Assembly: GCF_009789225.1 (NCBI RefSeq)
Contig: NZ_WSTA01000005.1
Span: 1-64,000 of the forward strand
Direction: 5' to 3'
From: Agromyces seonyuensis
Lineage (GTDB): Bacteria; Actinomycetota; Actinomycetes; Actinomycetales; Microbacteriaceae
DNA: 64,000 nucleotides
This document shows positions 1 to 64,000 of the stretch, in pieces. Each line of letters begins with the position of its first letter. Position 1 is the stretch's first letter. The notes below the pieces were generated by a model, which worked only from the letters and a program-made list of their open reading frames with translations, was not told the DNA's origin and made no database searches. The position numbers were made by a program, and so were the translations under genes.

Positions 1-2
1 GG

Positions 3-956
3 GAACAGCTGCGGAAGTTCGTGACCTGGGTCACCGGCAAGCACACGCAAGCCGAACTGGATGGCACCGCGACCGGCCGCTCGTTCCGGCGCCAGATCGC
101 GTGGTGCTGGGACGTGCAGCCGAGCCTGGGCCCGTGCGAAACGATCCACCACGCCGTCCTCGTCGACGGCATCTGGGTCGGCACCTGGTGTCTGCTGATC
201 GCGCTCAGCGACACCGGCCGCGTCCTGGCCTGGCAATGGTGCGGCGGGGAATCCGTAGCGGCATGGACGGCCCTGTTCGAGCGGATCCCCGCACCTGGCG
301 TCCTCGTCAGCGACGGCGGGACCGGGCTGCCGACGGCGCTGCACACCTGCTGGCCCGAAACGAAGCACCAGCGCTGCCTGTTCCACCTGCAGATGAACAT
401 CACCCGGCACCTGACTCGCACCCCGCGCACCGAGGCCGGCCGCGCCCTGCGCGGCCTGGCCATGCAACTCAGCGGCATCTGGAGCATCGAGGACGCCATC
501 GTCTGGCAGCAACGCCTCGATCAGTGGTGGCAGGCCTTCGGCCACCTCACCCGCGAACGCACCCTGCTGCGCAACGGACACTTCGGCTTCACCCACGACC
601 GGCTCCGCAAGGCCTGGTTCCTGATCCGCACCGTCGTGGCCAGACAAACCGTGTTCACGTACCTGCTCTACGGCAACCCGCGCACGACCTCACCGCTGGA
701 AGGCGGGATCAACAGCCAGATCCGTGACCTGCTCCGACGCCACCGAGGCATGAGCGAAGAACACCGCAGACGCGCCGTCGAGTGGTTCCTGACCCTCCAC
801 GAACTGCCACTCGAGCAGGCCCTCGCACTGGCCAAAACCACGCCCCCGAGCCCGACGAACAAGGCGACGCCACCCGAACACGCCTCGCCCTACGACACCG
901 GACTCAGCGACGAAGAAGGCCTCTGGACCAGGAAAGGCTGGGCCGGACGCAGCTGA
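3..956 (+). CDS. IS1249-like (IS256 group) transposase, N-terminus cut by window edge
   Basis: The reading frame is open to the left window edge, so the N-terminus is missing; a GTG at 21 is only an internal candidate. About 317 residues are visible. It has the IS256-type DDE layout: an Asp in LVDGIWVG, an Asp in VLVSDGGTG, a QRCLFH signature just after the second Asp, and a Glu in TSPLEGGINSQ followed by the basic HRGMSEEHRRRA segment. It would catalyse cut-and-paste or copy-out movement of its own element. The frame ends normally at TGA and shows no internal disruption, so the element may be intact. Assignment to the IS1249 type within IS256 is from recalled family resemblance. Confidence 0.85.
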   Translation, partial: EQLRKFVTWVTGKHTQAELDGTATGRSFRRQIAWCWDVQPSLGPCETIHHAVLVDGIWVGTWCLLIALSDTGRVLAWQWCGGESVAAWTALFERIPAPGVLVSDGGTGLPTALHTCWPETKHQRCLFHLQMNITRHLTRTPRTEAGRALRGLAMQLSGIWSIEDAIVWQQRLDQWWQAFGHLTRERTLLRNGHFGFTHDRLRKAWFLIRTVVARQTVFTYLLYGNPRTTSPLEGGINSQIRDLLRRHRGMSEEHRRRAVEWFLTLHELPLEQALALAKTTPPSPTNKATPPEHASPYDTGLSDEEGLWTRKGWAGRS

Positions 957-963
957 CACGCCC

Positions 964-992
964 GAGACATCCACTCTTTCTGGCCGATAACC
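964..992. repeat. Candidate right terminal inverted repeat of the IS element
   Basis: The segment GAGACATCC..CTTTCTGGCCGATAACCC follows the transposase stop by a few bases and looks like an IS256-group terminus (outermost bases CCGATAACC). The matching left end lies outside the window, so the inverted repeat and any target duplication cannot be confirmed. Confidence 0.35.
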
Positions 993-1026
993 CACAACCC
1001 CGAAACGAACCCGGAAAACACGAAAA

Positions 1027-1044
1027 CCCCCGGCGAACCGGGGG
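1027..1044 (-). terminator. Terminator of the tRNA-Gly/Cys/Val operon
   Basis: CCCCCGG-CGAA-CCGGGGG forms a 7-bp GC stem with a 4-base loop, flanked by AAAA on the left and TTTT on the right, so it can act in both directions. Read on the minus strand it lies 11 bases after the 3' end of tRNA-Val. Confidence 0.75.
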
Positions 1045-1054
1045 TTTTCTCTGG

Positions 1055-1126
1055 TGGGCGATACTGGGATCGAACCAGTGACCTCTTCCGTGTCAGGGAA
1101 GCGCGCTACCGCTGCGCCAATCGCCC
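1055..1126 (-). tRNA. tRNA-Val (GAC)
   Basis: Complete cloverleaf on the minus strand: acceptor GGGCGAT/ATCGCCC with discriminator A, anticodon loop CTGACAC (anticodon GAC), T-loop TTCGATC. CCA is not encoded. It is the last gene of a minus-strand Gly-Cys-Val tRNA run. Confidence 0.95.
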
Positions 1127-1130
1127 AAGG

Positions 1131-1147
1131 CTGATACAAGGTATCAG
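1131..1147 (-). other. Inter-tRNA hairpin between tRNA-Cys and tRNA-Val
   Basis: CTGATAC-AAG-GTATCAG is a 7-bp perfect stem in the short spacer between two cotranscribed tRNAs. There is no T-run, so a processing element is more likely than a terminator. Confidence 0.4.
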
Positions 1148-1149
1148 CT

Positions 1150-1223
1150 TGGAGGTGGATACGGGATTCGAACCCGTGTATACGGCTTTGCAGGCCGCTG
1201 CCTCGCCTCTCGGCCAATCCACC
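1150..1223 (-). tRNA. tRNA-Cys (GCA)
   Basis: Acceptor GGTGGAT/ATCCACC, discriminator U as usual for bacterial tRNA-Cys, encoded CCA, anticodon loop CTGCAAA (GCA), T-loop TTCGAAT. It is the middle gene of the minus-strand tRNA run. Confidence 0.95.
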
Positions 1224-1294
1224 GTGAGCCTGGGTTCACCATCGGGTTCACCACCTCAGAATGAAACCGAGTCTTTCGACTCGGCTCCCATTCG

Positions 1295-1366
1295 AGCGGA
1301 TGACGAGATTCGAACTCGCGACCCTCACCTTGGCAAGGTGATGCGCTACCACTGCGCCACATCCGC
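1295..1366 (-). tRNA. tRNA-Gly (GCC)
   Basis: Acceptor GCGGATG/CATCCGC, discriminator U, anticodon loop TTGCCAA (GCC), T-loop TTCGAAT, no encoded CCA. It is the first gene of the minus-strand tRNA operon. A hairpin at 1267-1284 (CCGAGTC/GACTCGG) lies between it and tRNA-Cys. Confidence 0.95.
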
Positions 1367-1437
1367 AATCGCGTCGGCTTCGGGTCTCTCGACTCGCTGC
1401 CTCGGCTAGCTCGTCCGCGTTGCTGCGAACAGGTAAA

Positions 1438-1466
1438 ACCATAGCCCAGGGTTTCCGGCCTCGCAA
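1438..1466 (-). promoter_or_regulatory. Promoter of the tRNA-Gly-Cys-Val operon
   Basis: On the minus strand TTGCGA (1466-1461) and TATGGT (1443-1438) are separated by exactly 17 bases, a good match to housekeeping sigma promoters. Transcription would start near 1431, about 65 bases before tRNA-Gly. Confidence 0.55.
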
Positions 1467-1791
1467 ATCGAGCGAAGCTGAGCGGCGTGTTCCGCAGGAT
1501 TCCGCGGATGTTCACGGAACGGGGCCCTGCGGGCAGGTTCGCCCACCCCGTCCGGGAGTCCGAGAACGGTCCGCCACCACGGCCCTTCCGACCGATTGGG
1601 CGACGGGCAGACACTCCGTCGACGGGAATCATGACCGGTGCTCGCCGTTGCGGCGCGGCTGGCGCCGGCCGCGTCTTCCACCGGCCGCCAACGGGACCGC
1701 CGGCCTCCCCGTGGTCCCCGTCGGTGCACCGCGGCGAGCCGCGGCGCGCCCGGGCCGTCGCGTCGATGTGCAGAGTCACCGAATCGTCGGC

Positions 1792-1797
1792 TAGTAT
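1792..1797 (+). promoter_or_regulatory. Candidate -10 for tRNA-Val (CAC)
   Basis: TAGTAT lies 36 bases before the tRNA. No good -35 is visible 17 bases upstream (TGCAGA at best). Confidence 0.4.
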
Positions 1798-1833
1798 CTA
1801 CCTCGCGGTTCCGGCGCGTTCGGGGTCGTACTT

Positions 1834-1906
1834 GGGCGATTGGCGCAGCTGGTAGCGCGCTTCCTTCACACGGAAGAGGTCGTCGGTTCGAGCCCGGCAT
1901 CGCCCA
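1834..1906 (+). tRNA. tRNA-Val (CAC)
   Basis: Acceptor GGGCGAT/ATCGCCC, anticodon loop TTCACAC (CAC), T-loop TTCGAGC, discriminator A, no encoded CCA. The acceptor stem and anticodon stem match tRNA-Val(GAC) at 1055-1126, which is on the opposite strand. Confidence 0.95.
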
Positions 1907-1919
1907 CGGAATTACCTCA

Positions 1920-1945
1920 GGAACCCCCGCCTCGGCGGGGGTTCC
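1920..1945 (+). terminator. Terminator after tRNA-Val (CAC)
   Basis: GGAACCCCCGC and GCGGGGGTTCC form an 11-bp perfect stem with a 4-base loop, 13 bases past the tRNA. The T-run after it is weak (GTCGTTT). Confidence 0.65.
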
Positions 1946-2062
1946 GTCGTTTCCGGGCTTGCCTCGCACCCGACACGCCAGGCCCGCTCCTCCGGCAATC
2001 CGCAGGATTCCGCCACGATCGTGATGAGCGCCCGCTCCCCCACGGGCGCGACGGAGGCGAAG

Positions 2063-2671
2063 ATGTCGGTGCGGAATTCGTTGCTCGCGATCCTGTCCCA
2101 AGGCGCGTGCTACGGCTATCAGCTCAAGTCGGAGTTCGAACGACGGACCGGCGGCGGACGCCGCCTGAACGTCGGACAGGTCTACGCCACGCTCGAACGG
2201 CTGGAGCGCGACGGGCTCGTGGAACGCAGCGACGCCGACCCCGAAGGGCGCGCCTTCTTCGTCGCCACACCGGCGGGGCGCCGCGAGGCCGCCGACTGGC
2301 TGGCCGGCGAAACGTCGAACGGCGAGGAAATGCTCGACGGCCTCGCCGAGAAGCTCGCGCTCGCGCTCACCCTCGTGGGGGTCGACCGCGGCCGACTGCT
2401 GGACCGCCACCGCGTCGCCGTCGAGACGGCGCTCGCCGGCGCTCGGTCATCCCGGGACGGCGTCGTCGACCCGAACGAGACCGAGGGCCTCGCCGCGCTC
2501 GTCGTCGCGGACGCCCGCGTCGCCCGCCTGGAAGGCGTGCTGGAGTGGCTCGATCGACTCGAGGTGCGACTTCGGTCCGCGGCCGACGGCCACGCTCCGG
2601 CGCCGCTGCCGATCCACGGCGAGTCGCCGCGGCGGGGCCGCCCCCGCAAGGCCTCGTCGACCGCGGCCTGA
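2063..2671 (+). CDS. PadR family transcriptional regulator
   Basis: A 202-residue DNA-binding regulator. The N-terminal winged helix is typical of PadR proteins: SLLAILSQGACYGYQLKSEF, then LNVGQVYATLERLERDGLVE as recognition helix and wing. The C-terminal part (about 100-180) is helical and would be the dimerisation region; the tail RRGRPRK is basic. ATG 2063 is chosen because GGAGG sits 5-6 bases upstream and the PadR fold begins at once; the frame also opens at GTG 2021 without such support. The effector and target are unknown. The usual PadR target, an adjacent transporter on the same strand, is absent here. Confidence 0.85.
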   Translation: MSVRNSLLAILSQGACYGYQLKSEFERRTGGGRRLNVGQVYATLERLERDGLVERSDADPEGRAFFVATPAGRREAADWLAGETSNGEEMLDGLAEKLALALTLVGVDRGRLLDRHRVAVETALAGARSSRDGVVDPNETEGLAALVVADARVARLEGVLEWLDRLEVRLRSAADGHAPAPLPIHGESPRRGRPRKASSTAA

Positions 2672-2746
2672 GCCGGACGAGCGTCGCTCACCCTGGCCCC
2701 GGAGCCGGTCACCGGGTCGGATCGACCGCCCCGGCCACCGGCCCGA

Positions 2747-3310
2747 TCAGGCCCAGCCGTAGCGGGCGCGCACCGCGTCGGCAATCCGGCCGTACGCGGC
2801 CGCGTCGAGCGCGGCGGCCTCACGACGCATCCCCTCGGCGCGCACCAGGAACACGCGACCGAGGTCGACCCAGCTGCCGCGGCCCGAGGCATCCCAGGCC
2901 CCGCTGCCGATGGCGAGGTACTCGGCTTCGCCGGCGTGCGCCTTGCTCGTCAGCTGCAGGGCGAGGAAGCCGCCTCGGCCGTCCGCCGCGACGACGACCA
3001 CGGGTCGATCCTTGCCCCGGCCGTCCGCTTCCTCGTAGGGCACCCAGGTCCAGACGATCTCGCCGGGATCCGGCGCTTCGTCGTCATCCGGCGCGTAGGC
3101 GACGCGGACGCCCTCGAGGGAGCGCGGATCGATCTCGCGCGTCGCCGACGGCCCGCTGCGCCCGGGCGACTCCGCTGGAGCGCGGAAACCCGCCGGCACC
3201 CCGGTCGTGGGAGCGGGGGCGGCGGGCGGGGTGCTGCCGGAGCCGAAGAGTATCTCCAGGAAACGCCCGAGGGCGGTGGGGCGGCGCCGGGTGTTCGTCA
3301 CACCCGTCAC
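2747..3310 (-). CDS. PemK/MazF-like protein without a visible antitoxin
   Basis: About 187 residues from GTG 3310 (GGTGGGG upstream); GTG 3301 is an alternative. The core from about residue 85 resembles PemK/MazF: DPGEIVWTWVPYEE followed by KDRPVVVVA, the beta-barrel segment that in MazF toxins surrounds the RNA site. An N-terminal extension of about 80 residues, rich in Pro and Ala, precedes it. Proteins of this form are widespread in Microbacteriaceae and are usually annotated as type II toxins. No antitoxin-sized gene is next to it; it lies 32 bases after amt on the same strand. Toxin activity is therefore doubtful. Confidence 0.65.
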   Translation of the reverse strand: MTGVTNTRRRPTALGRFLEILFGSGSTPPAAPAPTTGVPAGFRAPAESPGRSGPSATREIDPRSLEGVRVAYAPDDDEAPDPGEIVWTWVPYEEADGRGKDRPVVVVAADGRGGFLALQLTSKAHAGEAEYLAIGSGAWDASGRGSWVDLGRVFLVRAEGMRREAAALDAAAYGRIADAVRARYGWA

Positions 3311-3342
3311 CGTACCCCACCGCCCTCGCGGTGGATCGGAGA

Positions 3343-4566
3343 TCACGCGTCGGCGAGCGCGTAGCCCTCTTCGCCGTGCACGGCGGTGTCGACGCCGGCG
3401 ATCTCGTCCTCGTTCTTGATGCGGAAGCCGATGGTCTTCTCGATCGCGAAGCCCAGGACCAGGGCGACGACGAACGAGTAGATCAGCACGCCGAGGGCCG
3501 CGACGAGCTGCAGGACGAGCTGCTCGTAGTTGCCGCCGACGAAGAGGCCGGTGCCCGTGGCGAAGAAGCCGAGGTAGAGGGTACCGATGAGGCCGCCGAC
3601 GAGGTGCACGCCGACCACGTCGAGCGAGTCGTCGAAGCCGAGCTTCCACTTGAGCTCGATCGCCAGGGCGCAGACGGCACCGGCGACGACGCCGAGGACG
3701 AGCGACCAGCCCGGGGTCAGGTTGGCGCAGGAGGGGGTGATGGCGACGAGGCCCGCGACGGCACCGGAAGCGGCGCCGATCGAGGTGGACTTGCCGTCCT
3801 TGATCTTCTCGACGACGATCCAGCCGATGATGGCGGCGGCGGTCGCGCCCAGCGTGTTGACGATGATGAGGCCGACCGACGAGTCCTCGGTGCCGAGGAG
3901 GTTGAAGGTGCCCTCGGCGCCGGCGTTGAAGCCGAACCAGCCGAACCAGAGGATCGAGGCGCCGAGCATCACGAGCGGCACGTTGTGGGGCTTGTTGATG
4001 CCCTTCTGGAAGCCGACGCGCTTGCCGAGGACGATCGCGAGGGCGAGGGCCGCCGCACCGGCGTTGATGTGGACCGCCGTGCCGCCCGCATAGTCGATCA
4101 CCGAGGCGTCGAAGCCGAAGGTGTCGCCGAGGCCCATGATCCAGCCGCCGCCCCAGACCCACGCGGCGACGGGGAAGTAGACGACGGTCGCCCAGACGCC
4201 CGCGAAGAGCATCCAGGACCAGAACTTGGCACGGTCGGCGATGGCGCCGGAGATGAGCGCGACGGTGATGATCGCGAACGTGGCGCCGTACGTCGCGCCG
4301 ACCAGCGTGTCGCTGTCAGCCGAACCGAGGCCGAAGTCGCTGAACGGGTTGCCGGCGAAGGCCCACGTGCTGTCGACCGCGCTCATGTTGAAGCCGTAGA
4401 GCACCCAGAGCACGCTGACGAGGCCGAGGGCCCCGAAGCTCATCATCATCATGCTCACGACGGACTTGGCCTTGACCAGACCGCCGTAGAAGAACGCCAC
4501 ACCGGGCGTCATGAACAGCACGAGCGCCGTCGCTGCGACGGACCATGCGAGATTTCCCGCGTCCAT
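3343..4566 (-). CDS. amt: Ammonium transporter
   Basis: A 407-residue membrane protein of the Amt/MEP/Rh family that conducts ammonium into the cell. It begins MDAGNLAWSVAATALVLFMTPGVAFFYGG-like and has about eleven hydrophobic segments. The two pore histidines of the family are present in GGTAVHINAG and VVGVHLVGG. ATG 4566 has an upstream GAGGTGTGAGGAA ribosome site. No glnB or glnK gene follows, unlike in many actinobacteria; the PemK/MazF-like gene does. A GlnR-like site lies about 120 bases upstream, suggesting induction under nitrogen limitation (inference). Confidence 0.95.
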   Translation of the reverse strand: MDAGNLAWSVAATALVLFMTPGVAFFYGGLVKAKSVVSMMMMSFGALGLVSVLWVLYGFNMSAVDSTWAFAGNPFSDFGLGSADSDTLVGATYGATFAIITVALISGAIADRAKFWSWMLFAGVWATVVYFPVAAWVWGGGWIMGLGDTFGFDASVIDYAGGTAVHINAGAAALALAIVLGKRVGFQKGINKPHNVPLVMLGASILWFGWFGFNAGAEGTFNLLGTEDSSVGLIIVNTLGATAAAIIGWIVVEKIKDGKSTSIGAASGAVAGLVAITPSCANLTPGWSLVLGVVAGAVCALAIELKWKLGFDDSLDVVGVHLVGGLIGTLYLGFFATGTGLFVGGNYEQLVLQLVAALGVLIYSFVVALVLGFAIEKTIGFRIKNEDEIAGVDTAVHGEEGYALADA

Positions 4567-4687
4567 AGATTCCTCACACCTCTTCGAGTTTGCAGGGGAC
4601 CCGCTCCGGAGCGGCTCGGCTGCCTGTCGCGGGTGGGGATTGCGTACTCAGAATGCGAGGAGGAGGTTTCGCGGACCGTCGGCGGGT

Positions 4688-4703
4688 GTTTCGCAACGGT
4701 TAC
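4688..4703 (-). promoter_or_regulatory. GlnR-like box upstream of amt
   Basis: On the minus strand GTAAC-N6-GAAAC matches one full a/b pair of the actinomycete GlnR consensus (GTnAC-N6-GAAAC). The second pair expected in strong operators is not clear. It is 122 bases upstream of the amt start. GlnR activates amt in Streptomyces and Mycobacterium; use in this organism is inference. Confidence 0.45.
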
Positions 4704-4815
4704 GAAGAAACTTGCCGTGTAAACAGCGTGTTTCGACGAGCCGACCCGACGCCGAGCGTTCGACGTGGATCCGCCCGGCGAGGCGGCAGGCCGCCGCCCG
4801 GGGCGTCGCTGCGCC

Positions 4816-5871
4816 CTACGCGCCCGACGGGTCGGCGGAGGCGAGCGCGATCATGCGGCTCATCGCGCGCAGGTACTTCTTGCGGTAGCCGCCGCCGAGC
4901 ATCTCCTGGTCGAACGCCTCGTCGAGCGCGAGCCCGGAGGAGACCACGGGGATCTCCGCGTCGTAGACGCGGTCGAAGAACGCGACGAGCCGAAGCGCGG
5001 CGTTCTGATCGTGCAACTCGTGCACGCCGCGGATCGCGATGACGTCGAGGCCGGCGAGCAGCTTGACGTACTTCGACGGATGCACCGAGGCGAGGTGCGA
5101 GATGAGTCCGTCGAAATCGTCGACCGAGACGACCCGGCCGGCATCGGCGAGTCCGGCGACGAGGGCGTCGAAGGATGCCTCGTCGCGCACCGGCGCATGC
5201 CCCTCGATCGCGCGGCGGCGGTAGTCGTGCCCGTCGATGCGCAGGGTCTCGAAGTTGGAGGAGAGCGCGTGGATCTCGCGGAGGAAGTCGGCCGCCGCGA
5301 AGCGGCCCTCGCCGAGGGCGTTCGGCGGCGTGTTCGAGGTCGCCGCGACGCGCGTGCCGCCGGCCATGAGCTCGCCGAGGAAACGCGTCATGAGCATCGT
5401 GTCGCCCGGGTCGTCGAGCTCGAACTCGTCGATGCAGATGAGCTTGGCGCCCTGGAGGAGCTGCACCGCGGCCGCGTATCCGAGCGCGCCGACGAGCGCC
5501 GTGTACTCGATGAACGTGCCGAAGTACTTCGGCCCCGGCGCACGGTGCCAGAGCGCCGCGAGCAGGTGGGTCTTGCCGACGCCGAAGCCGCCGTCGAGGT
5601 AGACGCCCGGCAGTTCCGGGGCCGCCTTCGGCTTGCGCCCGAAGGAGAAGAGACCGCCGGACTTGACCGGCGCCGACCAGGCGCCGGCGAACGACTGCAG
5701 CTTCTCCAGTGCCGCCTGCTGGGAGGCGAAGTCCGCATCGGGCCGGTACGACTCGAACGAGGCATCCGCGAACTGCGGCGGCGGCACGAGCGAGGCGGCC
5801 ATCTCGACGGCGTCGATCGTGGGGACGCGGTCGACGATGCGCACGGCGGCGGCGGTGGGCGGAAGCGTCAT
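4816..5871 (-). CDS. zapE: Cell division protein ZapE (AFG1-like ATPase)
   Basis: A 351-residue P-loop ATPase of the AFG1/ZapE family, which in E. coli associates with the Z-ring. Walker A is GGFGVGKTH (about residues 93-101) and Walker B is LICIDEFEL. SNTPP at sensor-1 position and the later GxHDYRRR segment fit the family. ATG 5871 (MTLPPTAAAV) is chosen as the family start; the frame stays open further upstream to about 6060 but that part is Arg/Pro-rich and unlike the family. The Shine-Dalgarno is weak. It is divergent from the sulfurtransferase gene. Confidence 0.85.
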   Translation of the reverse strand: MTLPPTAAAVRIVDRVPTIDAVEMAASLVPPPQFADASFESYRPDADFASQQAALEKLQSFAGAWSAPVKSGGLFSFGRKPKAAPELPGVYLDGGFGVGKTHLLAALWHRAPGPKYFGTFIEYTALVGALGYAAAVQLLQGAKLICIDEFELDDPGDTMLMTRFLGELMAGGTRVAATSNTPPNALGEGRFAAADFLREIHALSSNFETLRIDGHDYRRRAIEGHAPVRDEASFDALVAGLADAGRVVSVDDFDGLISHLASVHPSKYVKLLAGLDVIAIRGVHELHDQNAALRLVAFFDRVYDAEIPVVSSGLALDEAFDQEMLGGGYRKKYLRAMSRMIALASADPSGA

Positions 5872-6058
5872 GGAGAACCGTTCGCTCGGAAGTGTTGCTT
5901 CGGATTGCCCCGGATGACGCGGGAGGGTTCCGCGGCGCGGTGCGGCGCGTACATTCAGGGGCGGACGGAGCCCAAGCCTAGCCGCCGTCCCCGAGTCGTC
6001 ATTGCCCGCGAACCGGCCGCCGCGCGGCCGGCATCCCGTTCGTTCCACAGGAGGAACC

Positions 6059-6952
6059 ATGCCCGCCGAGCTCGATCCCGCCGAGAAGTTCGCCGCCTAC
6101 GCCAACCCCCACCGCCTCGTGTCGACGGAGTGGCTCGCCGCGCACCTGGAGGACCCGGCCGTCCGCATCGTGGAGTCCGACGAGGACGTCCTGCTCTACG
6201 AGACGGGCCACATCCCCGGTTCGGTCAAGATCGACTGGCACACCGACCTCAACGACCCCGTCGTGCGCGACTACGTCGACGGCGAGGGCTTCGCGAAGCT
6301 GCTCTCGTCGAAGGGCATCGCCCGTGACGACACGATCGTCATCTACGGCGACAAGAACAACTGGTGGGCCGCCTACGCGCTCTGGGTGTTCACGCTCTTC
6401 GGCCACGAGGACGTCCGTCTCCTCGACGGCGGTCGCGACCTCTGGATCGCCGAGGGCCGCGAGCTCACGACCGAGGCCACTGTGGTCGAGCCCGTCGAGT
6501 ACCCCGTCGTCGAGCGCGACGACGCCCCCATCCGCGCCTACAAGGAGGACGTGCTCGCCGCGATCGGCACCGAGCCGCTCATCGACGTCCGTTCCCCCGA
6601 GGAGTACACCGGCGAGCGCACCCATATGCCCGCCTACCCGGAGGAGTCCGCCCTGCGCGGCGGCCACATCCCGACCGCCGCCTCCGTGCCGTGGGCGCGC
6701 GCCGCGGCCCCCGATGCGACCTTCAAGTCCCGCGACGAGCTCGACGCCATCTACCGCGACGAGGCCGGACTCGGCGAGGCCGACCGCGTCATCGCGTACT
6801 GCCGCATCGGCGAGCGCTCGAGCCACACCTGGTTCGTGCTCACGCACCTGCTCGGGTACCCGAACGTCCGCAACTACGACGGCTCGTGGACCGAGTGGGG
6901 CTCGAGCGTGCGCGTGCCGATCGTGACCGGCGCCGAGCCCGGCTCGCTCTGA
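6059..6952 (+). CDS. sseA: Thiosulfate/3-mercaptopyruvate sulfurtransferase (tandem rhodanese)
   Basis: 297 residues with two rhodanese domains. The first has no catalytic Cys; the second carries the active-site loop CRIGERS, matching the CRxGxRS of thiosulfate sulfurtransferases. It would move sulfane sulfur from a donor to cyanide or thiol acceptors. ATG 6059 follows a strong AGGAGG at 6049-6054. A 17-bp perfect hairpin follows at 6961-7000, before sufE. Thiosulfate versus mercaptopyruvate as donor cannot be settled from the loop alone. Confidence 0.9.
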
Positions 6953-6960
6953 CCGTCCAC

Positions 6961-7000
6961 CGCGGGGCGGGGCATCCGAACGAGGATGCCCCGCCCCGCG
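6961..7000 (+). terminator. Perfect hairpin between the sulfurtransferase gene and sufE
   Basis: A 17-bp perfect inverted repeat (6961-6977 with 6984-7000, loop GAACGA) lies directly after the stop. There is no T-run. It would cut or reduce readthrough into sufE. Confidence 0.5.
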
Positions 7001-7076
7001 GCCGTGCGCCGAGCGCACCCGCACCGGAACGGCGACGGCGCCCCGGTGGGAGAATGACCGTGCCAGAAAGGACACG

Positions 7077-7517
7077 ATGACCGAGAACCTGCCGGCGCCC
7101 CTCGCCGAGATCCGCGACGAGTTCCTCGCCCTGGAGGTGCGCGAGCGCCTGCAGCTGCTCCTCGAGTACTCGAACGAGCTCCCGGAGCTGCCCGAGCGCT
7201 ACCGCGACCACCCCGACCTCTTCGAGCGCGTACTCGAGTGCCAGTCGCCGGTCTTCCTCTTCGTCGAGGTCGACGAGCACGGCGTGCACCTCTACGCGAC
7301 CGCGCCGGCCGAGGCGCCGACCACCCGGGGGTTCGCGTCGATCCTCGCGCAGGGCATCGACGGCCTGTCCCCCGACGAGGTGCTCGCGATCCCCGGCGAC
7401 TACCCGCAGTCGCTCGGGCTCGCCGCGGCCGTCTCGCCGCTGCGCGTGCGCGGCATGACCGGCATGCTGGCCCGCGCGCAGCGTCAACTCGGCGAACGGC
7501 TCGCCGCGGCCGGCTGA
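7077..7517 (+). CDS. sufE: SufE family Fe-S assembly sulfur-transfer protein
   Basis: 146 residues of the SufE fold. The conserved persulfide-accepting Cys is in VLECQSPVFL (about residue 58). SufE proteins take sulfur from the cysteine desulfurase SufS and hand it to the SufBCD scaffold. ATG 7077 has AGAAAGGA upstream. Here it sits after a rhodanese gene rather than beside sufS, an arrangement common in actinobacteria. The hairpin at 6961-7000 makes full cotranscription uncertain. Confidence 0.9.
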   Translation: MTENLPAPLAEIRDEFLALEVRERLQLLLEYSNELPELPERYRDHPDLFERVLECQSPVFLFVEVDEHGVHLYATAPAEAPTTRGFASILAQGIDGLSPDEVLAIPGDYPQSLGLAAAVSPLRVRGMTGMLARAQRQLGERLAAAG

Positions 7518-7577
7518 GCCACCCGACGACGGCCCGGTCGTCCGAGCGCGGAGCCGCCCGATCGGCGCCGGGCGACG

Positions 7578-8771
7578 TCAGTCGCGCGGCGGCAGCGCGT
7601 CGAGCCAGCCGACGACCTCGCGCTCCCAGCGCTCGGGGTCCTGGTTCCAGAGCTTCGTGTGGCGCGCACCCGCCCACTCGTCGAGGCGGACGAGGTCGGG
7701 GCGGGCCGCCGCGAGACGCCGCGAGCCGTCGATCGGCACGAACCCGTCGTCGACGGAATGCAGCACGAGTACCGGGGCCACGAGCCCGTCCGCGGCCGCT
7801 GCGGCATCCAGGGCATCGAGATCGATGGGCGCCTCGGCGCCCGTCAGACCGAGCAGCCGCGAGCTCCGCAGCACGTCGCCGACGACGCCGGCGAAGCGCT
7901 CGGGCAGACCGATCTCCCCGCCCTGGAAGCGCAGGATGTCGCTCCAGTCGACGGCGGGCGAGTCCAGGATGAGCCCCTCGACGGTGTCCCGCGCCTCGGC
8001 GGAGTGCAGCACCGTCTGCACCGAGATCGCCCCGCCCATGGACCACCCGAGCAGCACGATCCGCCGAGCGCCGTGGGCCCGGGCGTAGGCGATCGCCGCG
8101 TCGACGTCCGGCCACTCGGTCCCGCCGAGCCCGTAGCGACGGTCGGCGCTCTCGGGGGCCTCGCCGTCGTTGCGCCAGGAGACGAGCAGGCTGTCCCAGC
8201 CGGCTGCCCGCACGGCGTCGACGGCTCGCAGTCCCTCCTGCCGTCGCGTGCCGCGGCCGTGGACCATGACGATCCAGCGCCCGTCGGGCTCGTCGGCGGG
8301 GATGTGCCAGGCGGGCGCCGGCCCGAGCGGGGTGTCGATGACGACGTTCGTGTAGTCGTGGCCGAGTTCCCAGGGTCCGAGGTGCCACCAGCCGGCGAAG
8401 CGTCCGGCGCGGGCCCGTTCGAGGCGGCCGAAGTCGACCGACTCGATGCGGCGGCGCACCGTGGTCACGCCCTCGTCGAGCACGTCGCCGAGGCGCGCGT
8501 GCCCGGATTCCTGGTTGAACCAGAAGCTGTAGCGCCCGCGCATGCGGGACTCGTCGGTCGCCGCCAGCACGATCTCGTGGTTGGCGAGGTCGACCGAGAC
8601 GATGCGCTCGGGCTCGTCGCGCTTCGACGGCGGCGTGAGCACCCGGCGTGCGAGCGCGACTGCGAGGGCTCCCGCACCGAGGGCGATCGAGCCGCCCACG
8701 ACGGCCGCTCCGGCCAGCATCCCGAGTGCGACGCGCCCGTTCCCCGACGCGTTCCGAACCGTTCCCGCCAC
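7578..8771 (-). CDS. Membrane-anchored alpha/beta hydrolase
   Basis: 397 residues. A hydrophobic segment at about 15-40 would anchor the protein in the membrane, with the catalytic domain from about 150. The nucleophile elbow is GWSMGG, the likely acid is in SVDDGFVP and the His in ARHTKLW, giving a complete Ser-Asp-His triad; MVHGRG is the oxyanion-side motif. The substrate is unknown. GTG 8771 is supported by GGGAG six bases upstream. The gene is divergent from the DUF3000 gene, and their -10 hexamers overlap around 8838-8847. Confidence 0.8.
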   Translation of the reverse strand: MAGTVRNASGNGRVALGMLAGAAVVGGSIALGAGALAVALARRVLTPPSKRDEPERIVSVDLANHEIVLAATDESRMRGRYSFWFNQESGHARLGDVLDEGVTTVRRRIESVDFGRLERARAGRFAGWWHLGPWELGHDYTNVVIDTPLGPAPAWHIPADEPDGRWIVMVHGRGTRRQEGLRAVDAVRAAGWDSLLVSWRNDGEAPESADRRYGLGGTEWPDVDAAIAYARAHGARRIVLLGWSMGGAISVQTVLHSAEARDTVEGLILDSPAVDWSDILRFQGGEIGLPERFAGVVGDVLRSSRLLGLTGAEAPIDLDALDAAAAADGLVAPVLVLHSVDDGFVPIDGSRRLAAARPDLVRLDEWAGARHTKLWNQDPERWEREVVGWLDALPPRD

Positions 8772-8841
8772 CGCGTGCTCCCTTCCGCGGGGCGACGGCG
8801 GACGGTCGGCGTGCCGTCGTCGTCCGCCCCTGCGCAGACTC

Positions 8842-8847
8842 TAGTCT
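8842..8847 (+). promoter_or_regulatory. -10 hexamer for a leaderless DUF3000 mRNA
   Basis: TAGTCT ends 7 bases before GTG 8854, and no Shine-Dalgarno is present, so the transcript would begin at the start codon. A minus-strand hexamer TAGAGT (8843-8838) overlaps it and could serve the hydrolase gene. Confidence 0.55.
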
Positions 8848-8853
8848 GCACAC

Positions 8854-9441
8854 GTGTCCGAGTCCGCCGAGCACCCCCCTGAGTTCGCGGCCGCCCTCGA
8901 CGCCTTGCGTCGGGCCCGTCATCGCGATGATCTCGTCGTGTCCGAAATCCCTGCGCCGGGTTCGCTCGCGCCGTATGCGACGGCATTGTCGGCCGATGTC
9001 GCCCCGCCGACGCACGGCATCGATTCCGAACTCGGCACGGGGCGCTTCGTCCTTCTGTACGACCCCGACGAGCCGGAGGCCTGGGGCAGCCGGTTCCGCA
9101 TCGTCTGCTTCGCCGAGGCGCCGTTGGAACCCGAGATCGGCATCGACCCGTTCCTCGCCGACGTCGCCTGGTCGTGGCTCGTGGATGCGTTGGACGCCCG
9201 CGGCGCGCGCTACGTCGCCGCCTCGGGCACCGCGACCAAGATCCTCTCGACCGGCTTCGGCGAGCTCGCGCGCCAGGGCGACGGCGCCCGCATCGAACTG
9301 CGCGCATCGTGGAGCCCGCTCGACTCCGACGTCACCGCCCACGTGGAGGGCTGGGGCGAGCTGTTGTGTATGCTCGCCGGGTTGCCCCCGCGCGCAGAGG
9401 GGGTGACGGTTCTTCCGAGGCGGAGGTCGCGACGTGGGTGA
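8854..9441 (+). CDS. DUF3000 family protein
   Basis: 195 residues of a family restricted to actinobacteria and of unknown function. It begins MSESAEHPPEFAAALDAL and has no signal peptide or membrane segment. The last 8 bases overlap the start of the HRDC ribonuclease gene, so the two are translationally coupled. This DUF3000-HRDC pairing is conserved in actinobacteria, which hints at a role linked to RNA processing (inference only). The gene appears leaderless from GTG 8854. Confidence 0.85.
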   Translation: MSESAEHPPEFAAALDALRRARHRDDLVVSEIPAPGSLAPYATALSADVAPPTHGIDSELGTGRFVLLYDPDEPEAWGSRFRIVCFAEAPLEPEIGIDPFLADVAWSWLVDALDARGARYVAASGTATKILSTGFGELARQGDGARIELRASWSPLDSDVTAHVEGWGELLCMLAGLPPRAEGVTVLPRRRSRRG

Positions 9442-10630
9442 GTACCGGGTCATCGATGGCGCCGGTGAGTTCGAGCAGGCGGTCGCCGCGATCGCCGCGG
9501 GCGAGGGCCCCGTGGCCGTCGACGCGGAGCGCGCGAGCGGCTTCCGGTATTCGCAGCGCGCCTATCTGATCCAGGTCTTCCGCCGCGGCGCCGGCGTCTT
9601 CCTCTTCGACCCGCCCGCCATCGGCGGCTTCGCGTCGCTCCAGGCCGCGATCGGCGAGGAGGAGTGGGTGCTCCACGCCGCGAGCCAGGACCTCGCCTGC
9701 CTCCGGGAGGTCGGCCTCGACCCGGCACGCATCTTCGACACTGAGCTCGCGGCCCGGCTGCTCGGGCTGCCGCGCGTCGGCCTCGGCCCCGTCGTCGAGG
9801 AATTGCTCGGCGTGCACCTGAAGAAGGAGCACTCGGCGGCCGACTGGTCCACCCGGCCCCTCCCCCAGGCGTGGCTCGAGTACGCCGCCCTCGACGTCGA
9901 ACTCCTCGTCGACGTGCGCGATGCGATGGCCAAGCGGCTCGTCGCGGCCCGCAAGACCGGGATCGCCGGGGCCGAGTTCGAGGCGGTGCTCCGCAAGGAG
10001 CCGAAGCCCGCCGCCGCCGACCCGTGGCGACGGCTTTCCGGCCTCTCGAGCATCCGTTCGCCCCGGCAGTTGGCGATCGCCCGCGAGCTGTGGCTCGAAC
10101 GCGACCGCCTCGCCGTCGAACTCGACCTGGCGCCGGGCCGCCTCGTGCCCGACTCCTCGCTCCTCGCCGCGGCCAAGGCCCAGCCCCGAGCGCGCCGCGA
10201 GCTCGCCGACCTCCGGGCCTTCACGGGCCGGGCGAGCCGCAGCGAGCTCGACCGCTGGTGGGCCGCCGTGCAGCGCGGCATCGCCGAGACGCAATTGCCG
10301 CCGATGCGCGTGCCGAGCGAGGGTCCGCCGCCGCACCGCGGCTGGGCCCACCGGCATCCCGACGCGGATGCCCGGCTGCGCACCGCGCGTCCGGCCGTGC
10401 AGGCCGCCGCCGACGTACTCGGCATGCCGACCGAGAACCTGTTGACGCCCGACCACCTGCGCCGCGTCGCGTGGCAGCCCCCGCAGCCCGCGGACGCCGA
10501 GCACATCGGCGCGGCGCTGGCCGCCCTCGGCGCCCGGGACTGGCAGATTGCGGCGACTGCACAGATCATCGCCGCCTCGTTTGTCGAGGCGGAACAAGCC
10601 CTCATGGACGCCGAGTCCGACCCTTCGTAG
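9434..10630 (+). CDS. Ribonuclease D-like 3'-5' exonuclease with HRDC domain
   Basis: 398 residues. The N-terminal DEDDy exonuclease domain shows VDAERASG (motif I), LHAASQDLACL (motif II) and YAALDVELLVDV (motif III with the catalytic Tyr and Asp). The HRDC domain follows at about 210-290. E. coli RNase D trims tRNA 3' ends, and a similar role is likely. GTG 9434 overlaps the end of the DUF3000 gene by 8 bases. A beta-oxidation pair follows on the same strand after about 80 bases. Confidence 0.9.
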   Translation: MGEYRVIDGAGEFEQAVAAIAAGEGPVAVDAERASGFRYSQRAYLIQVFRRGAGVFLFDPPAIGGFASLQAAIGEEEWVLHAASQDLACLREVGLDPARIFDTELAARLLGLPRVGLGPVVEELLGVHLKKEHSAADWSTRPLPQAWLEYAALDVELLVDVRDAMAKRLVAARKTGIAGAEFEAVLRKEPKPAAADPWRRLSGLSSIRSPRQLAIARELWLERDRLAVELDLAPGRLVPDSSLLAAAKAQPRARRELADLRAFTGRASRSELDRWWAAVQRGIAETQLPPMRVPSEGPPPHRGWAHRHPDADARLRTARPAVQAAADVLGMPTENLLTPDHLRRVAWQPPQPADAEHIGAALAALGARDWQIAATAQIIAASFVEAEQALMDAESDPS

Positions 10631-10707
10631 GTTCCGGCAACCGCTCGGCTGCCGTTCGGAGTGCGTTCGTAGGATGCGATGAATCCGAATTGAAAGGCGG
10701 CGGCAGC

Positions 10708-11913
10708 GTGGCTGAACGAGCTGATGTCGTGTTCGTCGACGGGGTCCGTACCCCGTTCGGTCGAGCCGGTGAAAAGGGCATGTACTGGGGAACCCGGGCG
10801 GACGACCTCGTCGTCAAGGCCATCACGGGACTGCTCGAGCGGAACCCTTCCCTTCCCAAGGACCGGGTCGACGATGTGGCGATCGCTGCGACGACGCAGC
10901 AGGGCGACCAGGGCCTGACCCTCGGCCGGACGGCGGCGATCCTCGCGGGCCTGCCCATGTCGGTCCCGGGCTTCGCGATCGACCGCATGTGCGCCGGCGC
11001 CATGACGGCGGTCACCACGACCGGCGCCGGTATCGGCTTCGGCCAGTACGACGTCGTCATCGCGGGCGGCGTGGAGCACATGGGGCGTCACCCCATGGGC
11101 CTGGACGCGGACCCGAACCCCCGCTTCCTCACCGAGGGGCTCGTGGCCGGCGATGCGCTCAACATGGGCAACACCGCCGAGCGTCTCCACGACCGCTTCC
11201 CCGAGCTGACCAAGGAGCGCTCCGACCGTTTCGGCATGCGCAGCCAGCAGAAGGTGCAGGCGGCCTACGAGGCCGGCCACCTCCAGCCCGACCTCGTGCC
11301 CGTGGCGATCCGCTCGGAGCAGGGCTGGGGCCTCGCGACCGAGGACGAGGGACGTCGTCCCGGCACCACGATGGAGGGTCTGGCGCAGCTCAAGACGCCG
11401 TTCCGCCCCCACGGCCGCGTGTCGGCGGGCAACGCCTCGCCCCTCACCGACGGCGCCACCGCGGCGATCCTCGCGAACGCGAAGACCGCCAAGGAGCTCG
11501 GTCTCTCGGTCAAGATGCGCATGGTGAGCTTCGGCTTCGCCGGCGTCGAGCCCGAGGTCATGGGCATCGGCCCGATCCCCTCGACCGAGCGCGCACTGAA
11601 GAACGCGGGCCTGACGATCGAGGACATCGGCCTCTTCGAGCTGAACGAGGCCTTCGCCGTGCAGGTGCTGAGCTTCCTCGACCACTTCGGCATCGACGAC
11701 GAGGACCCCCGCGTCAACCCGTGGGGCGGCGCGATCGCCATCGGCCACCCGCTCGCCGCGTCCGGCGTGCGCCTCATGATCCAGCTCGCCCGCCAGTTCG
11801 AGCTGCACCCCGAGGTGCGCTACGGCCTCACGGCGATGTGCGTGGGCCTCGGCCAGGGCGGCAGCGTGATCTGGGAGAACCCCCACCACAAGCACTACGG
11901 AAAGGGCCGCTGA
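10708..11913 (+). CDS. fadA: Acetyl-CoA C-acyltransferase (thiolase)
   Basis: 401 residues of the degradative thiolase family, which cleaves 3-ketoacyl-CoA with CoA. The acyl-carrying Cys is in DRMCAGAMT, the general base His in IGHPLAASG and the second Cys in AMCVGLGQGG. GTG 10708 is supported by GAAAGGCGG upstream. The FadB-type gene starts 5 bases after this stop, so the two probably form one operon encoding the last steps of beta-oxidation. The order DUF3000-HRDC-thiolase-FadB-dxs is a familiar actinobacterial arrangement. Confidence 0.93.
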   Translation: MAERADVVFVDGVRTPFGRAGEKGMYWGTRADDLVVKAITGLLERNPSLPKDRVDDVAIAATTQQGDQGLTLGRTAAILAGLPMSVPGFAIDRMCAGAMTAVTTTGAGIGFGQYDVVIAGGVEHMGRHPMGLDADPNPRFLTEGLVAGDALNMGNTAERLHDRFPELTKERSDRFGMRSQQKVQAAYEAGHLQPDLVPVAIRSEQGWGLATEDEGRRPGTTMEGLAQLKTPFRPHGRVSAGNASPLTDGATAAILANAKTAKELGLSVKMRMVSFGFAGVEPEVMGIGPIPSTERALKNAGLTIEDIGLFELNEAFAVQVLSFLDHFGIDDEDPRVNPWGGAIAIGHPLAASGVRLMIQLARQFELHPEVRYGLTAMCVGLGQGGSVIWENPHHKHYGKGR

Positions 11914-11918
11914 ACGCG

Positions 11919-14060
11919 ATGACCGACTACTCGAAGATCGACTTCTCCGAGCTGACCGCCGTCTCCGACGACGAGGTCGTCACGCACAGCTACGTGCGCG
12001 ACATCCCCCTTGCCTCCGGCAAGACGCTGGCGCTCATCACGCTCGACAACGGCCGCGACCACACGCGTCCGTCGACGCTCGGCCCGGTGACCCTCCTGGA
12101 GCTGAACGACCGCCTCGAGGAGCTGAAGGTCCGCGCGGCCGCCGGCGAGATCGACGCCGTCGCGATCACGGGCAAGCCGTACTTCCTCGCCGCGGGCGCC
12201 GACCTGTCCAAGGTCAGCGAGATCCCGAGCCGCGAGGCGGCCCTGAAGCTCGGCCAGCTCGGCCACTACGTGCTCGGCAAGCTCGGCGATCTCGGCGTGC
12301 CCTCGTTCTGCTTCATCAACGGCCTCGCCCTCGGCGGCGGCGTCGAGATCGCGCTGAACTGCGACTACCGCACGATCGACGCGGCCGCGCCCGCCGTCGG
12401 CCTGCCCGAGGTCTTCCTCGGCATCATCCCCGGCTGGGGCGGCGCCTACCTGCTGCCCAACCTCATCGGCATCGAGAACGCCCTCAAGGTGATCGTCGAG
12501 AACCCGATGAAGAACAACCGGATGCTGAAGGCCAAGGACGCCGCCGAGCTCGGCATCGCCGACGTCGTGCTCGCCCCGGTGAACTTCCTCGAGGACTCGA
12601 TCAAGTGGGCCGACGGCGTGCTCGGCGGCAAGATCGCCGTCAAGCGCCCGAACCAGCCCGGCAAGCTCGAGCGACTCGCCAAGTGGGACATCGCGATCGG
12701 CATCGCCAAGAAGGCCATCGAGGGCAAGATCGGCACGACCGCCAAGTCGCCGTTCGCTGCGCTCGAGCTCCTGAAGGCCGCCAAGTCCGGCACCAAGGCC
12801 GAGGGCTTCGCCCGCGAGGACGAGATGCTCGCCGACCTCATCGCCGGCGACCAGTTCCACGCGTCGATCTACGCGTTCAACCTCGTGCAGAAGCGTGCGA
12901 AGCGCCCCGCGGGCGCCCCCGACAAGTCGCTGGCCCGCAAGGTCAACAAGGTCGGCATCATCGGCGCCGGCCTCATGGCGAGCCAGTTCGCGCTGCTGTT
13001 CGTGCGCCGCCTGCAGGTGCCCGTCGTCATCACGGACCTCGACCAGGCCCGCGTCGACAAGGGCCTCGCGTACATCCGCGACGAGATCGGCAAGCTCCAG
13101 GAGAAGGGGCGCGTCTCCTCCGACGAGGCCAACCGCCTCCGCGCGCTGGTCTCGGGCACGACCGACAAGTCCGATTTCGCGGACTGCGACTGGGTCATCG
13201 AAGCCGTCTTCGAGGACCTCGCCGTCAAGCAGCAGGTCTTCGCCGAGGTCGAGCCGTTCCTGGCCGAGACGGCGATCATCGCGACGAACACCTCCTCGCT
13301 CTCGGTGGAGCAGATCGGCGCGAACCTCGCTCACCCCGAGCGCCTCGTCGGCTTCCACTTCTTCAACCCGGTGGCGATCATGCCGCTGATCGAGATCGTG
13401 AAGACGCCGCAGACGGATGACGCGACGCTCGCGACCGCGTTCGCGACGGCCGCGAAGTTGAAGAAGAACGCCGTCCTCACGGCGGACGCCCCCGGCTTCG
13501 TGGTCAACCGCCTCCTCGCCAAGGTCATGGGCGAGGCGGCCCGTGCCGTCGACGAAGGCACCCCGGTGCCGGTCGTCGAGCAGGCGCTCGCGCCGATCGG
13601 CCTCCCGATGGGCCCGTTCGAGCTCATCGACCTCGTCGGCTGGGCGGTCGCGGCCCACGTGCAGGACACGATGGTGCGCGAGTTCCCCGAGCGCTTCTAC
13701 TCCTCGGAGAACTTGCATGCCCTCTCCAAGCTCGGCGGCCCCGTCGTCGAGAAGGACAAGCACGGCAAGGTCACCGACCTCACCAAGGAGGCCAAGAAGG
13801 CCATCACGGTCGGCAAGAGCCCCGTCGACGCCGCGACGATCCTGCGTCGCGTCGAGGACGAGCTCGCGGGCGAGATCAAGCTCATGCTCGACGAGGGCGT
13901 CGTGGCCGCGGCCGAGGACATCGACCTCTGCCTCATCCTCGGCGCCGGCTGGCCCTTCCAGGCCGGCGGCGCGACGCCGTACCTCGACCGGGTCGGCGCC
14001 TCGGAGCGCGCCTTCGGCGACACGTTCCACCACCCGAAGATCGTCGGCCTCTCCGCGTAA
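11919..14060 (+). CDS. fadB: FadB-type enoyl-CoA hydratase / 3-hydroxyacyl-CoA dehydrogenase
   Basis: 713 residues, two catalytic parts. The crotonase domain (about 1-300) has the oxyanion segments AAGADLSK and NGLALGGGVEIAL. The NAD-binding Rossmann domain starts near residue 345 with VGIIGAGLMAS and continues with NTSSLSV and GFHFFNPV, as in HADH; a C-terminal HADH domain has GFVVNRLL. It would hydrate enoyl-CoA and oxidise the product for the adjacent thiolase. ATG 11919 lies 5 bases after the fadA stop. Confidence 0.93.
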   Translation: MTDYSKIDFSELTAVSDDEVVTHSYVRDIPLASGKTLALITLDNGRDHTRPSTLGPVTLLELNDRLEELKVRAAAGEIDAVAITGKPYFLAAGADLSKVSEIPSREAALKLGQLGHYVLGKLGDLGVPSFCFINGLALGGGVEIALNCDYRTIDAAAPAVGLPEVFLGIIPGWGGAYLLPNLIGIENALKVIVENPMKNNRMLKAKDAAELGIADVVLAPVNFLEDSIKWADGVLGGKIAVKRPNQPGKLERLAKWDIAIGIAKKAIEGKIGTTAKSPFAALELLKAAKSGTKAEGFAREDEMLADLIAGDQFHASIYAFNLVQKRAKRPAGAPDKSLARKVNKVGIIGAGLMASQFALLFVRRLQVPVVITDLDQARVDKGLAYIRDEIGKLQEKGRVSSDEANRLRALVSGTTDKSDFADCDWVIEAVFEDLAVKQQVFAEVEPFLAETAIIATNTSSLSVEQIGANLAHPERLVGFHFFNPVAIMPLIEIVKTPQTDDATLATAFATAAKLKKNAVLTADAPGFVVNRLLAKVMGEAARAVDEGTPVPVVEQALAPIGLPMGPFELIDLVGWAVAAHVQDTMVREFPERFYSSENLHALSKLGGPVVEKDKHGKVTDLTKEAKKAITVGKSPVDAATILRRVEDELAGEIKLMLDEGVVAAAEDIDLCLILGAGWPFQAGGATPYLDRVGASERAFGDTFHHPKIVGLSA

Positions 14061-14080
14061 GCCGGCATCCTCGACCGAAC

Positions 14081-14111
14081 GGCCCCGTCCCGCCTCGTGC
14101 GGGGCGGGGCC
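14081..14111 (+). terminator. Terminator after fadB
   Basis: GGCCCCGTCCCGC pairs with GCGGGGCGGGGCC (one G-T pair), loop CTCGT, 20 bases past the fadB stop. Confidence 0.55.
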
Positions 14112-14146
14112 GTCCGCATTCGGCCGAGGATGTCCGAGGGCGGCGT

Positions 14147-14152
14147 TAGCGT
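14147..14152 (+). promoter_or_regulatory. -10 hexamer for a leaderless reductase mRNA
   Basis: TAGCGT ends 7 bases before ATG 14159. The only purine-rich bases (CAGG) touch the start codon, too close for a Shine-Dalgarno. Confidence 0.5.
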
Positions 14153-14158
14153 CGCAGG

Positions 14159-14746
14159 ATGACCCGCTACCGCTACTACGTCGCCTCGAGCCTCGACGGC
14201 TTCATCGCCGACCGCGACGGCTCGCTCGACTGGCTGCTGGCGTTCGGCATGGACGAGTTCGCAGCCGGCTACCGCGCCTTCATCGCCGAGGTCGGGGCCA
14301 TCGTCATGGGCCGTTCGACCTACGACTTCGTGCACGGCGAAGGGCCGGCCGCCTGGGACTACGTGGTGCCGGCCTGGGTGCTCACGAACCGCGTCGCGGA
14401 GGGCGTGCCCGGGCGCGACATCCGCTTCCGGGCCGCCTCCCCCGCCGAGTTGCGCGACGAGCTCGAGGCGGCCGCGGGCGGCCGCGACGTCTGGCTGGTC
14501 GGCGGCGGCGGCCTCGTCGCGGAGTTCGCGGCGGCCGGCATGCTCGACGAACTGATCGTGAGCGTCATGCCCGTCGTGCTCGGCGCCGGCGCGCCGCTCC
14601 TGCCGCTCGCGACGAACCGGAGCCTCGAGCTGACCGGCACCACGACGTTCCCGAGCGGGGCCGTCGAACTGCGCTATCGCATCGCAGCCACCGGCTCCGC
14701 TCCGGCCGGCAGGCCGGACGCAGACGCCGTCCGAGGCGACGAGTAG
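14159..14746 (+). CDS. DHFR/RibD-like family reductase
   Basis: 195 residues of the dihydrofolate reductase-like family related to the RibD C-terminal domain. Family marks are YYVASSLDGFIAD at the N-terminus, IVMGRSTYDF and the nucleotide loop WLVGGGGLVAEF, followed by ELIVSVMPVVLGAG. It probably reduces a small substrate with NADPH. It does not need to be a true dihydrofolate reductase; these stand-alone proteins are common in actinobacteria and mostly uncharacterised. The start appears leaderless. Confidence 0.85.
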   Translation: MTRYRYYVASSLDGFIADRDGSLDWLLAFGMDEFAAGYRAFIAEVGAIVMGRSTYDFVHGEGPAAWDYVVPAWVLTNRVAEGVPGRDIRFRAASPAELRDELEAAAGGRDVWLVGGGGLVAEFAAAGMLDELIVSVMPVVLGAGAPLLPLATNRSLELTGTTTFPSGAVELRYRIAATGSAPAGRPDADAVRGDE

Positions 14747-14818
14747 GCTTGACGCTCGGGTCGAGAGGGGTCGGCCCGCATCACACATCAGCACTACTCG
14801 GGGGAGAAACACCAGATC

Positions 14819-15250
14819 ATGCAACGCATCCAGTTCGCCGCCCTGTCCGCCATCGCCGTCGCCGCCGCGCTCACGCTCGCCGGCTGCTCGACCAGCTCGG
14901 AGCCCGCCGAGACCACCGCCGCCGCAGGCTCCTGCGAGGTCATCCGCGTCCAGGTTCGCGACATCAGCAACGGCGCGCAGAACAAGCTCGCCATGGTCAC
15001 CGACCCGGCGGCCGACGGCGAGTACCTCGGCGATCTCATCACCCGGGTCGACGAGCTCAAGGCCGACGCCGAGTCCGACGAGGTCGTGGCCAAGCTCGAC
15101 GACCTCGAGACCGCCCTCACCGAGGCCCAGACGACCGTCGAGGCGCTGCCGACGCCGACCGAGGACTCGGAGACGCCCGACACCACCGAGCAGTCCGAGG
15201 CGGTCAGCAAGTCCGCGACCGCGGTCACCGTGGCGTGCGACGCCGAGTGA
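14819..15250 (+). CDS. Small secreted lipoprotein, unknown function
   Basis: 143 residues. A signal peptide ends in the lipobox LTLAGC, giving a lipidated Cys at residue 22. The mature part is acidic, rich in Thr, Glu and Asp, with a predicted helical stretch (about 75-110) and a second Cys pair partner near the end (TVACDAE), which could form a disulfide with the Cys of GSCEVI. I do not recognise the family. A strong terminator follows. Confidence 0.7.
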   Translation: MQRIQFAALSAIAVAAALTLAGCSTSSEPAETTAAAGSCEVIRVQVRDISNGAQNKLAMVTDPAADGEYLGDLITRVDELKADAESDEVVAKLDDLETALTEAQTTVEALPTPTEDSETPDTTEQSEAVSKSATAVTVACDAE

Positions 15251-15266
15251 GCTGATCCGGCAGCGA

Positions 15267-15309
15267 CGGGGCGGCGGCGAGGAGACTCGCCGCCGCCCCG
15301 TCGGCTTTT
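15267..15309 (+). terminator. Strong terminator after the lipoprotein gene
   Basis: A 15-bp perfect stem (15267-15281 with 15286-15300, loop GAGA) followed by TCGGCTTTT. It also separates this gene from the convergent dxs. Confidence 0.8.
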
Positions 15310-15407
15310 GCGGTTGCGGCGTCGAGCGACCGGCGCGGCGCGCCTCCGGCCGACCGGCGGCGACGGCGCGGCCGGGGTGGACGCGCCGGATCGGCGCCCC
15401 GTTCGGA

Positions 15408-17357
15408 TCAGCGGTCGGCGCGCGTCGCGATGATCGGCGTCGCCCCGGTCTCCCCCGTCGCCGGCCGCGCGTGCGGCAGCTTCGAGCCGAGCACCATGTC
15501 GGTGACGTCGCGGGCGATCTGCTGGGCGCTGAGGCCCGCGCGCTCGAGGATCTCGGCGCGGGTCGCGTGGTCGAGGAACTCGTCCGGCAGGCCGAGCTCC
15601 GTCACGGCCGTGTCGACGCCGGCCCGTCGCAGATCCTGACGGATGCGCGTGCCGACGCCGCCGACTCGGATGCCGTCCTCAAGGCTCACGACAAGGCGGT
15701 GCTCGCGCGAGAGCTCGATGACGCTCTCGGGAACGGGCACGACCCAGCGCGGGTCGACGACGGTTGCGCCGATGCCCTGCGCCTCGAGGCGCTCGGCGAC
15801 CGCGAGGCCGGTCTCGGCCATCGGGCCGACGGTGACGATCAGCACGTCCTGCTGCGACGTCTCGGCGAGCACGTCGACGCCGTCCGCGGTGCGGCGGACC
15901 GCGTCGATCGGGGCGCTGACGGAGCCCTTCGGGAAGCGGATGACCGTGGGCGCGTCATCCACGACGACGGCCTCGCGCAGTTCTTCGACGAGCCGTTCCG
16001 CGTCGCGCGGCGCCGCGATGCGGATGCCGGGGACGACCTGGAGGATCGCCAGGTCCCACACGCCGTGGTGGCTCGGACCGTCGGGGCCGGTCACGCCGGC
16101 GCGGTCGAGCACGAACGTGACGCCGGCCTTGTGGAGGGCGACGTCCATGAGCACCTGGTCGAAAGCGCGGTTGATGAACGTGGCGTAGACGGCGACGACC
16201 GGGTGCAGGCCGCCGAACGCGAGGCCGGCCGCCGACGCCGCGGCATGCTGCTCGGCGATGCCGACGTCGAAGACGCGGCTCGGGAAGCGCTCCGCCATCT
16301 TGTGCAGCCCGGTCGGCCGCAGCATCGCGGCCGTGATGCCCACGAGGTTCGGTCGGGCGGCGGCGAGCGAGGCGAGTTCGTCGGCGAACACGCCCGTCCA
16401 GGACGGCTTGGACGAGGAGTCCAGCGGTTCGCCCGTCTCGGGGTCGATCTGCCCGACGGCGTGGAACTGATCGGCGATGTCCCGGCGGGCGGGCTCGTAG
16501 CCGCGGCCCTTCTCGGTGATCGCGTGGACGATGACGGGCGCGCCGTAGTCCTTCGCCTGGCGCAGCGCCTCCTCCATCGCCTGCTCGTCGTGGCCGTCGA
16601 TGGGACCGACGTACTTGATGTCGAGGTTCGAGTAGAGCGCCTCGTTGTCGGTGAAGCGGCTGAGGAAGCCGTGCAGGCCGCCGCGCACGCCGCGGTAGAA
16701 CGAGCTCGCGGGGCTGCCGAGGCGATCGAACGCGCGGCGGCTCGAGAGGTGCAGCTCGCGGTAGCCCTGCTTGGTGCGCACCGAGTTCAGGAACCGGGCC
16801 ATGCCGCCGATCGTCGGGGCGTAGGAGCGGCCGTTGTCGTTGACGACGACGATGAGCTTGCGCGTGTTGTCGTCGGAGATGTTGTTGAGCGCCTCCCACG
16901 TCATGCCGCCCGTGAGGGCGCCGTCGCCGACGACGGCGATGACATGGCGATCGCGCTGACCGGTCATCTCGAACGCCTTCGAGATGCCGTCGGCCCAGGA
17001 CAGGGAGCTCGACGCGTGCGAGGACTCGACGATGTCGTGCTCGGACTCGGAGCGCTGCGGGTAGCCGGCGAGGCCGCCCGCGAGGCGCAGGCGCGAGAAG
17101 TCCTTGCGGCCGGTGAGGAGCTTGTGCACGTACGACTGGTGGCCGGTGTCGAACACGATCGCGTCGCGGGGCGACTCGAACACCCGGTGGATGGCCAGGG
17201 TCAGCTCGACGACGCCGAGGTTCGGACCGAGGTGGCCGCCCGTCTTCGACACCTCGCGCACGAGGAACTGCCGGATCTCGCCGGCGAGCTGCTCGACCTC
17301 CGCAGTCGAGAGACCGTCCAGGTCCCGCGGACTGTTGATGTGCTCGAGCAGGGTCAT
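15408..17357 (-). CDS. dxs: 1-deoxy-D-xylulose-5-phosphate synthase
   Basis: 649 residues. Thiamine-diphosphate enzyme that condenses pyruvate and glyceraldehyde 3-phosphate, the first step of the MEP isoprenoid pathway. Visible: N-terminal [13 protein letters not shown], the ThDP-binding [18 protein letters not shown], and the transketolase pyrimidine domain with [10 protein letters not shown] 17357 (MTLLEHINS) is preferred over upstream codons because CGGAGG is 8 bases before it. It lies downstream of acnA on the same strand but after a strong hairpin. Confidence 0.96.
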
Positions 17358-17444
17358 TCGCGTTGCCTCCGGGATGGTGCGGCGCACGGCCGCGGAACGG
17401 GTTCGAGTCTACGCCGGGCGCACCGACGGCTCGGCGAACAAGGA

Positions 17445-17478
17445 GGGGGCGGGCGATCCGTCCGGATCGCCCGCCCCC
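17445..17478 (-). terminator. Terminator between acnA and dxs
   Basis: A 16-bp perfect stem (17445-17460 with 17463-17478) of GGGGGCGGGCGATCCG lies 14 bases past the acnA stop. The T-run on the minus strand is short (TCCTTGTT). Confidence 0.65.
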
Positions 17479-17491
17479 TGGATGCGCTTCG

Positions 17492-20320
<2,829 letters not shown>

Positions 20321-20392
20321 GCTGCCCTCCTCTGGCCTCGCCGCGACGGAGCGGCGCAAACTCAATTGTCTTGCAACGGAATCGTCGCCACC

Positions 20393-20409
20393 AGTAAGGC
20401 AAGCCTCAC
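20393..20409. promoter_or_regulatory. Iron-box-like site (DtxR/IdeR type) upstream of acnA
   Basis: AGTAAGGCAAGCCTCAC resembles the actinobacterial DtxR/IdeR/DmdR operator core (TTAGGCAAGCCTAA-like), with 6 of 8 arm positions symmetric. It is 73-89 bases upstream of acnA. Iron-dependent control of an Fe-S enzyme would make sense, but the match is imperfect. Confidence 0.4.
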
Positions 20410-20449
20410 GATTCCGCCCATCGAGTGCGGCCCAGGGAGTGCCGACTAT

Positions 20450-20469
20450 TTATCTCGATGTCGAGATAA
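20450..20469. promoter_or_regulatory. Perfect 20-bp palindromic operator candidate upstream of acnA
   Basis: TTATCTCGA-TG-TCGAGATAA has perfect 9-bp arms. It lies 130-149 bases upstream of acnA and just past the DUF3159 stop at 20475, so it can only serve acnA. Palindromes of this shape are typical for MarR-like or other dimeric regulators; the protein is not identifiable from the window. Confidence 0.5.
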
Positions 20470-20474
20470 CTGTA

Positions 20475-21296
20475 TCACCGCGCCGGCTTCGGCTCGGCCG
20501 ACCACGCGGCCCGGACGATGAGCCAGGTGAAGACCAGCACGAGCGCATAGAGCGGCACGCCCATCAACAGGCGCATCGCGCCGAGCGCCTGCACGTTGTC
20601 GGCGAGGTAGAGCGGGACCTGCACGAGGAGCCGGGCGCCGAAGAGGCCGATCCACAGCAGGGTGAGCCCCTGCGCGAGGCGGTACTGACGCGGGCGGGTG
20701 CGCCAGGCGACACCGTCGCCCATGAGGGCACCCACGATGAGGCCGAGGGCCGGCCAGCGCACGAAGAGCGAGATCAGCAGCCCGAGGACATAGGCGCTGT
20801 TCGTCCAGAAGCCGAGCACGTAGTTGTCGCGCGCGTCGCCCGTCCAGAGCGCGAGCGCCGCGGAGAGCACGACGCCGAGGAGACCGCCGATGGCCTGCGT
20901 CGGCTGGCTCTTCGTCGCCAGTCGCACCACTGTGAACACCACGGCGAGCCCGACGGATGCCACGAGCGACGGCACGAGCGCCTCCCCCGACTCCTGGCCG
21001 AGGAAGCTCGTGAGCACCGTGTAGACGATGAGGAAGACGAGGCCCGGCACGAGCGCCTCGAGGATGCCGCGCACGCCGCCGATCGCCTTGAGGACCTCGC
21101 GGCCGTCGAGCTTCTCGTCGCGGGCGAGCGAGCCGAGGCCGGAGCGCTCGGCGGCGGCCGCGAGCTGCTCGCGGAACGCCTCCCCCGTGCTCGGCTCCGA
21201 CGCGGCGTCCCCGCCGGACTCCGCCGGGGACGCCGGCGCGGCGTCCGTCGTCTCCTCGCGCTCGTCGCGCCCCGAGGCATCCGACATGGCGCTCAC
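20475..21296 (-). CDS. DUF3159 family membrane protein
   Basis: 273 residues. The N-terminal 60 residues are acidic and Ser/Ala-rich; from about residue 75 there are five to six hydrophobic segments, e.g. LVPGLVFLIVYTVL and ALGLIVGALMGDG. The family is actinobacterial and of unknown function. It ends the dut-DUF3710-DUF3159 operon: its start overlaps the DUF3710 stop by 4 bases. That conserved order hints at a shared job, but no function can be read from the sequence. Confidence 0.85.
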   Translation of the reverse strand: MSAMSDASGRDEREETTDAAPASPAESGGDAASEPSTGEAFREQLAAAAERSGLGSLARDEKLDGREVLKAIGGVRGILEALVPGLVFLIVYTVLTSFLGQESGEALVPSLVASVGLAVVFTVVRLATKSQPTQAIGGLLGVVLSAALALWTGDARDNYVLGFWTNSAYVLGLLISLFVRWPALGLIVGALMGDGVAWRTRPRQYRLAQGLTLLWIGLFGARLLVQVPLYLADNVQALGAMRLLMGVPLYALVLVFTWLIVRAAWSAEPKPAR

Positions 21297-21913
21297 TTCG
21301 GGGTCGGGGCGCCCGACGCCTGCGCGGGCATCCGCAGCGGGATGAGGTCGCGCGGCGGCATCGGGGCGTTGCCGCGGACGACGACGATCGAGCGGAACAA
21401 GTCTTCCACCTGCGCGGCCGCCGACGGGTCGACCGCGGCCTCGCCGGCGATCACGCCGCGGAGGAACCAGCGCGGGCCGTCGACGCCGATGAAGCGTGCG
21501 AGGCGGAACTGCGGGGTGCCGCCCTGTCCGGCGACGACGGGGATCTGCGCGAGCAGTTCGGGACCGAACGCCCCCTCGCGCTGCGTCGTCGTGCCGCCCT
21601 GGCGGGCGATCTGCTCGGAGATCTGCGCGCGGATCTCGTGCCAGAGGCCCGAATTGCGCGGTGCCGCGAACGGCTGCACCTGCAGCGTCGAGTTCGCGAA
21701 GTCGAGGCCGATGGCGACGACGCGCTTCGACCCCTCCTCGATCTCGAGGCGGACGTGCAGGCCGTCGCGCGGCAGGATCTTCACGCCGCCGAGGTCGACG
21801 TAGGGGCGGACCGGGTTCGCCTCCGACTCGTCGAGGGGGCCGTTCTCGGCGCGGTCCTCGGGCGCGGACTTGGGCTGGTCGACCGGGACGTCGACGTTCT
21901 CGTTGTCGCTCAC
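21293..21913 (-). CDS. DUF3710 family protein
   Basis: 206 residues, soluble, acidic N-terminus (MSDNENVDVPVDQPKS). The conserved core contains RPYVDLGGVKILPR and WFLRGVIAGEAA. The family is actinobacterial with no known activity. GTG 21913 overlaps the dut stop by 4 bases and has AGGAG upstream, so it is translationally coupled to dut; its own stop overlaps DUF3159. Confidence 0.87.
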   Translation of the reverse strand: MSDNENVDVPVDQPKSAPEDRAENGPLDESEANPVRPYVDLGGVKILPRDGLHVRLEIEEGSKRVVAIGLDFANSTLQVQPFAAPRNSGLWHEIRAQISEQIARQGGTTTQREGAFGPELLAQIPVVAGQGGTPQFRLARFIGVDGPRWFLRGVIAGEAAVDPSAAAQVEDLFRSIVVVRGNAPMPPRDLIPLRMPAQASGAPTPK

Positions 21914-22377
21914 GCGTTCACTCCTGATTTCTCGCTGCCGAACCCCGTCGAGCCGAAGCCGCCCTCGCCGCGCTCGCTGCCGGGCAGCCGGTCGACGGGG
22001 ATGAACCTGGCGCGGCTGACGGGCATCACGATGAGCTGGGCGATGCGGTCGCCCGCGTCGATGCGGTGCGGCTCGCGGGCATCCGTGTTGAGCAGCGCCA
22101 CCCGGATCTCGCCGCGGTAGCCCGCGTCGATGGTGCCGGGTGCGTTGACGATGGTGATGCCGTGCTTGAAGGCGAGGCCGGATCGGGGCACGACGAACCC
22201 GACGTACCCGTCGGGCAGCGCGATCGCGACGCCGGTGCCGACCGAGGCGCGTTCGCCCGGCTCGAGCACGAGCGACTCGCTCGCGTGCAGATCGGCGCCC
22301 GCGTCGCCGGGGTGGGCGTACTGGGGGACGGCGCCCTCGGCACCCGCGGCGATGAGCACTTCGACGGATTCGGTCAC
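21910..22377 (-). CDS. dut: dUTP diphosphatase
   Basis: 155 residues, the usual length of trimeric dUTPases. Motifs in order: HPGDAGADLHA (I), PRSGLAFKHGI (II), GTIDAGYRGEI (III), RIAQLIV (IV) and the C-terminal GFGSTGFGS (V, the flexible arm). It hydrolyses dUTP to dUMP, limiting uracil in DNA and feeding dTMP synthesis. GTG 22377 appears leaderless: TACCCT (22389-22384) ends 7 bases before it on the minus strand. First gene of a three-gene overlapping operon. Confidence 0.96.
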   Translation of the reverse strand: MTESVEVLIAAGAEGAVPQYAHPGDAGADLHASESLVLEPGERASVGTGVAIALPDGYVGFVVPRSGLAFKHGITIVNAPGTIDAGYRGEIRVALLNTDAREPHRIDAGDRIAQLIVMPVSRARFIPVDRLPGSERGEGGFGSTGFGSEKSGVNA

Positions 22378-22383
22378 CCCATG

Positions 22384-22389
22384 AGGGTA
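22384..22389 (-). promoter_or_regulatory. -10 hexamer for a leaderless dut mRNA
   Basis: On the minus strand TACCCT ends 7 bases before GTG 22377, with no Shine-Dalgarno between. Confidence 0.45.
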
Positions 22390-22439
22390 GTGCAGGCCGG
22401 GCGGGCGTCCGCCCCATCGCGGGATGATGCAATAGACCC

Positions 22440-22883
22440 ATGCCGTACCGCGAGAAACTCGTCCCGACGCCCTGGATCTTCATCGCCACCGCACTGCTGA
22501 TCCCCGCGTGCATCCTGATCTTCACGCCGATCGCCCTGTGGCTCGGCATCGTGATCGGCATCCTCGTGTACGTGATCACGGCGGTCGCGCTGTGGGCGAC
22601 GTCGCCCGTGATCGAGGTGGGCGACGGGATGCTCCGCGCCGGCGCAGCGCGCATCGAACTGGCGCACGTCGGCGAGGTCGCCGGCTTCGACGGCGCCGCG
22701 GCGATCCGCGAGAAAGGCACCGGCCTCGACGCGCGGGCGTACCTCGTGCTGCGCGGCTGGGTGCACCCCGTGGTGCGCATTCCCGTCGTCGACGAGGCCG
22801 ACCCGGTGCCGTACTGGCTCGTCTCGACCCGTCGGCCCAACGAAACGGCCGCCGCGATCAACGGATCGCGACGGCCTTCCTGA
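22440..22883 (+). CDS. DUF3093 family membrane protein
   Basis: 147 residues. Two hydrophobic segments near the N-terminus (about 12-55: TPWIFIATALLIPACILIF and a following stretch through VITAVALWA) make a hairpin in the membrane, with a cytosolic domain after them. The family is actinobacterial and uncharacterised. It is divergent from dut and convergent with DUF4193, with only 13 bases between the stop codons. A weak hexamer TGCAAT (22428-22433) lies 7 bases before the ATG. Confidence 0.85.
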   Translation: MPYREKLVPTPWIFIATALLIPACILIFTPIALWLGIVIGILVYVITAVALWATSPVIEVGDGMLRAGAARIELAHVGEVAGFDGAAAIREKGTGLDARAYLVLRGWVHPVVRIPVVDEADPVPYWLVSTRRPNETAAAINGSRRPS

Positions 22884-22896
22884 GCGTGGAGCTGCC

Positions 22897-23193
22897 TTAG
22901 GCGGCGCACTCCTTGCAGATCGGTCCGAGCTTGGTGTCGTGATCGATCTGCGAGCGGTGCTTCACGAGGAAGCAGCTCATGCAGGTGAACTCGTCGGCCT
23001 GCGGCGGCAGCACCACGACGTCGAGCTCGACGTCCGAGAGGTCCGCACCGGAGAGGTCGAACCCACCGGGGTTGTCGGCGTCGTCGACATCCACGACCCC
23101 CGACATCTTGTCGGGAACCCGCTCCTTCAGCGCCTCGATCGACTCCGAACCGTCGTCGTCGGTCTTGCGAGGGGCGTCGTAATCCGTTGCCAT
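22897..23193 (-). CDS. DUF4193 family protein
   Basis: 98 residues from ATG 23193 (MATDYDAPRKTDDD), the usual family start; an in-frame ATG two codons upstream (23199) is also possible. Highly acidic middle, then a C-terminal pair of Cys motifs, CMSCFLVKH and CKEC, which looks like a zinc ribbon. The family is conserved in actinobacteria, function unknown. It is divergent from sepH. Confidence 0.85.
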   Translation of the reverse strand: MATDYDAPRKTDDDGSESIEALKERVPDKMSGVVDVDDADNPGGFDLSGADLSDVELDVVVLPPQADEFTCMSCFLVKHRSQIDHDTKLGPICKECAA

Positions 23194-23398
23194 TCCCATC
23201 CATTTCCGTCTAGCGCCGACCGATCGCCTCGATCGGCGGCCATAGTCTGCAATAAAACACGTGGCATGGCAAACACCCCCGCCGCCGCGCGTTTCTCGTC
23301 ATTCCCCCTGAACTTCCGGCACGCCCCGTCTATTCCCGAACGTGACCAGAGGCCCGTGGCATTCTAGGCGTCAGCAACACCGCACGGAAGGGCTCGCC

Positions 23399-24520
23399 AT
23401 GCAGGAACTCACGGTGATCGGCGTGGAAGGGGGCGCGATCGTGGCCGCCTCGGACGACGGGGAACGGTTCCGGATCGCGGTCGACGAGGTGCTCTTGTCG
23501 CGCCTGCGCACGCCTTCGGCACCCATCCCTCCGGGGAGCGTGAAGCTCTCGCCGCGCGAAGTGCAGGCGAGGATTCGCAGTGGACTCTCAGCGGAGGACG
23601 TCGCCCGGGTGACCGGTGCCGACCTCGACTACATCCGCCGGTTCGAACGACCGGTGCTCGCCGAACGCGAGCACATCGTCACGACCGCGCTGGCCGTGCC
23701 GGTGCAGACCATCGGCCCGTTCGACCCGATCGACGAACCCACCACGTTCGGCACCGCCATCCGCGAACGCCTCGCCGGCTTCGGTGCGAGCGGCGAGCGC
23801 TGGGCGAGCTGGAAGGACGAGGAGACGGGCTGGATGGTCAAGCTCGAGTTCACCGTCGACGGCGTCGACCGGGATGCCCGCTGGAGCTTCGACGCGCGCC
23901 GTCAGTCGCTCGTTCCGGCGAACCCCGAGGCCACGACCCTCTCGCAGCAGCACGAGCCGCGCCCCGCCGCGCTCATCCCGCGCCTGCGCGCCGTCGCCGT
24001 GGAGCCCGGCGACGAATCGCGCTTCGACTCGGGCGCCTTCGCCATCGAGGCCGGCGACGTCGAGCCGCAGGCGAGCGACGCGCCCCAGGCCCGCTCCACG
24101 TCGAGCCCCGCGGCCACCCGCGCCGCGATCAAGCGCGCCGACGAGCCGCAAGCGCAGCTCGGCGACACGGCCGACCTCCTCGAGGCGCTCCGGCGCCGCC
24201 GGGGCGAGCGCGAGGCGCAGCAGCAGCCCGCGTCGCCGTCGTCGGGGGTGCCGCGCCAGGAGCCCGTCGCCGAGGCCGAGACGCCTGCACCCGTCGCCGA
24301 GCCCCAGCCTCTCGTCGAGGTCGAGGCCGACGCCCAGGACGACGTCAAGCAGGAGCGCCAGCGCGTCGGCAACGCCGCCGCACGCTCCCTGTGGGGCGGC
24401 AAGGGCGTCGCGACGAGTGCGCCTGCCGAGCCCGCCCGGGCGCAGAAGAAGGGCCGCGCGTCGATGCCGAGTTGGGACGAGATCGTCTTCGGCGCGCGCA
24501 CGGACGACGACCTGGCCTGA
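23399..24520 (+). CDS. sepH: Septation protein SepH (DUF3071)
   Basis: 373 residues. The N-terminal domain (about 1-170) contains the helix-turn-helix segment KLSPREVQARIRSGLSAEDV and the following WASWKDEETGWMVKLEF, both typical of SepH. The second half is a disordered, Pro/Ala/Glu-rich linker ending in a short conserved tail (SMPSWDEIVFG). In Streptomyces SepH binds FtsZ and stimulates its assembly at division septa. ATG 23399 is preceded by GGAAGGG. Confidence 0.9.
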   Translation: MQELTVIGVEGGAIVAASDDGERFRIAVDEVLLSRLRTPSAPIPPGSVKLSPREVQARIRSGLSAEDVARVTGADLDYIRRFERPVLAEREHIVTTALAVPVQTIGPFDPIDEPTTFGTAIRERLAGFGASGERWASWKDEETGWMVKLEFTVDGVDRDARWSFDARRQSLVPANPEATTLSQQHEPRPAALIPRLRAVAVEPGDESRFDSGAFAIEAGDVEPQASDAPQARSTSSPAATRAAIKRADEPQAQLGDTADLLEALRRRRGEREAQQQPASPSSGVPRQEPVAEAETPAPVAEPQPLVEVEADAQDDVKQERQRVGNAAARSLWGGKGVATSAPAEPARAQKKGRASMPSWDEIVFGARTDDDLA

Positions 24521-24763
24521 GCGGGCGCGGCCGCGCAGCGACGCGCCGCTCACGAACGCCGGAGCAGGAGCGCTGCTGCGAGCCGGTGATGCAGCGCGTC
24601 TCCGGCAGTCCGCCGAGGTGACTCCCCCGCACGAAGGACGGCGGACACGGTCGGCCCGACCAGCGGTGCGGCACGGACCGAATCGGCCTCGAGGCGCACC
24701 CGCGCCCAAGCATCCCGAAGGCGATCGCCGGCGCTTCCGCCGACCGCTCACCCGGAGGGCCGA

Positions 24764-26041
<1,278 letters not shown>

Positions 26042-26160
26042 CCCAGCCTCCCTCCGGACCGTGGTTCGAGCCTAACCCGCATCCGGGCCCTCGGGGCGGA
26101 ACCCGGCGAAACGGGGACGGGCGCGCCGCCCGGCGAACCGTTCGCCCTCCGTGAACGCGA

Positions 26161-26190
26161 ACAGGCGCCCGGCCGGAGCCGGGCGCCTGT
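26161..26190 (-). terminator. Hairpin between clpP2 and clpX
   Basis: ACAGGCGCCCGGC pairs perfectly with GCCGGGCGCCTGT (13 bp, loop CGGA). No clear T-run on the minus strand; it may be an attenuator. Confidence 0.5.
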
Positions 26191-26206
26191 CAGCGCGTCG
26201 TGGAGG

Positions 26207-26878
26207 TCAGCGGCCGATCGCCGGCGCCTGCACCTTGCGGGTCGTGAGGACCTGGTCGATGAGCCCGTAGTCCTTGGCCTCGGCCGCGGAGAGGATCTTG
26301 TCGCGGTCGATGTCCTTGTTGACTTCCGCGATCGAGCGGTTCGAGTGCTTCGAGAGCGTCTCCTCGAGCCACGTGCGCATGCGCATGATCTCGGCTGCCT
26401 GGATCTCGATGTCGGAGGCCTGGCCGTGGCCGGCCTCGCCGACCGCGGGCTGGTGGATCAGCACGCGGGCGTTCGGCAGGGCGAGTCGCTTGCCGGGGGT
26501 GCCGGCGGCGGCGATGACCGCCGCGGCCGAGGCCGCCTGGCCGAGCACGACCGTCATGATCTGCGGACGGATGTACTGCATCGTGTCGTAGATCGCCGTC
26601 ATGGCCGTGAACGAGCCGCCGGGCGAGTTGATGTACATCATGATGTCGCGGTCGGGGTCCATCGACTCGAGCACGAGGAGCTGCGCCATGATGTCGTCTG
26701 CCGACGCGTCGTCCACCTGGACGCCCAGGAAGATGATGCGGTCCTCGAACAGCTTCGCGTAGGGGTCCTGGCGCTTGTAGCCGTAGGCGGTGCGCTCTTC
26801 GAAGCTCGGCAGGATGTAGCGCGAACCGGGCGCCTGCAGGCCGCCGTGCGCGGTACTGCCGAAGGCGGGGATTTCCAT
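26207..26878 (-). CDS. clpP2: ATP-dependent Clp protease proteolytic subunit 2
   Basis: 223 residues, serine protease. Catalytic Ser in GQAASAAAVI, His in LIHQPAV and Asp later in NKDIDRDK. INSPGGSFTAM is the substrate-binding strand. The longer N-terminus (about 30 residues before the core) is typical of actinobacterial ClpP2, which assembles with ClpP1 into a mixed tetradecamer. It starts 28 bases after clpP1. Confidence 0.95.
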   Translation of the reverse strand: MEIPAFGSTAHGGLQAPGSRYILPSFEERTAYGYKRQDPYAKLFEDRIIFLGVQVDDASADDIMAQLLVLESMDPDRDIMMYINSPGGSFTAMTAIYDTMQYIRPQIMTVVLGQAASAAAVIAAAGTPGKRLALPNARVLIHQPAVGEAGHGQASDIEIQAAEIMRMRTWLEETLSKHSNRSIAEVNKDIDRDKILSAAEAKDYGLIDQVLTTRKVQAPAIGR

Positions 26879-26906
26879 GTGTCGTTCTCTCTCTTCCTCG
26901 ATGCCC

Positions 26907-27491
26907 TTACGCGTTCGTTCCGCCGCCGCCGGCCACGTCGAGCGCGGACTCGCGGATGTGGTCGACGAAGCCGTACTCCAGCGCCTGCTGCGCGGTGAAC
27001 CAGCGGTCGCGGTCGCCGTCGGCGTTGATCTGCTCGACCGACTTGCCGGTCTGCGCCGCGGTGATCTCGGCGAGACGCTTCTTCATGTCGAGGATCAGCG
27101 CCGCCTGGGTCTGGATGTCGCTCGCGGTGCCGCCGAATCCGCCGTGGGGCTGGTGCAGCAGCACGCGCGCGTTCGGCGTGATGTAGCGCTTGCCCTTGGT
27201 GCCGGCGGTCAGCAGCAGCTGCCCCATCGAGGCCGCCATGCCGATGCCGACCGTGACGATGTCGTTGGGCACGAACTGCATCGTGTCGTAGATCGCCATG
27301 CCGGCCGTGATGGAGCCGCCAGGCGAGTTGATGTAGAGGTAGATGTCCTTCTTCGGGTCTTCCGCTGCCAGCAGCAGGAGCTTCGCGGCGATCTCGTTCG
27401 CGTTGTCGTCGCGCACCTCCGAACCGAGCCAGATGATGCGGTCCTTCAGCAGTCGATCGAAAACACTGGGGGACAGTGACGGTTCGGCCAT
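26907..27491 (-). CDS. clpP1: ATP-dependent Clp protease proteolytic subunit 1
   Basis: 194 residues. Catalytic Ser in [11 protein letters not shown], His in LLHQPHGG, Asp in ADGDRDRW; substrate strand [15 protein letters not shown] 27491 (MAEPSLSPS) has GGAG six bases upstream; the frame also contains ATG 27521, less well supported. First gene of the clpP1-clpP2-clpX cluster and downstream of tig, the usual order. Confidence 0.95.
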
Positions 27492-27640
27492 TCCTCGCTC
27501 CGTTTCGTTGTCGCGTTGCATCGAATCTATCCGTTGGAACGCGGCCGCTCCCCGCTGTTCGCCGTAGGCGGATGAACCGCGGCGACGGGGCATCCCGAGC
27601 GGGGTTCGGATGCCTCGGAGCGTCGTTCCCCGGGGAACGA

Positions 27641-27673
27641 CGAAGGGACCGGACAGTGCGTCCGATCCCTTCG
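27641..27673 (-). terminator. Terminator after tig
   Basis: On the minus strand CGAAGGGATCGGAC-GCACT-GTCCGGTCCCTTCG forms a long stem, followed by TCGTT. A second perfect palindrome, CGTCGTTCCCC/GGGGAACGACG, lies next to it at 27621-27642. Confidence 0.65.
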
Positions 27674-27690
27674 TGCGTGCGTTCGTCCGA

Positions 27691-29157
27691 TTACTCGGCG
27701 TCGGCCTTCTTGGCAGGCGCCTTGCGGGCCGGAGCCTTCTTGGCGGGCGCTTCGGCGGGCGTCTCGGCCTCGTCGGCGGCCGGCTTCGCGGCGGCCTTCT
27801 TGGCGGGCGCCTTCTTGGCCGGAGCCTTCTTGGCGGCCGGCTTCTCGGCCGGGGCCTCCTCGGCCTCGTCCTCGTCGTCGGCGATCGCGACGAACTCACC
27901 GAGGTCGACCGGGTTGCCCGAGGCGTCCTTCACGACGGCCTTGCCGAGCGCGACGGCGAGCGCCTTGTTGCGCGCGACCTCGCCGACCATGGCGGGGATC
28001 TGGCCCTGCTCGCTCAGCGCCTGGATGAACTCGCCCGGCTGCATGCCGTACTGCGCGGCACCCTGGATGAGGTACTGCGTGAGCTCCTCCTGCGAGACCT
28101 TGACCTCTTCGGCCTCGGCGATCGCGTCGAGCAGGATCTGCGTGCGGAACGCCTTCTGGCTCGCCTCGGTGACCTCGGCGCGGTGCTCGTCGTCTTCGAG
28201 ACGGCCTTCGGACTCGAGGTGACGGTGCACCTCGTCCTCGATGACGGACTCGGCGATCGGGATCTCGACGGCCTCGAGGAGGACCTCGACGAGCTTGTCG
28301 CGCGCCTCAGAGCCCTGGCCGAAGACCTTCGACTTGGCGACCTGGTCGGCGACCGACGCGGCGAACTCCTCGTAGGTGTCGAACTCGCTCGCGATCTGCG
28401 CGAAGTCGTCGTCGGCCTCGGGGAGCTCGCGCTCCTTTACGGCCTCGATCGACACGGTGATCTCGGCGGTCTCGCCCTCGTGCTCGCCGCCGAGCAGCTT
28501 CGACTCGAAGGTCGTGGTCTCGCCGGCCGAGAGGGCGTCGAGCGCCTCGTCGATGCCCGCGAGCAGCTCGCCCGAGCCGACCTCGTAGGAGATGCCAGCG
28601 GCGGTGTCGACCTCTTCGTCGCCGATCTTGGCGACGAGGTCGAGGGTCACGAAGTCGCCGGTCTTGGCGGGGCGGTCGACCGAGATGAGCGTGCCGAAAC
28701 GGCTGCGGATGCGGTCGAGTTCGGCCTGCACCTCGTCGTCGGCGGCGACGGCGTCGGCGACCTCGATCTCGAGGCCGTCGTACTTCGGCAGCTCGATCTC
28801 GGGGCGGACGTCGACCTCGATGGCGAGGAGGAGGTCGCCCGAGAAGTCGGCCTCGTTCGGCCACTCGACGATGTCGGCGGCGGGACGGCCGAGGGGGCGC
28901 ACGCCCGCCTCGGCGACGGCGGCCTGGTAGAAGCCGTCGAGGCCCTCGTTGACGGCGTGCTCGATGACGGCGCCACGACCGACGCGCTGGTCGATGATGG
29001 GCGGCGGCACCTTGCCCTTGCGGAAGCCGGGCACGCTGACCTGCTCGGCGATGTGCTCGTAGGCGTGCTTGATGCTGGGCTTCAGCTCGTCCGGCGTCAC
29101 CGTGATGGTGAGCTTGGCGCGAGTGGGGCTCAGCTTCTCAACCGAAGTGGTCGGCAT
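27691..29157 (-). CDS. tig: Trigger factor
   Basis: 488 residues. Ribosome-associated chaperone and peptidyl-prolyl isomerase. The ribosome-binding segment [10 protein letters not shown] is in the N-terminal domain, followed by the FKBP-type domain (about 160-245, [11 protein letters not shown] onwards) and the helical chaperone body. The last 55 residues are an unusual Ala/Lys/Pro tail with repeated KKAPAKK-like units. ATG 29157 is preceded by AGGAGA. It heads the tig-clpP1-clpP2-clpX region and lies 50 bases after tRNA-Pro on the same strand. Confidence 0.96.
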
Positions 29158-29207
29158 GTCTGAAGTTCTCCTGGTTCGTGGAAGTACGTGTCGAGTCGCA
29201 CGACTCG

Positions 29208-29281
29208 TCGGGGCGACAGGATTCGAACCTGCGACCTCCCGCTCCCAAAGCGGGCGCTCTACCAAGCTGAGCTACGCCCCG
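29208..29281 (-). tRNA. tRNA-Pro (TGG)
   Basis: Acceptor CGGGGCG/CGCCCCG, discriminator A, anticodon loop TTTGGGA (TGG), T-loop TTCGAAT, no encoded CCA. A small hairpin (CGAGTC/GACTCG, 29192-29206) separates it from tig. Confidence 0.95.
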
Positions 29282-29454
29282 AGCCGTGCCTCAACTCGTG
29301 GACCGCAATGCCGGCACCGCGCGCAGGGCGCGCGAACCGACGGCGGACCGTCCGCCAGTCTACTGCACGCGCCCGGGGGCGTTCGTGGGGGTCATCCAGG
29401 ATGACCGGAGCGCGACTTCGAGCCCGCGTGCACGGATCGCCCCTCGGCATCTTG

Positions 29455-29460
29455 TAGGAT
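29455..29460 (+). promoter_or_regulatory. Candidate -10 for tRNA-Gly (TCC)
   Basis: TAGGAT ends 28 bases before the tRNA. No convincing -35 is seen at normal spacing. Confidence 0.4.
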
Positions 29461-29487
29461 TGCCGAGGCCCGAGAAACCGGGCCGAC

Positions 29488-29561
29488 GGGGATGTAGCTC
29501 AATGGTAGAGCCTCAGTCTTCCAAACTGATCACGCGGGTTCGATTCCCGTCATCCCCTCCA
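29488..29561 (+). tRNA. tRNA-Gly (TCC)
   Basis: Acceptor GGGGATG/CATCCCC, discriminator U, encoded CCA, anticodon loop CTTCCAA (TCC), T-loop TTCGATT. Confidence 0.95.
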
Positions 29562-29619
29562 CGAGCCCGTCGCGGCGTGCATTCCAAGCCGTTCCGATCG
29601 TCGCCGACGCCCCCTGGGC

Positions 29620-29625
29620 TAGGTT
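29620..29625 (+). promoter_or_regulatory. -10 hexamer placing transcription start on the micro-ORF ATG
   Basis: TAGGTT ends 7 bases before ATG 29632, the same geometry as other leaderless starts in this window. Confidence 0.45.
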
Positions 29626-29631
29626 CGAGTC

Positions 29632-29664
29632 ATGACCGCGGCACCGAGGGCGACGATCCGATGA
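29632..29664 (+). CDS. Leaderless ten-codon leader ORF coupled to the methylase
   Basis: ATG 29632 encodes MTAAPRATIR and stops at TGA 29662, overlapping the methylase ATG (29661) as ATGA. The hexamer TAGGTT upstream would start the mRNA at this ATG. The methylase itself has no Shine-Dalgarno and no other in-frame start nearby, so its translation may depend on termination of this leader. The peptide itself probably has no function. Detected by inspection; expression is inference. Confidence 0.4.
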   Translation: MTAAPRATIR

Positions 29665-30770
29665 TCAAGTACCTGGGGTCCAAGCGCACCATGGTGCCGG
29701 TGCTCGGCCGCATCGCCGAGGCGGTCGAGGCGCGGAGCGCGGTGGACCTCTTCACCGGCACGACCCGGGTCGCGCAGGAGTTCAAGCGCCGCGGGCTCGA
29801 GGTCACCGCCGTGGATGTCGCGAGCTACAGCCGGGTGCTCGCGGAGTGCTTCATCGCCCTCGACGCCGCCGACGTCGACCTCGACGAAGTGGCATCGGCG
29901 CTCGACGAGCTCAACGCGCTGCCGGGCCGTGCGGGCTACGTCACGGCGCACTTCAGCGAGGACGCCCGCTTCTTCCAGCCGCAGAACGCCCGCCGCATCG
30001 ACGCCGTGCGCGACCGCATCGAGGCCGTGTACGCGGGCACGGCGCTGCATCCGGTGCTGCTCAGCGCCCTGCTGCTCGCCGCCGACCGCGTCGACTCGAC
30101 GACCGGCGTGCAGATGGCGTACCTCAAGCAGTGGGCGCCGCGATCGGCGCGCGACCTCGAGCTGCGGATGCCCGAACTGCTGCCCGGCGCGGGCGTCGCG
30201 ATCCAGGGCGACGCGACCGAGCTCGCGGCCGCACTCCCCCGCACCGACCTGCTCTACCTCGACCCGCCGTACAACCAGCACCGCTACTTCACGAACTACC
30301 ACGTGTGGGAGACCCTCGTGCGCTGGGACGCCCCCGAGCCCTACGGCGTCGCGCGCAAGCGCCTGGACGCCCGCGACCCGTCGACCGCGTCGGTGTTCAA
30401 CCGCAAACGGCAGATGCCGGGGGCGCTCCGCCGAGTCATCCTGGATGCCCGTGCCGACACGGTCGTGCTCTCGTACAACGACGAGTCCTGGGTCGGCGCC
30501 GACGACCTGCGACGCGCATTGCTGGACGCCGGCCACGAGCACGTCGAGCTGCTCGAGTTCGACGCCAAGCGCTACGTGGGCGCGCAGATCGGCATCCACA
30601 ATCAGGCGGGCGAGAAGGTCGGCACCGTCTCGCACCTGCGCAATACCGAATACCTCTTCATCGCGGGTTCCCGGGAGCGCGTCGAAACAGCCGTGGCGGC
30701 GGCCGCGGCCACGCCCGCGACGACGTCGGCGCTGCGTCTGCGACGCGCGGAACCCTCCGCCATCGCGTGA
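29661..30770 (+). CDS. DNA adenine methylase (D12 class), orphan
   Basis: 369 residues beginning MIKYLGSKR, the typical start of D12-class N6-adenine methyltransferases. AdoMet-binding motif I is DLFTGTTRVAQEF (about residues 30-42) and the catalytic motif IV is YLDPPYNQH. It transfers a methyl group to adenine in DNA. No restriction enzyme, specificity subunit or DNA-repair gene is adjacent, so it is either an orphan regulator-type methylase or has another role. ATG 29661 overlaps the stop of a ten-codon leader ORF. Target sequence unknown. Confidence 0.88.
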   Translation: MIKYLGSKRTMVPVLGRIAEAVEARSAVDLFTGTTRVAQEFKRRGLEVTAVDVASYSRVLAECFIALDAADVDLDEVASALDELNALPGRAGYVTAHFSEDARFFQPQNARRIDAVRDRIEAVYAGTALHPVLLSALLLAADRVDSTTGVQMAYLKQWAPRSARDLELRMPELLPGAGVAIQGDATELAAALPRTDLLYLDPPYNQHRYFTNYHVWETLVRWDAPEPYGVARKRLDARDPSTASVFNRKRQMPGALRRVILDARADTVVLSYNDESWVGADDLRRALLDAGHEHVELLEFDAKRYVGAQIGIHNQAGEKVGTVSHLRNTEYLFIAGSRERVETAVAAAAATPATTSALRLRRAEPSAIA

Positions 30771-30801
30771 GGAACGCCAGGTCAGCCCAGCCTTCCCTCG
30801 C

Positions 30802-30829
30802 TTGAAATACTCGCGGGCATCCCTAACGT
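30802..30829 (+). promoter_or_regulatory. Promoter of dps
   Basis: TTGAAA (30802-30807), 16-base spacer, TAACGT (30824-30829); transcription would start about 34 bases before ATG 30870. Stationary-phase or oxidative sigma control is possible but not shown. Confidence 0.45.
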
Positions 30830-30869
30830 TGTAGAGGTACAGACATCCGGACAAGGGAAGGGGACCCGA

Positions 30870-31349
30870 ATGACCGACATCATCACGCCCAAGGCCGGCA
30901 GCTACGCCGAAGCCGCGGAGGCCACCGCGAAGTACCTGGAGCCCGTCGTGCAGCAGCTCGTCGCGCTCGCCGTCAACGGCAAGCAGGCGCACTGGCACGT
31001 GCGCGGCGCGAACTTCGTCGCGGTGCACGAGTTCCTCGACGTGGTCGTCGACCACGCGCAGGACTTCGCCGACACCGCCGCGGAGCGCATCGTCGCCCTC
31101 GGCACGCCCGTCGCGGCGCGGGTCTCCGACGTCGCGAAGGCCGAGCCGGTCGAGCCGCACACGGGTTTCCAGACGGCCGAAGCGACCATCGCCGACGTGA
31201 TCGCGCAGATCGACCTCGCCACGGCGAAGGTCAACGAGGCGATCGAGGGGCTCGAGAGCGCCGACCCGACGAGCCAGGACGTGGCCATCGAGATCCGCCG
31301 CGGTCTCGACAAGGACCGCTGGTTCCTGTTCTCGCACATCGCGAAGTGA
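30870..31349 (+). CDS. dps: Dps family DNA-protection ferritin-like protein
   Basis: 159 residues, the usual Dps length. The four-helix bundle carries ferroxidase ligands in KQAHWHVRG and in AVHEFLDVVVDHAQDFAD, which form the intersubunit iron site. The protein forms a 12-mer shell that oxidises iron with hydrogen peroxide and can bind DNA. A GGGAAGGGG ribosome site precedes the ATG. A terminator follows. Confidence 0.93.
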   Translation: MTDIITPKAGSYAEAAEATAKYLEPVVQQLVALAVNGKQAHWHVRGANFVAVHEFLDVVVDHAQDFADTAAERIVALGTPVAARVSDVAKAEPVEPHTGFQTAEATIADVIAQIDLATAKVNEAIEGLESADPTSQDVAIEIRRGLDKDRWFLFSHIAK

Positions 31350-31383
31350 TCGAACGGATGCCGCACTCGGCATCCTGATCGAC

Positions 31384-31414
31384 GAACGGCCCGCCCCGAT
31401 GGGGCGGGCCGTTC
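31384..31414 (+). terminator. Terminator after dps
   Basis: GAACGGCCCGCCCC pairs perfectly with GGGGCGGGCCGTTC (14 bp, 3-base apex). It separates dps from the convergent response-regulator gene. Confidence 0.65.
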
Positions 31415-31437
31415 CGCGTCTCCGGAAGCGAGCGGGC

Positions 31438-32109
31438 TCAGGAGCCGCGCTGGAGCCAGGCGATGACGGCGAGCACGCGGCGGTGGTCGGAGCCGGAGTC
31501 CTCCAGGCCGAGCTTCTGGAAGATCGACGTGACGTGCTTCTCGACGGCGCCGACGCCGATGAACAGGCGCGCGGCGATCGCCTGGTTCGTGCGGCCCTCC
31601 GCCATCTGCCCGAGCACGTCGCGCTCGCGCTCAGTGAGCCGTTCGAGCGGGTCGGTGCGGCGTGCGAAGAGCTCGGCGACGACCTGCGGATCGAGCACGG
31701 TGCCGCCCGCGCTCACCCGCTCGACCGCGTCGCGCAGCTCGTCGAGCGAGGACACGCGGTCTTTCAGCAGGTAGCCGACGCCGCCGCGGCCGGCCGCGAG
31801 CAGTTCGCTCGCGTAGGTGACCTCGACGTACTGGCTGAGCAGCAGCACGCCGATGCGCGGGTCGCGGCGACGCAGCTCGATCGCGGCCCGCACGCCCTCG
31901 TCGCGGAAGGTCGGCGGCATCCGCACGTCGAGCACGGCGAGCTCGGGGCGCGCCGATTCCAGGTCGGCGAGCAGGGCGTCGGCATCGCCGTAGGCGCCGA
32001 CGGTGTCGAACCCGGCCTCCTCGAACAGGCGCACGAGCCCCTCGCGGAGCAGCACGGAATCCTCGGCGAGCACGACGCGCAGCGGGGCGGCAGCACTCTC
32101 TTCGCTCAT
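31438..32109 (-). CDS. NarL/LuxR-type response regulator
   Basis: 223 residues. Receiver domain with the acidic pair in VVLAEDSVLLREG, the phosphorylated Asp in AVLDVRMPP (about residue 60) and the Lys in YLLKDRV. A LuxR-type helix-turn-helix follows: LTERERDVLGQMAEG, then QAIAARLFIGVGAVEKHVT. ATG 32109 overlaps the end of the sensor kinase by 4 bases. It is the third gene of the multicopper oxidase-kinase-regulator unit, and the oxidase gene is the nearest candidate target. Confidence 0.93.
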   Translation of the reverse strand: MSEESAAAPLRVVLAEDSVLLREGLVRLFEEAGFDTVGAYGDADALLADLESARPELAVLDVRMPPTFRDEGVRAAIELRRRDPRIGVLLLSQYVEVTYASELLAAGRGGVGYLLKDRVSSLDELRDAVERVSAGGTVLDPQVVAELFARRTDPLERLTERERDVLGQMAEGRTNQAIAARLFIGVGAVEKHVTSIFQKLGLEDSGSDHRRVLAVIAWLQRGS

Positions 32110-33527
32110 GCCCCCATGCTCCCAGACGCCGACCCGGCGCCCGTCGCGCCCGCCACGGCGATCGGCAGGTGGGCGCCGATGTTCGTCGGGCCGCCGATCG
32201 GCGAGTCGACGACGAGGACGCCGCCGAGGCCCGCGACCCGCTCCGACAGGCCGTCGAGCCCGTGCCCGGGCACGCTCGTCGCGCCGCCGTCGCCGTTGTC
32301 GCCGACCCAGAGGTCGAGCCAGCTGCGGCCGAACTCGTCGGTGCGCGTCGCCGTCGTGAGCCGCACGCCGCTCGCCACGGAATGTTTGCCCGCGTTCGTG
32401 AGCAGCTCGGCGACGATGAAGTAGGCGTTGCGCTCGATCGCCGGCGGCAGTGCCGCTGCGCGGGCGCGCTGGTCGACGATCACCGGCACGGCCGAACGGG
32501 CGGCGAGGGCGTCGAGCGCCACGGCGAGGCCGCGGTCCTGCAGCAGGGGCGGCGCGACGCCGCGCGAGAGCGCACGCAACTCCTCCAGCGCCTCCGTCGT
32601 CTGCAGGCGGGCTTCGCCGAGCAGCGTGCGGGCGGCGGCCGGGTCGGTCTCGAGCCGGCGCTCGACGGCGGCGAGGTCCATCTGCAAGCGGATGAGCCGC
32701 TGCTGGGGGCCGTCGTGGATGTCGCGCTCGAGGCGCCGCAGTGCGGCGTCCTCGGCCCGGATCGCCGCGCCGCGCGAGGCATCCAGTCGCACGACCTCCT
32801 CGCGGAGCTCCTCCGACTCCCAGCGACCCAGCATGAGCCGCGCCGCGCCCCAGTGCACCGCCGTGAGGGCGCGGAGCACGTACGGCAGCGCGAGGGCGAA
32901 GAGGAGGCCGATGACGAACCAGAAGAGGGTCTCGGCGACGGGGTTGGCGAGGTTCCACGGGTTGCCGGGCATGATCCAGTCGAGCACGACCTCGTTGATC
33001 CAGATCCCGCCGCGGTCGCCGTCGGCGAAGCGACCCCAGATCCAGTAGGTCAGCCCGCCGGCGGTCACCGAGACCCACGCGATCGTGAGGCTCCACGTCA
33101 CGATGGTCAGCACGAGCGAGACGATCGCGCTGTGCAGGAAGTAGAGCCAGTAGTGCAGGTCGACGAACGGCGCGAAGACGCTGCGCCAGAAGCCCGCATT
33201 CGGCGGCGTGCTCGACCAGCGCGGGCGCGGGATCTCCGGCAGGTCGGTCCAGCCGAGCCGCATGAGCTCGGCCGTGCCGAAGCCGCGCGACGTGTACAGC
33301 GACGCGACGACGAGGGGGATTCCGATGAAGAGCACGAACAGGCCCCAGCCGGTCCAGAAGAGCGTCCAGATCACGACGGCCGACACGACCGCGATCGGCA
33401 GCGTCGGCAGGAGATAGCCGAGGTGCCCCGGCACGCCGGCCCAGGCGCGTGCGTAGCCGCGGCGCTCGCGCCCGGCCGCGGGCACGGCCGCAGCCGCCCC
33501 GCCCGGTGCCGCAGTGGTGTCAACCAT
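32106..33527 (-). CDS. Membrane sensor histidine kinase (NarL-partner type)
   Basis: 473 residues. The N-terminal half holds four or more hydrophobic segments (e.g. LPIAVVSAVVIWTLFW, and LLFALALPYVL at about 220). HisKA_3 phosphoacceptor His is in LERDIHDGPQQRL; the ATPase domain shows VAELLTNAGKH (N box) and GHGLDGLSERV (G box). No extracellular sensing domain is apparent, so it probably senses the membrane or the cytosol. ATG 33527 overlaps the multicopper oxidase stop by 8 bases and AAGGA lies upstream; ATG 33548 is an alternative inside the oxidase gene. Confidence 0.92.
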   Translation of the reverse strand: MVDTTAAPGGAAAAVPAAGRERRGYARAWAGVPGHLGYLLPTLPIAVVSAVVIWTLFWTGWGLFVLFIGIPLVVASLYTSRGFGTAELMRLGWTDLPEIPRPRWSSTPPNAGFWRSVFAPFVDLHYWLYFLHSAIVSLVLTIVTWSLTIAWVSVTAGGLTYWIWGRFADGDRGGIWINEVVLDWIMPGNPWNLANPVAETLFWFVIGLLFALALPYVLRALTAVHWGAARLMLGRWESEELREEVVRLDASRGAAIRAEDAALRRLERDIHDGPQQRLIRLQMDLAAVERRLETDPAAARTLLGEARLQTTEALEELRALSRGVAPPLLQDRGLAVALDALAARSAVPVIVDQRARAAALPPAIERNAYFIVAELLTNAGKHSVASGVRLTTATRTDEFGRSWLDLWVGDNGDGGATSVPGHGLDGLSERVAGLGGVLVVDSPIGGPTNIGAHLPIAVAGATGAGSASGSMGA

Positions 33528-35070
33528 GTCGGTGTCCTTCCCCGTCATCCATTCTGAAGTGCTCGTCGGCGTCCTGCCCGGGTTCGACGACGAGGAATTG
33601 CCCCATCATCCCCGCGTCCTCGTGCATGAGGAGGTGGCAGTGGTACATGTACGGGTGCTCGGGATCCCCCGGCCCGTCGAAGCGAACGAGCAGCGCGATC
33701 TCGGTCTCGGGCACCGCGTAGACGGTGTCCTTCCACCCCGCGAGCTCGGGCGGCGGCGGCGCGCCGCCGATCGACTCGATGCGGAACTGCGCGTCGTGCA
33801 CATGGAACGAGTGCGGCAGCTTCGAGGTGTTGTGCACGATCCAGCGCTCGGTCCGGCCGCGCTCGGCCACGAGGTCGATGCGGTCGGGATCCATGCTGCG
33901 GTCGTTGATGTCGAAGCCGTGGAGGTCGAAGCGGCGCTCGATCGCGACCTCGTCCGGCCCCGGCAGGTCGGGCAGGTCCGCGAGGGCGGCCGGCACCGGT
34001 GCGGATGCCGTCAGGTCGGCGGCCGCGCGGAGCTCCAGCACGTCGAACACGTCGCGACCGCCATTCAGGCCCGCGAGCACGTCGTCGCCGCCGAGTTCGG
34101 CGGACGTCATGCGCGAGCGCAGCACGACCCGCTCCCCCGGCGTCAGGCGGACGACGACCTCCGCGCGCTCGCCCGGCGAGAGGCGCACGTGCGCCGTCTC
34201 GACGGGGGCGGCGAGCAGGCCGCCGTCGCTCGCGATCTGCTGCATGGGCCGCCCGTCGGCGAGCTCGAACCCCAGGATGCGGGCGGTCGACGCGTTGAGC
34301 AGGCGAAGGCGCACGAGTTCGGTCGTCGCCTCGAAGTACGGCGAGCGCGTGCCGTTGACGATCGTCTCGTCGCCGAGCGCCCCGGCGAACGACGTCGCAC
34401 GGCCGGTGCGGCGGCCGTCGTCGTCGAACGAGACGTCCTGCACGATGAGCGGCACGTCGTCGACGCCGTACGCCGACGGCAGGCCGAGTGCGCGCTCGGC
34501 GGGGTCGTGGAGGAGGAAGAGGCCGGCGAGGCCCCGCTCGACCTGCTGCTCGGTCTCCTCGTGCGGGTGCGGGTGGTACCAGAGCGTCGCGGCGGGCTGG
34601 TCGATCGTCCACTCGGGATGCCGGCTCGCGCCGGGTTCGATCGGCTGATGCGGTCCGCCGTCGACGGCCGCGGGCAGCTGCATGCCGTGCCAGTGCAGCG
34701 TCGTCGCCTCGTCGAGGTCGTTCTGCACGTCGACGCGGACGCGCTCGCCTCGCTCGGCGACGAGGGTGGGGCCGAGGTGGTCGTCGTCGTAGCCCCAGGT
34801 CTCGCTGGGAACGCCGGGTTCGAACTCGGTCTCGCCGCGTTCGGCGGTCAGTGCGAAGACGCGCGTGCCGTCGGCGTCGAGCGTCGACGGTGCGAGGGGC
34901 GGGATCGCCAGCGGGCGGTCGAACTCGACCTTCCCGGACGTGTCGACCACGGCCGGTCCGACGAGGCCGCAGCCGGCCAGCGCGAGCGCGATGGCGCCGC
35001 CGAGGGCGGCGATCCCGATCGCGGTGGCCGCCGTGGCGCGGGGCCGCCGCAGTGCGGAGTTCGTGAGCAT
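33520..35070 (-). CDS. Multicopper oxidase lipoprotein (CueO/SufI-like)
   Basis: 516 residues. The signal peptide ends in a lipobox (ALALAGCG, Cys about 34), placing it on the outside of the membrane. Copper motifs: HWHG, HPHPHEE, HSFHVHDAQF and HCHLLMHEDAGMM, i.e. the ligands of the type 1 and trinuclear sites. It probably oxidises Cu(I) or phenolic substrates with oxygen, as in copper tolerance. Its 3' end overlaps the sensor kinase gene by 8 bases, so the three genes are coupled. A Met-rich region as in CueO is not obvious. Confidence 0.92.
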   Translation of the reverse strand: MLTNSALRRPRATAATAIGIAALGGAIALALAGCGLVGPAVVDTSGKVEFDRPLAIPPLAPSTLDADGTRVFALTAERGETEFEPGVPSETWGYDDDHLGPTLVAERGERVRVDVQNDLDEATTLHWHGMQLPAAVDGGPHQPIEPGASRHPEWTIDQPAATLWYHPHPHEETEQQVERGLAGLFLLHDPAERALGLPSAYGVDDVPLIVQDVSFDDDGRRTGRATSFAGALGDETIVNGTRSPYFEATTELVRLRLLNASTARILGFELADGRPMQQIASDGGLLAAPVETAHVRLSPGERAEVVVRLTPGERVVLRSRMTSAELGGDDVLAGLNGGRDVFDVLELRAAADLTASAPVPAALADLPDLPGPDEVAIERRFDLHGFDINDRSMDPDRIDLVAERGRTERWIVHNTSKLPHSFHVHDAQFRIESIGGAPPPPELAGWKDTVYAVPETEIALLVRFDGPGDPEHPYMYHCHLLMHEDAGMMGQFLVVEPGQDADEHFRMDDGEGHRHG

Positions 35071-35154
35071 GCCTCCAGGCTCGCCGTCTCCGACGGCCGG
35101 GAGCAGCCGGGTGCCGCCCGTTTCCGGGGTGGGGGCAGCCCCACCCCGGCAGGC

Positions 35155-36636
35155 TCAACGGGCGTCGTGCGTGATGCGGCCCGCGAGGAGCGTCAGGGCG
35201 ACGGGCAGCGTGCGGAGCTCGGCCGGCTCGACCCGGAGCGGGTCGGCGCCGAGCACCGCGAGGTCGGCCGCCTCGCCCACGGCGGGTCGGATGCCGCGAC
35301 CGCCGGTCGACGCGGCGAGCGCGACGGCCGCCTCGATCGACTGCTCCGGATGCCACGGGGTGCGGCCGTCGCGGCTCCGTTCGACCGCGGCGGCGATGGA
35401 GATCCACGGGTCGAGCGGAGCCACCGGCGCATCGGAGCCGAGCGCGAGCTCGACCCCTGCGTCCGCGAGGTCGCGGAGCAGGAACGCGCGGTCGGTGCGG
35501 CCGGCCCAGTAACGCTCGGCGACGTCGCGGTCGTCCATGGCGTGCTCGGGCTGCACAGAGGCGACCACGCCGAGTTCCGCGAAGCGGGCGACATCCTCGT
35601 GGCGGAGCAGCTGCGCGTGCTCGACCGAGCCCTGCGCGCCCGTCGCCGCGAAGGCATCCAGGACGACCGCGTTCGCCCGGTCGCCGATGGCGTGCACGGC
35701 GACGCGGAACCCGCCCGCGCTCGCCCGCTCGAGCAGCGGGACGAGCTCGTCGAACGGCACCGTCGAGAGGCCGTGCGGATGGGCGTCGTGCGCGAGCCCC
35801 TCGTAGGGGTCGAAGCACCACGCGGTGCGCGTGTTGAGGGAGCCGTCGGTGATGACCTTGTACGGGCCGACCTCCACGAGCCCGTCGGTCCCCGCGACGA
35901 CCTGCCCGGTCGCGAGCCCCAGCGCGAGGGCGCGATCGAGGTCGAGCGTGTAGACCCCGAACGCCACGCGCAGGTCGAGCGGGGAGCGCGCGGCCCTGCG
36001 GCGCCAGTCGTCCAGGTTCCAGCGCATCTCGAGGTCGGTGATGCCGGTCACGCCGCGGGCGGCGGCGGTGCGGGCGGCGTCGGCCGTCCACCCGTCGAGC
36101 ACGTCGTCCTCGACGGCTTCGAGGGCGCGCAGCACGGCGAATGCGTCGTCCTCGCGCAGGAGTCCCTCGGTGGCGGGATCGGCGCCGAAGCGGGTGAGCG
36201 CCGCCCGGTTCAGCCAGGCGGAGTGCAGGTCGGCGGAGATGAGCAGCACCGGATGCCCGGCGGTGCGCTCCTCGAGCGCGGCGACGCTCGGGGCGTCCGG
36301 CCAGAGCCCGTCGCGGTACCCGAACCCGACGACGGGGTCGGGGCCCGCCGCACGGTCGCGGGCCGCACCGGCGAGCGCGACCGCCTCAGCCGCGGACGTC
36401 GCGCCCGACACGTCGAAGCGGCGGGCGGCCTGCGCCCACTGCGAGAAGTGCACGTGCCCGTCGACGAGGCCCGGGACGAGGGTGCGGCCGTCCAGGTCGA
36501 GACGCTCGACGTGTCCTCCGCCGGCGAGGGAGTCGGCCGGCCCGATGGCCGCGATGCGCCCGTCGGCGACGTGCACGTCGACGAGGTCGTCCGCACCGGC
36601 GAACCGCGCCCCGGCGAGGATGAGCTCCGCGCTCAC
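35155..36636 (-). CDS. YtcJ-like metal-dependent amidohydrolase (family 3)
   Basis: 493 residues. Metal ligands of the amidohydrolase barrel: DGHVHFSQW (HxH), VAVHAIGDRAN, VEHAQLL and the Asp of GSDAPVAPLDPW. Begins AELILAGARFAG, the small beta-domain common to the family. It is likely a hydrolase of amide, N-acyl or carbamate bonds; substrate unknown. GTG 36636 overlaps the PaiB-like stop by 4 bases, so they are cotranscribed. Confidence 0.9.
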   Translation of the reverse strand: MSAELILAGARFAGADDLVDVHVADGRIAAIGPADSLAGGGHVERLDLDGRTLVPGLVDGHVHFSQWAQAARRFDVSGATSAAEAVALAGAARDRAAGPDPVVGFGYRDGLWPDAPSVAALEERTAGHPVLLISADLHSAWLNRAALTRFGADPATEGLLREDDAFAVLRALEAVEDDVLDGWTADAARTAAARGVTGITDLEMRWNLDDWRRRAARSPLDLRVAFGVYTLDLDRALALGLATGQVVAGTDGLVEVGPYKVITDGSLNTRTAWCFDPYEGLAHDAHPHGLSTVPFDELVPLLERASAGGFRVAVHAIGDRANAVVLDAFAATGAQGSVEHAQLLRHEDVARFAELGVVASVQPEHAMDDRDVAERYWAGRTDRAFLLRDLADAGVELALGSDAPVAPLDPWISIAAAVERSRDGRTPWHPEQSIEAAVALAASTGGRGIRPAVGEAADLAVLGADPLRVEPAELRTLPVALTLLAGRITHDAR

Positions 36637-37298
36637 TCGGCGACGCCCGCGGCCTCGGCGGCGCGGGCCGCACGGAGTTCGGCGTGGGTGGCGCGCATCC
36701 GCTCGGCGAGCCCCGGATGCGCGTACGGGCCGTCGCCCTCGAGCTCGGCGATCACGCGGTCGACGACGTGCGCTGGCTTGTTCTGGCTCATCTTGTCCTT
36801 CGCCGTGAACCGGGTCACGCGCATCCGGAAGCCGACCGTGCCGGACTCGATGCGCTCCGCGTAGGCGGCGTTCTCGAGGGTGCCGCGCATGCGCCGCGGT
36901 TCGGGCATCCGGTCCTCGAAGCGGTCGACGAGGTCGCCGAGCACGTCGAGGTTCTCGGGCCCCGTGAAGACCTCGGGAGTGCCGAAGAGGTGCGCGGTGA
37001 CGAAGTTCCATGTGGGCACGGCCGGCGCGTCGTCGTACCAGCCGGGCGAGATGTACCCGTGGGGACCTTGCACGATCACCAGGATCTCGTGCCGGCCGAG
37101 CTCGTGGAGCTGCTCGTCGGGACGGCCGACGTGGCTAAGCAGCACGATGCCCTCGGCGTCCTCGTCGAGGACGACCGGGTAGTGGCTCGCGACCAGGCCC
37201 GCCTCGGTGTGCGAGACGATCGTCATCCAGGGGTGCTCACGGATGAGCTGCTTGACGGCCCCTTCGTCGGTCAGGGCGAAGCCGGGGTTCTGGCGCAT
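36633..37298 (-). CDS. FMN-binding protein, PaiB family
   Basis: 221 residues of the PaiB/FMN-binding split-barrel family, annotated elsewhere as negative transcriptional regulators. Typical segments: HPWMTIVSHTEAGLVASHYP, VQGPHGYISPGWY, and PTWNFVTAHLFG. The name is historical from Bacillus PaiB, and the biochemical role is uncertain (FMN-linked oxidoreductase fold). GGAAAG precedes ATG 37298. Its stop overlaps the amidohydrolase start; two REP-like units lie upstream. Confidence 0.88.
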   Translation of the reverse strand: MRQNPGFALTDEGAVKQLIREHPWMTIVSHTEAGLVASHYPVVLDEDAEGIVLLSHVGRPDEQLHELGRHEILVIVQGPHGYISPGWYDDAPAVPTWNFVTAHLFGTPEVFTGPENLDVLGDLVDRFEDRMPEPRRMRGTLENAAYAERIESGTVGFRMRVTRFTAKDKMSQNKPAHVVDRVIAELEGDGPYAHPGLAERMRATHAELRAARAAEAAGVAE

Positions 37299-37328
37299 GG
37301 GGGACTTTCCGGGTATGGGACGGGAAAC

Positions 37329-37362
37329 GCCGGTCGAGGAGCCCGAAGGGCGCATCGAGACC
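37329..37362 (-). repeat. REP-like palindromic unit (inverted copy) near nei
   Basis: GCCGGTCGAGGAGC..GGGCGCATCGAGACC is a degenerate, inverted version of the unit at 37380-37416. The two face each other, forming a BIME-like pair in the PaiB-nei gap. Confidence 0.55.
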
Positions 37363-37379
37363 TGGTGACGTACCTTACG

Positions 37380-37416
37380 GGGTCTCGATACGCGGCTTCA
37401 CCGCTACTCGACCGGC
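37380..37416 (+). repeat. REP-like palindromic unit near nei
   Basis: GGGTCTCGATACG..GCTACTCGACCGGCG. The same sequence ends (GGTCTCGATACG and CTACTCGACC) occur as several copies at 45944-46115. Confidence 0.65.
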
Positions 37417-37457
37417 GGAGGAGGAGCGCTTGACCGCTCCTCGATCCGCGCAAGCGG

Positions 37458-38471
37458 TCACGCCCGCTGGCAGAACGGGCACCAGTAGAGCTTGCGGCCG
37501 CCGAGCTCTTCGAGGGCGATGTTCGTGCCGCAGGTGCGGCACGGCAGTCCCTCGCGCTTGTAGACCCAGTGGCGGTCGGCGCGGTCGGCCATCGCGGCGC
37601 GGTACGCCTCGGGCGAGAGGCCGTCCATGGTCATCATCTGGCCGGTCTCGACGCCGATCGCGAGCAGCTTCGCCCAGTCCCGCCAGAGTTCGCGGACGAC
37701 GTCCTCGGGCAGCGTCCTGCCGGGCACGTGGGGTTCGAGGCGGGCGCGGTAGAGCAGCTCGGCGCGGTAGACGTTGCCGATGCCAGCGACGACGTTCTGG
37801 TCCATCAGCAGCAGTGCGATGGGCACCCCGCGCCGGCGCACCGCGGCGGTGAAGCGATCCTCGCCGCCCTCGGGATCGAGCAGCGGGTCGGGCCCGAGCC
37901 TGGCGATGACGGTCTCGACCTGCGCGGGGTCGAGCACCTCGCACGCGGTCGGCCCGCGGAGGTCGGCGCAGACGCGGTCGGTGAGCAGCCGCACGCGCAC
38001 CGCGCCGATCGGCGGCGGCGGGAACTCCTCGAGGTCGGCACCCTGCTCCGACTCGGACATCCGCAGGCGGGTCTTGCGCGGCGCACCGATCGAGGAGAGC
38101 GAGTTCTCCCCCGCCGTGTCGTAGATCGCGTCGGGGTTCGGGCCGGCCAGCACGCCCGCGTCGAGGTCCGTCCCGCGCTGGTTCGTCTGCCCCATGCGGC
38201 CGTTCGCGCTCGCGATCGTCGCATCCATCCGGATGTCTCCCGCGAAGTCCCACGCGCCGTAGATACCCAGGTGGACCCGGAGCCATCGGTCGCCCTCGAA
38301 GCCGAGGAACATCTGCTTGCCGACGGCACGGGCGTCCGTCATGACGCGCCCGTCGAGGTCGGCCGCGCCCGCGGCGAAGCGGCCCTGGGGGCTGGATGCC
38401 GCGACGGCGCTGCCGACGAAGTTGCGCTCGAACTGCCGCGCGATGCGATGGACGGAGTGGCCTTCGGGCAT
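37458..38471 (-). CDS. nei: Fpg/Nei family DNA glycosylase (endonuclease VIII type)
   Basis: 337 residues. Begins MPEGHS: the Pro2 nucleophile and Glu3 are the catalytic residues of the family. H2TH region with NVVAGIGNVYRAELLY, and C-terminal zinc finger CRTCG..CPFCQ. It removes oxidised bases and cuts the abasic strand. Several family subtypes exist in actinobacteria; the PEGHS start favours Nei. It starts 4 bases after the rpiB stop. Confidence 0.92.
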   Translation of the reverse strand: MPEGHSVHRIARQFERNFVGSAVAASSPQGRFAAGAADLDGRVMTDARAVGKQMFLGFEGDRWLRVHLGIYGAWDFAGDIRMDATIASANGRMGQTNQRGTDLDAGVLAGPNPDAIYDTAGENSLSSIGAPRKTRLRMSESEQGADLEEFPPPPIGAVRVRLLTDRVCADLRGPTACEVLDPAQVETVIARLGPDPLLDPEGGEDRFTAAVRRRGVPIALLLMDQNVVAGIGNVYRAELLYRARLEPHVPGRTLPEDVVRELWRDWAKLLAIGVETGQMMTMDGLSPEAYRAAMADRADRHWVYKREGLPCRTCGTNIALEELGGRKLYWCPFCQRA

Positions 38472-38475
38472 CCGT

Positions 38476-38967
38476 TCAGCCCTGCGTGAGGGGGTGGTCC
38501 TCGATGTCGCCGGTCGTCTCGTACTCGGCGATCTGCGCGATGCGACGGATGTGGCGCTCCTCGTCGCTGAAGGGCTCCGCGATGAACGCGTCGATGAAGC
38601 CGATCGCCTCCTCGACGGAGTGCTGGCGGGCGCCGATGGAGATGACGTTGGCGTCGTTGTGCTGACGGGCGAGCAGCGCCGTCGACTCGTTCCAGACGAG
38701 CGCGGCGCGGATGCCCCGCACCTTGTTCGCGGCGATCTGCTCGCCGTTGCCCGACCCGCCGAAGACGACGCCGAGCGCCTCGACGCCGGCGCGCTGGTCG
38801 GCGACCACGGCGAGCGCGGCGTCGATGCAGAACGAGGGGTAGTCGTCGAGCGCGTCGTAGACCTTCGGACCGTGGTCGATCACCTCGTGGCCGGCGCCGG
38901 CCAGGTGGTGCTGCAGCGTCGTGCTGAACTCGAGTCCCGCGTGGTCCGTGGCGATGTGGATGCGCAT
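38476..38967 (-). CDS. rpiB: Ribose-5-phosphate isomerase B
   Basis: 163 residues. Interconverts ribose 5-phosphate and ribulose 5-phosphate. Begins MRIHIATDHAGLEF; the active-site loop GGSGNGEQIAANKVRG has Ser and Glu where E. coli RpiB has Cys, as in mycobacterial RpiB, which uses the Glu. The start looks leaderless: TAGGAT (38980-38975) ends 8 bases before ATG 38967 on the minus strand. Nei follows immediately. Confidence 0.95.
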   Translation of the reverse strand: MRIHIATDHAGLEFSTTLQHHLAGAGHEVIDHGPKVYDALDDYPSFCIDAALAVVADQRAGVEALGVVFGGSGNGEQIAANKVRGIRAALVWNESTALLARQHNDANVISIGARQHSVEEAIGFIDAFIAEPFSDEERHIRRIAQIAEYETTGDIEDHPLTQG

Positions 38968-38974
38968 GGGTCCG

Positions 38975-38980
38975 ATCCTA
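38975..38980 (-). promoter_or_regulatory. -10 hexamer for a leaderless rpiB mRNA
   Basis: TAGGAT on the minus strand ends 8 bases before ATG 38967. Confidence 0.45.
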
Positions 38981-39012
38981 TTCGCGGCCTCGGCGGCCGC
39001 CGTCCCCGCGAC

Positions 39013-39018
39013 TAGGCT
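39013..39018 (+). promoter_or_regulatory. Candidate -10 for the first pepN
   Basis: TAGGCT, about 52 bases before GTG 39070; leadered transcript. The -35 is not clear. Confidence 0.4.
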
Positions 39019-39069
39019 GGTCGGCGTTGTGCGCGGCCACGAGCCGCCTCGCCGACCAAGGAGTGCCAC

Positions 39070-41613
39070 GTGCCTGGAGAGAATCTCACCCGTATCGAAG
39101 CCCAGGAGCGCGCCGCGCTCGTTTCGGTGCAGTCCTACGAGGTCGCCCTCGACCTCACCATCAGCGACGAGGTGTTCCGGTCGACGTCGACCGTGACCTT
39201 CAGCGCGAGCGAGGGCGCCTCGACCTTCATCGACGCCATCACGCGCACCGTGCACTCGGTGACCCTGAACGGCGTCTCCCTCGACCCGGCCGCGGTCGCC
39301 GACGGCGTCCGCATCCAGCTGAGCGGCCTCGCGGCCGAGAACGTGCTCGTCGTCGACGCCGACCACGAGTACACGAACACCGGCGAGGGCCTGCACCGCT
39401 TCGTCGACCCCGTCGACGACGAGGTCTACCTGTACACCCAGTTCGAGGTGCCGGACTCGCGGCGCGTGTTCGCCGTCTTCGAGCAGCCCGACCTCAAGGC
39501 GACCTTCGCGTTCTCGGTCATCGCGCCCGACCGCTGGCAGGTCGTCTCCAACCAGCCGACCCCCGAGCCGCTCCCCGTGGGCGAGGGCGTCGCGAAGTGG
39601 TCGTTCGAGCCGACCCCGCGCATCTCGTCCTACATCACGGCGCTCGTCGCCGGCCCGTACCAGGTCGTGCGCTCCGAGCTCACGAGCGCCGACGGCCGCG
39701 TCATCCCGCTCGGCGTCTTCAGCCGCGCCTCGCTCGCCGAGTACCTCGACGCCGACTACGTCTTCGAGAAGACCCGTCAGGGCTTCGCCTACTTCGAGGA
39801 GAAGTTCGGCGTCGTCTACCCGTTCGACAAGTACGACCAGCTCTTCGTGCCCGAGTTCAACGCGGGCGCGATGGAGAACGCGGGCGCCGTCACCTTCACC
39901 GAGACCTACGTCTTCCGCTCGAAGGTGACCGACGCGATCAAGGAGCGTCGCGTCGTCACGATCCTCCACGAGCTCGCGCACATGTGGTTCGGCGACCTCG
40001 TCACCATGACGTGGTGGAACGACCTGTGGCTCAACGAATCGTTCGCCGAGTGGGCCTCCACCATCGCCACCGCCGAGGCCACCGAGTGGACCGAGGCGTG
40101 GACGACGTTCAACTCGATGGAGAAGAGCTGGGCGTACCGCCAGGACCAGCTCCCCTCGACGCACCCGATCGTCGCGGAGATCCGCGACCTCGAAGACGTG
40201 CAGGTCAACTTCGACGGCATCACGTACGCCAAGGGCGGCTCGGTGCTCAAGCAGCTGGCCGCGTGGGTCGGCATCGACGCGTTCTTCGCGGGCGTCTCGG
40301 CGTACTTCCGGAAGCACGCGTGGGGCAACACGACCCTCGCCGACCTCCTCGCCGAACTCGAGACCGCGTCGGGCCGCGACCTGTCGACCTGGTCGAAGCT
40401 CTGGCTCGAGACCAGCGGCGTCAACACGCTGCGCCCCGAGATCGTCACGGACGACTCGGGCGTCATCACCTCGTTCGCGATCGCGCAGACCGCGCACCCG
40501 GACTACGACGTCATCCGCCCCCACCGCCTCGCGGTCGGCTTCTACGACCTCGACGGCGACGCCCTCGTGCGCACGCACCGCGTCGAGCTCGACGTCGACG
40601 GAGCGCGCACCGAGGTGCCCGAACTCGTCGGCCGCACCCGCCCCGCGCTCGTCCTCGTGAACGACGACGACCTCGCCTACGCGAAGATCCGCCTCGACGA
40701 GGCATCCTTCACGGCGGCGACCGCCCACCTCGCGAAGATCGCCGACCCGCTCGCGCGCGCCCTCGTGTGGAGCGCGGTGTGGGACGCCACGCGCGACGCC
40801 GAGCTGCCCGCCCGCGACTACCTCGAGCTCGTCGAGCGCAACGTCGCGAGCGAGACCGAGTCGACCACGCTCCGCATCGTGCTGACGCAGGCCGTGCTCG
40901 CGGCGTCCGCCTACACGGCGCCGGAGCGCAAGGCCGCGGCCCTCGGCTCGCTCGCCGACACGCTCTGGACCCTCGCGACCGAGGCCGGGGCCGGCAGCGA
41001 CGCGCAGTTCCAGTTCGTGAAGTTCTTCGCCTCCATCGCGGAGACCTCGGGCAAGCTCGACGAGCTCGCCGGCCTCTTCGACGGCTCGGTGACCCTCGAA
41101 GGGCTCTCGGTCGACACCGACCTCGGCTGGGAGCTGCTCATCGGCCTCGTCGCCGCGGGCCGCGCCGGCGAGGACGAGATCGCCGCGCGCCTCGCGTCCG
41201 ACAACACCGCCACGGGTCAGCAGTCGGCCGCGCACGCTCGCGCCGCCGTCCCCACCGCGGAGGCCAAGCGCGCAGCGTGGGACTCGGTGATCGCCGTCGA
41301 CACCGCGCCGAACATGATCGTGCGCACGACGGGCGTCGGTTTCGGCCGCGCCGCCGCCGACCTGCTCGCGCCCTACGTCGGCGAGTACTTCGCCGTCGCG
41401 GGCACGATCTGGGAGGACCGCAGCTACCACATCGCCCAGACGATCCTGTACGGGTTCTACCCGTCCTCGCTCGCCTCGGTCGAGCTCGCCGAGGCGACGC
41501 GCGTGTGGCTGGAGGGCAACCCCGAGGCGCCCGCCGCACTGCGCCGCATCGTGATCGAGAACCTCGCGGGCGTCGACCGGGCGCTCGCCGCGCAGGCGCG
41601 GGACGCCGCCTGA
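39070..41613 (+). CDS. pepN: Aminopeptidase N, first of two tandem copies
   Basis: 847 residues, M1 zinc metalloprotease. GAMEN exopeptidase motif in NAGAMENAG and zinc site HELAHMWFGDLVT with the downstream Glu in NESFAEW; the transition-state Tyr is in the ITYAKGG region. It removes N-terminal residues from peptides. GTG 39070. The next gene is a full-length paralogue whose ATG overlaps this stop (TGATG), so the pair is translationally coupled. Confidence 0.95.
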   Translation: MPGENLTRIEAQERAALVSVQSYEVALDLTISDEVFRSTSTVTFSASEGASTFIDAITRTVHSVTLNGVSLDPAAVADGVRIQLSGLAAENVLVVDADHEYTNTGEGLHRFVDPVDDEVYLYTQFEVPDSRRVFAVFEQPDLKATFAFSVIAPDRWQVVSNQPTPEPLPVGEGVAKWSFEPTPRISSYITALVAGPYQVVRSELTSADGRVIPLGVFSRASLAEYLDADYVFEKTRQGFAYFEEKFGVVYPFDKYDQLFVPEFNAGAMENAGAVTFTETYVFRSKVTDAIKERRVVTILHELAHMWFGDLVTMTWWNDLWLNESFAEWASTIATAEATEWTEAWTTFNSMEKSWAYRQDQLPSTHPIVAEIRDLEDVQVNFDGITYAKGGSVLKQLAAWVGIDAFFAGVSAYFRKHAWGNTTLADLLAELETASGRDLSTWSKLWLETSGVNTLRPEIVTDDSGVITSFAIAQTAHPDYDVIRPHRLAVGFYDLDGDALVRTHRVELDVDGARTEVPELVGRTRPALVLVNDDDLAYAKIRLDEASFTAATAHLAKIADPLARALVWSAVWDATRDAELPARDYLELVERNVASETESTTLRIVLTQAVLAASAYTAPERKAAALGSLADTLWTLATEAGAGSDAQFQFVKFFASIAETSGKLDELAGLFDGSVTLEGLSVDTDLGWELLIGLVAAGRAGEDEIAARLASDNTATGQQSAAHARAAVPTAEAKRAAWDSVIAVDTAPNMIVRTTGVGFGRAAADLLAPYVGEYFAVAGTIWEDRSYHIAQTILYGFYPSSLASVELAEATRVWLEGNPEAPAALRRIVIENLAGVDRALAAQARDAA

Positions 41614-44213
41614 TGCGCCGGCCCCTCACCCGGCTCGAAGCCGAGGCCCGCGCCGAGCTCCTCACCGTGCACGGCACCGACATCGTCCTCGACGTCACGG
41701 GTGAGGGGCCGACCTTCCGCTCCACGACGACCGTGCGCTTCGCGGCGCGCGCCGGCGCTTCGACCTTCATCGAGGCGAACGCCCGCGTGGATCGCGTCGA
41801 GCTCAACGGCCGTGTCTTCGCACCGCACGAGCTCGAGGCGGCCGTCGACGGCGCCCGCATCGCGCTCGCCGGTCTCGCCGACGAGAACGTGCTCGTCGTC
41901 GCGGGCGACTTCGCATACTCGCACACCGGCGAGGGGCTCCACCGCTTCGTCGACCCCGTCGACGAGCGCGTCTACCTCTACACGCAGTTCGCGGTCGCGT
42001 TCGCGCAGAACGTGTTCGCCGTCTTCGACCAGCCCGACCTGAAGACCCGGTTCGCCCTGACGGTGACCGCGCCCTCGTCGTGGCTCGTCCGTTCCAACTC
42101 GCCGGTCGCCTCGATCGAGCCCGTCGAGGGCGCCGGCGCGGCCGCGGACGCGAGCATCCACCGCTTCGAGCCGACCCCCGTGATGTCGAGCTACATCGTG
42201 GCCCTCGCCGCGGGCGAGTACGCGGAGCGGACCGGCACCGCGACCACCCGCTCGGGCCGCGAGGTGCCGCTCGGCCTCTACACGCGCGCCTCGCTCGCGC
42301 AGTACGGCGAGCCCGACGTCATGTTCGGCGTGCTCGACCGGGGCATCCGTTTCTACGAGGATGCCTACGACGTCGACTTCCCCTACGCGAAGTACGACCA
42401 GATCTTCGTGCCCGAGTACAACTGGGGCGCCATGGAGAACATCGGCGCGGTGACCTTCAACGAGGGCTACCTCTTCCGCTCCCGCGTGCCAGAGGCCCGC
42501 CTGGAGCGCCGCGCGACGGTCATCCTGCACGAGCTCGCCCACATGTGGTTCGGCGACCTCGTCACCATGCGGTGGTGGAACGACACCTGGCTCAACGAGT
42601 CGTTCGCGACGTGGGCGTCCACGCTCGCCGCCTCCGAGACGACGGAGTTCGCCGATGCGTGGGCGACGTTCGCGACGAACGAGAAGACCGACGCGGCCGC
42701 CCAGGACCAGCTCCCCTCGACGCATCCGGTCGTCGCGATCATCGACGACACCGCGCAGACCGAGGTCAACTTCGACGCCATCACGTACGACAAGGGCGCG
42801 TCCGTGCTCAAGCAGCTCGTCGCCTTCGTCGGGCTCGAGTCGTTCCACGCGGGCGTCGGCGCCTACCTGCGCAAGCACGCGAACGGCAACGCGACGCTCG
42901 CCGACCTGCTCGCCGAGCTCGAGGATGCCTCGGGCCGCGACCTCTCGACCTGGTCGGCGCTCTGGCTCGAGACCGCCGGCGTCAACACGCTGCGCACCGA
43001 GCTCGAGACGGACGCGGACGGCGTCATCACCTCCTTCGCCGTGCTGCAGACCGCGGCCGACTCGCACCCCGTGCTCCGCCCGCACCGCCTCGCGGTCGGC
43101 GGCTACTCGCGGGTCGACGGGTCGAGCGACCCCGCCGCGCCGATCGAGCGCGTCCTCCGCATCGAGTTCGACCTCGACGGCGAGCGCACCGAGGTGCCGG
43201 AGCTCATCGGGCAGCCGCGCCCCGACGTCCTCCTCCTCAACGACGACGACCTCACCTACGCGAAGATCCGCCTCGACGAGGCCTCGACCGCGGTGCTCAT
43301 CGCCTCGCTCGACTCGATCGACTCCGCGCTCGCGCGCGCCGTCGCGTGGGGCTCGCTGTGGGATGCCACCCGCGACGGCGAACTGCCTGCGACCGACTAC
43401 GTGCGGCTCGCGCTCGCGAACGTCGGCCGGGAGACGCAATCGAACCAGCGCGCCCTCGTGCTCGGCCAGCTCGAACTCGTGCTCGGCCGCTACCTCGCGC
43501 CGGGCCATCGCGATGCCGTGGCCGCCGAGGCGGGCGACGCGCTCTGGGCGCTCGCGGGCCTCGCGGAGCCCGGCTCCGACGCGCAGCTGCAGTTCGTGAA
43601 GTCGTTCACGCGCATCGCGTCGACCGCCGGCCACACCGACCTCCTCGAGAGCATCCTCGACGGCTCCCTCGCCGTGCCCGGCCTGCCGGTCGACACCGAC
43701 CTGCGCTGGGACCTCGTCATCGCGCTCGCCTCGCTCGGTGCCGCCGACGAGGACGCGATCGCCGCGGCCCTCGCCCTCGACGACACCGCGAAGGGCCGTC
43801 AGTTCGCCGACACGGCGCGCGCCGCACGCCCGACCCGCGAGGCGAAGGATGCCGCGTGGCGACGCGTCGTCGGCGACGAGCGCATCACGAACGACGAAGC
43901 GCGCGCGGTCGCCGCCGGCTGGCGGATCGCGCGCCCGGCGAGCCTGCTCGCCCCGAGCATCGCGGCGTACTTCGACGCGCTGCAATCGGCGTGGGCGAAC
44001 CGCGGGTTCACGATCGGCACGATCATCGCGCGCTCGCTCTACCCGGCGCCGTACGCGAGCGCCGAGCTCGCCGCGGCCTCCCGCGCCTGGCTCGAGGCGA
44101 ACGTCGGGCCCGACCCGCTCGTGCGCCTCGTGAGCGAGCAGCACTCGGAGCTCGAACGGGCCCTGCGGGCCCAGGTGCGCGACGCCGAAGCCCTCGCGTC
44201 CACCGAACGCTGA
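41613..44213 (+). CDS. pepN: Aminopeptidase N, second tandem copy
   Basis: 866 residues. Same architecture as the preceding protein, including NWGAMENIG, HELAHMWFGDLVT and NESFATW, so both copies should be active. The two are clearly diverged paralogues rather than a recent duplication. ATG 41613 overlaps the upstream stop by one base. Different substrate preference is a reasonable inference; nothing in the active-site motifs decides it. Confidence 0.95.
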   Translation: MRRPLTRLEAEARAELLTVHGTDIVLDVTGEGPTFRSTTTVRFAARAGASTFIEANARVDRVELNGRVFAPHELEAAVDGARIALAGLADENVLVVAGDFAYSHTGEGLHRFVDPVDERVYLYTQFAVAFAQNVFAVFDQPDLKTRFALTVTAPSSWLVRSNSPVASIEPVEGAGAAADASIHRFEPTPVMSSYIVALAAGEYAERTGTATTRSGREVPLGLYTRASLAQYGEPDVMFGVLDRGIRFYEDAYDVDFPYAKYDQIFVPEYNWGAMENIGAVTFNEGYLFRSRVPEARLERRATVILHELAHMWFGDLVTMRWWNDTWLNESFATWASTLAASETTEFADAWATFATNEKTDAAAQDQLPSTHPVVAIIDDTAQTEVNFDAITYDKGASVLKQLVAFVGLESFHAGVGAYLRKHANGNATLADLLAELEDASGRDLSTWSALWLETAGVNTLRTELETDADGVITSFAVLQTAADSHPVLRPHRLAVGGYSRVDGSSDPAAPIERVLRIEFDLDGERTEVPELIGQPRPDVLLLNDDDLTYAKIRLDEASTAVLIASLDSIDSALARAVAWGSLWDATRDGELPATDYVRLALANVGRETQSNQRALVLGQLELVLGRYLAPGHRDAVAAEAGDALWALAGLAEPGSDAQLQFVKSFTRIASTAGHTDLLESILDGSLAVPGLPVDTDLRWDLVIALASLGAADEDAIAAALALDDTAKGRQFADTARAARPTREAKDAAWRRVVGDERITNDEARAVAAGWRIARPASLLAPSIAAYFDALQSAWANRGFTIGTIIARSLYPAPYASAELAAASRAWLEANVGPDPLVRLVSEQHSELERALRAQVRDAEALASTER

Positions 44214-44225
44214 GGGTGCGCTCGG

Positions 44226-44231
44226 TAGAAT
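44226..44231 (+). promoter_or_regulatory. -10 hexamer for a near-leaderless mscS-type mRNA
   Basis: TAGAAT ends 9 bases before ATG 44240, with no Shine-Dalgarno. Confidence 0.4.
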
Positions 44232-44239
44232 TCCCCATC

Positions 44240-45520
44240 ATGCAGAGCTCCCCCGCTGCCGCCCTCGTTCCGTTCGTCACCGCGGAGACCGGCGATGAGG
44301 TCTCCGGTCTCTGGAACCAGTTCGTGGTGTTCTGGACGACGAAATGGGACGACGTCCTCTGGACCATCGTCGCGATCGTCGTGATCGTGGTGGTCGCCCT
44401 GCTCGTGCGCTGGCTGCTGCATTTCGTCATCGTGCGCGTCGTCGACCAGATCGTCAGCGGCGTCAAGCGCAAGCAGGACGTCACCGACACCCAGGCGCTG
44501 ATGGCCTCGCCCGTCGCGGCCGTGCGCACCGTCCAGCGAACCCGCACGCTCGGCACGGTGCTGACGAACATCGTCAACGTGACGATCACGATCATCGCGG
44601 TGCTCGCGATCGTGCAGACGATCAATTCCGACATCCTCGGTTCGTTCGCGCTGCTCACGGCGGCGCTCGGCGCCGGCCTCGGTTTCGGCGCCCAGAACAT
44701 CGTCAAGGACGTGCTCAACGGCCTCTTCATGGTCATCGAGGACCAGCTCGGCGTCGGCGACATCGTCGACCTCGGTTTCGCGACCGGCGTCGTCGAGGAG
44801 GTGCGCATCCGCGTCACGATCGTGCGCGACGTCAACGGCACGCTCTGGTTCGTGCGCAACGGCGAGATCCTCCGCGTCGGCAACCTCTCGCAGGGCTGGG
44901 CGCGCGCCATCATCGACGTGTCGGTGCCGCGCACCGCCGACGTCGACGCCGTCGAAGGCGCCCTCCTCGACACCGCGATCGACCTCTCCCAGACGAGCAA
45001 GTGGCGCACCCGGTTCGTCGAGCGCCCCGAGGTGTGGGGCATCGAGTCCATCTCGGCGGATGCCGTCGTGCTGCGCGTCGTCGCCAAGACGCGCCCCGCC
45101 GCCAAGGACGACGTCGCCGAGGAGCTGCGCGGCCGCATCAAGCACGCCCTCGAGCAGCAGGGCGTCGACTCCGCCGCGATCGCCTCCGTGCTGCCGAGCG
45201 GCGTCGAGTCGGTCACGCGCGTGCGCGGCGCGCACCCGCCGCGCACCCGGCCCACCCCGCTCCTGCCCCCCGAGGAGCCGGCGAAGAAGGGCCGCAAGAC
45301 CAAGCGAGCGGCACGCCCCGGCGTGCTCTCGACGGATGCCGCGGGCGCCGGCCGCCCGAAGACCCCCGGGATGCCGATCGTCGCGCCGGCGCGCAAGCCC
45401 GCGGCGAAGGCTCCGGCCGAGAAGGCGACGCCCTCGGAGCCGACCACGAAGTCCCCGGACGAGTCGACGAAGCGCGCCGCCGAACCGACCTCCCCCGACG
45501 AATCGAAGACGGACGACTGA
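44240..45520 (+). CDS. MscS family mechanosensitive ion channel
   Basis: 426 residues. Two to three membrane helices up to about residue 160; the pore helix is SFALLTAALGAGLGFGAQN with the Gly/Ala packing pattern of MscS TM3. The cytosolic beta-domain follows (EDQLGVGDIVDL). A final stretch of about 90 residues is Pro/Lys/Ala-rich and likely disordered. It would open on membrane tension during osmotic downshock. The stop overlaps the globin start (TGATG). Confidence 0.92.
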   Translation: MQSSPAAALVPFVTAETGDEVSGLWNQFVVFWTTKWDDVLWTIVAIVVIVVVALLVRWLLHFVIVRVVDQIVSGVKRKQDVTDTQALMASPVAAVRTVQRTRTLGTVLTNIVNVTITIIAVLAIVQTINSDILGSFALLTAALGAGLGFGAQNIVKDVLNGLFMVIEDQLGVGDIVDLGFATGVVEEVRIRVTIVRDVNGTLWFVRNGEILRVGNLSQGWARAIIDVSVPRTADVDAVEGALLDTAIDLSQTSKWRTRFVERPEVWGIESISADAVVLRVVAKTRPAAKDDVAEELRGRIKHALEQQGVDSAAIASVLPSGVESVTRVRGAHPPRTRPTPLLPPEEPAKKGRKTKRAARPGVLSTDAAGAGRPKTPGMPIVAPARKPAAKAPAEKATPSEPTTKSPDESTKRAAEPTSPDESKTDD

Positions 45521-45930
45521 TGCAGCTCCAGCCCCGCCCCGGCGGCGAACCCCAGACCTCCTTCTACGACCAGATCGGCGGCAGCGCGACGTTCGCGAAG
45601 CTCGCCGACGCGTTCTACGACGGCGTCGCCGCCGATCCCGTGCTGAAGCCCATGTACCCCGAAGCCGACCTCGGTCCCGCCAAGCGGCGGCTGCAGCTCT
45701 TCCTCGAGCAGTACTGGGGCGGCCCCACCGTCTACAGCGAAGAGCGCGGCCACCCTCGCCTGCGGCTGCGCCACCAGCCGTTCAAGGTCAACCCGGATGC
45801 CCGCGACCGCTGGCTCGCGCACATGCGGGTCGCCGTCGACTCGCTCGCCCTGCCCCCTCTCGAGCACGAGATGCTCTGGGACTACCTGGAACGGGCCGCC
45901 CACGCGATGGTCAACACCTTCGAAGACTGA
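45520..45930 (+). CDS. glbO: Truncated haemoglobin, group II (TrHbO)
   Basis: 136 residues of the 2-over-2 globin fold. Start SFYDQIGGSATFAKL, B10 Tyr in DAFYDGV, proximal His in RLRHQPF, and the Trp in RDRWLAHM at the G8 position typical of group II. It binds oxygen and may take part in NO or peroxide handling. ATG 45520 overlaps the channel stop by one base. A cluster of REP-like units follows. Confidence 0.93.
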   Translation: MQLQPRPGGEPQTSFYDQIGGSATFAKLADAFYDGVAADPVLKPMYPEADLGPAKRRLQLFLEQYWGGPTVYSEERGHPRLRLRHQPFKVNPDARDRWLAHMRVAVDSLALPPLEHEMLWDYLERAAHAMVNTFED

Positions 45931-45943
45931 TCGAGCACTCGCC

Positions 45944-46115
45944 GGTCGAGTAGCGACGCAGGAGCGTATCGAGACCCACTGCCCCGCTGATCGAGTAGGC
46001 GCCAGCGCCGTATCGAGACCCACCGCCCCGCTGGTCGAGTCGGCGCGCCAGCGCCGTATCGAGACCGGGTGGATCGACTCACCGGGTCTCGAGACGTTTC
46101 GCTCCTCGACCGACG
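45944..46115. repeat. Cluster of four REP-like palindromic units
   Basis: Three direct units (45944-45976, 45987-46021, 46030-46066), each starting GGTCGAGT or ATCGAGT and ending CGTATCGAGACC, are followed by one inverted unit (46084-46115, GGTCTCGAGACG..CTCCTCGACC). They match the unit at 37380-37416. They fill the space between the globin gene and the ABC transporter. Confidence 0.7.
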
Positions 46116-46164
46116 GAGGGAGCTCTCATCCTCTCGGCGGATGCGCCGCACGCCCCCCGCTCGA

Positions 46165-46170
46165 TACGTT
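46165..46170 (+). promoter_or_regulatory. -10 hexamer for a leaderless ABC transporter mRNA
   Basis: TACGTT ends 7 bases before ATG 46177. Confidence 0.45.
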
Positions 46171-46176
46171 CGAGGC

Positions 46177-47085
46177 ATGATCGTGATCGAACAGCTCACC
46201 AAGCGGTTCGGCTCCCGAACCGCGGTCGATTCCCTCACCGCCACCGTGCAGCCCGGCCGGGTCACCGGCTTCCTCGGGCCGAACGGTGCCGGTAAGTCCA
46301 CGACGATGCGCATGATCGTCGGCCTCGACCGGCCGACCTCGGGCTCCGTCACCGTCGGCGGCAAGCGCTACGACAAGCTCGCCGCCCCGATGCACGAGGT
46401 GGGCGCCCTCCTCGACGCGAAGGCGGCCCACCCCGGCCGCAGCGCCGAGAGCCACCTCCGTTCCCTCGCCGCGACCCACGGCATCGGCAAGCAGCGCGTC
46501 GACGAGGTGATCGCCATCACCGGTCTCGAGTCGGTCGCGCGCCGCAAGGCGGGCAAGTTCTCGCTCGGCATGGGCCAGCGTCTCGGCATCGCCGTCGCGC
46601 TCCTCGGCGACCCGGCGACGCTCATCCTCGACGAGCCCGTCAACGGCCTCGACCCCGAGGGCGTCATGTGGGTGCGCCAGCTCGCGCGCCATTACGCCGC
46701 CGAGGGTCGCACGGTGCTGCTCTCGAGCCACCTCATGAGCGAGATGGCGCAGACCGCCGACCACGTGCTCGTGCTCGGCCGCGGACGCCTCATCGCGGAC
46801 GCCCCCATCGGCGACCTCCTCGGTGCGAACGCCGCGAGCGTACGAGTGCGCTCGCCGCGCGCGACCGAGCTGGCGGCGCTGCTCGCCGGCCCGCAGGTCA
46901 CGACGACCCCCGGCACCGACGGCGCCTTCGAGGTGCGCGGCCTCACGGCCGCGGAGATCGGCGACCGCGCCGGTGCCGCGGGCATCTCCCTGCACGAGCT
47001 CACCCCCGTTTCCGCCTCCCTCGAGGAGGCCTACCTCGCCCTCACCCAGCACGAGGTCGAATACCGCATGGAGGCCGCACGATGA
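46177..47085 (+). CDS. ABC transporter ATP-binding protein
   Basis: 302 residues. Walker A GPNGAGKST, signature FSLGMGQRLGIAVAL, Walker B LILDEPVNGLDPEG and H-loop SSHLMSEM. The degenerate signature (LGMGQ) and C-terminal extension fit the DrrA/BcrA-type exporters common in actinobacteria. The permease gene follows with a 4-base ATGA overlap. The substrate is unknown; drug or peptide export is typical of the class. Confidence 0.92.
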   Translation: MIVIEQLTKRFGSRTAVDSLTATVQPGRVTGFLGPNGAGKSTTMRMIVGLDRPTSGSVTVGGKRYDKLAAPMHEVGALLDAKAAHPGRSAESHLRSLAATHGIGKQRVDEVIAITGLESVARRKAGKFSLGMGQRLGIAVALLGDPATLILDEPVNGLDPEGVMWVRQLARHYAAEGRTVLLSSHLMSEMAQTADHVLVLGRGRLIADAPIGDLLGANAASVRVRSPRATELAALLAGPQVTTTPGTDGAFEVRGLTAAEIGDRAGAAGISLHELTPVSASLEEAYLALTQHEVEYRMEAAR

Positions 47086-47945
47086 CCGCCGCCGCACCCG
47101 CGACCGCCGCGCAGCCGACCACGGCGCCGGCCCGCGGCAAGCTGACCTTCGGAGGCATCCTGCACTCCGAGTGGATCAAGTTCGTCAGCCTGACCTCGAC
47201 GATCACCACGCTCATCGCGATCGTCGTCGCCATCGTCGGCATCGGCGCGATCATCGCCTCCTCGGCCCGCTCGTGGATCGAGCAGAGCCCGGGCGGCGCC
47301 ACCGACTTCCTCGCCGCGTCCGCGGCGACCGGCGGCATCTCGCTCGCGCAGCTCATCGTCGTCGTGCTCGGCACCCTCACGGTGACGCGCGAGTACGGCA
47401 CCGGCATGATCCGCGCGACCTTCACGGCGGCACCGCGCCGCCTCACGGTGCTGGCCGCGAAGGTGGTCGTGTTCGCCGTGTCGGTCTTCGTGCTGGGCTT
47501 CGTCGCGATCTTCGCGACCGCGCTGCTCGCTCAGGCGATCGTCGGCGATGCCGCCGCGGTCGGTCTCGGCGATGGCGAGACGTGGCGGATGCTCGTCGGC
47601 GGTGCCGGCTACCTGACGCTGTCCGGCCTGCTGGGCCTCGGCCTCGGTGCGCTCCTGCGCAATACCGCCGGCGGCATCTTCGGCGCGATCGCGCTGCTGC
47701 TCGTGCTGCCGATCGTGCTCTCGCTCATCGACGCGGACTGGGCGCGGAACGCCACGTCGTTCCTGCCGATGAACGCGGGCGCGACGCTCTATTCGCCGGC
47801 GACCGACCTCACCGGCATTCCGCAGGAGGCGCTCGACCAGATGCCGCCGCAGCTCGACCCGCTCCAGGGGCTCCTGGTCCTGCTCGGCTGGCTCGCCGCG
47901 GTCTTCGTACCCGCTGCGGTGCTGCTGCGCCGTCGCGACGCCTGA
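47082..47945 (+). CDS. ABC transporter permease (ABC-2 type)
   Basis: 287 residues. After a 25-residue Ala/Thr-rich start comes the SEWIKFVSLTSTI segment typical of these permeases, then six hydrophobic segments. TREYGTGMIRATFTAAPRR is the conserved cytosolic coupling loop. It would form the membrane channel for the preceding ATPase. A stop at 47945 leaves a short gap before the FAD dehydrogenase. Confidence 0.88.
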   Translation: MTAAAPATAAQPTTAPARGKLTFGGILHSEWIKFVSLTSTITTLIAIVVAIVGIGAIIASSARSWIEQSPGGATDFLAASAATGGISLAQLIVVVLGTLTVTREYGTGMIRATFTAAPRRLTVLAAKVVVFAVSVFVLGFVAIFATALLAQAIVGDAAAVGLGDGETWRMLVGGAGYLTLSGLLGLGLGALLRNTAGGIFGAIALLLVLPIVLSLIDADWARNATSFLPMNAGATLYSPATDLTGIPQEALDQMPPQLDPLQGLLVLLGWLAAVFVPAAVLLRRRDA

Positions 47946-48036
47946 GCCGCATTCACTCCGGCCCCCGGCGGGCGTTCCCGGTCCGACCGGGGCGCCTGCC
48001 GGGGGCTTCGGTGTGAAGTGGGACGCCTCGCGGCGC

Positions 48037-48042
48037 TAGAGT
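48037..48042 (+). promoter_or_regulatory. Candidate -10 for the FAD dehydrogenase gene
   Basis: TAGAGT lies about 57 bases before ATG 48099; GAAGGAG serves as ribosome site. Confidence 0.35.
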
Positions 48043-48098
48043 TGCGCCACCCGACCCCGCGCCGACCGGCGCCCATGCCTGTGACGAAGGAGCCACGC

Positions 48099-49778
48099 AT
48101 GCCCGAAACCGCCTTCAACGCCGACGCGATCATCGTCGGCGGCGGACTGTCCGGCCTCGTCGCCGCCGCAGAACTCGTCGACGCCGGCAAGCGCGTCATC
48201 CTCGTCGACCAGGAGCCCGAGGCGAGCCTCGGCGGCCAAGCCCACTGGTCCTTCGGCGGCCTCTTCCTCGTCGACTCCCCCGAGCAGCGCCGCCTCGGCG
48301 TCAAGGACTCCCTCGAACTGGCCATGCAGGACTGGTTCGGCACCGCGGGCTTCGACCGCGACGACGAGGATGCCTGGGGGCGCAAGTGGGCCGAAGCCTA
48401 CGTGCGCTTCGCCGCGACCGAGAAGCGCGAGTGGCTGAAGTCGAAGGGCGTCGGGTTCTTCCCCGTCGTCGGCTGGGCCGAGCGCGGCGCCGGCGCGGCG
48501 ATCGGGCACGGCAACTCGGTGCCGCGCTTCCACATCACGTGGGGCACCGGTCCGGGTGTCGTCGCCCCGTTCCTCGCGCGCGTCCGCGAGGGCGTCACCG
48601 CCGGTCTCGTGCAGTTGCGGTTCCGGCACCGCGTCGACGAACTCGTCGTCGAGAACGGTGCCGTCGTCGGCATCCGCGGCGCACTGCTCGCACCCGACGA
48701 CGCCGCACGAGGCGAGGCATCCAATCGCGACGAGGTCGGCGTATTCGAGCTGCGCGCGCCCGCCGTCATCGTCGCCTCGGGCGGCATCGGCGGCAACCAC
48801 GACCTCGTGCGCGAGTTCTGGCCGGAACGACTCGGCACTCCCCCGGCCGAAATGCTCTCGGGCGTGCCCGCCCACGTCGACGGCCGGATGCTCGGCATCA
48901 CCGAGTCCGCGGGTGCGCGGCTCGTGAACCGCGACCGGATGTGGCACTACGTGGAGGGCATCCGGAACTGGGATCCCATCTGGGCCAAGCACGGCATCCG
49001 CATCCTGCCCGGGCCGTCGTCGCTCTGGTTCGATGCGACGGGCTCGCGCCTGCCGGCGCCGCTCTTCCCCGGGTTCGACACCCTCGGCACCCTCGACCAC
49101 CTCCAGTCGACCGGCCACGGCCACTCGTGGTTCGTGCTCACGCAGGCCGTCATCGAGAAGGAGTTCGCCCTCTCGGGCTCGGAGCAGAACCCCGACCTCA
49201 CGGGCAAGGACGTCAAGCTCCTCGCGAAGTCGCGCCTCGGCAAGGGCGCCACCGGCCCCGTGGAGGCGTTCAAGGAGCACGGTGCCGACTTCATCGTCGC
49301 CGACACGCTGGGCGAGCTCCTCGACCGGATGCGGGCCGCTTCGCCCGACGTCGAGCTCGACATCGACAACATCGAGCGCGAGGTCGTCGCCCGCGACCGC
49401 GAGATCGACAACGCCTTCACCAAGGACGCCCAGATCACGGCCCTCCGCGGTGCCCGCAACTACGTCGGCGACAAGCTCATCCGCGTCGCCGCCCCGCACA
49501 AATTCCAGGACCCGAAGGCCGGTCCGCTCATCGCGGTCAAGCTGCACGTGCTCACCCGCAAGTCGCTCGGCGGCATCCAGACCGACCTCGAGTCGCGTGC
49601 CCTCGGCGCCGACGGCGCGCCCATCCCCGGGCTGTACGCGGTCGGCGAGGCCTCCGGCTTCGGCGGCGGCGGCGTGCACGGGTACCGCGCGCTCGAGGGC
49701 ACGTTCCTCGGCGGCTGCCTCTTCACGGGCCGCAACGCAGGGCGTGCGATCGCTCGTGGAGCGCAGCGACGCGAGTGA
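48099..49778 (+). CDS. FAD-binding dehydrogenase (KstD/fumarate-reductase-like)
   Basis: 559 residues. Dinucleotide-binding start AIIVGGGLSGLVAAAELVDAG (residues about 10-30 hold the GxGxxG-type loop) and C-terminal YAVGEASGFGGGGVHGYRALEG, which closes on FAD. The family covers 3-oxosteroid 1-dehydrogenases and related flavoproteins. ATG 48099 has GAAGGAG 7 bases upstream. Substrate unknown; steroid metabolism is possible but no other steroid gene is near. Confidence 0.85.
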   Translation: MPETAFNADAIIVGGGLSGLVAAAELVDAGKRVILVDQEPEASLGGQAHWSFGGLFLVDSPEQRRLGVKDSLELAMQDWFGTAGFDRDDEDAWGRKWAEAYVRFAATEKREWLKSKGVGFFPVVGWAERGAGAAIGHGNSVPRFHITWGTGPGVVAPFLARVREGVTAGLVQLRFRHRVDELVVENGAVVGIRGALLAPDDAARGEASNRDEVGVFELRAPAVIVASGGIGGNHDLVREFWPERLGTPPAEMLSGVPAHVDGRMLGITESAGARLVNRDRMWHYVEGIRNWDPIWAKHGIRILPGPSSLWFDATGSRLPAPLFPGFDTLGTLDHLQSTGHGHSWFVLTQAVIEKEFALSGSEQNPDLTGKDVKLLAKSRLGKGATGPVEAFKEHGADFIVADTLGELLDRMRAASPDVELDIDNIEREVVARDREIDNAFTKDAQITALRGARNYVGDKLIRVAAPHKFQDPKAGPLIAVKLHVLTRKSLGGIQTDLESRALGADGAPIPGLYAVGEASGFGGGGVHGYRALEGTFLGGCLFTGRNAGRAIARGAQRRE

Positions 49779-49911
49779 TCGCACGCCCTGAAAGGCGGAG
49801 CAGGAGCCCCGAAGCGCGTCAGCGCTTCGGGGCGTGGCGCGGCAGAATGCCGGGCGGGAGGCGAAGCATCGCTGCGGGAACGCCGCCGCGAGGCATCCTG
49901 AGCACCGCCGC

Positions 49912-50646
49912 TCAGGACTTGAGCGACCAGTCCTTGCGCTTGACGAGCACGTGGCCCCGGCGCGACGACAGACGCGTCCACGGGCCGGTCTCGAAGAGTC
50001 GGATGGGGTCGTCGGTCGCGAGGAAGCCGAGACTGTGCGCGGCGAAGGCCGCACCGGCGGGCACGTACTCGAGCTCGGTGATGCCGCGGCTCCAGATCTC
50101 GGAGCGCACGCGCTGCACGAGCTGCTCGCCCGTGCCCGTCGGGATCGCCTCGGCGACCTCGGCGATGCCGGCGCGGGCCGCGGCTTCGAGCGTCGCGGCG
50201 TCGGTCTCCCCGATCGGGCGCCAGCCGCCGCGGGGCGGCGAGATGCCCGCCCAGGTCACCGTCGAGACCTCGGGCGGCCGCGTCAGCGTGACGGGCGTCT
50301 CCGGGGCGTCGTCGAGGTCGCCGTCGACCCCGGCATCCGGGTCGGCGAGCGCCGCCAAGTCGAGCGGCAGCGCCTCGCGTGCGCGCACGACGCGATCGAC
50401 GAGCGAGCGCATCGGCGAGACGACGTCGAACTCGTCGTCGCCGTCGAGGGCGAAGGTGCGCAGGCCGAGCACGGTGGGCGTGTCGTCGAGGATGCCTCGC
50501 GGATACAGGATCGCGGTGTAGACGGCGAGGATGCCCGACCCGGCGACGAGACGGATCGCGCCGTCGTCGACGCGGCCGGCGCGCTGCAGATACGTGTGCA
50601 GGTCGCCGAGCGACAGGCTGTCGGCGAGGGTGAAGGACTGGCTCAT
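49912..50646 (-). CDS. Conserved hypothetical protein, actinobacterial
   Basis: 244 residues, soluble, no signal peptide. The first part (SQSFTLADSLSLGDLHTYL..) contains a hydrophobic core with GSGILAVYTAILYPRG and FALDGDDEFDVV, and the C-terminal end is basic (HVLVKRKDW). I do not recognise the family. Codon use fits the neighbours, so it is a real gene. It is divergent from tesB, with the start 4 bases after the inferred transcript start. Confidence 0.65.
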   Translation of the reverse strand: MSQSFTLADSLSLGDLHTYLQRAGRVDDGAIRLVAGSGILAVYTAILYPRGILDDTPTVLGLRTFALDGDDEFDVVSPMRSLVDRVVRAREALPLDLAALADPDAGVDGDLDDAPETPVTLTRPPEVSTVTWAGISPPRGGWRPIGETDAATLEAAARAGIAEVAEAIPTGTGEQLVQRVRSEIWSRGITELEYVPAGAAFAAHSLGFLATDDPIRLFETGPWTRLSSRRGHVLVKRKDWSLKS

Positions 50647-50655
50647 GGGCCTGTC

Positions 50656-50662
50656 TAGACTA
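50656..50662. promoter_or_regulatory. Symmetric TAGACTA, possible shared -10 for divergent genes
   Basis: Plus strand reads TAGACT (50656-50661), minus strand TAGTCT (50662-50657). Plus would give a 57-base leader to tesB with a GGAGG site; minus would start about 4 bases before ATG 50646. A second minus hexamer TAGACA (50657-50652) is also possible. Confidence 0.4.
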
Positions 50663-50724
50663 TCCGGAGTGCGCCGAACGCCCGCCGTGAGGCGACTTCC
50701 GGCGTACTGAAGCACGGAGGATGC

Positions 50725-51603
50725 ATGACCGGCCAGCTCGGCGAATTGCTCGCCACCCTCGATCTCGTCGACACCGGCGCCCGCACGAGCGAGGACATCT
50801 TCACCGGCCCGTCGCACTGGGCGCCGAACGGCCGCGTCTTCGGCGGCCAGGTCCTGGCGCAGTCGATCGTGGCCGCCGACCGCACCGTCGAGGCCGAGCG
50901 CCAGGTGCACTCGATCCACGGCTACTTCCTGCGGCCGGGCGATGTGCGCCTGCCGATCACCTTCGCCGTGGACCGCATCCACGACGGCCGCTCGTTCTCG
51001 ACGCGGCGCACCCAGGCCTACCAGAACGGCCTGCCGATCCTCTCGCTCATCGCCTCGTTCCAGATCGCCGACGCCGGCCTCGAGCACCAGGCGCCCATGC
51101 CCGAGGGCATCCCCGACCCCGAGTCGCTGCCGGAGCCGGAGGCACCGGTGGGCGCCGACGACGCCGAGAGCGCCCTCTGGACCAAGCGCCGCCCGTTCGA
51201 CATGCGGCACGTCTCGGGCACGATGTACCTCTCGGTCGACGGCGAGCGCACCCCGCGCCAGGCCGTGTGGCTGCGGGCTCGCGGCGAGATCGGCGACCGT
51301 CAGGAGCTGCACCGAGCCGCCCTCGCCTACGTCAGCGACTACACGATCCTCGAGCCGATCCTGCGCGCGCACGGCATCCCGTGGGCGACCCCGGGTCTGA
51401 AGATCGCGAGCCTCGACCACGGCATGTGGTGGCACCGCGACGTGCGCGTCGACGACTGGCTCTGCTACGTGCAGGAGTCCACGTTCGCCGGCGGCGGCCG
51501 CGGTCTCACGCACGGCCGGTTCTACACGCGCGACGGCGTGCTCGTGGCGAGCGTCGCACAGGAAGGCATGGTCCGGGTCCCCGACCCGAGCCGCTTCGGA
51601 TGA
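50725..51603 (+). CDS. tesB: Acyl-CoA thioesterase II
   Basis: 292 residues, double hot-dog thioesterase. HWAPNGRVFGGQVLAQSI in the first hot-dog and the C-terminal DYTILEPIL and DHGMWWHRDVR segments, whose Asp-containing loop holds the catalytic residues of TesB. It hydrolyses medium- and long-chain acyl-CoA. ATG 50725 follows ACGGAGGATGC. The Rieske lipoprotein is just downstream on the same strand. Confidence 0.93.
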   Translation: MTGQLGELLATLDLVDTGARTSEDIFTGPSHWAPNGRVFGGQVLAQSIVAADRTVEAERQVHSIHGYFLRPGDVRLPITFAVDRIHDGRSFSTRRTQAYQNGLPILSLIASFQIADAGLEHQAPMPEGIPDPESLPEPEAPVGADDAESALWTKRRPFDMRHVSGTMYLSVDGERTPRQAVWLRARGEIGDRQELHRAALAYVSDYTILEPILRAHGIPWATPGLKIASLDHGMWWHRDVRVDDWLCYVQESTFAGGGRGLTHGRFYTRDGVLVASVAQEGMVRVPDPSRFG

Positions 51604-51641
51604 CTCGGGCGCACCGCGCGCCGGAGGGAAGGAGAACCGAG

Positions 51642-52079
51642 ATGGATGCTTCGCCCACCCGCCGCGAGGCGCTGCGCGTCGCCGGAGTCGTCGGCGGCGC
51701 CGCCGGCACGGCCGCACTGCTCGCCGCCTGCTCGCCCGGAGGATCCGGTTCGGATTCGGGCTCGGGCGACGATGGAGGCGGTGCGGCCGGCACCACGATC
51801 GTCCCGACGGCCGACGTCCCGGTCGGCGGCGGCGTGTCGGCGACGAACGGCGACGCGCCGGTCGTCGTCGCCCAGCCGACCGAGGGCGAGTTCGTCGCGT
51901 TCTCGGCGACCTGCCCGCACCAGGGCTGCGCGGTCGCACCCTCGTCGGGCGAATTCGAGTGCCCGTGCCACGGCTCCCGCTTCGCCCTCGCCGACGGCGC
52001 GGTGCTCCAGGGACCGGCGACCGAGGGGCTCGCCCCGGTCGCCGTCACGGTCTCCGGCGACTCGGTCGTCTCCGGGTGA
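51642..52079 (+). CDS. Tat-exported Rieske [2Fe-2S] lipoprotein
   Basis: 145 residues. Signal sequence with twin Arg (TRREALRV) and a lipobox LLAACS, so export by Tat with lipid anchoring. Rieske ligands are CPHQGC and CPCHGS. It probably transfers electrons at the outer face of the membrane; no oxidase partner is adjacent. ATG 51642 has GGAGAA upstream; ATG 51600 in frame is a weaker start. Confidence 0.88.
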   Translation: MDASPTRREALRVAGVVGGAAGTAALLAACSPGGSGSDSGSGDDGGGAAGTTIVPTADVPVGGGVSATNGDAPVVVAQPTEGEFVAFSATCPHQGCAVAPSSGEFECPCHGSRFALADGAVLQGPATEGLAPVAVTVSGDSVVSG

Positions 52080-52082
52080 ACG

Positions 52083-52118
52083 GCGATGGGCGCCCGCCGT
52101 ACGGCGGGCGCCCATCGC
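52083..52118. terminator. Bidirectional terminator, convergent genes
   Basis: A 17-bp perfect inverted repeat around TA (GCGATGGGCGCCCGCCG / CGGCGGGCGCCCATCGC) separates the Rieske gene from the convergent thioesterase. No T-run. Confidence 0.6.
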
Positions 52119-52125
52119 GCGATGC

Positions 52126-52605
52126 TCAGCCGCGGCTGTGCTTGAAGACGATCGGGGCTTCGACGTACGGCTCCCAGGCCGTGCGTTCGCGCGCCGTCAT
52201 CTTGCGCGGTTTGCCGCTCTCGCGGTCGACGAGCACGATCGTCGTCGCCGCACGCGTGTAGCACGTTCGCGGCTCGGTCCCGGCGGGCGGGAACACCTCG
52301 TAGCAGACCTCGATGGAGGCCCCGCCGAGGCGGCCGATCCACAGCTCGATCTCGACGGGATCGCGGTGATACGGGATCGGCGCCAGGTACTCGACCTCCT
52401 GCCGCGCGATGAGGGTGAGCGTGGCCGACGTCGGGCTCGTGTCGATGACCGCGGTCGTCGCGCCCGCCGGCGCCGACTCGTCGTCGCGCTGCCAGAACGC
52501 GCTGATGCGGGCCTCCTCCAGGAGGCCCAGCATCCGCGCGTTGTTGACGTGCGCGTACGCGTCCAGGTCGCTCCAGCGCAGCTGGATCGGGACGGTGAGC
52601 TTCAT
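52126..52605 (-). CDS. Acyl-CoA thioesterase, hot-dog fold
   Basis: 159 residues of the 4-hydroxybenzoyl-CoA thioesterase-like family: RWSDLDAYAHVNNARML holds the catalytic Asp and the HVNN turn. Starts MKLTVPIQL at ATG 52605. It begins 8 bases after the ettA stop, so the two form an operon. Substrate unclear. Confidence 0.87.
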   Translation of the reverse strand: MKLTVPIQLRWSDLDAYAHVNNARMLGLLEEARISAFWQRDDESAPAGATTAVIDTSPTSATLTLIARQEVEYLAPIPYHRDPVEIELWIGRLGGASIEVCYEVFPPAGTEPRTCYTRAATTIVLVDRESGKPRKMTARERTAWEPYVEAPIVFKHSRG

Positions 52606-52613
52606 CGTGCGGC

Positions 52614-54296
<1,683 letters not shown>

Positions 54297-54359
54297 ATCG
54301 CGGAACAGTCTACGGGTCGAGGGCCCCGCGCGAGGTGCGGGAGCGGGGCGGTCGTCCGT

Positions 54360-54848
54360 CTACCAGTCGATCGCGCGGGTGGCCCCGACGAGGCAGCCGC
54401 CGGTGCCCAGCTCGTCGCGGACGACCCCGTGGTAGCCGCCGGACGCGGGACCGTACTGCCCGATGAGGCACTCGCCGGCGAAGTCCACCGACCACTGCAC
54501 CGAGTCCGCGGGCTTGCCGAGCGTGGTCTCGTCGCCCGTCACCTGCATCGCCGCCTTGTCGAACCCGCCGGCCACGAGGGCGTCGATGAAGTCGTGCCCC
54601 CCGGCCGAACCGTTCGCGGCGATGACGCCGAGGGCGACCTCGTCGAAGAACGGCAGATTGTCCTCGGCGCTGCCATCGGGATGGAACTCGATGGCCTGCG
54701 TCGGCTCGGCGTCTCCCGTCGGTCGCGTCGTCTCGCTCGGCGACGCGGACGGCGTCGGGCTCGGCGCCGTTCCCCCGGTGCATCCGGTGAGGGCGAACGC
54801 GAACACCGCTGCGGCCGCAGCGAGCGCGGCGCGGGTTCGGCGGGTCAT
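54360..54848 (-). CDS. Lipoprotein, DUF6993-like, unknown function
   Basis: 162 residues. Signal peptide ends at lipobox FALTGC; a Pro/Ser/Thr-rich linker (about 24-50) is followed by a compact domain with ENLPFFDEVALGVI and CLIGQYGP..GGCLVG, where two Cys may form a disulfide. The resemblance to DUF6993 is from memory and should be treated as tentative. Confidence 0.65.
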   Translation of the reverse strand: MTRRTRAALAAAAAVFAFALTGCTGGTAPSPTPSASPSETTRPTGDAEPTQAIEFHPDGSAEDNLPFFDEVALGVIAANGSAGGHDFIDALVAGGFDKAAMQVTGDETTLGKPADSVQWSVDFAGECLIGQYGPASGGYHGVVRDELGTGGCLVGATRAIDW

Positions 54849-54995
54849 GGCTCTCCGGAGGGTGCTCGGTCGGGCGTCGGACGTCGGCGAGCCGACCTGG
54901 CGAGTCTACGACGCGCACCGGGCCCCGGCCCGTCGGCCGGCCGCGCTCCGCATCGGGGGCGTGCGGGCGGGCCGGCCGCGGGCGGCGAGGGCCGT

Positions 54996-55571
54996 TCAGC
55001 CGACCGCGACCGGTTCGGCGCGCTCGTCGGCGAGTTCGACGACGTCGCCGAACACGGCGGCGAGCACGTCCGCGCCGTCCTCCGCGCCGCCGAGCGCGCC
55101 CCAGTCGCCGGCGGTGCCGGCCTCGGGGTCGGCCCCCTCGGAGCCCGAAGCGACGTCGCCCTCGGCGTCGCCGGCCGCGACCGTCTCGTCGTCGCCGAGC
55201 CCCGTCGGCAGACCGGTGTACACGCGGACGTAGTCGGCGGTGCCGTAGGCGAGGTCGTGGCCCACGGTGTCGGCCTCGAGGTCGACGCTCGTTCCGTGCT
55301 TATCGCCCGCCGTCCAGTCGCGGATCTTCAGCCGCCCCTGGACGACGACGCGCTGGCCCTTGCGGAGGCTTTTCGCGGCGTTGTCGCCGAGGGCCCGGAA
55401 GGCGGAGACGGTGAACCAGTTGGTGGTGCCGTCGCTCCATTCGCCGCTCTCGCGGTCGCGGACCCGGTGGTTGCTCGCGACCCGGAAGGTCGTGACCGTG
55501 ACGCCCGAGGGCGACCGGTAGACGCGCGGGTCGCTGCCCACGGTGCCGCGGATGGTGATGATGTCGTGCAT
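54996..55571 (-). CDS. ssb: Single-stranded DNA-binding protein (accessory paralogue)
   Basis: 191 residues. OB-fold with TIRGTVGSDPRVYRSPSG, FRVASNHRVRD and GQRVVVQGRLKIRDW. The C-terminal half is acidic and Gly-rich but ends PVAVG, without the acidic DDIPF-type tip that binds partner proteins in replicative SSB. This fits an accessory SSB. AGGAG precedes ATG 55571. The replicative ssb would be elsewhere, near rpsF/rplI. Confidence 0.88.
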   Translation of the reverse strand: MHDIITIRGTVGSDPRVYRSPSGVTVTTFRVASNHRVRDRESGEWSDGTTNWFTVSAFRALGDNAAKSLRKGQRVVVQGRLKIRDWTAGDKHGTSVDLEADTVGHDLAYGTADYVRVYTGLPTGLGDDETVAAGDAEGDVASGSEGADPEAGTAGDWGALGGAEDGADVLAAVFGDVVELADERAEPVAVG

Positions 55572-55765
55572 GCGCTGCTCCTCAGCCGAAGGGTGACCCC
55601 GCCGTCCGGCGGAGCCGCGGCCCGGAGCATCCTCGTGCCGGGACGACGCCCCGGGCCGCACGCACAGCCTCGGTCGGCACGGGCATCCGCGATCGGGCGT
55701 CCGCCGGATCTGTGACCGATCCGGCCGGCCGGGGCCCCGGGGAGGAGGAGCGGCGGCGCAGCGCC

Positions 55766-56290
55766 TCAGGCGAGCACGTACTCGGCGAAGCCCGCGCGGA
55801 TCTTGTTGACCTTCGGCACGGCGGCTATGAGGCAGTAGCCCTGCTCGGGGTTCTTCGCGAAGAAGTCCTGGTGGTACTCCTCGGCGTCCCAGAAGGCGCC
55901 GAGCGGCTCGATCGTCGTGACGACGTCGCCGGGCCACCATTCTGCGGCGCGCTCGCGCGCGGCCTCGAACAACTCGCGCTGGCCGTCGCCGACGAAGAAC
56001 ATCGCCGAGCGGTACTGGGTGCCGACGTCCTCGCCCTGGCGGTTCAGCTGCGTCGGGTCGTGCAGCGTGAAGTAGGCGTCGAGCACGATCTCGCGCGGGA
56101 GCACCTCTGGGTCGAAGACGACCTTGACGACCTCCGCGTGCCCGGTCGCACCGGCCTTGACCTGTTCGTAGGTCGGCTCGTCGAGGTCGCCGCCGGTGTA
56201 GCCCGAGACGACCTCGGTGACGCCGCGCATCGTGCGGTACACCGCGTCGAGACACCAGAAGCAGCCGCCGGCCAGTACGAACGTTTCCAT
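55766..56290 (-). CDS. msrA: Peptide methionine (S)-S-oxide reductase MsrA
   Basis: 174 residues. Active site GGCFWCLD with the nucleophilic Cys (residue 10); YTGGD and QYRSAMFF follow. It reduces methionine-S-sulfoxide in proteins. A resolving Cys is in QGYCLIAA. The start is leaderless: minus-strand TAGCCT (56302-56297) ends 7 bases before ATG 56290. Divergent from the aldo/keto reductase, with the same hexamer serving both strands. Confidence 0.95.
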   Translation of the reverse strand: METFVLAGGCFWCLDAVYRTMRGVTEVVSGYTGGDLDEPTYEQVKAGATGHAEVVKVVFDPEVLPREIVLDAYFTLHDPTQLNRQGEDVGTQYRSAMFFVGDGQRELFEAARERAAEWWPGDVVTTIEPLGAFWDAEEYHQDFFAKNPEQGYCLIAAVPKVNKIRAGFAEYVLA

Positions 56291-56295
56291 CCTTC

Positions 56296-56302
56296 TAGGC
56301 TA
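56296..56302. promoter_or_regulatory. Symmetric TAGGCTA: shared -10 of msrA and aldo/keto reductase
   Basis: Plus TAGGCT (56296-56301) ends 7 bases before ATG 56308; minus TAGCCT (56302-56297) ends 7 bases before ATG 56290. Both starts are leaderless and only 17 bases separate the two start codons. No clear -35 on either strand. Confidence 0.55.
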
Positions 56303-56307
56303 CGTCC

Positions 56308-57318
56308 ATGCCCTTCCTCGCCGATGACGCCCGCTACGCCCGTATGCCCTATCGCCGAGTCGGTGCCTCGGGGCTCACGCTTCCCGCACTCTCGCTCGGA
56401 CTCTGGCACAACTTCGGGCACACGCGCCCGTTCGAGACGCAGCGCGACATCGTGCGCCGGGCGTTCGACCTCGGCATCACGCACTTCGACCTCGCGAACA
56501 ACTACGGCCCGCCTTACGGCAGCGCCGAGGAGAACTTCGGCCGGCTGCTGCGCGCCGACCTGCAGCCGTACCGCGACGAGCTCGTCGTGTCGTCGAAGGC
56601 GGGCTACGACATGTGGCCGGGGCCCTACGGCGACGGCGGCTCCCGCAAGTACCTGCTCGCCTCGCTCGACCAGTCGCTCGACCGCCTCGGCCTCGACTAC
56701 GTCGATGTGTTCTACTCGCACCGCCCCGACCCCGAGACCCCGATCGAGGAGACGATGGGCGCCCTCGCGCACGCCGTGCGCTCGGGCAAGGCCCTCTACG
56801 TCGGCATCTCGAACTACGACCCCGAGCAGACGCGGGCCGCCTCGGCCGCCCTCGCGGCGGAGGGCGTGCCGCTGCTCATCCACCAGCCCTCGTACTCGAT
56901 GTTCCAGCGCACCCCCGAGACGAGCGGCCTGCTCGACACCCTCGACGACCTCGGCAAGGCGGCGATCGTCTTCTCGCCCCTCGCGCAGGGTCTGCTCACG
57001 GACCGCTACCTCGACGGCAGCATTCCGAGCGACTCGCGCGCCGCGACGAGCCGGTTCCTCTCGCCGGATCGCATCGGAGCGCTCTACCTCGAACGCGTGC
57101 GCGCCCTGCACGCCATCGCCGAGCGGCGTGGGCAGACGACGGCGCAGCTCGCCCTGTCGTGGGTGCTGCGACGCCCGACGGTCGCGAGCGCGATCATCGG
57201 CGCCTCGAGCGTCGCGCAGCTCGAGCAGAACGTCGCCGCCCTCGACGCCGCTCCGCTCACCGACGAGGAGATCGCCGAGATCGAGCCGTACGCGGTGCAC
57301 GGCACGGCGGCGCGCTGA
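56308..57318 (+). CDS. Aldo/keto reductase (YghZ/MgrA type)
   Basis: 336 residues. Begins with a 10-residue extension, then MPYRRVGASGLTLPALSLG. Catalytic Tyr in LANNYGPPYGSAEENFG, Lys in VSSKAGYDM, His in YSHRPDP; NADPH-binding GASS near the C-terminus. Similar proteins reduce L-glyceraldehyde 3-phosphate and other aldehydes. Divergent from msrA with overlapping promoter, which suggests a shared oxidative or aldehyde stress response (inference). Confidence 0.93.
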   Translation: MPFLADDARYARMPYRRVGASGLTLPALSLGLWHNFGHTRPFETQRDIVRRAFDLGITHFDLANNYGPPYGSAEENFGRLLRADLQPYRDELVVSSKAGYDMWPGPYGDGGSRKYLLASLDQSLDRLGLDYVDVFYSHRPDPETPIEETMGALAHAVRSGKALYVGISNYDPEQTRAASAALAAEGVPLLIHQPSYSMFQRTPETSGLLDTLDDLGKAAIVFSPLAQGLLTDRYLDGSIPSDSRAATSRFLSPDRIGALYLERVRALHAIAERRGQTTAQLALSWVLRRPTVASAIIGASSVAQLEQNVAALDAAPLTDEEIAEIEPYAVHGTAAR

Positions 57319-57350
57319 CACCCGCCTGAGGGCGCCGGGGATCGGCGCCC

Positions 57351-57623
57351 TCAGCGGAAGCACTCGACGGCGTCGCGGGCGCTCCAGAACGAGCCGAGCG
57401 GCACGCTCGCCCCGTCGGGACGCACCCGTCGCGCTTCGAAGCGCTCGCCGCCGTCGCTCGCGATCCGTTGGATGTGGCCCCGGATCGTGCCGGCATCGGT
57501 CATCACCCGCCAGAGCCCTCGGGCGACGGGGACGAACTCGAGGCCGCGCACGGCGACGTCGAGCGGTGTCGCAACGGGTCTGCGGACCGCGCGCGGGCGC
57601 TCGCGGTCGAGGATGGTGGTCAT
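57351..57623 (-). CDS. Small conserved hypothetical protein
   Basis: 90 residues, basic, starting MTTILDRERPRAVRRP. The conserved stretch VRGLEFVPVARGLWRV followed by GHIQR looks like a small beta-rich domain. It resembles short hypothetical proteins from Microbacteriaceae, function unknown. Convergent with the aldo/keto reductase. Confidence 0.6.
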   Translation of the reverse strand: MTTILDRERPRAVRRPVATPLDVAVRGLEFVPVARGLWRVMTDAGTIRGHIQRIASDGGERFEARRVRPDGASVPLGSFWSARDAVECFR

Positions 57624-57726
57624 GCGGTGCTCCCCTCGTTCGCGCAGCCGGCCCTGCGGGCGTGTCGTGTCGGTCCGAAGGTACGGCGCACCGGGGACAT
57701 GAACGGGGATGGTCCGACCGTCTCGC

Positions 57727-57732
57727 TACGCT
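57727..57732 (+). promoter_or_regulatory. -10 hexamer for a leaderless mRNA
   Basis: TACGCT ends 8 bases before ATG 57740. Confidence 0.4.
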
Positions 57733-57739
57733 GCACCGC

Positions 57740-58363
57740 ATGCAGTGGTGGAACGACTTCTGGGACTGGTTCACGCAGCCGGCCAACCGCGACGTGCTCT
57801 ACACCGCGGCCGTGCTGTTCTTCGGCGTGCTGATCGCGGGCATCATCGCCGCCCTCGTCGCACGCTCGTCGACGAAGCGCGTCGTGCGCATGCACGACGA
57901 GGAACGCAAGGCCGCCGCGATCGCGGCCCTCGTCGACGCCGCCACCGAGGCTTCGGTGTGGAACTCGCTGACGCCGCAGGAGCAGGTGCTCGCCGACCGG
58001 GCCGTCGGCCAGGCCGACATCATCGTGCGCCTGCTGCCGATCCGCGGCTCGGACGTCGCCGCGAACTGGGCGTCGCATCAGCTCCACGAGCTCAAGCGGG
58101 CCTCGGCGACCTTCGGCTACCAGCTCGATCCGGCCGTCGTGGAGTTCCGCGACCGGCTCGTCGAGTGGCAGCATCACCCGGGCCGGATGCGCCGTCGCTT
58201 CCAGCTCGACCTCGAGCGCTGGCGGCTCCAGCGCGCCGAACCGGAGACGGCGCAGAACGCCGAGCAGGACCAGTGGGTCGCCGAGCAGCACCACGAACGC
58301 TACGCGCCCGTGACGCAGTCCGACGCGGTCGCGTCGCAGCCCACCGCCGTCATCGAGCGCTGA
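57740..58363 (+). CDS. Membrane-anchored hypothetical protein
   Basis: 207 residues. One membrane helix near the N-terminus (about 20-42, VLYTAAVLFFGVLIAGIIAAL), then a helical cytosolic domain with charged residues (RMHDEERKAAAIAAL, ELKRASATFGYQL). I do not recognise it. Leaderless start from TACGCT. A strong terminator follows. Confidence 0.7.
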   Translation: MQWWNDFWDWFTQPANRDVLYTAAVLFFGVLIAGIIAALVARSSTKRVVRMHDEERKAAAIAALVDAATEASVWNSLTPQEQVLADRAVGQADIIVRLLPIRGSDVAANWASHQLHELKRASATFGYQLDPAVVEFRDRLVEWQHHPGRMRRRFQLDLERWRLQRAEPETAQNAEQDQWVAEQHHERYAPVTQSDAVASQPTAVIER

Positions 58364-58426
58364 GCCCGACCGCCTCGGACCGCGACGTGCGGTCCGCGCG
58401 CACCGCCGCATCCGCGTGAACGTGAC

Positions 58427-58460
58427 GAGGGCGCCCCGGCCGATCGGCCGGGGCGCCCTC
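58427..58460. terminator. Bidirectional terminator, perfect 34-base palindrome
   Basis: GAGGGCGCCCCGGCC-GATC-GGCCGGGGCGCCCTC. It lies between the hypothetical gene and the convergent nadE. Confidence 0.7.
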
Positions 58461-58477
58461 GCCGTGCGGTGCCGGGT

Positions 58478-59299
58478 CTACTCCCACCAGTCGTCGGACG
58501 GCGTCACGGGCGAGCGTCGCTTGTGCTCGGTCGCGAGGTAGCGCGCCTCGATCTGCTCGGCGACGGCCGGGTCGACGTCGCGGCCGAGCAGATACGCGTC
58601 GAGGTCGACGTAGGTGAGGCCGAGGTTCGCCTCGTCGGTCTGGCCGGGGGTGTCGTCCAGCAGGTCGGCCGTGGGCGCCTTCAGGTAGAGGTGCTCGGGC
58701 GCGCCGAGGTGCTCGAGGATCGCCCGGCCCTGGCTCTTCGCGAGGCCCGACAGCGGCAGCACGTCGGCGCCGCCGTCGCCGAACTTCGTGAAGAACCCCG
58801 TGATCGCCTCGGCCGCGTGGTCGGTGCCGATCACGATGAGACGGTGCTCGCCGGCGAGCGCGTACTGGGCGACCATGCGTAGCCGCGCCTTGACGTTGCC
58901 CTTGCCGAAATCGGAGATCGAGGTGCCCGTCGCGGCAACGTAGTCGGCGGCGACGCCGTCGACGCCCTCCTTGATGTTGAAGGTCACCGTCTCCTGCGGC
59001 CTGATGAACGTCAGGGCGAGCTGCGCATCCTCCTCGTCGCGCTGGACGCCGTACGGCAGGCGCACCGCGATGAACCGGGCCGGATGCCCGTCCGCGGCGA
59101 GCTCTTCGACGGCGAGCTGCGCGAGCCGGCCCGCGAGGGAGGAGTCCTGACCGCCGGAGATCCCGAGCACGAAGCCGGCGGCGCCGGTGCGCCGCAGATA
59201 GCGCTTGAGGAAGTCGACCCGGGCGCGGACCTCGGCCGCGGGATCGATGGTGGGCTTCGCGCCGAGCTCGGCGATGATCCGTTCCTGCAGTGGTCGCAT
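58478..59299 (-). CDS. nadE: Ammonia-dependent NAD+ synthetase
   Basis: 273 residues, the short form without a glutaminase domain. P-loop [21 protein letters not shown] and the [10 protein letters not shown] loop complete the ATP/NaAD site. It forms NAD+ from nicotinic acid adenine dinucleotide, ATP and ammonia. Leaderless start: TATCGT (59312-59307) ends 8 bases before ATG 59299. Confidence 0.95.
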
Positions 59300-59306
59300 G
59301 GCGCCG

Positions 59307-59312
59307 ACGATA
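59307..59312 (-). promoter_or_regulatory. -10 hexamer for a leaderless nadE mRNA
   Basis: Minus-strand TATCGT, 8 bases to the start codon. Confidence 0.45.
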
Positions 59313-59414
59313 CCCGCCCGTCGTTTCGATCATGGGTCGACCGGCGCCGCCCGCGCCCGGATGCCCCGCTACGATTCCCGGAGCGGGCGCTCGCCCGAAG
59401 GACCGGGGGGACCG

Positions 59415-60632
59415 ATGGACGACATCTCGCTGCCGACGCTCGTGCTGATCCCGCTGATCGCCGTGGCGGCTCCGCTGCTCGGGCGGCTCGTCGGCCGGAT
59501 CGCGCCGGTGCCGCTCGTCGTCTTCGAGATCCTCCTCGGCATCCTCTGCGGGCCGTCCTTCCTCGGCTGGGTCGAGCAGGACGATTTCGTCGAGGCGCTC
59601 TCGAACTTCGGCCTCGCGATGCTCTTCTTCCTCGCCGGCAACGAGATCGACTACCCGTCGCTCGGCCGGCGGGCCCTCAGCCGGGCGGGGGTGGGCTGGC
59701 TCATCTCGCTCGTCGCCGGATTCGGCGTCGCGTTCGTGGTGGCGCCGGAGTGGGGCGCGGCCGGCTTCATCGCGATCGCACTCTCGTCGACCGCGCTCGG
59801 CACGATCATGCCGGTGCTGAAGGATGCCGGCGATCTCGGCTCCCCGTTCGGCCGCGGCGTCATCGCCGTCGGCGCGATCGGCGAGTTCGGGCCGCTGCTG
59901 GCGATTTCCCTCTTCCTGTCGGGGCGCGACCCGGGGGTCGCCGCCGTCGTCATGGTCGCCTTCGCGATCATCTCGGTGCTCGCGTTCTGGCTCGCCTCGC
60001 GCGGCAGCGGCAAGGCGCTGCACGACATCATCGCCGCGACGCTGCACACGAGCGGGCAGTTCGCGATCCGCCTCGTCATTCTCGTGCTCGTGGCCCTCGT
60101 CGGGCTCAGCATCGCGCTCGGCCTCGACATGCTGCTCGGCGCGTTCACCGCCGGCGCGCTCTACCGCGTGCTGCTCGACGGCGCCCCCCGCGAGGACGCG
60201 AAGCTCGTCGAGGGCAAGCTCGAGGGACTCGGCTACGGCTTCCTCGTGCCGATCTTCTTCATCTACACGGGCGTCACGTTCGACGTCGACGCGCTCCTGC
60301 AGAGCCCCGCGATCCTGGCGCTCGTGCCGGCCTTCGCGGTCCTCCTGCTGCTCACGCGCGGTCTGCCGGCGATGCTCGCGGCCCCGGAAGGGGCGAGCCG
60401 TCGCGATCGGATCGCGACGGCGTTCTTCGGCGCGACCGGGCTGCCGATCATCGTCGCCGTCACCGCGCTCGGCGTCGACGACGGCGCGCTGGACTCCGGC
60501 CTGGCCTCCGCCCTCGTCGGCGCGGGGATGCTCTCGGTGCTGATCTACCCGCTCCTCGGCCTCGGGCTCCGGCGCAGCGGCACGCGCGGACTCGCCCGCC
60601 CGGAGACCGAGGACGCGCCGGAGGAGGCGTGA
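59415..60632 (+). CDS. Cation/proton antiporter (CPA2 family)
   Basis: 405 residues with about 12 hydrophobic segments. Family marks: LVVFEILLGILCGP, MLFFLAGNEIDY and the FGATGLPIIVAV segment. No Rossmann (TrkA-N) domain at the C-terminus, so it is the short form. It would exchange Na+ or K+ for protons. GGGGGG precedes ATG 59415. Ion specificity cannot be told. Confidence 0.88.
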   Translation: MDDISLPTLVLIPLIAVAAPLLGRLVGRIAPVPLVVFEILLGILCGPSFLGWVEQDDFVEALSNFGLAMLFFLAGNEIDYPSLGRRALSRAGVGWLISLVAGFGVAFVVAPEWGAAGFIAIALSSTALGTIMPVLKDAGDLGSPFGRGVIAVGAIGEFGPLLAISLFLSGRDPGVAAVVMVAFAIISVLAFWLASRGSGKALHDIIAATLHTSGQFAIRLVILVLVALVGLSIALGLDMLLGAFTAGALYRVLLDGAPREDAKLVEGKLEGLGYGFLVPIFFIYTGVTFDVDALLQSPAILALVPAFAVLLLLTRGLPAMLAAPEGASRRDRIATAFFGATGLPIIVAVTALGVDDGALDSGLASALVGAGMLSVLIYPLLGLGLRRSGTRGLARPETEDAPEEA

Positions 60633-60661
60633 GCCGTTCGGTTCGCCCGGGGGCCGCCCGG

Positions 60662-60667
60662 TAGGCT
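60662..60667 (+). promoter_or_regulatory. -10 hexamer upstream of tRNA-Arg
   Basis: TAGGCT ends 11 bases before the tRNA 5' end. Confidence 0.4.
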
Positions 60668-60677
60668 GATCGGGCCA

Positions 60678-60750
60678 GCCCCCGTAGCTCAGCGGATAGA
60701 GCAGGAGCCTTCTAATCTCTTGGTCGCAGGTTCGATTCCTGCCGGGGGCG
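60678..60750 (+). tRNA. tRNA-Arg (TCT)
   Basis: Acceptor GCCCCCG/CGGGGGC, discriminator G, anticodon loop CTTCTAA (TCT), T-loop TTCGATT, no CCA. It reads the rare AGA/AGG codons. The P-type ATPase gene starts 48 bases later. Confidence 0.94.
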
Positions 60751-60797
60751 CGGATGCTCCGGCCCGACGCCGGATCCGACTCTGGGGGGAGGCGCGG

Positions 60798-63512
60798 ATG
60801 TCGATGCAAACCGAGCAGGGATCCGATCTGGAGGTCGCGCGGCCGTACGCGCTGGACGCGGACGTCGTCGCGGCGGGCCTCCGCACCGACGGGCGGGGAC
60901 TGACGGGGGCGCAAGCCGCCTCGCGCCTCGAACGGGTCGGCCCGAACGCACTGCCGGAACCGAAGAAGCAGCCGGCCGTCCTCCGGTTCCTCCAGCAGTT
61001 CAACGACACGCTCATCTACATCCTGCTCGGCGCCGCCGCGATCAAGGCGATCATGGCCGACTGGCTGGAGTTCTGGGTCATCCTCGGTGTCACGATCATC
61101 AACGCCCTCGTCGGCTTCATCCAGGAGGGCCGAGCCGAGCAGGCGCTCGCGGGCATCCGCGGGATGCTCTCCCCCGACGCCTCGGTGCTGCGCGACGGCG
61201 CGTGGGCGAAGCTGCCCGCCGTCGACCTCGTGCCGGGCGACGTCGTGCGCCTGGCCCCCGGCGACCGCGTGCCCGCCGACCTGCGCCTGCTCGAGTGCAC
61301 CCAGCTCCGCATCGACGAGTCCGCGCTGACGGGCGAGTCGGTGCCCGCTTCCAAGGACGTCCCGCCCGTCTCGCCGGAGGCCGGGGTCGGCGACCGGCGC
61401 TCGATGTCGTTCTCGGGCACGATCGTGGCGGCCGGGCAGGGGCAGGGCATCGTCACCGACACCGGCTCCCGCACCGAGATCGGCAAGATCCAGAGCCTCG
61501 TCGAGCACGCGGACTCGCTCGAGACGCCGCTGACGCGCCAGCTCGCGTCCTTCGGCAAGGTGCTGACGCTCATCATCCTCGGCATGGCCGTCGTGATGCT
61601 CGCGATCGGGCGGTTCCTGCACGACCTGCCGTTCCCCGACCTCATCTCCGCGACGATCGGCTTCGCGGTCGCCGCGATCCCCGAGGGCCTGCCCGCGATC
61701 GTGACCATCACGCTCGCGATCGGCGTGCAGCAGATGGCACGGCGCAAGGCGATCACCCGCAAGCTCCCGGCCGTCGAGGCGCTCGGCTCGGTCACGACGG
61801 TGTGCTCGGACAAGACGGGCACGCTGACGAAGAACGAGATGACGGTGCGCAGCATCGTCACGCCCGCCGCGCGCTACGACCTGCAGGGCCTCGGCTACGA
61901 CCCGACCGGCACGATCGACCGGGTCGGCGGCGGCGAGTCCGGCGGCGACCTCGCGGCGATCCTCTCGGTCGGCACGCTCTGCAACGACGCCCACATCGTC
62001 GCCGACGGCGATCGCTGGGCACTCGTCGGCGAACCGACCGAGGGCGCCCTGAAGGTCGCCGCGATGAAGGGCGGCGCGGCCGAGGATGCCCCGCGCATCG
62101 CGGTCGTGCCGTTCGATTCGGCCTACAAGTTCATGGCGACCCTGAACGGGGTCGGCGGCGGCGCGCGCGCGATCCTGGTCAAGGGCGCACCCGACCGGCT
62201 GCTCGAGCGCTCGACCGCCCAGCGCGGCGAGGCCGGGCCCGAGCCGATCGACGTCCGCCGCTGGGAGGCCGAGGTGGATGCGCTGAGCGCTCAGGGCCTC
62301 CGCGTCCTCGCGGCCGCGCGCCGGCCGGTGGGGACCGACGTCGAGGGCGTCGGGATCGACGACCTGCACGACCTGGAGTTCCTCGGTCTCTGGGGCATCG
62401 TCGACCCGCCGCGGCCCGAGGCGATCGACGCGATCGCCGACTGCCACCACGCGGGCATCGCCGTGAAGATGATCACCGGGGACCACCAGGGCACGGCCGT
62501 GGCGATCGCCCGGGAGATGGGCATCGCCCACGCCGACGGCGCGGTCGACTCGCTCACGGGCGCCGAGCTCGAGGCGCTCAGTCAGGAGCAGTTGCAGGCG
62601 GTCGTCCAGGACGTCGACGTGTACGCACGGACGAGCCCCGAGCACAAGATCCGCATCGTGCGGGCGCTCCAGTCCCACGGCCAGGTGGTCGCGATGACCG
62701 GCGACGGCGTCAACGACGCCCCGGCGCTCACCCGCGCCGACGTCGGCATCGCGATGGGCATCAAGGGCACGGAGGCCACCAAGGAGGCCGCCGAGGTCGT
62801 GCTCGCCGACGACAACTTCGCGACGATCCGCTCGGCGATCGCCGAGGGCCGCCGGATCTACGACAACCTCCGCAAGTCGATCGTGTTCATCCTCCCCACG
62901 AACGGCGCGCAGTCCCTGTGCATCCTCATCGCCGTCGTCTTCGGGCTGACGCTGCCCCTCACGCCCGTGCAGGTGCTCTGGATCAACATGGTGACCGCGA
63001 TCACCTTGACCCTCGCGCTCGCCTACGAGCCGGCCGAACGGGGCATCATGCAGCGCGGTCCGCGCAAGGGCGGCGGGTCGATCATCGACGGCGGGGAGCT
63101 CGTCTTCGTGCTCATCGTCTCGCTCATCATCGGCGGCGCCTCCCTCGGTGTGTTCTACGCGGCGCTCGGCGCCGGCGTCGACCTCGACTACGCCCGCACG
63201 ATCGCCGTCACGACCCTCGCGCTCGCGCAGATGACCTACCTGTTCAACTGCCGCTTCCTCTCGCGCTCGAGCCTCACCCTCGAGGTGTTCCGCGGCAACC
63301 CCGTGGTCTGGTGGTCGTCGGGCGCGCTGATCGTGCTGCAGCTCGGCTACACCTACCTGCCGTTCATGAACCGGTTGTTCGAGTCGGCGCCGCTCACGTG
63401 GAACTCGTGGATCGCGCCGATCCTCGTCGCGATCGGCGTCTTCCTCCTGATCGAGGGGCTGAAGGCCATCCGGAACTCCCGCGCCAAGGGCGGTGTCGGC
63501 GCCCCTCGCTAG
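60798..63512 (+). CDS. Cation-translocating P-type ATPase (P2-like)
   Basis: 904 residues. TGES actuator motif in LTGESVPASKD, PEGLPAIVTIT in M4, the phosphorylated Asp in CSDKTGTLTKNEMT and hinge MTGDGVNDAPAL. Layout is N-terminal cation-ATPase domain, ten membrane helices, C-terminal P2-type domain, as in calcium or other divalent-cation pumps of the PacL type. Ion not determined. ATG 60798 has GGGAGG upstream; the following ATG 60804 is a weaker alternative. Confidence 0.9.
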   Translation: MSMQTEQGSDLEVARPYALDADVVAAGLRTDGRGLTGAQAASRLERVGPNALPEPKKQPAVLRFLQQFNDTLIYILLGAAAIKAIMADWLEFWVILGVTIINALVGFIQEGRAEQALAGIRGMLSPDASVLRDGAWAKLPAVDLVPGDVVRLAPGDRVPADLRLLECTQLRIDESALTGESVPASKDVPPVSPEAGVGDRRSMSFSGTIVAAGQGQGIVTDTGSRTEIGKIQSLVEHADSLETPLTRQLASFGKVLTLIILGMAVVMLAIGRFLHDLPFPDLISATIGFAVAAIPEGLPAIVTITLAIGVQQMARRKAITRKLPAVEALGSVTTVCSDKTGTLTKNEMTVRSIVTPAARYDLQGLGYDPTGTIDRVGGGESGGDLAAILSVGTLCNDAHIVADGDRWALVGEPTEGALKVAAMKGGAAEDAPRIAVVPFDSAYKFMATLNGVGGGARAILVKGAPDRLLERSTAQRGEAGPEPIDVRRWEAEVDALSAQGLRVLAAARRPVGTDVEGVGIDDLHDLEFLGLWGIVDPPRPEAIDAIADCHHAGIAVKMITGDHQGTAVAIAREMGIAHADGAVDSLTGAELEALSQEQLQAVVQDVDVYARTSPEHKIRIVRALQSHGQVVAMTGDGVNDAPALTRADVGIAMGIKGTEATKEAAEVVLADDNFATIRSAIAEGRRIYDNLRKSIVFILPTNGAQSLCILIAVVFGLTLPLTPVQVLWINMVTAITLTLALAYEPAERGIMQRGPRKGGGSIIDGGELVFVLIVSLIIGGASLGVFYAALGAGVDLDYARTIAVTTLALAQMTYLFNCRFLSRSSLTLEVFRGNPVVWWSSGALIVLQLGYTYLPFMNRLFESAPLTWNSWIAPILVAIGVFLLIEGLKAIRNSRAKGGVGAPR

Positions 63513-63515
63513 ACT
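63510..63515 (+). promoter_or_regulatory. -10 hexamer for a leaderless orn mRNA
   Basis: TAGACT overlaps the P-type ATPase stop and ends 8 bases before ATG 63523. Confidence 0.45.
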
Positions 63516-63522
63516 CGTGCGC

Positions 63523-64000
63523 ATGTCAGCATCGAGCGACCTCCTCGTCTGGATCGACTGCGAGATGACCGGACTCGACCTCGACGTCGACGAACTGGTC
63601 GAGATCGCGGTCGTCATCACCGACTACGACCTCAACCCGGTCGACGCCGGGATCGACATTGTGATCCGGCCCAACCCGAGCGCACTCGAGCACATGGGCG
63701 AGTTCGTCCGCAACATGCATCGCACCTCGGGGCTGCTCGAAGAGATCCCGAACGGCGTGAGCCTCGCCGACGCCGAGTACCGCGTGCTCGAGTACGTGCT
63801 CTCGCACATCCCCGACGAGGCCAAGGCGCCGCTGGCCGGCAACACCATCGGCACCGACCGCATGTTCATCGCGAAGTACCTGCCGCGCCTCGACGCGCAC
63901 CTGCACTACCGCAACGTCGACGTCTCCTCGATCAAGGAGCTCTCGCGCCGCTGGTACCCGCGGGCCTACTTCAACGCGCCGACCAAGCATGGCGGCCACC
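63523..64000 (+). CDS. orn: Oligoribonuclease, C-terminus beyond the window
   Basis: The first 159 residues are visible; about 50 more are expected. DEDDh exonuclease: motif I WIDCEMTGLD, motif II in GNTIGTDRMFI. The final catalytic His and Asp lie at or beyond the edge. It degrades 2-5 nt RNA fragments, including pGpG, and is essential in many bacteria. Leaderless start. Confidence 0.95.
   Translation, partial: MSASSDLLVWIDCEMTGLDLDVDELVEIAVVITDYDLNPVDAGIDIVIRPNPSALEHMGEFVRNMHRTSGLLEEIPNGVSLADAEYRVLEYVLSHIPDEAKAPLAGNTIGTDRMFIAKYLPRLDAHLHYRNVDVSSIKELSRRWYPRAYFNAPTKHGGH

Follow-up and report, generated by a model that had tools for sequence, protein, structure and literature searches.

A predicted leaderless micro-ORF overlapping the start of a DNA adenine methylase gene in Agromyces seonyuensis

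The methylase locus and its leader

The stretch of DNA analysed here in full, referred to as the window, comprises 64,000 nucleotides of Agromyces seonyuensis and carries on its plus strand a gene for a D12-class N6-adenine DNA methylase of 369 amino acids (29661–30770). The protein matches PF02086 with an E-value of 4.3e-33 (115.5 bits against a gathering score of 22), contains the DPPY motif and finds its best match in the PADLOC type II methylase model MTase_II (E 9.5e-147). Its score for the Dam subfamily TIGR00571 is 19.9 bits, below the curated cut-off of 114.85, and no solved structure matches it in sequence at E 0.01. Seven neighbouring genes were scanned, namely those for trigger factor, ClpP and ClpX on one side and for a Dps-type ferritin-like protein, a response regulator, a sensor kinase and a multicopper oxidase on the other. 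The domain and the DPPY motif are those of D12-class adenine methylases (PF02086), but as no restriction gene is found among the seven neighbours the methylase is referred to as solitary.

The gene lies in an interval of variable length, which is bordered on the left by a tRNA-Gly (TCC) gene directly upstream (29488–29561, plus strand) and on the right by the ferritin-like gene (30870–31349, plus strand; PF00210). In the genus this interval (29562–30869 in the window) is an apparent insertion hotspot. Among the 30 same-genus ferritin-like loci compared (L093–L122, from 60 matches) a tRNA-Gly gene lies upstream on the same strand in 19, window included, the other 11 having no same-strand tRNA-Gly in the stretch compared. 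From the tRNA to the start of the ferritin-like match, which in some cases falls a few codons inside the gene, the distance over the 19 loci is 105–1383 bases, with 1308 in the window and 125 in L094. This variability suggests that the methylase was gained in this lineage together with its promoter. The distribution of the methylase is patchy. A search of 60 genomes of the genus finds an orthologue in the window's own genome alone, and one further genome contains a relative of 29% identity. At E 1e-60 the methylase is detected in 11 of 398 genomes sampled from the family, 7 of 396 from the order and 9 of 346 from the phylum (overlapping samples, own genome included), and in 35 of 67 from one other genus of the family.

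Upstream of the methylase is a TANNNT-type −10 element, TAGGTT (29620–29625, plus strand), with GGC directly before it. A spacer of six bases, CGAGTC, separates this element from ATG 29632, the A of which is the predicted transcription start. This ATG opens a micro-ORF of ten codons (29632–29664, plus strand) that encodes MTAAPRATIR. Its codons are ATG ACC GCG GCA CCG AGG GCG ACG ATC CGA, and its TGA stop (29662–29664) overlaps the methylase ATG 29661 to form an ATGA tetramer (29661–29664). The micro-ORF is out of frame with the methylase and the two ATG codons are 29 bases apart. An earlier note on this DNA had placed the −10 element, the ATG, the ten-codon frame and the overlap at exactly these positions. 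It had also seen no other in-frame start nearby, which is made more precise here: the next in-frame ATG, GTG or TTG codons are GTG 29577 and ATG 29691. The peptide has no cysteine and no run of a single residue longer than two, and is itself most likely without function.

The overlap needs little explaining, since codon 2 of the methylase is ATC and the TGA is consequently always there, with one frame in three ending on it. Among the homologues this codon is, with few exceptions, ATC or ATT, so that the TGA is nearly always present. Two GATC sites (29655–29658 and 29663–29666) were considered as an autoregulatory site and rejected, the second merely reflecting codon 2; many homologues of one freshwater genus carry ATT instead and do not keep this site. 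The label freshwater is that of Rhodoluna, to which L053 belongs.

Promoter spacing and the predicted leaderless start

In Actinobacteria TANNNT elements precede start sites at a characteristic distance (PMC3898074, PMC3160421), with the centre of the −10 element placed 7–12 bases upstream in the account of PMC3898074. TAGGTT is centred 9.5 bases before 29632. The surrounding bases also agree with the start sites described in that source, having [G/C][A/G]N before the −10 element, C at −1, A at +1 and T at +2.

The spacing was compared across the methylase family. A search for relatives found 453, of which 80 were kept. For the set of starts, 149 could be located in 153 sources, and removal of 17 duplicates left 132, with the window included and near-copies among them. 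L177 is part of this set despite an uncertain start; not included are the window's own copy (L001), L002 (29% identity) and the viral loci. The four sources in which no start was located are L087, L166, L185 and L193; L087 looks leaderless, with one codon between its start and IKYLGSK. A TANNNT element stands six bases before the methylase start in 31 of the 132 and seven bases before it in 10, whereas any other spacing from 0 to 59 is represented by 0–7 starts. Spacings 23 and 24, with counts of 7 and 5, correspond to the box position of a clade of seven homologues discussed below. Allowing 5–8 bases gives 47 of 132 starts, as compared with a mean of 3.4 and a maximum of 10 in dinucleotide shuffles (n = 200). 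These 47 are predicted to be leaderless directly at the MIKYLGSK position or within a codon or two of it, and the promoter spacing thus indicates that genes of this family are often directly leaderless.

The same spacing stands out in the window. In 42 coding-like frames, picked by codon-position G+C and not by annotation, TANNNT is found at spacing 6 before 6 of 313 in-frame candidate starts, and never more than once at any other spacing between 0 and 33. Two of the seven matches at spacing 6–7 sit 34 and 62 codons inside their frame, and so not all matches represent real starts. Two short ORFs of the leaderless type are located near a gene start: the one at 29632, which overlaps its gene, and one at 50669 (plus strand), which does not. 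The latter is a 13-codon GTG frame with TAGACT at spacing 7, and ends 15 bases before a candidate gene start. Elsewhere in the window, starts at 56290 (minus strand) and 56308 (plus strand) have a leaderless appearance and diverge with 17 bases between them, sharing a near-palindromic −10 element (TAGGCTA/TAGCCTA) that is a candidate bidirectional leaderless promoter. A tRNA-SeC gene is predicted by ARAGORN at 54115–54198.

The spacing in both window and family, together with the published actinobacterial rule, supports the proposal of the earlier note that 29632 is a leaderless start, in the sense of a predicted one. We infer that transcription from the promoter at 29620–29625 begins at the A of ATG 29632. 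The distance from TANNNT to the first start codon is that of directly leaderless actinobacterial genes, as described in PMC3898074 and PMC3160421. The difference is that the first start codon opens a micro-ORF and not the gene. This is best seen against three homologues from Citricoccus and Micrococcus (L022, L028 and L043), in which the box CTAGGTTCGAGGTC is directly followed by ATGATCAAG, opening at the ATG of the methylase. The window box is almost the same and leads over a nearly equal distance to ATG 29632, with the methylase start 29 bases later.

Direct and coupled starts in the methylase family

The earlier note had proposed that the leader be compared across related species, and the outcome of this is divided: the leader is absent in the nearest relatives, and its layout turns up again at two other places in the methylase tree. 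By tree path the nearest homologues are L004, L010, L007, L003 and L006. In L004, L010 and L006, and likewise in L005, TANNNT stands before the methylase start itself, and L003 has a weaker GACAAT at spacing 7 in this position. L007 has a short leader with TAGGGT further upstream and GGAGG before the start. The highest identity to the window methylase, 72%, is found in L084, with a likewise weaker GAGAAT at spacing 7, and no orthologue closer than about 72% was found. As none of the nearest homologues has the leader, it is not conserved among close relatives, and for these one of the results that the earlier note had named as refuting its proposal is thus obtained. Other relatives, such as L134 and L175, have strong Shine-Dalgarno (SD) starts. 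The layout occurs in none of the viral homologues (nine loci, of which L151 and L152 are alike over the part compared and L149 is without a clear start).

An element at spacing 6–7 followed by an ATG micro-ORF ending on NTGA is present in 9 of the 132 starts (shuffles: mean 0.23, maximum 2), that is, in 8 of the 131 starts other than that of the window. The nine are the window, L061, with a micro-ORF of 12 codons, and L045, L047, L053, L088, L124, L125 and L127. The last seven form one Microbacteriaceae clade in which each micro-ORF has six codons, encoding M-[NSR]-[KR]-G-x-x, and lies exactly 17 bases before the methylase start; L047 has one extra base before the ATG and the 17 bases that follow are unchanged. 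Some 6 bases ahead of the methylase start this clade also has AAAGG, AAGGG or AGAGG, and the same codons can therefore serve as an SD. Three weaker coupled cases are L027, L068 and L078. In L065 and L075 a six-codon ATG-to-NTGA frame begins 17 bases before the methylase start without TANNNT at the right distance. Conservation of the peptide across clades was considered and dropped, as the micro-ORF peptides of different clades are unlike by eye.

On the methylase tree, a quick LG+G4 tree without bootstrap in which 40 of 129 inner branches are open, the coupled layout falls in three separate parts, that of the window included. Four changes are needed to account for it, and starred branches force no fewer than three of these. 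Coupled and direct starts alternate: the clade that holds the seven six-codon micro-ORFs contains two further homologues with direct starts (L128 and L132), and the window is coupled where its sister is direct. That the layout recurs at two other places on the tree suggests another way of starting the gene and not a conserved switch. The reading frame of the displaced starts is less informative. Among promoter–RTG pairs with spacing 6–7 within 60 bases of the methylase, nine are coupled, two are in frame with it (L069 and L177) and two are in the third frame. Collapsed by clade, the coupled cases are 3 of 6, with two in frame and one in the third frame, where two coupled would be expected, and there is no clear excess over one in three.

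Translational coupling and its alternatives

Taken together, the leader probably acts as a leaderless micro-ORF that feeds ribosomes to the methylase by translational coupling. The promoter at 29620–29625 would give an mRNA that begins at the A of ATG 29632. Ribosomes would bind the bare 5′ AUG, read ten codons and stop at the UGA within AUGA. They would then restart one base back on the methylase AUG, weakly aided by an SD-like GAGGG and perhaps by the opening of an RNA hairpin. The micro-ORF would in effect be a ribosome entry ramp, by which an often leaderless gene stays translatable with its promoter 29 bases further upstream.

Such an arrangement is plausible by analogy with described systems. 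A review (PMC12548453) names, as a proposed role of a short upstream ORF, that of delivering a ribosome. Shell et al. (2015, PMC4633059) describe in mycobacteria a class of ‘coupled’ leaderless small ORFs, 5–50 codons long, which start at the 5′ end of the mRNA and overlap the gene by RTGA. The class is over-represented there, and in some cases the layout is conserved and the peptide is not. The ten-codon, out-of-frame micro-ORF falls within this range of length, and ATGA 29661–29664 is a form of the RTGA tetramer. The 5′-end ORF, here a predicted one, the overlap and a peptide that need not be conserved are thus shared. The differences are that starts and ribosome occupancy were measured in that study, while the present case comes from sequence alone and concerns another actinobacterial family and another gene. 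In the example given by those authors the layout is kept at orthologous genes, without this being a requirement of the class; here it is absent from the nearest relatives and present in 8 of the 131 other starts. For the AUGA overlap of uPPE2 and ppe2 in Mycobacterium tuberculosis, PMC11260477 presents reporter evidence for termination–reinitiation. That case is similar in its out-of-frame upstream ORF and its AUGA overlap; a downstream SD is described as lacking there and is weak here. It differs in that the uPPE2 leader has an SD and is under a B12 riboswitch, while the leader described here is predicted to be leaderless and no riboswitch was found. Among the papers listed in literature searches, none has a title or displayed abstract on such a leader at a DNA methylase. 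The coupled layout is already known from mycobacteria, and judged by these likenesses the methylase leader would be a further case of it.

The main alternative, to which we give a limited but appreciable chance, is that the micro-ORF is accidental. The promoter, 29 bases upstream, would happen to start at an ATG, and the methylase would initiate on its own by means of GAGGG, the micro-ORF being translated with little effect. GAGGG lies inside the micro-ORF (29646–29650, plus strand), 10 bases before the methylase ATG, and scores −6.4 kcal/mol against the anti-SD tail. A score at least as good is reached by 29 of the 132 starts, window included, but by only 2 of the 47 directly leaderless ones. 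The statement of the earlier note that the methylase has no SD holds only in part, since this site is present; its spacing is long, however, and it is predicted to be mostly paired, both of which speak against independent initiation. The pairing belongs to a predicted RNA hairpin (29639–29699, plus strand), in which 29639–29646 pairs with 29692–29699 (methylase codons 11–13), enclosing GAGGG and the methylase start. Its energy is −29.5 kcal/mol (z −2.23), and 6 of 200 shuffles are as good. In the window the SD region is predicted to be 0.27 unpaired and the methylase start codon 0.56 unpaired. The latter value favours self-initiation to some extent. For directly leaderless homologues the median is 0.87, or 0.36 with 29 upstream bases added; with 0.56 above this second median, the hairpin does not hide the start strongly and backs coupling modestly. 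A ribosome reading the micro-ORF would open it.

Structure was also considered as a common feature of coupled leaders and rejected, as start-codon accessibility ranges from 0.30 to 0.81 in ten leaders with no pattern. An inverted repeat of 13 bases (92%) flanks the promoter and micro-ORF (29593–29605/29649–29661) and could hide the methylase start in read-through RNA from upstream. It was not used: although only 2 of 400 shuffles contain an exact inverted repeat of at least 10 bases, so do 28 of 495 tiles of equal size from the window.

Further points in favour of an accidental micro-ORF are the overlap guaranteed by codon 2, the frames that show no clear excess by clade, the nearest relatives without the leader and the strong SD starts of L134 and L175. 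Against it, full independence appears unlikely, as a ribosome that enters at the 5′ AUG is bound to terminate on the methylase start, and the ATG, the frame and the 17-base length are kept in one clade of seven. On balance translational coupling is the reading that we prefer.

It is unlikely that the mRNA begins elsewhere, for instance by read-through from the tRNA-Gly gene, which ends 70 bases before ATG 29632 on the same strand, or from an unrecognized promoter, with the TANNNT–ATG spacing due to chance. The promoter search found no sigma-70 consensus pair, which would suit such an origin, but the spacing peaks in both family and window, and the window box closely resembles that of the directly leaderless L022, L028 and L043.

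A stronger form of the coupling reading, and contained within its probability, is a regulatory leader, in which conditions vary the translation of the micro-ORF and so set the level of methylation. The layout permits this, and leaderless regulatory small ORFs are described for mycobacteria (PMC4633059, PMC9094748). A cysteine-responsive leaderless attenuator, however, has a cluster of cysteine codons near its end, and MTAAPRATIR has neither cysteine nor a longer run of one residue. In an Rfam scan of 29200–30900 two tRNAs alone reach the gathering score, with no riboswitch aptamer. A leader whose translation serves to control methylation, in extension of what the earlier note had suggested, is unsupported, given also the lack of conservation in the nearest relatives, and we regard it as quite improbable. 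Least likely of all is that ATG 29632 is the old start of an N-terminally extended methylase, put out of frame by a sequence error or an indel. The distance of 29 bases would need a single further base to be in frame, and in-frame displaced starts do exist in L069 and L177, but the 47 starts predicted to be leaderless lie at or close to the MIKYLGSK position and no such extension was seen in any close relative.

The arrangement is a clear-cut example, from beyond the mycobacteria, of a small ORF that is predicted to be leaderless and shares an ATGA with the gene that follows, in a methylase family that allows direct and coupled starts to be compared side by side. If coupling proves correct, micro-ORFs of this kind should count as a start signal in gene finding and expression modelling for Actinobacteria. 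If it does not, the case is a warning that an NTGA overlap comes cheaply wherever the second codon has A as its first base. A more far-reaching idea, which we consider doubtful, is that selection pins the family's transcription start to a start codon, either that of the gene itself or that of a throwaway micro-ORF which ends on the gene, with switches between the two states along the tree. What is preserved would then be ribosome entry at a bare 5′ AUG or GUG, and the amount of methylase made would vary with how well the cell can initiate on leaderless mRNA, for example under stress, giving a methylation state linked to translation.
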